IMG/VR virus record: IMGVR_UViG_3300027721_000052
Coordinates: 1 to 30,280 of that record
Reading direction: 5' to 3' (one strand)
Length of the DNA: 30,280 nt
Source of the DNA: a virus
Part shown: positions 1 through 30,280 of the stretch, piece by piece
Position numbering within the stretch: the first letter of the stretch is position 1
Layout: the number at the start of each line of letters is the position of its first letter
The notes under the pieces: model-generated
Database searches by the model: none
What the model was told of the DNA's origin: nothing
The model's input: the letters and a program-made list of their open reading frames with translations, nothing else
Translations under genes and position numbers: made by a program

Positions 1-645
1 CTTGCCAGAATTCTTAGTCTCAAGATACTTCTTGTACCCCTCAGGATCGCGCTGGGCAAACTCTAGCTCGGACTCCGCCCGACCCTGAACAGGGGCGCGA
101 TACGTGTTCTGCTGCTCCCACAGGAACTGATCTTTCTCTGCCTGCGCTGCTGCTGCCGCAGAAGAGGATTCCTGAGCAGACATAGCGTCGGCCTGCTCCT
201 GGGTCATCTTGCCCTGCATCACCAATATGGCTCGCCCCTGAGGCGTCTGTGCTGCTTGGGACAAAGCACCGAGCGCGTCCTTCTCAGGTACCATCATAGA
301 CATAGCTTCGGGCGACAGTCCGAGTTGGCTGAGAGCCTCCATCTTTTCTGGGGTCATGGGGGACTTGTCTCCCATCATGGCCTCCAGAGCTGCCTTCCTG
401 GACGCAGTAGCCTCGTCCTCAGCCTGACCTGCCTTGTACCCAGAATATGCGCCGAGCATTCCGCCGCCGAGCTTCTCTATGGCAGACCCGTAATTGACCC
501 CCACGAACCCCGGCTGGTCTCCCTCTCCCGGAGTGTAGAGAGCGTCGCTGTTAGCGCCCTGAACCATAGCCTGATTCTGGGCTTGATTGCCTCGGTACTG
601 CTCGGCCTGCTTTTTCTTCAGCAGATAGGTCTGTAAGTCTTGCAT
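1..645 (-). CDS. Partial virion-associated protein (N-terminal 215 aa)
   Basis: An ATG at 645 opens a frame that runs without a stop to the window edge, so the C-terminus is missing. The protein begins MQDLQTYLLKKKQAEQ and is rich in Gln, Ala, Met and Glu. A short Gly-rich stretch (GGGMLGAYSGYKAG, near residues 60-73) is followed by a probable helical region with many Ala and Gln. The start lies two bases after the TAA stop of the preceding gene (TAATAATG), so it belongs to the same leftward late operon. I recognise no domain. Composition and position next to the Gly/Gln-rich proteins suggest an internal virion, DNA-ejection or tail-associated protein. That role is inference only. Confidence 0.8.
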   Translation of the reverse strand, partial: MQDLQTYLLKKKQAEQYRGNQAQNQAMVQGANSDALYTPGEGDQPGFVGVNYGSAIEKLGGGMLGAYSGYKAGQAEDEATASRKAALEAMMGDKSPMTPEKMEALSQLGLSPEAMSMMVPEKDALGALSQAAQTPQGRAILVMQGKMTQEQADAMSAQESSSAAAAAQAEKDQFLWEQQNTYRAPVQGRAESELEFAQRDPEGYKKYLETKNSGK

Positions 646-647
646 TA

Positions 648-2159
648 TTACGCCCCGCCTGTTATCCAGCTACCGACTTTATTTCCAATAGCCCCTCCGA
701 TGGGGCCGCCAAGCGCAGATCCTGCAATTCCAGCGCCAGCATTGATCAGGTTATTCTTGCCGCTGTTCTGAGCATTGACCGAACCCATCCTAGCGTCGTA
801 TGCCGCCTTCTCTGCCGCAGTCATGTTGAGATAGCCAGGATTGGTCGCCGGGTTAAACGTGTTGAAGTTCGTGTTGGCCCCACCGCCGAGCTGATTCTGC
901 CAGAACGCGGCTTCATCAAACGGACGCTGGTACATGGTGTTTGACTGGTCAAACATCTGCTGCTGCTCACGCTGCCTCTGACGCGCCGCTTCTGCGAACT
1001 GGAGGGCCAAGTTGTTCTGCGATGTAATGCCCAAGCTGCTCCCCTGGAGGCCTTGATTGGCCAAGTTGTTCTGGAAGTTAATGTCTTGACCACGAGTGTC
1101 AATGCCCTGACGCGCAAGCTGCTCTTGGTACTGCTGCTGAAGATTACGCTGCTGAAGACTCTGATTCGCCAAGTTGTTCTGCGACGTAATGCCCTGATTC
1201 GCCAAGTTATTCTGCGACGTAATTCCCTGATTCGCCAAGTTGTTCTGGCGAGTAAGGTTTCTGCCGTAGATGTCGCTGGCGGTCGTGTAGCCCATACCAG
1301 TGGAGTCAAGCCCCAGCTTCGCGTAGACGTCACCAGTTGAAGTCATCTGGTTCTGCATGGCACGATTGTAGGCCTCAGTACCGGGCTGGAGTCCTTGCAG
1401 ACGGAGCTTGACGTCCAGGCTCTCGCGCTGCTTTTCCTGCTCGGGGCGCAGTCTAGACATGGCCGAGTCGTAGTAATCCTGCGCTACACGGTCGCCCTGT
1501 GAGCGGTCAAACGCTGGAAGGTCACCCCCACCGTAGGAAGGAGCTCCACCGCCCCATCCGCCGCCAGAGGGGTTGAACCCGCCGCCCGGAGGCTGACCAC
1601 CATGCCCGGGGAGCTTCCAGGAGTTATCAATTCCTGGCATCTGCGTAGAATTGTACGACGGAGTCTGCCCAAAATTCTGAGGGACGCTACCGTAGGCAGG
1701 GGGAGTGCTAGGACCACCCTGACCGCCCCCTCCAGCGGGGCCTGAGTAGGTCGGGGAGCCGGGCATGGCGCTCCCAAGCACTCCGGGGGTTCCCCACCTG
1801 TCGGTGCCAAGTGCTGCAATTCTATCATGGGCCGCGCCTGACGGATTACCATTGGCGTCCCGTTCAAGTAGAGTGCCCTTAGTAAACTCTCTGATGCCTG
1901 CGTCCCTTTCCGCTCCAGTAGGTGCAGGGCCTTGTCCATGCCATGCGAATCCCCCATTGGCCCCAATTCCCCATCCTGGGTTACCAGCTCCGCCGCCGCC
2001 GCCCATGGATAATCCTGGCTGTGCAGGCTGCTGAGTAGCCTTGCCAGTTGGGCCAGGAGCGGGCTGACCAACCTGACCGCCAGCTCCGCCAGCAGTCACA
2101 GCGTTGTTCTTAGACCCAGTCGGCGGGGCGGCTGGTTTAGTCGTTGCTGGGTTACCCAC
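648..2159 (-). CDS. Gly/Pro/Gln-rich repeat protein, probable virion or ejection protein
   Basis: This is a 503-residue protein with a GTG start at 2159, preceded by the good ribosome site AGGAGGA and overlapping the upstream gene by 8 bp. The first 210 residues are low-complexity Gly/Pro/Ala/Gln. A mixed charged segment follows (about 215-295). Next comes a run of 11-residue repeats (NNLANQGITSQ and degenerate copies, about 300-385), and then a Gln/Arg-rich stretch. The last 30 residues are a glycine-zipper-like hydrophobic segment (GAGIAGSALGGPIGGAIG) of the kind found in membrane-inserting proteins. No enzyme motif is visible. Glycine zippers plus Gln-rich helices fit podovirus DNA-ejection proteins, but this is inference. 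A fibrous tail component is the alternative. Confidence 0.8.
   Translation of the reverse strand: MGNPATTKPAAPPTGSKNNAVTAGGAGGQVGQPAPGPTGKATQQPAQPGLSMGGGGGAGNPGWGIGANGGFAWHGQGPAPTGAERDAGIREFTKGTLLERDANGNPSGAAHDRIAALGTDRWGTPGVLGSAMPGSPTYSGPAGGGGQGGPSTPPAYGSVPQNFGQTPSYNSTQMPGIDNSWKLPGHGGQPPGGGFNPSGGGWGGGAPSYGGGDLPAFDRSQGDRVAQDYYDSAMSRLRPEQEKQRESLDVKLRLQGLQPGTEAYNRAMQNQMTSTGDVYAKLGLDSTGMGYTTASDIYGRNLTRQNNLANQGITSQNNLANQGITSQNNLANQSLQQRNLQQQYQEQLARQGIDTRGQDINFQNNLANQGLQGSSLGITSQNNLALQFAEAARQRQREQQQMFDQSNTMYQRPFDEAAFWQNQLGGGANTNFNTFNPATNPGYLNMTAAEKAAYDARMGSVNAQNSGKNNLINAGAGIAGSALGGPIGGAIGNKVGSWITGGA
1005..1256 (-). repeat. 33-bp tandem repeats encoding NNLANQGITSQ
   Basis: The clearest part is 1161-1252, where a 33-bp unit occurs 2.8 times with one or two mismatches per unit. 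Diverged copies extend towards 1005. The unit is in frame in the 503-aa virion protein and encodes an 11-residue Asn/Gln-rich repeat. Confidence 0.85.
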
Positions 2160-2757
2160 CGAACGGTCCTCCTATCTTAGACTTGACAGCAGCAGCAGCT
2201 TCAGCAGGGTTCGCTTGCGCCCACTTCAGGAACTGCTTCAGCTCTTCGTTACTGCCGGGAGTAAACTGAGGAGCCTGCACTCTACCAGACCCACCAGCCA
2301 GACCGCCACCCTGCATCACGCTCCCCAGACCACCGTCTGCTCTTCCGCCCGGAGCGTATCCTCCACCACCTCCACCGTACTGACCGCTAAACTCAAGGGA
2401 TGGAGGGGCTGGATATCCGCCCCCCTGTCCTGGCTTGCCTCCGCCGCCAGCGCCCTGAGTCTTGTTCTTCCAAAGGTCGCTTAAGACGTAGCTGTAGCGA
2501 TCAAGGTTGCCGCGACTAAGCTCTGTCTGTTTGTCCTGAATAGATTTCTGTTCAGGGCTAAGATCAACACGACTGCCCCACTGACCATTAGGACCCTCAG
2601 TCCAGACGATGGTGTTTCCATACTGATCAGTCTGGTTGGGGCGGTTGGCGCGAGTATCTTCCTGGGCAGCTATCTTGGCCCGCTCAAAATCCTCAGTGGC
2701 CAGCTTCCTGTAGTCAGGAGCTTTCGGTGGCTTCTTCTGCTTGAATGGATTTCCCAT
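2152..2757 (-). CDS. Conserved podovirus-type virion protein, Gly-rich C-terminal half
   Basis: A 201-residue protein that starts at an ATG overlapping the upstream stop as TAATG. The first 90 residues are charged and ordered, with a segment reading RANRPNQTDQYGNTIVWTEG (about 38-57). I associate this Asn-Pro-Asn...YGN..W pattern with a conserved family of tail or ejection-region proteins in short-tailed phages. The second half is Gly/Pro/Gln-rich, and the C-terminus is helical (NEELKQFLKWAQANPAEAAA). It begins MGNP, as does the protein of the next gene, which may be chance or an old duplication. Function unknown; virion component is inferred from operon position. Confidence 0.8.
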   Translation of the reverse strand: MGNPFKQKKPPKAPDYRKLATEDFERAKIAAQEDTRANRPNQTDQYGNTIVWTEGPNGQWGSRVDLSPEQKSIQDKQTELSRGNLDRYSYVLSDLWKNKTQGAGGGGKPGQGGGYPAPPSLEFSGQYGGGGGGYAPGGRADGGLGSVMQGGGLAGGSGRVQAPQFTPGSNEELKQFLKWAQANPAEAAAAVKSKIGGPFGG

Positions 2758-3200
2758 TATGCTACTCTCCTAACCATATCAACTGATTTTGCCCATGCAG
2801 AAGAGTTCAGTATGCGGCACTGATCTCTAGTCATGGTGTATAATACTAAGTCCCCCTGCGGGGAGTAATCTTTAATTCTAGCCTCTTCTACGAAGCCGAA
2901 ATGCTTGTCCAACTCAGCCGCTTCTTCGTTCTCTCCAGACACATGGCCGACCAGCTTGCTGATGCCAAGGCGATTGAACGGATAATCGAAGATCGCCGCA
3001 TACCAGTATCTGCTGGGGACTGCTCCCTTCTTAATCCAGATGTGCGCTGCAATAGTCACTGTATTGTAGGTGTCGTAGAGGACCCCTGCGATGGGGCCGT
3101 CTTCCCGAATACAGGTGATGCACTGAGCATGAGGACTGGGAACGTAGTCAAGCTTCTGAGCCAGGAATTGCAGATAGAGCGTAGTTCCGTCAACGTACAT
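2757..3200 (-). CDS. GNAT-fold acetyltransferase-like protein
   Basis: A 147-residue protein, coupled to the upstream gene by a TAATG overlap. The pattern is that of a small GNAT domain: an N-terminal strand-helix region, central strands with TVTIAAHIWIKKG (about 48-60), a helix containing a Lys-Leu-Val-Gly-His turn, then LDKHFGFVEEARIKDY (about 98-113), and a closing strand plus TRDQCRI (about 124-130). The GF..E.r.......D.v.Y.m.R...C ending is typical of GNAT proteins found in many phage late operons. Such proteins would transfer an acyl group from acyl-CoA to an amine, but the target here is unknown. The acetyl-CoA loop (R/Q-x-x-G-x-G/A) is not clear, so activity is uncertain. Confidence 0.65.
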   Translation of the reverse strand: MYVDGTTLYLQFLAQKLDYVPSPHAQCITCIREDGPIAGVLYDTYNTVTIAAHIWIKKGAVPSRYWYAAIFDYPFNRLGISKLVGHVSGENEEAAELDKHFGFVEEARIKDYSPQGDLVLYTMTRDQCRILNSSAWAKSVDMVRRVA

Positions 3201-4789
3201 TAGACTATACCCCCATCTTCATAGACCAGCTCGTAGGCCACGAAGCTAGTCTGAGACACGGTAGCTACTTTCAGCAGCAGAGCTACGCTGAACCCAATGG
3301 CCGATACTCCGACCCAAGGACGAGATATTAAGTTCTGTGCAGACCAGAACGCATTGTCCCAAATGGCATCATCCCACAGATACACCTGACCGCCCTCGGC
3401 TGGAGGTAGGGGGTTGCCCGCAAGAGACTCAATGTCGAAGTCAACGCCCAGCGTAAGGAGATAGCTCGGGGCTACAGAAGACTGAAACATAGGTCGAAGC
3501 AGCTTGAAGTGCTTCTGTATGCCAGGAGAATCTAAGTAGTTATAGGAGGTGAATAAGTCGCACTGGACAGGAAGGCCTCCAGTGCCGTCGAACTTAACTT
3601 CGTCCTTGGCCCCGGTGAGGATGTACACGACTCCATCGCCGCCAAAGAATATCTCATTGTTCGTAAAGTTGCCGGCGATGCAGGTAGCAGGAAGCGTCCA
3701 TTTAGCCCACGCCCCGGTCAGTACATTCATCACATACTGAATACCGGGGAGCTCTCCAATCGGAGGTATGACTACCGCGATAGCCTGCTGCTGCGGAAGA
3801 TTGACAATATCCCACTGATTTGGGTACAAATTAGACCGGCGCAATCTGTTCAGCGTCTTGTTTATCCGTTTGCTGAATATTTGCTCCTCTGGAGTCACCT
3901 CCATAAGCCCCTTCGTCACGGCGCTTAGAGGTACGACGCCAGTGGTATTGAGCATGATAATATCGCCACCAAAATCAGCATAGGAACGCTGGCCAGAGGG
4001 AGCTCCGTCGAACGCAAGCCCGACGTTCTGCCAAGTTTCTGCATTATCTGGGTCGTCGCCTTCATATATGGCTACCTCCCCAGCACTCGACACAAATACT
4101 AGATAGTTGTCAATTCCGGCGCTAGTTTCCGTGCTCCAAGTAGCAGAGTAGACAAGATTTCCGCCGCGCTGGAACACGCCCCCCAGATAGAACGGCTTGG
4201 CGACCCCACCCAATGAGTCTATGGGCAGATACCATGCAGTCATGGAATCCTGCTCTACGAACCACAGTCTGCGCTTAAAGCTCATGACATGGGAGAACGA
4301 ATTGGGGTTCACCCCCTCTATCTCTCCGGGTGCAGTTGGGCCAGTCTTCTCTATAAAGTCCGCCCAGTCAGTACCGTCGTAGAAAAGGCTAGGGTCGGAG
4401 CCCCCGTTCACACAGATCAAGTACGTCTTAGACACAGTAGAGAAGTTTATGAATTTATAGAGGCCATTGTTAGTCTCTTGCACCGCGACAGGAGCGTCGG
4501 ATGCAGCGGTAACATCATAGATATTCGTGTTGGTAGCGGCGAAAAGAGCTCTAGTGCCAGACATATCACGGTAGGTCATCATGGTCTGCACCACACCATC
4601 AAGGTTGATGCACCACTCTTTATAGCCAGAACGTGAAGTCAGCGCGGAGTTGTTTGGGAACCAGTTTACGAGACTCAGAGAGTACGCTTCGCCCATATTC
4701 GGCAGAGGATCAAGGTCATTAATCCCCCCGGTCGGGGCCGGAAGAACCTTAACCTTAGCGACTTGCTTCTGTTGTCTACGGCTGTACAT
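3200..4789 (-). CDS. Tail nozzle/hub-like structural protein
   Basis: I chose the ATG at 4789 (MYSRRQQKQ..., 529 aa) rather than a start 36 bp upstream. It overlaps the stop of the adaptor gene as TGATG and has GGAG four bases upstream. The N-terminus reads APTGGINDLDPLPNMGEAYS..LVNWFPN...TSRSGYKEW (about 16-60). This signature belongs to a widespread family of short-tail structural proteins whose body is rich in beta-propeller-like repeats, and the rest of this protein alternates short hydrophobic strands with Trp, Tyr and Asn turns. The position directly after the adaptor-like gene fits the second ring of a podovirus tail (nozzle). Family assignment is from memory of the pattern; the function is inference. 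Confidence 0.7.
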   Translation of the reverse strand: MYSRRQQKQVAKVKVLPAPTGGINDLDPLPNMGEAYSLSLVNWFPNNSALTSRSGYKEWCINLDGVVQTMMTYRDMSGTRALFAATNTNIYDVTAASDAPVAVQETNNGLYKFINFSTVSKTYLICVNGGSDPSLFYDGTDWADFIEKTGPTAPGEIEGVNPNSFSHVMSFKRRLWFVEQDSMTAWYLPIDSLGGVAKPFYLGGVFQRGGNLVYSATWSTETSAGIDNYLVFVSSAGEVAIYEGDDPDNAETWQNVGLAFDGAPSGQRSYADFGGDIIMLNTTGVVPLSAVTKGLMEVTPEEQIFSKRINKTLNRLRRSNLYPNQWDIVNLPQQQAIAVVIPPIGELPGIQYVMNVLTGAWAKWTLPATCIAGNFTNNEIFFGGDGVVYILTGAKDEVKFDGTGGLPVQCDLFTSYNYLDSPGIQKHFKLLRPMFQSSVAPSYLLTLGVDFDIESLAGNPLPPAEGGQVYLWDDAIWDNAFWSAQNLISRPWVGVSAIGFSVALLLKVATVSQTSFVAYELVYEDGGIV

Positions 4790-5502
4790 CAGACTCCAAA
4801 CCCTGTGTCTGGCGTATTCTGCCAAGAGATGAAGAGCTGCCCACTGCGACCAGCCAAGTCAATGACTGGAGCACCCTGCGTCTGCGCCTTGAAGTTGTTC
4901 AGCATATAGTTGAACTCCCCCTGTAGGACGGTAGTTTCAAATCCCTTCTGCGCCCACAATTTGAGCTTCAGACCAGCGATCAAAAGGCGCTCGTCGAATA
5001 GAGGCACATCTGAAGACTTAGTCACTAGAGGCTTAAATGAGTTCGGCAGCGTAGGATCCTGCACCCAATTTTTACTGATGTAGTACAGAGCAAACTCTTC
5101 CCCAGATCCAGGAACCGGGAACAGCGTGTACTGATTGCCGACGATGCGGTAGCGAAACCACACCCCAACACTGACTATTCCGTACTGGCTCCAGGCCCAT
5201 ACCTGAGGGCTGTCTGGCCCCATCATGGGGCGCTGGTCTTTGGTGGACCACTGAGTTTGGTTCACTTGGCGACCAAAATCAGACGGCAAATCCCAAACAT
5301 CGACAACGCCGTCGCCGATGAAATTCATGGTCTTTTCTAGGAACTGCCAGTCGTGCGCGCGAACGAGCTCCTGCCCAAGAGCATTAAGCAATGCCAACGA
5401 TTGAACGCTGAGGGTGTCCCCAGTGGTCGAGTTAAACGCGACCGCGGGGAGCCCCAGTTCGTTGTTGGCGGCATTGATAATCTCTTGGGCAGTGGCGGTC
5501 AT
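4789..5502 (-). CDS. Head-tail adaptor / tail tubular protein A-like
   Basis: A 237-residue protein whose ATG overlaps the upstream stop (ATGA). The N-terminal helix pattern (TAQEIINAANNELGLP...ALLNALGQELVRAHDWQFL, residues 3-56) is the classic opening of podovirus gp4/TtpA-like adaptors that bind under the portal. It is followed by WDLPSDFGRQVN (about 70-81) and a beta-rich middle with F.YRIVGNQ..LFPVPGSG..F.LYYISKNWV (about 115-148). A C-terminal helical part follows. Length and motif order match this family well. It sits between a conserved phage protein and the nozzle-like gene, as expected for neck assembly. Confidence 0.75.
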   Translation of the reverse strand: MTATAQEIINAANNELGLPAVAFNSTTGDTLSVQSLALLNALGQELVRAHDWQFLEKTMNFIGDGVVDVWDLPSDFGRQVNQTQWSTKDQRPMMGPDSPQVWAWSQYGIVSVGVWFRYRIVGNQYTLFPVPGSGEEFALYYISKNWVQDPTLPNSFKPLVTKSSDVPLFDERLLIAGLKLKLWAQKGFETTVLQGEFNYMLNNFKAQTQGAPVIDLAGRSGQLFISWQNTPDTGFGV

Positions 5503-6053
5503 TCGTCGTCTTCTTCCTCAGTGTCTTGGCTCAGGATAGCAGCTTCCAGAGTCTCAAGACGCTTCTTCAGTTCTTCGTTCTCCGCAATAAGCTGGGTGAA
5601 CGGCGCGGCGGCATCGGCCTTCTGCACCCATGCCTGAGCCTTGCGCTTCAACTCATACATTCCAGGAGCGCTGCAAGCGCCGTCGCTAATTTCAGCCAGT
5701 TCCTCGATGGTGCGAATCTTACGATAGTTCAGTTCTTCGACCTGAGAGCGCGTAATCCAGGGGATTTCTGACAAACGGGTGCCGGTGATTTGCTCGTGAT
5801 CCCCCTGCTTGAACAGGGCGTACTCACGGCGAAACCGGCGCTTGTCCATGTCGCTGGCCCGGCGACGCACGATGTTGTTCGCGTTGCCAGCAGCCAAGAT
5901 TTCCACATACTCTTTGTCAATGTAGATCGGCCTTCCGGCCTCCACACTCTGTGCCTCGTTGTGCTCAGGCATCATGTAGAAGCGAGCATAGACCCCCTTG
6001 TTCTCATTGGGGTCGTCGAAGTCCTGTACATCAAACTCATAAGTGTCGCGCAT
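5499..6053 (-). CDS. Conserved phage structural-region protein, helix-rich
   Basis: A 184-residue acidic protein with ribosome site AAGGAAA before the ATG; its start lies inside the end of the lipoprotein gene. Around residues 58-85 it has NIVRRRASDMDKRRFRREYALFKQGD, then GTRLSEIPWITRSQVEELNYRKIRTIEELAEISD (about 90-123). This looks like a helix-hairpin-helix-like element and is a pattern I recall from many tailed-phage proteins of unknown role that lie next to capsid or adaptor genes. The C-terminus is a predicted coiled coil (LIAENEELKKRLETLEAA) ending in an acidic tail. Coiled coil plus acidic tail could suit a minor scaffold or an assembly factor. Function not established. Confidence 0.7.
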   Translation of the reverse strand: MRDTYEFDVQDFDDPNENKGVYARFYMMPEHNEAQSVEAGRPIYIDKEYVEILAAGNANNIVRRRASDMDKRRFRREYALFKQGDHEQITGTRLSEIPWITRSQVEELNYRKIRTIEELAEISDGACSAPGMYELKRKAQAWVQKADAAAPFTQLIAENEELKKRLETLEAAILSQDTEEEDDE

Positions 6054-6450
6054 TTTCCTTCCTCTCTAGTTGTGGCTCCCGGTTAGCGGTCGCCGTTATG
6101 GTATACCAATGGGTGACTTGACCCTCCTTCTTTGCCCCCGGTCGGTGATCCCAACCTCGACAATGTCTTTTCTCATGATTTATGGTGCTGATGGACGCTC
6201 GTTCGCCCACATAGATATCGCAAGTCTCGGCAGTTCCAATAGCGCACCCCTGAGTGACCCCGCCACATATTTCTGTTAAGTCATCAACAACATGGACACG
6301 TATCTCTGGGTCCCACACTCTTTCATATAGGTTGCCCCCCACTAAATTCAGACTAGTATTCTCCGCCAGCCAATCTCCTGGGCCATAGTCGTAACTGAAC
6401 TTAGACCCAGCGCAGCCAGTGAGCAACAGGCAGATCACAAGCGCTCTCAT
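6037..6450 (-). CDS. Phage lipoprotein with metzincin-like HExxHxxGxxH motif
   Basis: The ATG at 6450 overlaps the upstream stop as ATGA and gives a 137-residue protein. It starts with a short lipoprotein signal: MRAL, a hydrophobic run VICLLL, then the lipobox LTGC with the lipidated Cys at residue 13. It should be exported and anchored by lipid, presumably in the inner or outer membrane of the host. Residues 92-102 read HEKRHCRGWDH, which fits the extended zinc-binding motif HExxHxxGxxH of metzincin peptidases, with E93 as the catalytic base. Six Cys after the signal (residues 62-97) could form disulfides. The protein is small for a peptidase, so the motif may be structural. Its place among virion genes is unusual for a lysis gene. 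Confidence 0.7.
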   Translation of the reverse strand: MRALVICLLLTGCAGSKFSYDYGPGDWLAENTSLNLVGGNLYERVWDPEIRVHVVDDLTEICGGVTQGCAIGTAETCDIYVGERASISTINHEKRHCRGWDHRPGAKKEGQVTHWYTITATANREPQLERKENARHL

Positions 6451-7808
6451 ATTCCGGCCTTTGCATTCATCCACAAACGTAACTCTTCGGCCTCGCCTGT
6501 CGTTAGCGTTCTATTAAATATCACTCCTTCAAACACTTTTACTTGAGCAGTAACTGAGCCGTTATACAGAATGTTAGTCGCAAAGCCATCAGGTACTTCG
6601 TAGGTCGCAGCCGCAGTAACGGGAGTCCCACCAGAGTCTATGGCCATCTCGTTCGGCGATACGCCCACTTTTGCTCTTGCAACATACGCGGGTCCCCCGA
6701 TTACATAGGCCGAGTTTAGTTCTACGGAGTTTTGCGTCCCAGCCGCAGTCCTAACCTGATTATATAGCCGCTCGACTATATCGCTTCTCTGAAATATGCC
6801 CGAGACGTTAGAGCTCGACCCAACAGAGTTTGGGTCGGGGGCTCGTCTGAACAGCCCATCGATAATCCCCTCGCCAGTAATATGCGCCGCCGCAAGCCAA
6901 TACTCGTTAGGCGGGGACTGTTCATCAATTAATGTACCCATAAGATAGTCGTCAACACCATCATTCAGCAACCAGTGCAGAGTCCCGTCGGACTGGTACA
7001 GAGGTCGTTTACCGGCGGTCTCTTGGGAGATGTGGCTGCCACGGACTGCCTTTACAGAAACGCTATTTACTACTGCCGTCGTGGTCCCGTAACAGATTAC
7101 GTAAAACGTCGAGTATATAGACCGCTGAAATCGGCGAAAGGTGTAGACCCCCGGCGCGGTTATCTGAATATCAGCGCCGCTACCCGCATCAAACTGAAAC
7201 CCCACCGCACCTTGAGTAACGCTGGCAACATCAATAGTTACTTCACAGTACTCCCCAGAAGTCGCTGGTATCGGTTGCTGAGCATTAGAATTCGTGACCG
7301 CGCCCGACCACGCTAACTTCCCGCCAGAAATTGACACGTTTGGGGAAAGTGTCCAGTTTGATGGACTGTCAAAACTTCCATTCACCGCTATCTCAGGCCC
7401 CAGCCCCAATCCCTCCGACTTGTCCAGCAGCAGCCCCACAGGCTGCCCTGACGCGGTGACTGGAGAGCTCCCCTCTACGTTTTGAAACATCGTATTCAGG
7501 TCGCTGGGGTCGTACCACGCGGAAGGGTCAAGGCTGATCGGACTGAAGCCTCCGCTGCCCCCATCTCTCCAATATTGAAGAAGCATATCATTAAGAGTGC
7601 CCTCAAATCCGAGGGTTCCAGATAGATATTTCATCCACAAATCGTTGGTCGTGCCCTCTTCCGTTGGCATCTGTACTCTAAGAAACGCCCGCTCCATGTC
7701 AGGAAGAGCCCCGTAGGGTACTCCCTGAGCGTTGTAGTAGTGCCTCAGACCATCGTTGACCGTTGGGCCTCCGGTGGTTCTGAGGATTGCGTCGTTCAGC
7801 GTTCCCAT
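6447..7808 (-). CDS. Carbohydrate-binding/LamG-like virion protein, possible host-recognition protein
   Basis: A 453-residue protein, ATG coupled by TGATG to the upstream gene. Residues 1-85 hold short repeats of the type GTLNDAIL / GTTNDLWM / GTLNDMLL. Residues about 140-260 look like a CBM_4_9-type jelly roll (VNGSFDSPSNWTLSPNVSIS followed by GGKLAW and later QFDAG, ITAPGVYTFR). From about 270 to the end the pattern resembles a LamG/concanavalin-like domain (WLLNDGVDDYLMG ... YWLAAAHI ... ILYNGSVTAQVKVFEGVIFNRTLT.GEAEELRLWM). Such domains bind sugars or surface polymers. The place between a decoration-like gene and the neck genes suggests a capsid fibre or tail-side adhesin. Domains are inferred by eye. 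Confidence 0.7.
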   Translation of the reverse strand: MGTLNDAILRTTGGPTVNDGLRHYYNAQGVPYGALPDMERAFLRVQMPTEEGTTNDLWMKYLSGTLGFEGTLNDMLLQYWRDGGSGGFSPISLDPSAWYDPSDLNTMFQNVEGSSPVTASGQPVGLLLDKSEGLGLGPEIAVNGSFDSPSNWTLSPNVSISGGKLAWSGAVTNSNAQQPIPATSGEYCEVTIDVASVTQGAVGFQFDAGSGADIQITAPGVYTFRRFQRSIYSTFYVICYGTTTAVVNSVSVKAVRGSHISQETAGKRPLYQSDGTLHWLLNDGVDDYLMGTLIDEQSPPNEYWLAAAHITGEGIIDGLFRRAPDPNSVGSSSNVSGIFQRSDIVERLYNQVRTAAGTQNSVELNSAYVIGGPAYVARAKVGVSPNEMAIDSGGTPVTAAATYEVPDGFATNILYNGSVTAQVKVFEGVIFNRTLTTGEAEELRLWMNAKAGI

Positions 7809-8479
7809 CAGGTCACCGCAGGAGATGCCGCAGTGGCGCTACCGAACACTGACTGGCCAGTGACAAGCGCCACGCCGGAACGGTTCAGGAACCCAGTCTC
7901 TACAGCGGCACCATTGGCGACACCAGCAGTAGCAGTGACGGTTTTCGTGCCAAAGCCAGTGAACGCCGGACCAGCCCCTGCATCCCTGGACCCACCTTGT
8001 CCAGCCATCAGGATAGGCTGAGCGGCGTAGGGGGCAGTTGACGGATACAAAGTCCCTGCCGGGGTGCCGTTGCCATCAGGGCCAGTACCGTCGACCAGTG
8101 TGGTCTTGCCCCCACCAATCGCGGTCAGAATAGCGGTCGTTGCAGACTGCATGGCTGACGCAGAAGTGAAGTAGCTGATACCGGGAGTGTAGTCGTCGTT
8201 GAACCCAACATCCTTGATAGATTGCGGGGCGGTCAAGCCAAAGATAGGCGGACTACCGAATCCGATGCCAGTCTGCAGAGCCCCGGTCGTGATGTTGGCC
8301 GGATCTGCAACGTAGGTCGGTACTCCGTCAGTGTAGACGCTACCAGCGCCGCCTTCTATTTTCTTGGCGTCAAAAGGAGAGCCTTTCGGGCCGCTGAAGG
8401 GATTGATTATTACAGACAAGCCAATAGACGGATTGGCAGCATTCTGAACAGGGGTTGAGCCAGGAAGTGCAGCGGGCAT
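7808..8479 (-). CDS. Possible capsid decoration or head-associated protein
   Basis: The gene starts at the ATG at 8479 (MPAALPGSTPVQNAANPS..., 223 aa), five bases after a strong AGGAGG site. The open frame upstream of it is only the opposite reading of the capsid region. The protein is rich in Gly, Ala, Thr, Ser and Pro with few charged residues and no signal peptide. The C-terminal third (about 175-223) contains TKTVTATAGVANG and NRSGVALVTGQSVFG, a beta-rich pattern that could form a small barrel. It has its own promoter and a terminator separates it from the capsid gene, so it may need a different dose. Decoration (cement) or head fibre are the likeliest roles by position; no family is recognised. 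Confidence 0.75.
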   Translation of the reverse strand: MPAALPGSTPVQNAANPSIGLSVIINPFSGPKGSPFDAKKIEGGAGSVYTDGVPTYVADPANITTGALQTGIGFGSPPIFGLTAPQSIKDVGFNDDYTPGISYFTSASAMQSATTAILTAIGGGKTTLVDGTGPDGNGTPAGTLYPSTAPYAAQPILMAGQGGSRDAGAGPAFTGFGTKTVTATAGVANGAAVETGFLNRSGVALVTGQSVFGSATAASPAVT

Positions 8480-8534
8480 ATAGCCTCCTACGCATGATTG
8501 ATGAAAGGGGAGGGAGGTAAGACCCGATAGTAGT

Positions 8535-8563
8535 AGCGTACCACAGGCCGGGCCGGAATGCAA
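8535..8563 (-). promoter_or_regulatory. Sigma-70-like promoter for the decoration-like gene
   Basis: On the minus strand: -35 TTGCAT (8563-8558), 17-bp spacer, extended -10 TGG-TACGCT (8540-8535). The -35 lies in the motif GCTTGCA that recurs at most promoters in this window. Predicted RNA start is near 8528, about 48 bases before the ATG. Confidence 0.65.
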
Positions 8564-8565
8564 GC

Positions 8566-8592
8566 AATAAAAAAGCCCGCACAAGGCGGGCT
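8566..8592 (-). terminator. Rho-independent terminator after the major capsid gene
   Basis: Read on the minus strand, a perfect 7-bp stem AGCCCGC / GCGGGCT (loop of 5) is followed by a T-rich run (complement of the A run at 8568-8574). It lies 22 bp after the capsid stop codon and just before the next promoter. Confidence 0.85.
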
Positions 8593-8613
8593 GAAGGGCT
8601 GAGTAGCAAGGGA

Positions 8614-9570
8614 TCAGTTGACGTCCAGACGACCCTGGAACTGTGAACCTGACATGGTCAGTGCTCCGGCCCAAGCCAGGATCTGTACTGCGGCATCCTG
8701 GTTGATGGAGTAACGCTGGTTCGGGTTCAGGCTCACGAAGTTCCGTGCGCTGTGCGGGCGGTAGTGGATATACTTCGTGTTCAGGAAGAACGCAGTGCCT
8801 GCCGGGCAGAAGCCGCCGATGCCGCCGTCCAGGACGAAGTCGCAATCCATGTACTTAACGGTCGGGAAGCCCAGACTTGCAGAGCTGCTGTCGGTGAACC
8901 GCTGGTTCGCCTGGAGAGAGGCCATGTAGGCTTTCCAGACGGTAGCGTCGGCGACGATCAGGTCAGGGCGGTCAACGCCGCGAACCAAGTTCGCCCACAG
9001 GTCGTTCATGTCAGCTTGCAGAGTCGCGGTGTTAGCCACGTCCTTGATCTTGCTGCGCCAGAACGTCCAGGTCTGACGGTCTATACCGCCGTAGACGCCA
9101 GTGGCCGGGTTGACAGGGACTGCGGAGTTGAGGCCCACAATCTGCTTGCCGCCGAAGCCGGTGCCATCAGAGTAGATGCCGCCGCAGACCAGGTTCTGCA
9201 TGGTGGATTCTGCAACGTCCATACGGCTGGTCAGCAGGTCGATCATCTGCTCGGGGCCAGCATTCTGGAGCATTTCCAGGCCAGAGATGGTAACGGGACA
9301 CGCTGCCTGCTTGATGTCAAACTGGGCGGCGCTGATCACGTCCTGCGCCGCAACGGGCAGCAGATCGTAGCCAGAGTAAAATCCAGCGTTGCCGTTTTCT
9401 GCGAAGCTCAGTTCCTCGTAAATCAGGCGGCCACCGCTGAAGGGGCGGGACTTGCCACGAGTGCTCAGCTTGGACAGCAGGGCGTTGTTCTTGGTGACGT
9501 TATCAGCAATTTTCTTGCTGCGCTTTTCGATCGTAGTAGCGATGATATCGCTTACATTTGGAAATGCCAT
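8614..9570 (-). CDS. Major capsid protein (HK97-fold type)
   Basis: A 318-residue protein with ribosome site GGAGGA and the ATG at 9570. The N-terminus is helical and basic (SDIIATTIEKRSKKIADNVTKNN). It is followed by the pattern of phage capsid proteins with an HK97 fold: SGGRLIYEELSFAENG (about 45-60), an axial-domain-like region with DLIVADATVWKAYMASLQ (about 203-220), and an ending with YIHYRPH.ARNF.....N.RYSINQDAAVQILAWAGALTMSGSQFQGRL. The last stretch is typical of phage major capsid proteins. Order scaffold-capsid and dedicated promoter and terminator support high-level expression. It should self-assemble on the scaffold inside the host cytoplasm. Confidence 0.85.
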   Translation of the reverse strand: MAFPNVSDIIATTIEKRSKKIADNVTKNNALLSKLSTRGKSRPFSGGRLIYEELSFAENGNAGFYSGYDLLPVAAQDVISAAQFDIKQAACPVTISGLEMLQNAGPEQMIDLLTSRMDVAESTMQNLVCGGIYSDGTGFGGKQIVGLNSAVPVNPATGVYGGIDRQTWTFWRSKIKDVANTATLQADMNDLWANLVRGVDRPDLIVADATVWKAYMASLQANQRFTDSSSASLGFPTVKYMDCDFVLDGGIGGFCPAGTAFFLNTKYIHYRPHSARNFVSLNPNQRYSINQDAAVQILAWAGALTMSGSQFQGRLDVN

Positions 9571-9669
9571 TTCAAGTCCTCCACGGACAAATTAATTAAG
9601 GGGTTCACCGCACCGTGAAGGGGTAAGCCGGACTGCCGAGGTGAGGGGGCAGCAGGAGCAGTAGAATAC

Positions 9670-9698
9670 AGCCTACCACACCCCGCGCCCCAGTGCAA
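9670..9698 (-). promoter_or_regulatory. Sigma-70-like promoter for the major capsid gene
   Basis: Minus strand: -35 TTGCAC (9698-9693), 17-bp spacer, extended -10 TGG-TAGGCT (9675-9670). Predicted RNA start near 9663 gives a leader of roughly 92 bases. The -35 lies just past the scaffold stop codon, so capsid can be made in excess over the upstream genes. Confidence 0.65.
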
Positions 9699-9703
9699 GC
9701 ATT

Positions 9704-10708
9704 TTATACGCGCCCACTAGTGGTCTTTACGAACGCTTTACGGATAGTGTCGCTAAGGTCATCCTCTTCGTCGTACGCTTCAGACACAGACATAGACCCG
9801 CCCGGTTTGATGCTCGCCCCTGCCGCATTTCTGCGGCGCTGAGCGCCCTCGCTGGTGCCGCTACGATTCATCAGTATCTCGCGGATTGTGGGGTTCGCCC
9901 AGCAGGCCGCGTCGTATGCCTCCTGAAGAGTCTGCGCCTGTCCAGACTCTATGAGGCTGGCCATCACATTCGTCACATCCGCAAAGAATTCCTTATCGGC
10001 AGCGAATTCTCCAATTTGAGTCTCGTAGGTAGATTTCTCCTGCTGCTCTCGCCACTGCCGCATCTGCTGAATCTCGTAGAAGAGCTCAGGAGGCATCTGC
10101 GGCTGAGGTGCAGGCTGAGGTATGATTTTCTGCCCTACGGATTCATTGATTACATCACGCAAAGGAACGCCGTATTGATCGGCGATCTGCAGAATGGCCT
10201 GGAATCGCCCCGGCAGGTCGCTAGTCCGCAGAGCGCGCTCCGTACTCATTACGTTGGAGATATACCCCGCCGCAGAGACTCCAGCAGCGTCAGCTTCCCG
10301 AAGAAATGGATCAAGCGTTTGGAAGAACTCGCGAGCCGGGGCCATGTTCTCCTGAAGCTGTCTTACGCCCTGTGCGGACGCCTCCTCTCTACGGATGATC
10401 TCCGCTCGGATATCCTCCGGGAGGGTATTCCACTTCTCCCGACTGGCTGGCGACCATCCACGAGGAGCCCTGTCCTCTGAGAGCGTGACTTCTCCTGACT
10501 TTTCAGGCGCCTTAACCTCGCCCTCAGGCGCGGCTGTCGGCTTATCACTGGGCTGTAGCTTTTCAGCAGCGGTGATTTCTTCGGCCTTTGGAGCCTCAGC
10601 TCGAGTTCGCACTCCAGTTGAATCCTGGTCAGTTTCGCCCATCTCTTCAACTTCTGCCATTGACGCTTTAATGTCATCATGCAGGTCATTCTCCTCAATC
10701 GTGCTCAT
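9704..10708 (-). CDS. Probable capsid scaffolding protein
   Basis: I chose the ATG at 10708 (MSTIEENDLHDDIKASMAEV..., 334 aa) over a TTG 57 bp upstream because AGAGAGA precedes it and it overlaps the end of the zinc-ribbon gene by 14 bp. The protein is acidic and helix-rich: a disordered N-terminal third with many Glu, Lys and Pro, then GWSPASREKWNTLPEDIRAE (about 84-103), which I recall from phage scaffold proteins. A coiled-coil middle follows (RREEASAQGVRQLQENMAP), then a C-terminal helical end with Arg/Lys. Position directly before the capsid gene is the standard place of the scaffold, which leaves the prohead before DNA enters. No protease gene is seen nearby. Confidence 0.75.
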   Translation of the reverse strand: MSTIEENDLHDDIKASMAEVEEMGETDQDSTGVRTRAEAPKAEEITAAEKLQPSDKPTAAPEGEVKAPEKSGEVTLSEDRAPRGWSPASREKWNTLPEDIRAEIIRREEASAQGVRQLQENMAPAREFFQTLDPFLREADAAGVSAAGYISNVMSTERALRTSDLPGRFQAILQIADQYGVPLRDVINESVGQKIIPQPAPQPQMPPELFYEIQQMRQWREQQEKSTYETQIGEFAADKEFFADVTNVMASLIESGQAQTLQEAYDAACWANPTIREILMNRSGTSEGAQRRRNAAGASIKPGGSMSVSEAYDEEDDLSDTIRKAFVKTTSGRV

Positions 10709-11102
10709 TTGCTGTCTCTCTGATAGGTGAGTATCCGGATTGGACTTTATGTATAGACTCCGCAATGTCCGAAGCCAGTTCTTTTTTGCTCAATTTCGGC
10801 GGAGGCTTCGTGAGATTCCCTGACATTACGGCCTTTTCGTCAAAGCCATCGTGCAAGTTCACTACTCCGTTCCGCTTATTGTGCTCTGCTAACTCGCGAC
10901 TAGTCCGTATGAGACTTCCGTCCACAGACGACCTAAACGCGTCAAAATTACCCTTGACGAACCCCTTGGGCGCGGTGTGGATGACTTTGTAAGTCAGTGC
11001 TCCGCACTCGTCGCACACAGGAACATCGTAGGCTTCGGCTACGGGGCGGACTATTTCGTAATCCGCCCCACAGTTCTTGCACTGATACTCGTACGTCGGC
11101 AT
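10695..11102 (-). CDS. FmdB-type zinc-ribbon protein
   Basis: The start is the ATG at 11102 (MPTYEYQCKNCGADYE..., 135 aa), which overlaps the stop of the small acidic gene as TGATG. The first 40 residues match the FmdB/CxxC_CxxC_SSSS zinc-ribbon family: MPTYEYQC, with Cys at residues 8, 11, 30 and 33 set to bind one zinc ion. Similar short proteins often lie between portal and scaffold or capsid genes in phages. The remaining 90 residues are charged and contain GFVKGNFDAFRSSVDGSLI and a Pro/Lys-rich part. It may bind nucleic acid or help head assembly; the role is unknown. Confidence 0.8.
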   Translation of the reverse strand: MPTYEYQCKNCGADYEIVRPVAEAYDVPVCDECGALTYKVIHTAPKGFVKGNFDAFRSSVDGSLIRTSRELAEHNKRNGVVNLHDGFDEKAVMSGNLTKPPPKLSKKELASDIAESIHKVQSGYSPIRETANEHD

Positions 11103-11248
11103 CAGCCACCGCCCGAGGAGGGCCACTGAGGCATTTCAACCTTAGCCTCTGCAGCCAGTGGAGGAGTCTCCTCTTCCTCTGTCTCTATTTCCTCTGCTTC
11201 CTCCAGGTCACGCTCTGGGGGCAGTTCAGTCGCTTTCGTCTTCGCCAT
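11102..11248 (-). CDS. Small acidic protein between portal and zinc-ribbon genes
   Basis: A 48-residue frame starts at the ATG at 11248 inside the portal 3' end and stops at 11102, where TGATG couples it to the zinc-ribbon gene. The site AGGAGAG stands six bases before the ATG. The peptide begins MAKTKATELPPERDLEE, is very rich in Glu, and ends in a Pro/Gly/Ser tail. There is no known domain. Without it there would be a gap in an otherwise tightly packed operon, so I think it is real. A small scaffold-like or DNA-mimic role is possible but unsupported. Confidence 0.65.
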   Translation of the reverse strand: MAKTKATELPPERDLEEAEEIETEEEETPPLAAEAKVEMPQWPSSGGG

Positions 11249-13163
11249 TTTCACTCTCCTCACGTTTCATTTCAGCAGACTCCTCTTGAAACTCAAGCTT
11301 CATCTGCTGCTCTTGCTGCTTGAACATGAGTTCCATACTCTTCATTCTCACGTCCATAGCATTCATTACTCGCTGATGCTCCGCAGCCTGTTGATCCATC
11401 TGCTGCTGCATAGCGAGTTTCATCTGTTCAGCTTGCGCCTTCATCGCAGCTTCTTGCTGCTTGAGCATCATGTCCTGCTCAGCCTTCTGCGCGTCGCGCT
11501 GGGCTTCCTCTTGAGACATCTGCATCTCAAGCTGCATCTTCTGCTGCTCGGGGTCGGGCGGCGGCTCCGGCTGCGGCTCGTTGGCCTTAGCCACGAGCAT
11601 AGTGAGCTGCTGATCTACAATGCCCTCTATCTCGGCAGCCCCCTTGAACCCGGCCATGCTGAACTTGATGGTAGCCAGCATGAGGGGGCCAAGCTCAGGC
11701 ACCGACTGTATCGCAGGAACGGCTGCGGTGAGGAACTGGCTGATATAGCCCACCAACTCCATGCGCTGGCTCTTTTCTAAGCCCCAGTCGCTCTGAGTTA
11801 GGCTGTCCGCCTCTACGTCTACCTTGTACATCCTCATAGCTTCGCTGCGAAGCAACTGAGCGGCGGGCTGTAGATACTGCTGATCAGCCTCGCTGAAGCT
11901 GCCGCAGATGGCGGCGAACTTCTCATCAGAGTACAGATTACACATCATGCCAGCCATGATGTTCAGTATATCCCTGACGAAATTGGACACGTCGCGCTGG
12001 TAGCCGTTCATACGGACAGAGGCAAACTGCGCCTTGATCTGCTGTGCAGATGCTGTCTCGTACTGGTTGCTCGCCCCACGCATGATATCGCTCATACCTG
12101 TCACTTCGTACAGTGTGGACTTCACAGCCTCGTACTGGCCCTGAAGGGCTTGGTAGACCTGCACCACGGCTTCAACAGGATACCAGTCAATCAAGCCCTT
12201 AGATCCTCCGGTCTCAGCGTGCATCGCCCAGTCGTCAACCGGGATGAGCTTGTTCTCGCCCCCTTGCAGCATCCGACCAATTTCCGGTGACGCAGCGTCG
12301 TAGCACCCGGCCACCTTGACGGCCTCGGTAATCAGACTCATGCGAGCGTATATAATGTCAAGCTCGTTGTACTGATCCTGGGCAATAGAGTAGTCCGTGA
12401 TCGGCAGGTACGATGCAGTCGTAGGGTTGGCAATCAACGGCTTCGGGCAGGGGTAGAAGTCTGGGAGCCTGTAAGGGTCGTCCAACTCCTTAAGCGGGTC
12501 GTCAGCGCCTACGCAGATGTGCCGCACCTTCTTGTCTTTTCGATCCCAAATCTCATAGACTTCGTAGGTGTCGTCAGTGATCTCTTTCGGTGTGAGGGTC
12601 GTGCCCACCCGGTTCTTTGTGCCCTGCGCGGTCATAAGGGCTTCTTCGCCGTAGGACGCTACGAACTCATCCTTAGTGAGGTGATGAATGCGCCCCACCC
12701 AATTCACGAGCTCCCACGTCCGGGCGGGCTGGTAGATGAAGTCTTCCCAGTAGACGGTGTCTATCGCTATCGCCTCTGGGTCCTCGAACCTGACCCACAC
12801 CTGCCCGATGCCCGGCACGAGCTTATCAAGTATGGCGCACTCAATAGCGTCCTTGAACACCTTGGCGCAGTTGACCTCGTATGTCAGCCCGCGCTGGAGA
12901 ATAAGCGCCGCGACCCGCGCCACGTCGTCCTCATAGTCGCCCTTGTGTACCCGAGAAACGTCGGGCTTGGGTAGACTGTTAAAGAGTGACTGCTTGATCG
13001 TGTTCACGTTCGAGTAGAAGATGTTTACCCGGCGCAGACCAGAAATCCCCAGCATATTGTCGCTGCGGTCGTCCTGGTAACGAACGTAGACCGCTTTACC
13101 ATGCTCTCGGGCCTTCTGGAAGTACCGATTGGCCTTCTGGATCTCTTTATCCCACTTTTTCAT
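11226..13163 (-). CDS. Portal protein
   Basis: A 645-residue protein beginning MKKWDKEIQKANRYFQKARE. It fits the podovirus portal family (P22/BPP-1-like): an N-terminal helical region, then RVNIFYSNVNTIKQSLFNSLPKPDV (about 45-69), VRFEDPEAIAIDTVYWEDFIYQPARTWELVNWVGR with the alpha/beta wing pattern (about 124-158), a stem/crown region with ALQGQYEAVKSTLYEVTGMSDIMRG (about 340-364), and ETASAQQIKAQF. The C-terminal 120 residues are a Gln/Met/Glu-rich coiled coil (barrel or crown extension). It forms the dodecameric ring through which terminase drives DNA. It lies directly downstream of the large terminase with single-base overlap, as expected. Confidence 0.9.
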   Translation of the reverse strand: MKKWDKEIQKANRYFQKAREHGKAVYVRYQDDRSDNMLGISGLRRVNIFYSNVNTIKQSLFNSLPKPDVSRVHKGDYEDDVARVAALILQRGLTYEVNCAKVFKDAIECAILDKLVPGIGQVWVRFEDPEAIAIDTVYWEDFIYQPARTWELVNWVGRIHHLTKDEFVASYGEEALMTAQGTKNRVGTTLTPKEITDDTYEVYEIWDRKDKKVRHICVGADDPLKELDDPYRLPDFYPCPKPLIANPTTASYLPITDYSIAQDQYNELDIIYARMSLITEAVKVAGCYDAASPEIGRMLQGGENKLIPVDDWAMHAETGGSKGLIDWYPVEAVVQVYQALQGQYEAVKSTLYEVTGMSDIMRGASNQYETASAQQIKAQFASVRMNGYQRDVSNFVRDILNIMAGMMCNLYSDEKFAAICGSFSEADQQYLQPAAQLLRSEAMRMYKVDVEADSLTQSDWGLEKSQRMELVGYISQFLTAAVPAIQSVPELGPLMLATIKFSMAGFKGAAEIEGIVDQQLTMLVAKANEPQPEPPPDPEQQKMQLEMQMSQEEAQRDAQKAEQDMMLKQQEAAMKAQAEQMKLAMQQQMDQQAAEHQRVMNAMDVRMKSMELMFKQQEQQMKLEFQEESAEMKREESENGEDESD

Positions 13164-14515
13164 TAAATTCTCCGGTTATTCATCATAGACTTCCGGTCGG
13201 CCCACAGAGCGTCCAGTGTGTAGACGTTAGAGCGAGGCTGCTCTTTGGGCTTGACTGAAAGTATGAGCTTCTCGGCCTTCTTGGCCGCTGTGGGGTTCAT
13301 GGCGAGGGCCAGCATCCGGAAGGCGTCCGCCGGGTCGCTAGTCCAATCGTGTTTTGGTGATTCTTTGAACATCTGGTTCCGGTCATCCCACTCCCGCTGA
13401 TAGAGCTGGAGCGCCCCAAGGCCCTCCTTGACGTTGGGGTTGGCCGTATTGAACTGACAGTTGTGCAGAGTGACTCGGACAGCCTGAATGCCGTCTTGAA
13501 CCGACAAACTCGGCACTATGCGCGTCTTCATGCCCGCCGCGATCATCAGCTCTCGTGTACTTTTACCTGTTTGGAAGGATTTGTTCTTGGCGTCGTGGGG
13601 GAGGTATGCCGTCCCATACGCATAAGGTTTTCCTTTGAGCATGGATACGATGTCTGCGACTTCGTATCCGTTGGCGCTGAAGAAGTCGATGATTCTGATC
13701 GTTTTTCCGTCATATTGATAAAACCATATGCTAGTAGCGTCAGTGTAACCAATGTCAAAAGCAGTATACACCGCCCGATCAGGATCATACGGGAAATCTC
13801 CACAAAATCCTCCCCTTTCTGTCAGCTCCTTGAGCAGTTTTCCATAGTACGAGCCCCTGACGGCAGCGGTAAATGAGCACTCAAACTCCTGCTCGAAGGT
13901 GTCTGGGTCGCTGCCGGGCATCGTCGCCAGCATTTCAAGCTCTTCGGCGTCAATTATGCCCGATTCGGACGCTTTGAGCATCTGCGTAAACCAACGCACG
14001 TCGCTCGCAGCGTCTTGCCACAGATCATAGAAGAAATTCGGGCCAGCAGGGGTGCCGATGAAGACGACCCACCCCTTTCTGTCGGCCAATGTAGGAGCCA
14101 AGATCTCACCAAAGAGACGAGGGCGCATCTGTGCATATTCATCAAGGATTAGGCCATCAAAATACACCCCCCTAAGAGCGTCGGGGTTGTCCGCCCCGTA
14201 GAGCTGAATCCTGGCCCCGTTCTTTAGAATGACCGAGAGCTCCGATTCCATGACCTTTTCAATCAGCGGCTCAGCGTAGTGCTTGAGATACCCCCATGCG
14301 ATCGCCTTGGCCTGCTTGAACAAAGGGGCGACGTACCCGTATCTCGGCGCTGGGAGCTTGCACTGGATGCCCTTGTCTATCAAGTCGTTGACGCAAGCCA
14401 CCGTCTTGCCAGCTCGTCGGTGCATGACCATCACTGCGAAGCGCTCGCTCCGCGCGTGGAATCTCAGCGCGTGGTCGCGAGGAACGTAGGCGCTTTCGAC
14501 GATCTGCTTGTTCAC
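13163..14515 (-). CDS. terL: Terminase large subunit
   Basis: A 450-residue protein with a GTG start that overlaps the preceding stop as GTGA; AAGGA lies upstream. ATPase motifs: Walker A HRRAGKT (residues 32-38), Walker B GLILDE (D125, E126), and coupling motif FIGTPAG (about 153-159). The C-terminal RNase H-like nuclease has YTAFDIGYTDATSIWFYQ (about 240-257) supplying the first acidic residue, and a late DAFRM acidic region (about 405). The enzyme cuts concatemeric DNA and pumps it into proheads at the portal. Length is normal for the family. Neighbours (small-terminase candidate upstream, portal downstream) confirm the call. Confidence 0.95.
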   Translation of the reverse strand: MNKQIVESAYVPRDHALRFHARSERFAVMVMHRRAGKTVACVNDLIDKGIQCKLPAPRYGYVAPLFKQAKAIAWGYLKHYAEPLIEKVMESELSVILKNGARIQLYGADNPDALRGVYFDGLILDEYAQMRPRLFGEILAPTLADRKGWVVFIGTPAGPNFFYDLWQDAASDVRWFTQMLKASESGIIDAEELEMLATMPGSDPDTFEQEFECSFTAAVRGSYYGKLLKELTERGGFCGDFPYDPDRAVYTAFDIGYTDATSIWFYQYDGKTIRIIDFFSANGYEVADIVSMLKGKPYAYGTAYLPHDAKNKSFQTGKSTRELMIAAGMKTRIVPSLSVQDGIQAVRVTLHNCQFNTANPNVKEGLGALQLYQREWDDRNQMFKESPKHDWTSDPADAFRMLALAMNPTAAKKAEKLILSVKPKEQPRSNVYTLDALWADRKSMMNNRRI

Positions 14516-15516
14516 AGATCCTTGCCCCCATGCGCCGGGCTGATCTTAGTGTTCGCGAGATCGGTGCCTGTCATGCGTCGGAAGTAGCTGGGGTCGAAGG
14601 GATAGTCTTCTTGCCGTTCGCGGGCGGTAAGATCCATTCGCCCTTCGCTCAGCCGAGCCATGGATTCGCCCAGCTCGTCGCGGTATCGTTGCAGCGCCTC
14701 TTCCTTCTGTCGCTCTAGCAGCGCAGTGTCTTTGTTCAGCTTCAAGAACGCTGGTGGGAGGTTCGTAGAATCTCGCACGTCCCCGCCCTTCTTCTGGAAA
14801 TCCCTCAGAATCTGAGCCATCTTAGCGTTGTTAGCCTCGATCCTCTTCTCTTTTTCGGCATAGCCGAAGTTGTCAGGGTTCTGCCCTCCGGGCCGTCGGT
14901 CTAAGCTCGCGACGGCGTGTTCGCCCTCGTGGACTGCTGTCCTCTTCGTTGGGTTCCCGCCCCCGGTGGGCAGCACCATGCGATTCTTATTCGGATCCCA
15001 TGACCCGCCATCGTTGGCCTCGCCCCTAACTCTCACTCCCTTAAGCTCCGGTGCGAGCTTAAACAGTTCCGGATGCTGAACTACGGTCTCCAGCGTCTGG
15101 TCTGCCCTGGACATCGGTGCGTTCTTAATGACCATCCTGCTATCATCAATCTCAGCCACCGGGTTCCCAGTTCTCGGCTCCCTGCCGATGCCTTCTTCTA
15201 GCCAGACCTGAGCTGGCGCTTCGCCGGCGTCTAGTCGCCCCAGCGCCCGCTCTACTTGATCTTTCGGGAATTTGCGTAGCGCCGCGACGAATATAGAACT
15301 CAGCCCCTCTGGCAGCCCCGGTGCGTCGAGCGCTGCCATCGCCTTCTGTGAGACTGAGGTCGGCTGCCCGTAGCTCCACTGTCGTAGCACGTCGGTCATG
15401 CCGCTCGGCACTAGGAGGTTCGCTGGCGAGCCCTTCGTGCTCCGATCCACAGCACTCAGCGCGTCGGCCACCCGTAGCAGGTTCGGGTGTCTCGGCGCTC
15501 GGATCTCACTCTCCAT
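14512..15516 (-). CDS. Zincin-like protein of the polyvalent-associated type
   Basis: A 334-residue protein whose ATG overlaps the end of the small-terminase candidate. The central motif is KRTAVHEGEHAVASLDRRPG (about 191-210), with HEGEH at 196-200 as an HExxH zinc site. A later Y..ELGESMARLSEGRMDLTARERQEDYPFD (about 278-310) would supply the third ligand, the downstream Glu. This pairing is what I recall of large polyvalent protein-associated (LPD) and related phage metallopeptidase domains. Residues 165-190 (NDGGSWDPNKNRMVLP) also fit, being the beta-hairpin before the helix. It is the only gene between the two terminase candidates. Substrate unknown: a head-maturation protease or an injected protease are options. 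Confidence 0.65.
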   Translation of the reverse strand: MESEIRAPRHPNLLRVADALSAVDRSTKGSPANLLVPSGMTDVLRQWSYGQPTSVSQKAMAALDAPGLPEGLSSIFVAALRKFPKDQVERALGRLDAGEAPAQVWLEEGIGREPRTGNPVAEIDDSRMVIKNAPMSRADQTLETVVQHPELFKLAPELKGVRVRGEANDGGSWDPNKNRMVLPTGGGNPTKRTAVHEGEHAVASLDRRPGGQNPDNFGYAEKEKRIEANNAKMAQILRDFQKKGGDVRDSTNLPPAFLKLNKDTALLERQKEEALQRYRDELGESMARLSEGRMDLTARERQEDYPFDPSYFRRMTGTDLANTKISPAHGGKDL

Positions 15517-15853
15517 CGTCGCACTCTACGAGTGTTTCAGGCTCTGGATTGCCCCGATTCAGCGGACTCTGCGGAATGCTAGATCGATACTCGATAACTG
15601 ATCCGGCCTTCTCGGCGAGCATCGCCGCTGCCCCCTTAGGAGCCAAGGTAATCAGGAGCTTCAAGAAGGTGTCGTAGTTCTCAGGATCGTTGGCCCAGAC
15701 GGCGAGGCGGGGGACGCCCCCTACCAGCTCAAACGTCTCTATGAACGCCTGCTGGATCTGCTTCGGCGTCCACAGCCTCTCCACGTTAGAACGGGCGTCC
15801 TTCCGTTGTTGGCGCTCTGTGAGCTGATTTCGCAATGCGACGTTAATATCCAT
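15506..15853 (-). CDS. Probable terminase small subunit
   Basis: The ATG at 15853 gives 115 residues (MDINVALRNQLTERQQRKDA...). There is no ribosome site before it, and the predicted RNA start coincides with the ATG, so the message may be leaderless. A reading from 15889 would begin inside the -35 box and is unlikely. The core WTPKQIQQAFIETFELVGGV (about 31-50) followed by PRLAVWANDPENYDTFLKLLITLAPKG is helical and recalls small phage proteins found at the terS locus. The tail is acidic. It sits first in the packaging operon. TerS proteins bind pac/cos DNA; a clear DNA-binding helix-turn-helix is not obvious, so the call is mainly from position. Confidence 0.6.
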   Translation of the reverse strand: MDINVALRNQLTERQQRKDARSNVERLWTPKQIQQAFIETFELVGGVPRLAVWANDPENYDTFLKLLITLAPKGAAAMLAEKAGSVIEYRSSIPQSPLNRGNPEPETLVECDDGE

Positions 15854-15860
15854 AGAGGTA

Positions 15861-15889
15861 AGGATAGCACAGCCGATAGGGGAATGCAA
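15861..15889 (-). promoter_or_regulatory. Sigma-70-like promoter of the packaging operon
   Basis: Minus strand: -35 TTGCAT (15889-15884) within GCTTGCAT, 17-bp spacer, extended -10 TGC-TATCCT (15866-15861). The ATG of the first gene begins 8 bases after the -10 box, which would make +1 the A of the start codon. Confidence 0.7.
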
Positions 15890-16218
15890 GCGTTAATTAC
15901 AGCCTCAGAGGGCCTTGCGCGTGGCGCCGGGTGCTAGGGTAGCGGCAGGGGCTGCGCTGTCTCAGGGGGCCATACGCTGTCTCAGGGGTGCCCTGTGCGC
16001 TGTACCCTGCGCCATGGAATTGAAAATTCAGGATTTTGTGCGTGGCGCTCGCGGGAGGGTAGGGGCGGGTGGGCGGTTTACTTGATGACCCCCCCTGCCG
16101 GACCGGAGGGGAGAGGACAGAAGAGCGAAGAGCGAAGAGCGAAGAGCGAGGGAGCCGGCGCAAGCGCCGCAACGACGCTCTCAGCGCGAGGGAGCCTCGC
16201 GCTCAGCGCTCGGGCATG
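15890..16218. other. Gene-free GC-rich stretch with many short repeats
   Basis: No convincing gene is seen. The stretch holds a 14-bp direct repeat (CGCTGTCTCAGGGG at 15955 and 15975), GCGTGGCGC at 15919 and 16040, and an inverted repeat GAATT-gaa-AATTC (16017-16029). It also has four tandem copies of the heptamer AAGAGCG (16121-16148) and a 9-bp perfect inverted repeat AGCGCGAGG-gag-CCTCGCGCT (16183-16203). It lies directly upstream of the small-terminase candidate, so a packaging recognition site (pac/cos) is possible. This is inference from position only. Confidence 0.5.
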
Positions 16219-16283
16219 AAAAAGCCTCGGCCCCAGGGAGGGAGCGAGGCGCGGAGGCAGAGCGGAGCGCTATGAGGCTTTTT
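16219..16283. terminator. Probable bidirectional terminator
   Basis: The outer arms AAAAAGCCTC (16219-16228) and GAGGCTTTTT (16274-16283) are perfect complements. An alternative inner stem GCCTCG (16224-16229) / CGAGGC (16245-16250) gives, on the minus strand, a hairpin followed at once by TTTTT. It would stop leftward transcription of the two small genes before the packaging operon. Its right arm overlaps the stop region of the 23-aa reading frame. Confidence 0.65.
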
Positions 16284-16341
16284 GCTCGTCCTCGTACTTG
16301 GAATAATAGTAGCCGATAATCAGCAGGAAGAGGCATAACAT
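16270..16341 (-). CDS. Tiny putative membrane peptide (23 aa)
   Basis: The ATG at 16341 follows GGAG by eight bases. The peptide is MLCLFLLIIGYYYSKYEDEQ plus Lys-Ala-Ser: one hydrophobic stretch of about 13 residues, then a charged tail. The stop codon lies in the terminator arm, as is common for the last gene of a transcript. It is too short for statistical support. If real, it would be an inner-membrane micro-protein read from the same promoter as the 94-aa gene. Function unknown. Confidence 0.4.
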   Translation of the reverse strand: MLCLFLLIIGYYYSKYEDEQKAS

Positions 16342-16361
16342 GGTCTGTGCTCCAAAGAGGT

Positions 16362-16386
16362 GCGCCGCCCCGGGATGGGGCGGCGC
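16362..16386. other. Strong GC hairpin between two small genes
   Basis: A perfect 10-bp inverted repeat, GCGCCGCCCC / GGGGCGGCGC with a 5-base loop. It lies 9 bp after the stop of the 94-aa gene on the minus strand. There is no real T run after it, so it may stabilise the 3' end of the message or weaken read-through. Confidence 0.7.
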
Positions 16387-16394
16387 CTGGGATG

Positions 16395-16679
16395 TTAGGC
16401 TTGCGCCTGGAATTCCGCCTTGTGCGTCTTAAGCCAGCCGGCGGGGGAGATCGCCTTAACGGTGCGCCCCATCTCGTCGTGCCAAGCGCGTTCCGCGTCG
16501 GCCAGCGCGGCCAGCACTACGGAGCGCGGCTGGCCGACGTTGTCCAGCAGGACAGCGTGGGTCGCGGCGGACGCGGTGCCAGCGCGGGGGACCTTGCCCT
16601 CCACGCCTACCAGGACCAGGACGGGCGCAACCACTACGGGCGCGGATTCTACTGCTACTTCTACGATTTTCTTAGCCAT
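16395..16679 (-). CDS. Hypothetical protein, 94 aa
   Basis: The start is the ATG at 16679 (MAKKIVEVAVESAPVVVAPV...), with ribosome site AAGGAAAG before it; a more upstream in-frame ATG lacks such a site. The N-terminal 30 residues are Val/Ala-rich and hydrophobic but interrupted by Glu and Pro, so a membrane span is doubtful. The C-terminal half contains ADAERAWHDEMGRTVKAISP and WLKTHKAEFQAQA and looks helical and ordered. No family recognised. It stands alone between the origin-like region and the terminator, with its own promoter, which suggests an early or host-interaction gene; this is inference. Confidence 0.65.
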   Translation of the reverse strand: MAKKIVEVAVESAPVVVAPVLVLVGVEGKVPRAGTASAATHAVLLDNVGQPRSVVLAALADAERAWHDEMGRTVKAISPAGWLKTHKAEFQAQA

Positions 16680-16736
16680 GACAACTTTCCTTTTAATGAC
16701 GGCGGCTGCCTGGATGGCTGCCTTTACCGTGAAAAC

Positions 16737-16765
16737 ATTATGCCCTAGTACCACCACAGAAGCAA
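16737..16765 (-). promoter_or_regulatory. Sigma-70-like promoter for the 94-aa gene
   Basis: Minus strand: -35 TTGCTT (16765-16760), 17-bp spacer, -10 CATAAT (16742-16737). It lacks the extended -10 TG seen at the others. Predicted start near 16729, leader about 50 bases. Confidence 0.5.
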
Positions 16766-16775
16766 CAAAAGATTT

Positions 16776-16791
16776 ATGGTATTTTTACCAT
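16776..16791. promoter_or_regulatory. 16-bp palindrome, possible operator
   Basis: Perfect inverted repeat ATGGTA-tttt-TACCAT, centred about 20 bp upstream of the -35 of the promoter for the 94-aa gene. Position fits a regulator-binding site; no regulator gene is recognised in the window. Confidence 0.4.
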
Positions 16792-16874
16792 TTTCTTTGC
16801 TTGCCAAGACGCCCCAAAGTGTGGTAGACGCGCGCGCCCGCCCGCGCGCGGAACAAAGGCCGCAACAACACCGA

Positions 16875-16911
16875 TTGGCACGGAACTTGCTACTAGCAAA
16901 GACCGTGCCAA
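16875..16911. other. Nested perfect inverted repeat (37 nt)
   Basis: Outer arms TTGGCACGG (16875-16883) and CCGTGCCAA (16903-16911) are fully complementary. Inside them, TTGCT (16887-16891) and AGCAA (16895-16899) pair around an ACT loop. The two stems are separated by a symmetric 3x3 internal loop (AAC/AGA). No T run follows, so it is not a simple terminator. Confidence 0.8.
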
Positions 16912-17037
16912 GTACGACGCGCGGAGCGCGACGCCCCAGAGTACATGACGCCCGAAGCGGCAGGTGCCGATTTTCGCCCCCTCGGCCTCCAGGGCGCGAG
17001 CGCGGCGCGCGACCTCGGGTAACGATGATCCCCGAGA

Positions 17038-17111
17038 GAACATAGGGAAGTCCATATAGATTCGGGCAAAGAGGTCGGGGAGCGGAACATGGGGAAGTCC
17101 AAAATGATTCG
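17038..17111. repeat. Two 27-bp near-identical direct repeats, 47 bp apart
   Basis: Both begin GAACAT, share GGGAAGTCCA in the middle and end GATTCG; 23 of 27 positions agree. A partial third copy (TACAGGGAAGTGGGG) follows at about 17122. They lie in the gene-free region before the hexamer array. Confidence 0.7.
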
Positions 17112-17220
17112 TAGCGCTGAGTACAGGGAAGTGGGGGAGGGGGTGCTCGGGGAGGAGGTGTTCCGTGCGCCGTGCTCCGTGCCCCAAAGTGGGGCGCTGG
17201 ACCTCCCAAAACAAGGCCAT

Positions 17221-17432
17221 GTTACCATGTTACCTGTTACCGCCCCCAGAAAAGCGCCGCGCGGGGCGCGTAAAATATGGGTCTAAGACCTGTTTTTTAC
17301 ATATATTTTTTATATAATTAAATTAGAAAATAAAGGTAACAAGGTAACATCGCACTCCAACCCCAGCAATTACGGGGCCTCCAGCCGTTACCTTCCCTGT
17401 TACCTTGCCGTTACCTTTCCCCTTAAGGTAAC
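17221..17432. other. Candidate replication origin: GTTACC/GGTAAC iterons and AT-rich tract
   Basis: GTTACC occurs at 17221, 17229, 17236, 17387, 17399 and 17410. Its complement GGTAAC occurs at 17335, 17343 and 17427. Six of the nine belong to the octamer AAGGTAAC, two of them directly abutting (17333-17348). Between the left group and the middle pair lies a tract of almost pure A/T (17292-17334). The last copies are inside the 3' end of the primase-helicase gene. Iterons beside an AT-rich melting region, next to the replication initiator gene, is the layout of P4-like origins, where the alpha primase-helicase binds its own iterons. Function inferred. Confidence 0.65.
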
Positions 17433-19508
17433 TTCGTCTTCAGTCACTTCGGTAAAGCGCCCGGCCTCGTATTGCCACTCACTATTCTCAGCAGCTTCCC
17501 AGTACGGAGCGTGACGTACGGCGTACAGCTTCTTCACCTGCTTACCCTCAACCCTAAGTCCTTCCCTCATAGGGAACTTCCCCTTAGACATCTGGTGCCC
17601 AATCTCTTTAGGGGTGAGCAGACGTCTGCCTCCCGTATATGTCCCATACTCCACAGCCAAGGCCGCAGCGCTCCATACATCTCGTTTTTGGAATATGTCC
17701 TCACCAAGGGCAGCGACAATCTCTGGGGCGCTGGCGTCTTCCATCTGCCGCCTTTGGGCCGTCATAGGGGCGCGAGCATGAACGTTGAAGTTGCTAAGGT
17801 CGCGCTCCATAAGAAACTGTCTAATGGTCATTATGCCCCCATTGTCCTCCCACTTACGATACGCTTGCCAATCCTCTGGGCTCCACTTAAACCCATCTGG
17901 AGCACCGAACACTGCCCAGCGTCGCTCATCTACCTCTACTGGAATTACGAAGGCGTTATTAGTCGCGATAAGAAGGCGGCCATAGTTGTAGACTTCCTTT
18001 GCATCAATGCCCTTAGACTCAGCGACCATCTTAATGTCGCCGGAATAGCCCTTGAGTGCTGAGATCATGTGTCTATCGCGGAACCCTTTAATCTCTGGTT
18101 CGGACCACGTTGCAATGAGCAAGCGGGCAAGGCGCGAATTAAACTGACTATTGAAACTATTGCCGACCTCTCCGGCATACTTGCCGAATACTTTGTGCAG
18201 AGTGCTGAACAGCGCGCTCTTGCCCGAACTACCATTATCACGGAACACTATGATGTGCTGCCCCCTCTCCATAGGGGCTTGAGCTGCTTTGGCGATGATG
18301 TTAATGAACCACTCCGTACCTTCGTCCGACACACAGAGCTGGCGGACCAACGACACAAAAGGCGAGGCATCGGGCGGGCCATCCCACGGCGCAGAGTCCA
18401 GGGGGATATGGGGGGCGGTATTGAGGTAACGCTTACCCTCTTCTATAACATAGTCCGGAGGTACTTGGCCGAAAGGGTAGGGGCGAAGCACTACGCCCTC
18501 ACCTACATTCTTTTGATCCTCAGGGCAGAGAGTGCCCCAACGGAACCACGGAGAGCGAACCTTCTCGCCACGATTACTGATCTCCACCTTAGTACGATGA
18601 GCTTCCATGGCGTTGAAGTCTGCAATGCTATACTCGCGCTCACGGCTGCTTAGGGGGATGATTCTACCATGACATATCATGTAATGAGTGTTGCAGTAGT
18701 CCCAATGCTCCTGTAACGAGGAACCAATACGCTCGGCCTCTTCTTTGGTCGTGCGAATTGCCTCGCTAATATCGCCCCCAGCCGAAAGCCATTCGTCTAG
18801 CTTCTGGGGGCCAGCCTTATCGTCTACTGGCCAGCGAAGTTTGAAGACCCGAGCACCGAGTGCTTGGAACAACTCGTTAAGTTGGTATTCTACAGCGACG
18901 CCACGCTCTCTGGCATCACCTTTCTCGTTCCAATCAAACGCTAAGTAGACCTCGCGCTGCACCCCCGGCTCGCCCGGCGATGGGGGGAACAAGCAAGCTA
19001 TCTCTTGCAGCTCCTTAAGGACAGTCGGCCTTAACTGAGTGCCGGGTACTCCGCACACAAGAAAGGGGAGCTGGCTGCCGAGGCAAGCCATCTTAGTGCG
19101 GATTGCTTTAAGCTCACCCTCACATACTATCAGGGGGAACTTGGGGTGATTATACGGTACACGTTGATTGTCCAGTGCGGGCCAGTACACCCTGGACTTG
19201 GAGCCTTTGGGCTGAGAATACTTACTGGGCTCGCCGGCCGACTGGAAAGGCTCTCCGTCCCAAGCGAGCTTTGTACCACCTTCTGACAACTGACGGCGGC
19301 GCAGCTTCTCAAAGAGGACAGGTACTGCATCAACACTATAGTACGGAATGCGAAAGTAGGCACCCTGATCATCAACGCCAAGTTTGATGCCAGAGGCGGA
19401 GGCAACTGCTTCTGTAATGCCGCTCATCTTCATGCGGCCACGGAACCAATCCATTGGGGAGTTAGAGACTCCCTGCTTCCACGCTACATCATCTGGGAAG
19501 TCACTCAT
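17400..19508 (-). CDS. TOPRIM primase / SF3 helicase replication protein
   Basis: A 702-residue protein; its ATG overlaps the upstream stop as ATGA. N-terminal half: a TOPRIM-type fold (DUF3854-like) with LIVCEGELKAI (about 126-136) and VYLAFDWNEKGDARERG (about 188-204), giving the Glu and Asp metal ligands. C-terminal half: superfamily 3 helicase with Walker A NGSSGKSALF (about 415-424), LLIATWSEPEIKG as the B region, YNYGRLLIATNN as sensor, and VDERRWAVF with the likely Arg finger (about 519-527). The last ten residues (VTLRGKVTAR) are encoded by the GTTACC array. It should prime and unwind DNA at the origin. A separate N-terminal zinc finger is not seen. Confidence 0.85.
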   Translation of the reverse strand: MSDFPDDVAWKQGVSNSPMDWFRGRMKMSGITEAVASASGIKLGVDDQGAYFRIPYYSVDAVPVLFEKLRRRQLSEGGTKLAWDGEPFQSAGEPSKYSQPKGSKSRVYWPALDNQRVPYNHPKFPLIVCEGELKAIRTKMACLGSQLPFLVCGVPGTQLRPTVLKELQEIACLFPPSPGEPGVQREVYLAFDWNEKGDARERGVAVEYQLNELFQALGARVFKLRWPVDDKAGPQKLDEWLSAGGDISEAIRTTKEEAERIGSSLQEHWDYCNTHYMICHGRIIPLSSREREYSIADFNAMEAHRTKVEISNRGEKVRSPWFRWGTLCPEDQKNVGEGVVLRPYPFGQVPPDYVIEEGKRYLNTAPHIPLDSAPWDGPPDASPFVSLVRQLCVSDEGTEWFINIIAKAAQAPMERGQHIIVFRDNGSSGKSALFSTLHKVFGKYAGEVGNSFNSQFNSRLARLLIATWSEPEIKGFRDRHMISALKGYSGDIKMVAESKGIDAKEVYNYGRLLIATNNAFVIPVEVDERRWAVFGAPDGFKWSPEDWQAYRKWEDNGGIMTIRQFLMERDLSNFNVHARAPMTAQRRQMEDASAPEIVAALGEDIFQKRDVWSAAALAVEYGTYTGGRRLLTPKEIGHQMSKGKFPMREGLRVEGKQVKKLYAVRHAPYWEAAENSEWQYEAGRFTEVTEDEVTLRGKVTAR

Positions 19509-19765
19509 TGTACTGCCCTCAACTGTGCGCGAATTGGAGTCTTTCTCTGCTCGTCTTTGTCACGCCAGTTGGGGTTCTGTTGTTCTCTTAGCCACCAGAA
19601 GATGGCATACTCTTTTTCTTCTGGTGTCTCCCAATTATGGGCCTTTATGCTATTGAATACTTCAGACTCTTGTGTGTCCCATACTATGTCGCGTATGGCT
19701 TGTGTTACTCTGATCTTAGCTCTTACAGTGAGGGGCGGAACTGGACTATCGGGGGTGTAGATCAT
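19505..19765 (-). CDS. Small hypothetical protein of the replication operon
   Basis: The ATG at 19765 (MIYTPDSPVPPLTVRAKIRV..., 86 aa) has AAGGA nine bases upstream; an earlier start would fall within the leader. It is charged, with NWETPEEKEYAIFWWLREQQNPNWRDKDEQ in its second half, a Trp/Glu/Arg-rich helical stretch. No family recognised. It is the first gene of the leftward operon and is coupled to the primase-helicase, so a helicase-loading or regulatory role is conceivable but not shown. Confidence 0.7.
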   Translation of the reverse strand: MIYTPDSPVPPLTVRAKIRVTQAIRDIVWDTQESEVFNSIKAHNWETPEEKEYAIFWWLREQQNPNWRDKDEQRKTPIRAQLRAVQ

Positions 19766-19814
19766 ACTTTTTATTCCTTGCAATTCCTGTCTGCGTATGC
19801 TAGGCAGGGTAGCT

Positions 19815-19844
19815 ATTGTAGCACAGATCCCCAACCGGGCGCAA
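19815..19844 (-). promoter_or_regulatory. Sigma-70-like promoter of the primase-helicase operon
   Basis: Minus strand: -35 TTGCGC (19844-19839), 18-bp spacer, extended -10 TGC-TACAAT (19820-19815). Followed by AGCT, like two rightward promoters. Predicted start near 19808, leader about 43 bases. Confidence 0.7.
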
Positions 19845-19865
19845 CCACTAACTCTAGTAGCCCTC

Positions 19866-19881
19866 GCACTACATATAGTGC
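19866..19881. promoter_or_regulatory. 16-bp palindrome between divergent promoters, candidate operator
   Basis: Perfect inverted repeat GCACTA-cata-TAGTGC that ends one base before the -35 of the rightward promoter and lies 21 bp upstream of the leftward -35. A dimeric repressor or activator bound here could set the balance of both operons. Confidence 0.5.
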
Positions 19882-19911
19882 TTGCACCTCCCCATAGGAC
19901 TTTGCTATAGT
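19882..19911 (+). promoter_or_regulatory. Sigma-70-like rightward early promoter
   Basis: -35 TTGCAC (19882-19887) within GCTTGCAC, 18-bp spacer, extended -10 TGC-TATAGT (19906-19911). The 17 bases from 19904 to 19920 recur exactly at the next rightward promoter. Leader about 40 bases. Confidence 0.7.
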
Positions 19912-19958
19912 ATTACCAGTGGCGGCGATGGGCCAGTCACAATTAAAAGGAACTGAGT

Positions 19959-20201
19959 ATGAAGTATCATCTAAACGCATATGCGACGTTCATGGCTCTG
20001 CATTCAGGCGGGCCTGGGATCCCAACACTGAGAGCTGGGGTTCACAGAATGATTGGCCGGAAGTTTGCTGAGCCGTTCACCATTCCGCAGGTGCAAGACT
20101 TCTTGAGCACACTGCCCAGTGAGTACATGGGTAGCGCGACCCCCAGGAGCTTTGTTAACGAAATGATTAAGATTGGGCAGTTCGTGCCCGAGGGTAACTG
20201 A
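19959..20201 (+). CDS. Early hypothetical protein, 80 aa
   Basis: The ATG is preceded by AAAAGGAACTG. The product starts MKYHLNAYATFMALHSGGPG and contains FTIPQVQDFLSTLPSEYMG (about 40-58) followed by SATPRSFVNEMIKIGQFVPEG. The second half is a plausible small helical domain; helix-turn-helix is possible but unproven. It is the first rightward gene after the divergent promoter region, a place where phages often keep host-takeover or regulatory genes. No family recognised. Confidence 0.7.
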   Translation: MKYHLNAYATFMALHSGGPGIPTLRAGVHRMIGRKFAEPFTIPQVQDFLSTLPSEYMGSATPRSFVNEMIKIGQFVPEGN

Positions 20202-20203
20202 GT

Positions 20204-20431
20204 ATGACGCACGAAGAACTGAGAGAATGGCGCGCGAGCATGGCGCAACTGAGTATCCACCTGTCAAGCTTTGACAACCATATACTCGCCAAGTGCAACC
20301 ACGATGGCGAGAGGTGGAACTTAGACAATGAGCCCATGGACAGCGCCATGCTGACGCAGATACAGCGCCTGTTGAGTAAGATGTCTCGTGTAGCAGACAA
20401 TGGCATCTATGCTCTGGGGATGCAGTCATGA
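20204..20431 (+). CDS. Early hypothetical protein, 75 aa
   Basis: The start follows the previous stop by two bases; GGGTAACTGAG before it gives a weak ribosome site, so it may be translated by coupling. The product (MTHEELREWRASMAQLSIHL..., ending ADNGIYALGMQS) is helical and could form a short coiled coil (LTQIQRLLSKMSRVADN). Its stop overlaps the start of the next small gene as ATGA. Function unknown. Confidence 0.65.
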   Translation: MTHEELREWRASMAQLSIHLSSFDNHILAKCNHDGERWNLDNEPMDSAMLTQIQRLLSKMSRVADNGIYALGMQS

Positions 20432-20535
20432 AATTTGTAGTTGGAGTTATCATTGGATTCCTGCTGGGGGCGCTGCTGAACCCAGGAATCTTAATTTTCT
20501 TATTCTTACTTGCAACTGGAGAGGTACCCCTATGA
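20428..20535 (+). CDS. Small single- or double-span membrane protein (35 aa)
   Basis: ATG at 20428 overlaps the upstream stop (ATGA), and its own stop overlaps the next start at 20532 (ATGA). The peptide reads MKFVVGVIIGFLLGALLNPG and then ILIFLFLLATGEVPL: two hydrophobic stretches split by Asn-Pro-Gly, enough for a hairpin or one long span in the inner membrane. Coupling on both sides strongly supports a real gene. Roles such as superinfection exclusion or host-membrane interference are possible; no family recognised. Confidence 0.7.
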   Translation: MKFVVGVIIGFLLGALLNPGILIFLFLLATGEVPL

Positions 20536-20744
20536 ATCTTAGACCTGCTATCTGGCGCAAGCCAGTACTGACCCAGAAACAACTGAAGTTGGACATTAAA
20601 GAGAACCGAGAGTTCCAAGTGTGCGACATTGTCAATGGCTACGGGCCAGCGACCACGCCCGCAGAGCTGAGAGCAATGGGCCACACTCACGCCCAGATTC
20701 GCTACGGGGCGAGGCTTGAAAAAGTCTGGTACGGACGCTTGTAA
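20532..20744 (+). CDS. Early hypothetical protein, 70 aa
   Basis: The start at 20532 is fixed by the ATGA overlap with the membrane peptide and by GGAGAGG upstream; a longer frame from 20400 would overlap two genes. The product (MNLRPAIWRKPVLTQKQLKL...) is basic. Its second half, TPAELRAMGHTHAQIRYGAR (about 46-65), has the spacing of a helix-turn-helix with the turn at Gly-His-Thr. It could be a small DNA-binding regulator, for instance of the palindromes in this window, but that is speculative. The next promoter overlaps its stop codon. Confidence 0.7.
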   Translation: MNLRPAIWRKPVLTQKQLKLDIKENREFQVCDIVNGYGPATTPAELRAMGHTHAQIRYGARLEKVWYGRL

Positions 20745-20767
20745 TCCCACCGGGATGCTGCTATAGT
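20739..20767 (+). promoter_or_regulatory. Sigma-70-like promoter, second early unit
   Basis: -35 TTGTAA (20739-20744) within GCTTGTAA, overlapping the previous stop codon; 17-bp spacer; extended -10 TGC-TATAGT (20762-20767). It shares 17 identical bases (20760-20776) with the first rightward promoter. Confidence 0.7.
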
Positions 20768-20813
20768 ATTACCAGTAGTGGCACCCGTCACTATGACTAA
20801 AAGGAGATACACA

Positions 20814-21116
20814 ATGGAAAAGAAAGATCACGACGCTGGCCCGAAAGAGTTTACCTATTGGGTCTATGCCCGGCTGAACTACTACGGCGAAGTAAAGGCG
20901 AGCCTTTACGACACCAAGATGCCAGAGGACGGAGAACGAGTTCTTCTGTACAGTGGCACTGTCACCCACACCGTTCCGCAGTACGAGACACTGGTGCCCC
21001 ACTTCATTAAGGGGCTGGAAGTTAAGAAAGAGGCCATGATTGCTACCGCGACTGCTGCGGTTGCTGAGGTCGACGCACAGATTCAATCACTACTGGCACT
21101 GGAGCACATTGTATGA
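20814..21116 (+). CDS. Hypothetical protein, 100 aa
   Basis: I chose the ATG at 20814 (MEKKDHDAGPKEFTYWVYAR...) because AAGGAG stands before it; an in-frame ATG at 20778 lies only 11 bases past the -10 box. The N-terminal two thirds look like a small beta-sheet (YWVYARLNYYGEVKASLYD, VLLYSGTVTHTVPQ), and the C-terminus is a long Ala/Val/Glu helix (AMIATATAAVAEVDAQIQSL). No family recognised. It is coupled to the next gene by ATGA. Confidence 0.7.
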   Translation: MEKKDHDAGPKEFTYWVYARLNYYGEVKASLYDTKMPEDGERVLLYSGTVTHTVPQYETLVPHFIKGLEVKKEAMIATATAAVAEVDAQIQSLLALEHIV

Positions 21117-21451
21117 ACATTACAGTTGACCCGACTGGGCACTACGCATCGAAGAACAAGAACCCGAGTGACGTAGTCCAGGCTTGCGGCATCCTGACCA
21201 ACTATGCCCTCATGGGCAACGCCACCATATCTGCCAATTTGGCCGCGAATTACACCTATTTCACTGGCTGGAGTGAGCCGCACAAGGACGCCGCAATGGA
21301 CGACGAGGGAGTGTATCAGTATCCTGAAGACCCGCCCCTTCACCCGCTGATAAAGCTGGAGCAGGGTAACGAGGAAGTGTTCATCTACCCCTACGCTATC
21401 GTATGTGTTCGGGTGGGGGGCAAGTTCGCGCACACTGCAAGGATGGACTGA
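21113..21451 (+). CDS. Hypothetical protein, 112 aa
   Basis: Its ATG overlaps the upstream stop, and its TGA overlaps the next ATG (TGATG). The product (MNITVDPTGHYASKNKNPSD...) has a helical segment VVQACGILTNYALMGN (about 22-37), aromatic residues in the middle (YTYFTGW), an acidic stretch and a closing beta segment (EEVFIYPYAIVCVRVGGKF). No signal peptide, no known domain. Function unknown. Confidence 0.7.
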   Translation: MNITVDPTGHYASKNKNPSDVVQACGILTNYALMGNATISANLAANYTYFTGWSEPHKDAAMDDEGVYQYPEDPPLHPLIKLEQGNEEVFIYPYAIVCVRVGGKFAHTARMD

Positions 21452-21759
21452 TGTATACCCTGGAACGATTACGGTATAAGCTCGCGCCCCTGGAGGACAG
21501 GGGCTTTACCGAAACCGTGGAGCCCCTGCTTAGAAAGATGGACTTTCATGGCTTCAAGCGCCGCTACAAGGGCGACGACTACATTGTGGTCACGCCTCGA
21601 ATAGTGTGGGAAGCGATATTCCCAGAAGAAGAGCCAACCCTAACTGATTTATCAAAGATGGGGCGCAGCTTGCAAGGACTCCTTTGGGAACGGTCGTACC
21701 TGAAGGGCAATCTTATTTTTGTCAAACCAGTACGGGAGTACATCAAAGATGGAGTATAA
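21451..21759 (+). CDS. Hypothetical protein, 102 aa
   Basis: The start at 21451 is set by the TGATG overlap; an open frame from 21403 would intrude on the previous gene. The product (MYTLERLRYKLAPLEDRGFT...) is basic and alternates helices and strands: TVEPLLRKMDFHGFKRRYKG, DDYIVVTPRIVWEAIFPEE, SKMGRSLQGLLWERSYLKG, NLIFVKPVREYI. A small nucleic-acid-binding fold is possible. No family recognised. Confidence 0.7.
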   Translation: MYTLERLRYKLAPLEDRGFTETVEPLLRKMDFHGFKRRYKGDDYIVVTPRIVWEAIFPEEEPTLTDLSKMGRSLQGLLWERSYLKGNLIFVKPVREYIKDGV

Positions 21760-22153
21760 AGACATAGCACCAAGCGAGGCTGAGCGCGGAGCAGTTGAGG
21801 CGACCATTAAGGCATGGAGACTTCAACGTGCAGAACGACTGGCCCGGCAGAAGGAAGTGGACGCCCTGCAGAAGGAAGAGACTGCTATGAAGTCTTGGCT
21901 GATCAATGTGTTCGCCACCCAGCACTACGAGGGAATGGTGATCGACCAACGCTTCACCGGGCTAACTGAGCGCGAAGTCCATAGCGTTACGGACCGCGAG
22001 GCGCTACAAAAGTTCATACTTGAAACTGAGGCCCTGGACATTTTGCAGTTCCGCATCAGTGACAGTGCCATTTTCGACCGAGAGGCTGCCGGCATCGTGG
22101 TGCCTGGAGTTGAGATCGTAATAACCAACGACCTTTCAGATAGGAAGGTTTAA
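21749..22153 (+). CDS. Hypothetical protein, 134 aa, of the pre-polymerase early unit
   Basis: The ATG at 21749 (MEYKDIAPSEAERGAVEATI...) has GGGAG upstream and overlaps the previous gene by 11 bp. The N-terminal third is a coiled coil (RLQRAERLARQKEVDALQKEE). The rest is alpha/beta with YEGMVIDQRFTGLTEREVH and a closing IVVPGVEIVITNDLSDRKV. I recall a similar ending (PGVE......LS.RK) in other phage proteins near the polymerase, with no function known to me. It closes the unit before the next promoter. Confidence 0.7.
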   Translation: MEYKDIAPSEAERGAVEATIKAWRLQRAERLARQKEVDALQKEETAMKSWLINVFATQHYEGMVIDQRFTGLTEREVHSVTDREALQKFILETEALDILQFRISDSAIFDREAAGIVVPGVEIVITNDLSDRKV

Positions 22154-22156
22154 TGC

Positions 22157-22186
22157 TTGCCCCGGATGAAGGAGGTGTGCTATAAT
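22157..22186 (+). promoter_or_regulatory. Sigma-70-like promoter for the putative ssDNA-binding gene
   Basis: -35 TTGCCC (22157-22162) within GCTTGCCC, 18-bp spacer, consensus extended -10 TGC-TATAAT (22181-22186). This is the best -10 in the window. The discriminator AGCTCT and the later AGAGGAA before the ATG also occur at the 27.7-kb promoter. Confidence 0.75.
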
Positions 22187-22235
22187 AGCTCTGCCTGCTG
22201 CAACCGGGGCTCCAAACAACCAAGAGGAAGTTACA

Positions 22236-22949
22236 ATGAGCAAAGAGTTAGTGAACTACGAAGAACTGCTGGCAGGAATGGCCAAAGCCGCGACCGCGGT
22301 GGAGCGCCCCAGCGGTCGCAGCATCAGCACCAAAGCCGGGATCCTTGCCTACAACGGAGTCCCCTGTCCTGGCAACAAGCTTGACGTTATTGTCGTAGCC
22401 TCAGTGTGGTCAAACACTCTGTACCTTGACAAGTTTGACCCCAACAACCTCTCCAGCCCTGTGTGCTTCGCGTACAGCCCCGACGGCGAAAACATGAAGC
22501 CTCACCCCGCCAGTTCACAGCCCCAGCACGACGACTGTGACACCTGCCCAATGAACAAGTGGGGCAGCGACCCCAACGGGGGCCGAGGCAAAGCCTGCAA
22601 GAACGGGCGGAGCCTTGCGTTGATTCCTGCTGATAGCCAAGACCCGGCTACTGCGGAGATCGCTATACTGAAGCCGCCGGTAACGAGTGTGAACAACTGG
22701 CAGATGTTTGTGCAGAAGTGCGCTGCTGTCTACAACCGACCCCCGCTGGCAGTGATCTGCCAAGTCGGTACGGTGCCGGACGCTAAATCACAGTACAAGG
22801 TGACCTTCACCGACGTAGGGGCCGTAGATAATTCCCTGATCAAAGGGCTTATTGACCGCCAGGAATCCGCTATGGATGCGTGTATGAAGATATACGAAGC
22901 CAGCGAGCCTACCGCCCCAGAAACTGCCGGTAAGAAAGCCAAGCACTGA
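22236..22949 (+). CDS. Conserved phage replication protein, possible ssDNA-binding type
   Basis: A 237-residue protein with ribosome site AGAGGAAG. The pattern is ordered throughout: LDVIVVASVWSNTLYLDKFD (about 49-68), PVCFAYS, then CDTCPMNKWGSDPNGG and GRGKACKNGRSLALIP (about 101-132). The Cys residues at CxxC and GKAC could bind zinc or another metal. Then come PVTSVNNWQMFVQKC and VTFTDVGAVDN, beta strands typical of an OB-like or similar core. The C-terminus is charged. I recall this C..CP.N.wGS....GKaCkn pattern from many phage genomes just before the DNA polymerase, usually unnamed. A role in coating single strands is inference from position and dedicated strong promoter. Confidence 0.65.
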   Translation: MSKELVNYEELLAGMAKAATAVERPSGRSISTKAGILAYNGVPCPGNKLDVIVVASVWSNTLYLDKFDPNNLSSPVCFAYSPDGENMKPHPASSQPQHDDCDTCPMNKWGSDPNGGRGKACKNGRSLALIPADSQDPATAEIAILKPPVTSVNNWQMFVQKCAAVYNRPPLAVICQVGTVPDAKSQYKVTFTDVGAVDNSLIKGLIDRQESAMDACMKIYEASEPTAPETAGKKAKH

Positions 22950-22957
22950 GTTCCCCT

Positions 22958-22989
22958 AACGCTGCTGTCTTAAGGAGACCGGCAGCGTT
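22958..22989. terminator. Hairpin after the ssDNA-binding-like gene
   Basis: AACGCTGC (22958-22965) pairs with GCAGCGTT (22982-22989). An inner GTCT/AGAC pair leaves a TAAGG loop. Only TTCTT-like bases follow (CTTC), so on its own it is a weak terminator or a message-end stabiliser. Confidence 0.6.
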
Positions 22990-22995
22990 CTTCAA

Positions 22996-23032
22996 GGTGG
23001 GCTTGGGACATGACCCCGGCCCGCCTCTTTTT
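22996..23032 (+). terminator. Rho-independent terminator upstream of the DNA polymerase
   Basis: GGTGGGC (22996-23002) pairs with GCCCGCC (23019-23025) with one G-T pair. An inner GGG/CCC extends it, and TCTTTTT follows directly. It lies only 16 bp before the polymerase ATG, which has no promoter of its own that I can see. Confidence 0.8.
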
Positions 23033-23048
23033 ACTATAAGGACAACAT

Positions 23049-24806
23049 ATGTGGACTATAGACTTCGAAACGGAGGCCATTGTATCTGGCTCCAACAAGA
23101 TGCCCAAGCCTGTCGGGCTGGCGATCAAGCCGCCAGAAGGCGAATCTTATTACATGGCCTTCGGGCACCCAACGAACAACAACTGCACAGAAGAAGACGC
23201 TGAGCAGGAGCTGGGCCGAATTTGGCACGAAGAACTGTGCGGTCATAACATCCTTGCTTTTGATATAGAAGTAGCGCGTCAGCATTGGGGCCTCCCAGCC
23301 CGTGATCCGCTGCTAACCCACGACACCCTGTTCATGGCCTACCTTATTGACGCCAATGCTCCCGAGCTGAAGCTGAAGTGGCTGGCTGAGAACTGGCTGG
23401 GGATGCCGCCAGATGACCAGGAGGCGCTGCAACACTGGATTCTGGCCAACGTGCCGGAGTGCAGAACACTGAAGCAGACAGGGGCGTACATCTGCCGCGC
23501 ACCGGGCGACATGGTTGGTCGCTACGCCGTTAGTGACGTAGAGATGACCAAAGCCCTGTTTGACTACTGCTGGCCCAAGATAGCTGAGATGCTGGAGCCG
23601 TACGATAGGGAGCGTACCCTCGCCCCCATACTGGCCGACATACAGCATCGGGGCATTCGCATAGACCAGGAGAAGTTGGACCAATCCTACAAGCAGGCTA
23701 TGGAAAAGCTGCACGAGCTTGACAGTATGGTTCGCACTGCGCTCAATGCCCCCAACCTCAACCCCGGCAGCGACCGGGAGCTGGTGACTGCTCTGCAAGG
23801 CGCGGGCATGAAGGGATTCCTGACCACACCAACCGGAAAGCTGAGCGCCAACAAGAAGAGCCTGGAGGCAGTGCTAGAGGGCGCTCCAGAGCTGCGTGGT
23901 ATGCTGCGGAGCCGCGCCCTGTACAGCACCCTTACCGGCACCTTCATGGGGCCGTGGCTGTCTCTGTGTGCGTCTAATGGGGGGTCTATAAACCCCAGCT
24001 ATAACCAAGTGCGTAACCCGGAGGGATATGGGACTCGCACTGGTCGGTTGAGCAGTAGTCACCCCAACGGGCAGAACATACCTACAGACCAAGGTATGGA
24101 CTTCTATGGCGACCACTTCCCGGAGATGCGGGCATTCTGCCTTCCCGACCCCGGCCATGTCTGGTACAGTATAGATTTCAAGGCGCAGGAGCCAAGGGTC
24201 GCTGCTCACTTTGAAGATGGGCTGCTCATGCAGGCGTTCCAGGCTACCCCCGATCTAGACCCTTATATATTCGTAATGGACACCGTAGGGGGCGACGTGG
24301 TGCGTAAGGAGGCCAAGGTTATCTTCCTAGGTCTGCTCTACACTATGGGAGCTGCTGCGCTGGCCGAGCGTTTGGAGTGTAGCCAGGAACGGGCGACCGC
24401 TCTCCGCAATACGATACGCGCTAGTCTGCCGGACATTGTGGCTCTGGACAGATCATGCAAGCGTCGGTTTGAGCTTGGTATGCCTATCCGTACTATGGGC
24501 GGTCGTTACGTCAACTGCGAGCCCCCTTCCAATGGGCGCGTCTGGGCGTACAAGGCGCTGAACCTGCTGGTGCAGGGGAGCAGTGCTGACCAGACTAAGG
24601 AGGCTGTAATCTACGCCGCGGAGAACTTGCCCAAGGAGTGCAGACTGCTGGGCACAGTCCACGACGAAATTAACCTCAGCGGGCCTGCGGATTTAGAAGA
24701 AGTGATCTATGATGTAATGCTCGCAGCGGCGAATGCGCTGGCCTGCGATGTACCTATGGCCATCTCATTCGGAGTTGGCAAGAACTGGGCGGAGGCCTCG
24801 AAATGA
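23049..24806 (+). CDS. Family A DNA polymerase (exonuclease + polymerase), Leu762 type
   Basis: A 585-residue protein with ribosome site AAGGA. The 3'-5' exonuclease has motif I IDFETE (D5, E7), motif II HNILAFD (D72) and motif III YAVSD (Y159, D163). There is no 5' nuclease domain. Polymerase motif A is DFKAQEPR (376-383; Lys replaces the usual Ser after D-Y/F). Motif B is RKEAKVIFLGLLYTMG (419-434), and motif C is VHDE (D539, E540). Aligning R419 with R754 and K423 with K758 of E. coli Pol I puts L427 at position 762. The thumb is short, with no room for the thioredoxin-binding insert of T7 gp5. It is the replicative polymerase of the phage. Confidence 0.93.
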   Translation: MWTIDFETEAIVSGSNKMPKPVGLAIKPPEGESYYMAFGHPTNNNCTEEDAEQELGRIWHEELCGHNILAFDIEVARQHWGLPARDPLLTHDTLFMAYLIDANAPELKLKWLAENWLGMPPDDQEALQHWILANVPECRTLKQTGAYICRAPGDMVGRYAVSDVEMTKALFDYCWPKIAEMLEPYDRERTLAPILADIQHRGIRIDQEKLDQSYKQAMEKLHELDSMVRTALNAPNLNPGSDRELVTALQGAGMKGFLTTPTGKLSANKKSLEAVLEGAPELRGMLRSRALYSTLTGTFMGPWLSLCASNGGSINPSYNQVRNPEGYGTRTGRLSSSHPNGQNIPTDQGMDFYGDHFPEMRAFCLPDPGHVWYSIDFKAQEPRVAAHFEDGLLMQAFQATPDLDPYIFVMDTVGGDVVRKEAKVIFLGLLYTMGAAALAERLECSQERATALRNTIRASLPDIVALDRSCKRRFELGMPIRTMGGRYVNCEPPSNGRVWAYKALNLLVQGSSADQTKEAVIYAAENLPKECRLLGTVHDEINLSGPADLEEVIYDVMLAAANALACDVPMAISFGVGKNWAEASK

Positions 24807-25177
24807 GCTATAATAGACATTCAGAAAAAGAAGCTGCGGCGCGTCAAATGGAAGCTATGCAGAATCAAGCGCGGCAGCTCGGCCTGGGAGGGCAGACCGC
24901 AGGACTTGGCGGCTTGATGAATGAGCCCCAAATGTCTGAGATGCAGAGACAAATGGAGTTCCTACGCAGTTGCGTCGGCAGGCTGAGCAAGGCAATCTCG
25001 GATATGGAGGAACGCCTTGAGCCAGTGCTGAGCCCTGCGCCCCCAGAAACACAGCCTCTTCTTCGTGCTAGTTCAGACACTACCAGCCCGCTGAGTCACG
25101 AAATAGGGCTGGCCGCTATGGACTTAGATTCCATGCTGGATAGAGTTAATTTCCTGACTCGCAGGCTCACGATATGA
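24803..25177 (+). CDS. Hypothetical coiled-coil protein, 124 aa
   Basis: Coupled to the polymerase by ATGA. The product (MSYNRHSEKEAAARQMEAMQ...) has a Gln/Ala/Met-rich start and a Gly-rich turn. A clear coiled coil follows (MSEMQRQMEFLRSCVGRLSK and AISDMEERLEPVL, about 44-75), then a Pro/Ser linker and a C-terminal helix (LDSMLDRVNFLTRRLTI). A polymerase accessory or tetramerising factor is possible from position. No family recognised. Confidence 0.7.
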   Translation: MSYNRHSEKEAAARQMEAMQNQARQLGLGGQTAGLGGLMNEPQMSEMQRQMEFLRSCVGRLSKAISDMEERLEPVLSPAPPETQPLLRASSDTTSPLSHEIGLAAMDLDSMLDRVNFLTRRLTI

Positions 25178-25353
25178 CTCACACATACCTAAGTGATGGA
25201 GTTTACCTCAAGATAGATAAAGACTCTATATACCCTGTCATACTGACGACGGGGCACCACGATGAATCTGTCGCAGATAATGTAATTTATCTTGAGCTGA
25301 CAGCTCTTAAGGCGCTGGTTGAACTATGCCAGGAAGAGGGAGTACTTAAATGA
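25174..25353 (+). CDS. Small conserved phage protein (59 aa)
   Basis: ATG at 25174 overlaps the upstream stop, and the TGA at 25351 overlaps the next ATG (ATGA on both sides). The product starts MTHTYLSDGVYLKIDKDSIY, continues VILTTGHHDESVADNVIYLE, and ends with the helix LTALKALVELCQEEGVLK. The pattern L.DGVY......LTT........IYLE..AL..L is one I recall from a common family of 60-70-residue phage proteins near replication genes. Function unknown. Confidence 0.85.
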   Translation: MTHTYLSDGVYLKIDKDSIYPVILTTGHHDESVADNVIYLELTALKALVELCQEEGVLK

Positions 25354-25997
25354 AGCGAGCACATAGTTACTCCTCAATCAGCACATATAAGTCTTGCCCG
25401 CGCAAGTTCGAGTGGGTCTATGTTCATGGGCACAGGTCGCCCCCGAGCACAGCCACGTCAAGGGGCACAATGCTCCACGACTTACTAGAGCAGTTCTTTC
25501 GTGGCGGGGAGTACCCTGCCGGCGAGCGCACTTTGTCTCCGTGGCGTCCGTTTATGGAGGCCCTGCGCGAGCATAGCCCCAGCCCGGAGGCGAAGTACGC
25601 CGTAACGGAGACCTGGGAATCCTGCGACTACGACCACCCGGAGACATACTTCCGTGGCGCTGCTGATCTACGCTACAAGCTGGACGACACAGTCTACATT
25701 TTGGACTGGAAGAGTGGCAAGATGTACCCCGACCACCCGGCGCAGGGGAGAGCTTACATGGCCATGGAGGAAGACGCTGAGCGCTACGTTACGAAGTTTG
25801 TCTACCTTGACAACCCCGGCCTGATTTCAGAGCAGCAGTACGTCAAGGGATATCGTGATGCTGAGCGCAAGGAACTGAGTATGCTTATTGACTGCATCAA
25901 TGTTGATACAGTCTACGAGCCAACGCCAAGTCAGCAGTCGTGCCAGTGGTGCCCGCTGAGCTGGCGCAAGAACGGGGGGTGTACTCGTGCGCCGTAA
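25350..25997 (+). CDS. Cas4/RecB-like PD-(D/E)XK nuclease with probable Fe-S cluster
   Basis: A 215-residue protein, coupled by ATGA. It follows the order of the RecB/Cas4 nuclease family: YSSISTYKSCPRKFEW (C16), GTMLHDLLEQFF (H43, E47), RGAADLRYKLDD with D106, YILDWKSGK with D119 and K121, then QGRAYM (Q132, Y136). Three Cys near the end (C198, C201, C211), with C16, make the four-Cys pattern of a 4Fe-4S cluster, as in Cas4 and AddB. Such enzymes degrade DNA ends, often 5'-3' on single strands, and serve in recombination. Here it adjoins a second nuclease and a helicase, which suggests a phage recombination or host-DNA degradation module. Confidence 0.85.
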   Translation: MKRAHSYSSISTYKSCPRKFEWVYVHGHRSPPSTATSRGTMLHDLLEQFFRGGEYPAGERTLSPWRPFMEALREHSPSPEAKYAVTETWESCDYDHPETYFRGAADLRYKLDDTVYILDWKSGKMYPDHPAQGRAYMAMEEDAERYVTKFVYLDNPGLISEQQYVKGYRDAERKELSMLIDCINVDTVYEPTPSQQSCQWCPLSWRKNGGCTRAP

Positions 25998-26466
25998 AGA
26001 AACTGACATAGAGACCGCGGTCTTAAAGCAGATAGAGGACTACGTTGCGGAGATAGGGATATTCTGCGCCCCCATCAAACTGTCGGCTATTGGCCGTCGT
26101 GGCTGGCCCGACCGGCTATTCCTTTGGGAGGGGGCCAACGTCCTCTTTGTAGAGTTTAAGCGCCCAGGAGAAGAGCCTCGTAAGATGCAGCTCTACGTTC
26201 ACAGAATACTACGAAAAATGGGATTTGAGGTACAGGTACATGACGACATCGACACCGCAGTGGAATTCATCAAAGCCAGAATTCACGCCTCGACCATTGC
26301 AGATGAAGGCGATGCTCCTAGGCGTGAGAGAAGCTGGCTTCAGGCTATTTCTGAAGCCGGGCCGGGGCAAGACAGCAGTGGCCCTGAAGATATACTCGAC
26401 CCTGAAGGCACTGGATATGATAGACTGTATGCTAGTGATCGCACCCCTTCGAGTGGTTATGACTAG
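25987..26466 (+). CDS. VRR-NUC domain nuclease
   Basis: GTG start at 25987, overlapping the upstream gene by 11 bp; 159 residues. Residues 5-100 are a VRR-NUC fold: ETDIETAVLKQIEDY (E9), GRRGWPDRLFL (G39, P41, D42), VLFVEFKRPG (E56, K58), QLYVHRILRKMGFEVQVHDD (Q68 onwards). These residues bind metal and cut branched or nicked DNA. After about residue 100 the sequence loses this character (rich in Asp, Ser, Gly, Pro, Arg). It also overlaps the helicase gene by 227 bp in another frame, so the last 60 residues may not be under selection. Usual stand-alone domains end near residue 100. Confidence 0.85.
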   Translation: MRRKETDIETAVLKQIEDYVAEIGIFCAPIKLSAIGRRGWPDRLFLWEGANVLFVEFKRPGEEPRKMQLYVHRILRKMGFEVQVHDDIDTAVEFIKARIHASTIADEGDAPRRERSWLQAISEAGPGQDSSGPEDILDPEGTGYDRLYASDRTPSSGYD

Positions 26467-27694
26467 CTGGCCCCAAGAAATTGAGCGCTGGAAGGATTTT
26501 GAGCACCTGACCTACACCCTCGTGCATGGAGGCCAGGAGGCTCGGCGCAAGGCGCTCAAATCTGAGCGGGATGTGTACCTCATGAATGCTGAGGGGCTGA
26601 TCGGCAGCGAGTTCAAGCCGATCTGCCGCAATCCCACGAGCAAGCGAAAAGTATACGACCCGAACCCATACGCAGTCCAGTGGTTTGAGGGCAAGAGAGT
26701 AATGCTGGTCTGTGACGAAAGCACCATGTTCAAGAACCCAACTGCTCTTAGATCGATTTCGTTAAAACAATACTTGCCCCTGACCAACAGACGCTGCGTT
26801 ATGACTGGCACCCCCAGACCTGGCAAACTGGAGAACCTGTTCTTCCAAGCCTACATCACGGACTTTGGTAAGGATTTGGGCCGTTTTATCACGCACTTCA
26901 GAAACAAGTATATGTATCCAAACCCTGACGGATTTGGGTATCATGAAAGAGCCGGGGCAAACGAGGCAGTGGCTGGAATCATGGCCCCCACGACCATAGT
27001 GTCTGAAGGCGATGACGATATGCCTACGATGGTAGTCCCCATCTGGGTTCCCATGCCACCACAACTGAAGGAGATGTACAATGAGCTCAAGCGCGAGTTC
27101 CTTTTGGCGCTCGGCGACGCTACAGTCCTCGCACCCAACGCGGGAGTGCTCTGGGGCAAGCTGCGTCAATTTGCACAAGGGGCGATCTTTGACACAGAGG
27201 AAGGACTCGGCAACTACCTCCCAGTCCACGAAGGAAAACTCGACGCCCTTGAAGGAATCCTAGAGGAGCTAGACGAGGAGCCTGCTTTTTGTCTGTACGC
27301 ATACAGGCACGACTATGAGCGCATAGAGGCTCGACTGGGGCGCTCCATACCCCGTATCGGGGGCGGCGTCAGCGCCGGACAGGGGGCAGCTCATTGCCGA
27401 ATGTTCAGTGCTGGCCAGATACCCCTGCTGCTCGGGCACCCAGCCTCCGTAGCGCGGGGCATTGACGGTCTGCAGAACAACTGCCGGAACGTCATCTGGT
27501 TTGGCAACACCCCCTCCTGGGAAGAATACTATCAGGCCAATCTGCGCATCGCCCGGCATGGCACGAAGGCCGAAAGTGTGACCATCTACCAAATCATGCT
27601 GGACTGCTCAGTGGAGCGAGCCATACTGGAGAAGTGCCAAAGTAAGGAGATGGGAGAAGGAGACTTTTTGGCATTACTACGGTCTTCCCTATAA
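26240..27694 (+). CDS. SNF2/DEAD-like superfamily 2 helicase
   Basis: I chose the ATG at 26240 (MTTSTPQWNSSKPEFTPRPL..., 484 aa), with GAGG nine bases upstream, over a TTG 15 bp earlier. The first lobe has PRPLQMKAM (Q-motif-like), LKPGRGKTA (Walker A, about 38-46), VIAPLRVVMTSW (Ia), LVCDEST (motif II, D159, E160) and VMTGTPRPG (III). The second lobe has SVARGIDGLQ (V) and QANLRIARHGT (VI, equal to the usual Q..R..R.GQ). It should move on or remodel DNA with ATP. It starts inside the VRR-NUC gene, so the two proteins are probably made together and may act together. Confidence 0.85.
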   Translation: MTTSTPQWNSSKPEFTPRPLQMKAMLLGVREAGFRLFLKPGRGKTAVALKIYSTLKALDMIDCMLVIAPLRVVMTSWPQEIERWKDFEHLTYTLVHGGQEARRKALKSERDVYLMNAEGLIGSEFKPICRNPTSKRKVYDPNPYAVQWFEGKRVMLVCDESTMFKNPTALRSISLKQYLPLTNRRCVMTGTPRPGKLENLFFQAYITDFGKDLGRFITHFRNKYMYPNPDGFGYHERAGANEAVAGIMAPTTIVSEGDDDMPTMVVPIWVPMPPQLKEMYNELKREFLLALGDATVLAPNAGVLWGKLRQFAQGAIFDTEEGLGNYLPVHEGKLDALEGILEELDEEPAFCLYAYRHDYERIEARLGRSIPRIGGGVSAGQGAAHCRMFSAGQIPLLLGHPASVARGIDGLQNNCRNVIWFGNTPSWEEYYQANLRIARHGTKAESVTIYQIMLDCSVERAILEKCQSKEMGEGDFLALLRSSL

Positions 27695-27725
27695 CAAAAG
27701 AGTATAACAGGATGAAAAATAGTTG

Positions 27726-27754
27726 TTGTTTTCTATGCTGGAGAGTGTTAGTAT
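27726..27754 (+). promoter_or_regulatory. Sigma-70-like promoter for the repeat-containing protein
   Basis: -35 TTGTTT (27726-27731), 17-bp spacer, extended -10 TGT-TAGTAT (27749-27754). The AGCTCT after the -10, and AGAGGAA before the ATG, match the promoter at 22.2 kb. A small CTGCC/GGCAG hairpin lies in the leader. Confidence 0.6.
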
Positions 27755-27800
27755 AGCTCTACGCTGCCAAAGGGGCAGTCCAACCACAAGAGGAAAGAAA

Positions 27801-28388
27801 ATGCAAATTGATACAGTACTGAGTGACGCGGCTGTAGGTTCCAAGTCCAAGAAAGAACGCGCTAAGCCCATCGAGATTCCGGGCAAGACCTATCCCCAGT
27901 TCAACGAAGACGGCACCAAGATGCTGGACTCTGAGGGCAAGGAAGTTTGGGGGCCGGTCAAAATGACCAAACCTAAGAAGGCCAAGGTAGTTGAGTACCA
28001 GAAGGACGAAAACGGCAACGACATCCTGGACGAGGCTGGCAACCCCATCCCCGTTAAGAAAGTCCGCGCCAAGAAGCCGGTGGAGTACCAGTTGGACGAA
28101 GCTGGCAACCAGATCCTGGACGAGGCTGGCAACCCCATCCCCGTTAAGAAGGCTCGTGGTCCGGTTGTCAATCGTGTGCCCAGCCAGGAGAGCGCTGTCA
28201 TCCAGGTTACCGAAGAGCAAGCTGTCAAAATCGCAAAGTATACCGGCGCTCGTGGCCAGTATGCAGCGATGCTGCGTGGCGGCATGACCATCGGTGAGTA
28301 CCTGCAAGAAGGTGGCGATCGTGGCTTCCTGCGCTTCTATGTCAAAGACGGTGCCTGCACTATTGACGTAGCAACCCCTTCAGCGTAA
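27801..28388 (+). CDS. Repeat-containing protein of unknown function, probably abundant
   Basis: The ATG at 27801 (MQIDTVLSDAAVGSKSKKER..., 195 aa) follows AGAGGAAAG; the frame upstream lies in promoter sequence. Residues 1-60 are Lys-rich. Residues about 65-118 contain two copies of a Pro/Lys/Asn unit with ILDEAGNPIPVKK. The C-terminal 70 residues are an ordered domain (VIQVTEEQAVKIAKYTGARG, MLRGGMTIGEYLQEGG, FLRFYVKDGACTIDV). Its own promoter and terminator suggest high expression, as for DNA-binding or host-shutoff proteins. The C-terminal domain looks like a nucleic-acid-binding or small regulatory fold, but I do not recognise it. Confidence 0.75.
   Translation: MQIDTVLSDAAVGSKSKKERAKPIEIPGKTYPQFNEDGTKMLDSEGKEVWGPVKMTKPKKAKVVEYQKDENGNDILDEAGNPIPVKKVRAKKPVEYQLDEAGNQILDEAGNPIPVKKARGPVVNRVPSQESAVIQVTEEQAVKIAKYTGARGQYAAMLRGGMTIGEYLQEGGDRGFLRFYVKDGACTIDVATPSA
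27992..28150 (+). repeat. 90-bp-period direct repeat in the coding region
   Basis: 38 bases are identical at 28023-28060 and 28113-28150, and weaker matches extend the unit back to 27992 and 28082. The period of 90 bp keeps the frame (30 residues). The near-perfect identity suggests recent duplication. Confidence 0.9.
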
Positions 28389-28405
28389 CTCAACACGTTG
28401 TACCA

Positions 28406-28435
28406 GTGACCCGCTCCGGCGGGTCACTTCATTTT
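28406..28435 (+). terminator. Rho-independent terminator after the repeat protein
   Basis: A perfect 9-bp stem, GTGACCCGC / GCGGGTCAC with loop TCCG, is followed by TTCATTTT. It lies 17 bp after the stop codon and 15 bp before the glycosyltransferase-like ATG. Confidence 0.9.
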
Positions 28436-28449
28436 CGGAGACTGAATCA

Positions 28450-29217
28450 ATGAGAATAGTGATCATTACACGCGGGCGAGTAGGCAATCTCCACACACTG
28501 AAAAGCATCCCCTGGGAGTGGCAGAACAGCACCGTCATACTTTGCCCAGAGAGCGAAGTAGAACAGCACGAGCGGCTGCACCCCGACATACTGGTGATGC
28601 CAGAGGGGCCAGAAACTCTCAACTACAGCCAGAAGTTCCACAATATAGTCAACGGCAAGTATCCCGAGCTTGGGCGCAGAATACTGATTATGGACGACGA
28701 CCTCCGCTTCTCTAAGCGGGAGGGCAAGTCACTAGTTTCCGCCACGCCCGCAGACATCAATCTGGGCCTTCTCAAGCTAGAATCAATGCTGTGGGATTAC
28801 CCGCTTGTCGGTCTGCATCCAAGGGCCATGGGAAACAACGCCCCGGAGGGGATCAAAGAATGCACCCGCATCAACGCGATGCAGGGGGTAGCTCTTGACA
28901 AGATTAACCCCGTCAAGCTAGACCACTGGCCCATCCTGGCAGACATGGTGCTGAACCTTTGGCTCCTGACCAGCGGCTGCAAGACCGCCATCTGGTGCGA
29001 CTTATTTTGGGATCAAGTTGGCGCATCCAACGCCCCCGGAGGGTGCAGTCTGCACCGCACCGCCGAGCAGCAGGCCGAGGCTGTCCTGGGGCTGAAGGCC
29101 ATGTTCCCTGAGTACGTTACCGTCAAGGAAAAGGAAGTAAAGAAGGGCTGGTTCGGGGGCAAGCGACTCGATTTCGTAGTACAGTGGAAGCGGGCATACG
29201 AGGGCAGTAAAGTATGA
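28450..29217 (+). CDS. GT-A-fold glycosyltransferase candidate of the DNA-modification cluster
   Basis: A 255-residue protein, ribosome site CGGAG. It starts MRIVIITRGRVGNLHTLKSI, a Rossmann-type first strand with the RGR..N..TL pattern. It then has TVILCPESEVEQH (about 28-40) and LIMDDDLRFSKRE (about 79-91), whose DDD is the DxD metal/nucleotide-sugar site of GT-A enzymes. Later parts (VGLHPRAMG, INAMQGVALDKINP, HWPILADMVLNLWLLTSG, then GGCSLHRTAEQQAEA) form the acceptor half. This resembles the TET-associated glycosyltransferase type described in phages that modify bases. It is coupled by ATGA to the transferase gene that follows. The sugar donor and target base cannot be told; a protein or lipid target is the alternative. 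Confidence 0.65.
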   Translation: MRIVIITRGRVGNLHTLKSIPWEWQNSTVILCPESEVEQHERLHPDILVMPEGPETLNYSQKFHNIVNGKYPELGRRILIMDDDLRFSKREGKSLVSATPADINLGLLKLESMLWDYPLVGLHPRAMGNNAPEGIKECTRINAMQGVALDKINPVKLDHWPILADMVLNLWLLTSGCKTAIWCDLFWDQVGASNAPGGCSLHRTAEQQAEAVLGLKAMFPEYVTVKEKEVKKGWFGGKRLDFVVQWKRAYEGSKV

Positions 29218-29984
29218 ACCAAGAATATGTAGACTTACTGATGTACTGGATCAACGAGCGGGAAGCCATTCGGGAGCGTAGATTGCAACACGAAGGCCCC
29301 CGCCTCTGGACGAACGACCCCATCCTGCAGAAGTACCACTTTTGCAACATCTACCGGCAGTACGACCGGGGCACTCAGGATATCTACAAGGCGCGGATGG
29401 GGCTAGACATTCCCACTGTAGAGCTGCCCCAGTTCTTCACCGCTGCCCGGCTCTTTAACAAGGCCGACACACTTGTGGACTATTGGCTCAGCGGGCCGCA
29501 GGATATCAAGCATCAGCAGAGCTTAGGCAAGAAGGTGTTCAATACTGCCTATGTCGTAAGTACCTGCGGAAAGACTATGAACAAGGTAGACTATGTGCAC
29601 GACGTTGTAGAGCAGGTGCGGAACCGCGCCATCAGCCCCCTGAGCTGTGAGTCAGCCTTCAACGACCTCCGTAAGGTTGACGGTCTAGGCAGCTTTCTCA
29701 GCGGACAGATAATAGCCGACCTCAAGTACACTACCTATCTGGAAGAGGCCAAAGACTGGTGGACGTTTGCAGTCATGGGGCCGGGCAGCAAGAAGGGGCT
29801 CGACCATATCTTCTATGGTGGTACTACAGAACGGAATTTCAAAAATAGGTTAGAAGAACTGCATGAGTACGTTCGCCCACACGTCCCGAAAATGCACGCC
29901 CAAGATTTGCAGAACTGCCTTTGCGAGTTCAGCAAGTATGTCAGATATAAGGAGAACTTACCCGGTCGTAGGAGGCCATACTGA
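29214..29984 (+). CDS. Amino acid:DNA transferase / aGPT-PPlase-like thymine hypermodification enzyme
   Basis: A 256-residue, mostly helical protein coupled on both sides (ATGA, TGATG). The opening DLLMYWINEREAIRERRLQH followed by PRLWTNDPILQKYHFCNIYR and QYDRGTQ (W32, T33, D35, N45, R48, D51, R52) is the signature I know for the alpha-glutamyl/putrescinyl-thymine pyrophosphorylase family. Those enzymes displace pyrophosphate from 5-pyrophosphoryloxymethyl-uracil in DNA with an amino acid or amine. A later segment CESAFNDLRKVDGLGSFLSGQIIADLKY (about 143-170) has a helix-hairpin-helix-like LxxVxGxGxF motif. Family assignment rests on pattern memory, but the flanking TS-like gene supports it well. 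Confidence 0.75.
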   Translation: MNQEYVDLLMYWINEREAIRERRLQHEGPRLWTNDPILQKYHFCNIYRQYDRGTQDIYKARMGLDIPTVELPQFFTAARLFNKADTLVDYWLSGPQDIKHQQSLGKKVFNTAYVVSTCGKTMNKVDYVHDVVEQVRNRAISPLSCESAFNDLRKVDGLGSFLSGQIIADLKYTTYLEEAKDWWTFAVMGPGSKKGLDHIFYGGTTERNFKNRLEELHEYVRPHVPKMHAQDLQNCLCEFSKYVRYKENLPGRRRPY

Positions 29985-30280
29985 TGTTTCATGTACGCGC
30001 AAGTGATGTAAACGATTTGTACGCAGAACTTCTTCACATGGTGAAACGGTACGGTCACGAGGAAGATACTCGCAACGGCAAGGCGAGGGCGCTCCCTGGC
30101 CCCCTTCTGGTGGAGGTGGCTATGCCTGAGCACCGAGTACTTTTCTGCCCCACGCGAGACGCCAACCCGTTCTTCCATCTTATGGAGGCGGTGTGGATGA
30201 TAGCGGGGCGCAACGATGTAGCGTTCCCTGCTCAGTACACTGGCGGAATCGCGCAGTACAGCGACGATGGGGTAGTGTTC
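29984..30280 (+). CDS. Thymidylate synthase / dUMP hydroxymethylase homologue (N-terminal part)
   Basis: ATG at 29984 overlaps the previous stop as TGATG, with GGAGG upstream. The frame runs to the window end (99 residues seen). It has RASDVNDLYAELLHMVKRYG, then RVLFCPTRDANPFFHLMEAV followed by WMIAGRNDVAFPAQYTGGIAQYSDDGVVF. The NPFFHLMEAVWM.AG pattern and the SDDG end fit phage thymidylate synthase-fold proteins, which include dUMP 5-hydroxymethylases making the precursor of 5-hydroxymethyluracil. The catalytic Cys lies beyond the window, so the exact reaction is not decidable. Next to the aGPT-PPlase-like gene, hydroxymethylation of dUMP is more likely than plain TMP synthesis. Confidence 0.8.
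   Translation, partial: MFHVRASDVNDLYAELLHMVKRYGHEEDTRNGKARALPGPLLVEVAMPEHRVLFCPTRDANPFFHLMEAVWMIAGRNDVAFPAQYTGGIAQYSDDGVVF

Follow-up and report, generated by a model that had tools for sequence, protein, structure and literature searches.

A probable kinase-free thymine hypermodification cassette pairing a candidate GT-A glycosyltransferase with a PF18723 protein at the edge of a viral record

Three overlapping genes at the right edge of a viral record raise the question of which DNA base the virus modifies and what it attaches to that base. The window, meaning the whole stretch of DNA analyzed, is the entire viral record (30,280 bases), and reading rightward from it was possible via relatives only. 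An initial annotation had proposed a thymine hypermodification cassette made up of a GT-A glycosyltransferase candidate, an aGPT-PPlase/amino acid:DNA transferase-like protein, and a thymidylate synthase (TS)-fold protein, and had predicted a 5-hmdU DNA kinase immediately beyond the right end of the window. The features concerned are the following.

28405..28428, + strand: terminator-like hairpin (10-bp stem, 4-nt loop, T-rich tail), found by scan and in the sequence
28450..29217, + strand: TAGT-family GT-A glycosyltransferase (GT, PF20691), 255 aa, assigned from Pfam, PHROG, an AF2 model, and invariant D82, D83, and D84
29214..29984, + strand: HEL (PF18723 protein, formerly aGPT-Pplase1), 256 aa, all-helical, assigned from Pfam and an AF2 model
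29984..30280, + strand: TS-fold protein, N-terminal 99 residues, cut by the contig end, a predicted deoxyuridylate hydroxymethylase, assigned from PHROG 5131

The three genes are real, with open reading frames at these coordinates and the overlaps that had been claimed. GT and HEL share 4 bases at an ATGA junction (GT stop TGA at 29215-29217, HEL ATG at 29214), and HEL and the TS-fold gene share 1 base at a TGATG junction (HEL stop TGA at 29982-29984, TS-like ATG at 29984). HMM searches of the three proteins returned matches to PF20691, PF18723, and PHROG 5131, all far beyond chance. The hairpin sits just 5' of the GT start and may act as a divider between the cassette and the upstream gene; relative L005 has a hairpin with a T-rich tail at the same place before GT (~7957-7980), unlike the window's in sequence, and terminator-like hairpins in the scanned 1 kb were near chance in number (2 found versus 1.2 expected). 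The gene at 27723-28388 encodes a 221-aa protein whose internal repeats are near-exact (LDEAGNPIPVKK); relatives carry counterparts in the same location, and the protein gave no significant family match.

The assignment of the first protein as a GT-A glycosyltransferase candidate was borne out. GT matched PF20691 (TAGT) with an E value of 3.5e-8 and 34.1 bits, above the curated Pfam cut-off of 27.5, and PHROG 842 with an E value of 1.2e-27. Its residues 82-84 form a DDD metal/sugar-nucleotide motif, invariant in 57 homologues, and its AF2 model (pLDDT 95) has GT-A structural neighbours with Z scores of up to 14.6.

HEL, by comparison with PF18723 (HMUDK_hel; E value, 4.6e-37; 128.3 bits; curated cut-off, 25), belongs to a family other than the one first proposed. 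Pfam splits the old aGPT-PPlase clades in two: PF18724 bears the name "amino acid:DNA transferase" and PF18723 the name "5-hmdU DNA kinase, helical domain". The former includes PaMx11 gp46 (PDB 8z2m, PUGT), named a glycinyltransferase; the latter includes M6 gp55, PaMx11 gp50, and the window HEL. Because M6, PaMx11, and Pam3 each carry PF18723 alongside PF18724 and encode a P-loop kinase in a gene of its own immediately upstream of PF18723, HEL is neither the transferase nor the kinase of such systems. The initial annotation, which had likened it to the amino acid:DNA transferase of phiW-14, SP10, ViI, and M6, therefore named the wrong family. The kinase role implied by the Pfam name was rejected as well: a P-loop is absent (checked in a relative's HEL protein), and elsewhere the kinase has its own gene or forms a domain of its own.

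The neighbors of HEL were compared across 195 non-duplicate loci. The viral scans, with HEL and GT alignments as queries, had yielded 128 loci, and these were supplemented from cultured phages and cellular genomes. A viral-contig scan with the single HEL sequence returned nothing; the alignment query did retrieve loci. The gene adjacent to HEL usually encodes either an M6-like P-loop kinase or a glycosyltransferase, the latter from any of several families. When the scan used HEL alone (the 80 loci nearest the window protein, near-duplicates included, so that the counts are not population frequencies), the gene directly upstream encoded a GT-A enzyme (32 loci), GTX (9), GTB1 (6), a third GT-B-like protein (1), a kinase (10), or another protein (18), and was truncated in 4. 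GTB1 has a weak Glyco_transf_4 match. GTX and the L069 protein have no family match and are guessed to be glycosyltransferases from motifs; when PDB sequences were searched with profiles of HEL, GT, and GTX, no relative turned up. A GT-A gene and a kinase occur together in none of the non-duplicate HEL loci. Only one locus (L045:8127-9604) combines a kinase with a GTX gene; the two adjoin each other and lie away from HEL.

In Bacillus phage Goe26, PF18748 (the kinase family) and PF18723 are joined in one 636-aa protein, and this kinase-HEL fusion ties HEL physically to its adjoining transferase. In a quickly built HEL tree (94 sequences), the partner class changed ~20 times; ~8 of these changes were between a kinase and any glycosyltransferase, with 4 of the latter forced by well-supported branches; on such branches alone, the forced changes numbered 8 for GT-A, 4 for the kinase, and 4 for GTB1. 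Tree neighbors with unlike partners include L068 (kinase) and L088 (GT-A, with a radical-SAM-like open reading frame between GT and HEL), and L023 (GT-A) and L025 (GTB1). Two further arrangements were seen. In Microbacterium phage Golden (L142:1353-2820), a different P-loop kinase (PF18751, Ploopntkinase3), annotated as a terminase small subunit, lies directly before HEL. In Alphaproteobacteria (L167-L169, L171, L174, and L192; for example, Hyphomicrobium sp. CS1BSMeth3), HEL is followed directly by a TS homologue with no recognized adjoining transferase gene.

These pairings suggest, tentatively, that HEL serves as a swappable subunit for presenting bases. It would bind DNA, flip out the hydroxymethylated base, and present it to the adjoining O-transferase, a P-loop kinase in M6-type phages and a glycosyltransferase in the window phage. 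The proposal draws on the gene pairing, the replacement of partners, the natural kinase-HEL fusion, and a predicted fold like that of base-flipping HhH DNA glycosylases. The AF2 model of HEL (pLDDT 96) is all-helical, and VIA-align placed PUGT (8z2m) first (Z score, 9.3; 209 residues; 4.4 Å), followed mainly by HhH DNA glycosylases at moderate Z scores (6 to 9), with a Foldseek E value of 0.11 at best; identity in the structural alignments to both groups is 7 to 14%. Profile comparisons matched neither HEL to PF18724 proteins nor GTX to GTB1, and we therefore do not claim common ancestry from sequence. By eye, the HEL segment DGLGSFLSGQ (residues 156-165) together with D181, which is nearly invariant, resembles an HhH motif with its downstream Asp.

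The same protein could itself be catalytic, activating or altering 5-hmdU or removing bases, with GT acting on the product or independently. HEL has invariant residues (R16, R48, D51, R79, D169, C237-E238, and K241), and since these include Asp, Lys, and Cys-Glu and the best fold match is a DNA transferase, it is perhaps an enzyme and not an adaptor. Distant PF18723-like proteins lie on Patescibacteria and archaeal chromosomes (L190-L208, L163, and L185; genome contigs), mostly without a hydroxymethylase, glycosyltransferase, or kinase nearby; because they stand alone, an activity of HEL's own is possible, and these partnerless homologues are the main warning of one. We nevertheless regard a catalytic HEL as unlikely: its partners are several unrelated O-transferases that use different donors, have been replaced many times, and are in one case fused to it, and a single reaction of HEL's own that suits them all is harder to imagine.

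Whether a kinase lies beyond the contig end was assessed in relatives. The environmental relatives L005 (41.5-kb contig; GT 69% identical) and L006 (GT 65% identical) share the gene order GT, HEL, TS, HD nucleotidase (YfbR-like), and a small protein, the last with a weak DUF1599 match in L005. PF18748 was absent from the window and from the records of both relatives. A third relative, contig G004 (39,291 bp; GT 63% identical), ends in 143-base repeats (142/143 bases identical) and, being terminally redundant, is probably a complete genome; it gave no match to PF18748 or PF18724 and has no open reading frame of ≥60 aa with a canonical Walker A motif. That motif was present in all six tested kinases beside or fused to HEL; the scan misses the variant P-loop (GSSGKS) of the window's own D5-like primase, and a non-canonical kinase would escape it. 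More widely, PF18748 was found in none of 44 whole HEL records, nearly all with a detected glycosyltransferase, and in 6/6 kinase-positive controls. The kinase that had been expected just to the right of the window is thus missing there in L005 and L006 and from the apparently complete G004, so that a 5-hmdU DNA kinase is probably not part of the window system. Searching phage genomes for near-identical matches to the right-hand two thirds of the window returned nothing.

The amino acid:DNA transferase shows a similar distribution. Its HMM matched 16 of 31 kinase loci versus 0 of 108 glycosyltransferase loci (the loci are not independent), and Pfam PF18724 was found in no whole record bearing a glycosyltransferase (positive controls, M6 and L056). 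Since several kinase-positive records likewise have no PF18724, its absence is weaker evidence than that of the kinase. Both absences bear on the classical M6/ViI/phiW-14 pathway, in which a kinase outside the window would act, HEL would transfer an amino acid or polyamine, and GT would add a sugar or be incidental. HEL does come from the old aGPT-PPlase grouping, with the PaMx11 glycinyltransferase as its closest structural match, and the TS homologue shares a PHROG with M6-type enzymes. That pathway is nonetheless very unlikely here, with no kinase in the relatives, the true transferase family missing from the glycosyltransferase phages, and HEL accompanying the kinase in the very phages that have a separate PF18724 protein.

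Which base is likely to be hydroxymethylated was judged from residues of the TS-fold proteins. The window fragment matched PHROG 5131 (E value, 6.2e-31), keeps the E58-type Glu, and lacks Trp80/Trp83 of TS (mapped on full-length homologues); because the gene breaks off ahead of the catalytic Cys and of the N177 position, these two residues were read in relatives only. In an alignment that included the CMP-hydroxymethylase MilA and one true TS, the TS homologues retain the catalytic Cys, Arg, and Glu, with Trp80/Trp83 replaced in all, as in MilA. The L005 enzyme falls far under the NCBIfam cut-offs for true TS. At the counterpart of E. coli TS residue N177, Asn goes with uracil and Asp with cytosine; Asn occupies it in 66/69 GT-A loci (the close relatives included), 18/18 kinase loci, and 16/16 loci with other glycosyltransferases. 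A hydroxymethylase-type enzyme, as opposed to a true dTMP synthase, accordingly fits the residues of the relatives. The only loci with the cytosine-type Asp (LPYD) are L134, L136, and L137, where HEL and GT-A lie beside the TS homologue; judging from this residue, the pair may also work there in a 5-hydroxymethylcytosine system, so that it is not strictly a thymine system.

For the window, a cytosine system, in which the hydroxymethylase would make 5-hmdCMP and GT would make glycosyl-5-hmdC as in T4 with thymine untouched, is highly improbable. In its favor, PHROG 842 is named for a T-even HMC glucosyltransferase, TAGT is named for TET-associated cytosine systems, and three relatives carry Asp; against it, the close relatives and nearly all GT-A loci have the Asn of the kinase-type (thymine) loci.

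We consider it reasonably probable that the cassette represents a kinase-free branch of thymine hypermodification, with glycosylated 5-hydroxymethyluracil, a base-J-like nucleobase, as its product and HEL as a shared DNA-presenting partner. Judging from its residues, the TS-fold enzyme would make 5-hydroxymethyl-dUMP and not dTMP. By analogy with M6-like clusters, kinases would lift this nucleotide to the triphosphate, the phage polymerase would insert 5-hmdU, and the downstream HD nucleotidase of the relatives would trim the competing pool. After replication, the GT-A enzyme would use a host sugar nucleotide as donor and place its sugar on the 5-hydroxymethyl oxygen, giving glycosylated 5-hmdU, chemically like base J, with HEL presenting the base. 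In vitro, T4 beta-glucosyltransferase can add glucose to 5-hmdU within DNA oligomers (PMC4111573), so that glycosylation of 5-hmdU is chemically feasible. The cassette first proposed thus survives in its GT-A enzyme, its aGPT-PPlase-superfamily protein, and its hydroxymethylase-type TS, and loses its aminoacyl transferase and its kinase. With neither PF18724 nor a kinase, and with HEL a PF18723 protein, glycosylated 5-hydroxymethyluracil is a likelier product than the aminoacyl or putrescinyl thymine foreseen at first.

The arrangement has partial counterparts in known systems. Thymidine hypermodification in M6 and PaMx11 shares with it the TS-fold hydroxymethylase, HEL just before TS, and the HD nucleotidase after; in the window type, GT replaces the P-loop kinase (PF18748-like) in position, and no PF18724 transferase, radical SAM, or Nmad5 genes were found. 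Glucosylation of 5-hydroxymethylcytosine in T4 combines a hydroxymethylase with a DNA glycosyltransferase acting on a hydroxymethylpyrimidine, as the window type would, whereas the window type has a uracil-type hydroxymethylase, a different glycosyltransferase family, and a HEL partner. Trypanosome base J (glucosyl-5-hydroxymethyluracil) matches the predicted product chemistry, but there the hydroxymethyl group is introduced by a TET/JBP dioxygenase on DNA, as opposed to a TS homologue on the nucleotide, and the window type has a glycosyltransferase of a different family as well as the HEL protein; the TET/JBP dioxygenase family PF12851 was matched in 0/14 records in a search in which no positive control responded. 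Among cultured phages, Brevibacterium phage LuckyBarnes (gp38-gp41) has adjoining TS, TAGT glycosyltransferase, and PF18723 genes; it differs from the window in having two glycosyltransferase genes and TS first, and its sequence is very distant.

A 2019 statement describes sugar on thymine of the base-J-like kind as unreported in phages, and a search of the literature to 2026, which several key pathway papers fell outside, found no later report of glycosylated thymine in phages. We put forward, as a possibility short of an even chance, that PF18723 is a general, interchangeable base-presenting subunit for 5-hydroxymethylpyrimidine modifiers, onto which phages have often swapped kinases as well as glycosyltransferases from at least two, and probably four, unrelated families, and that base-J-like thymine occurs in a large unsampled group of phages. 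If true, a base-J-like nucleobase would be common in environmental phages, PF18723, named after the kinase, would be misnamed, and the glycosyltransferases would form a set of new 5-hmdU DNA glycosyltransferases usable as tools. It would also raise the question of how transferases unrelated to one another gain access to a base within duplex DNA, and whether they do so through one shared base-flipping partner.
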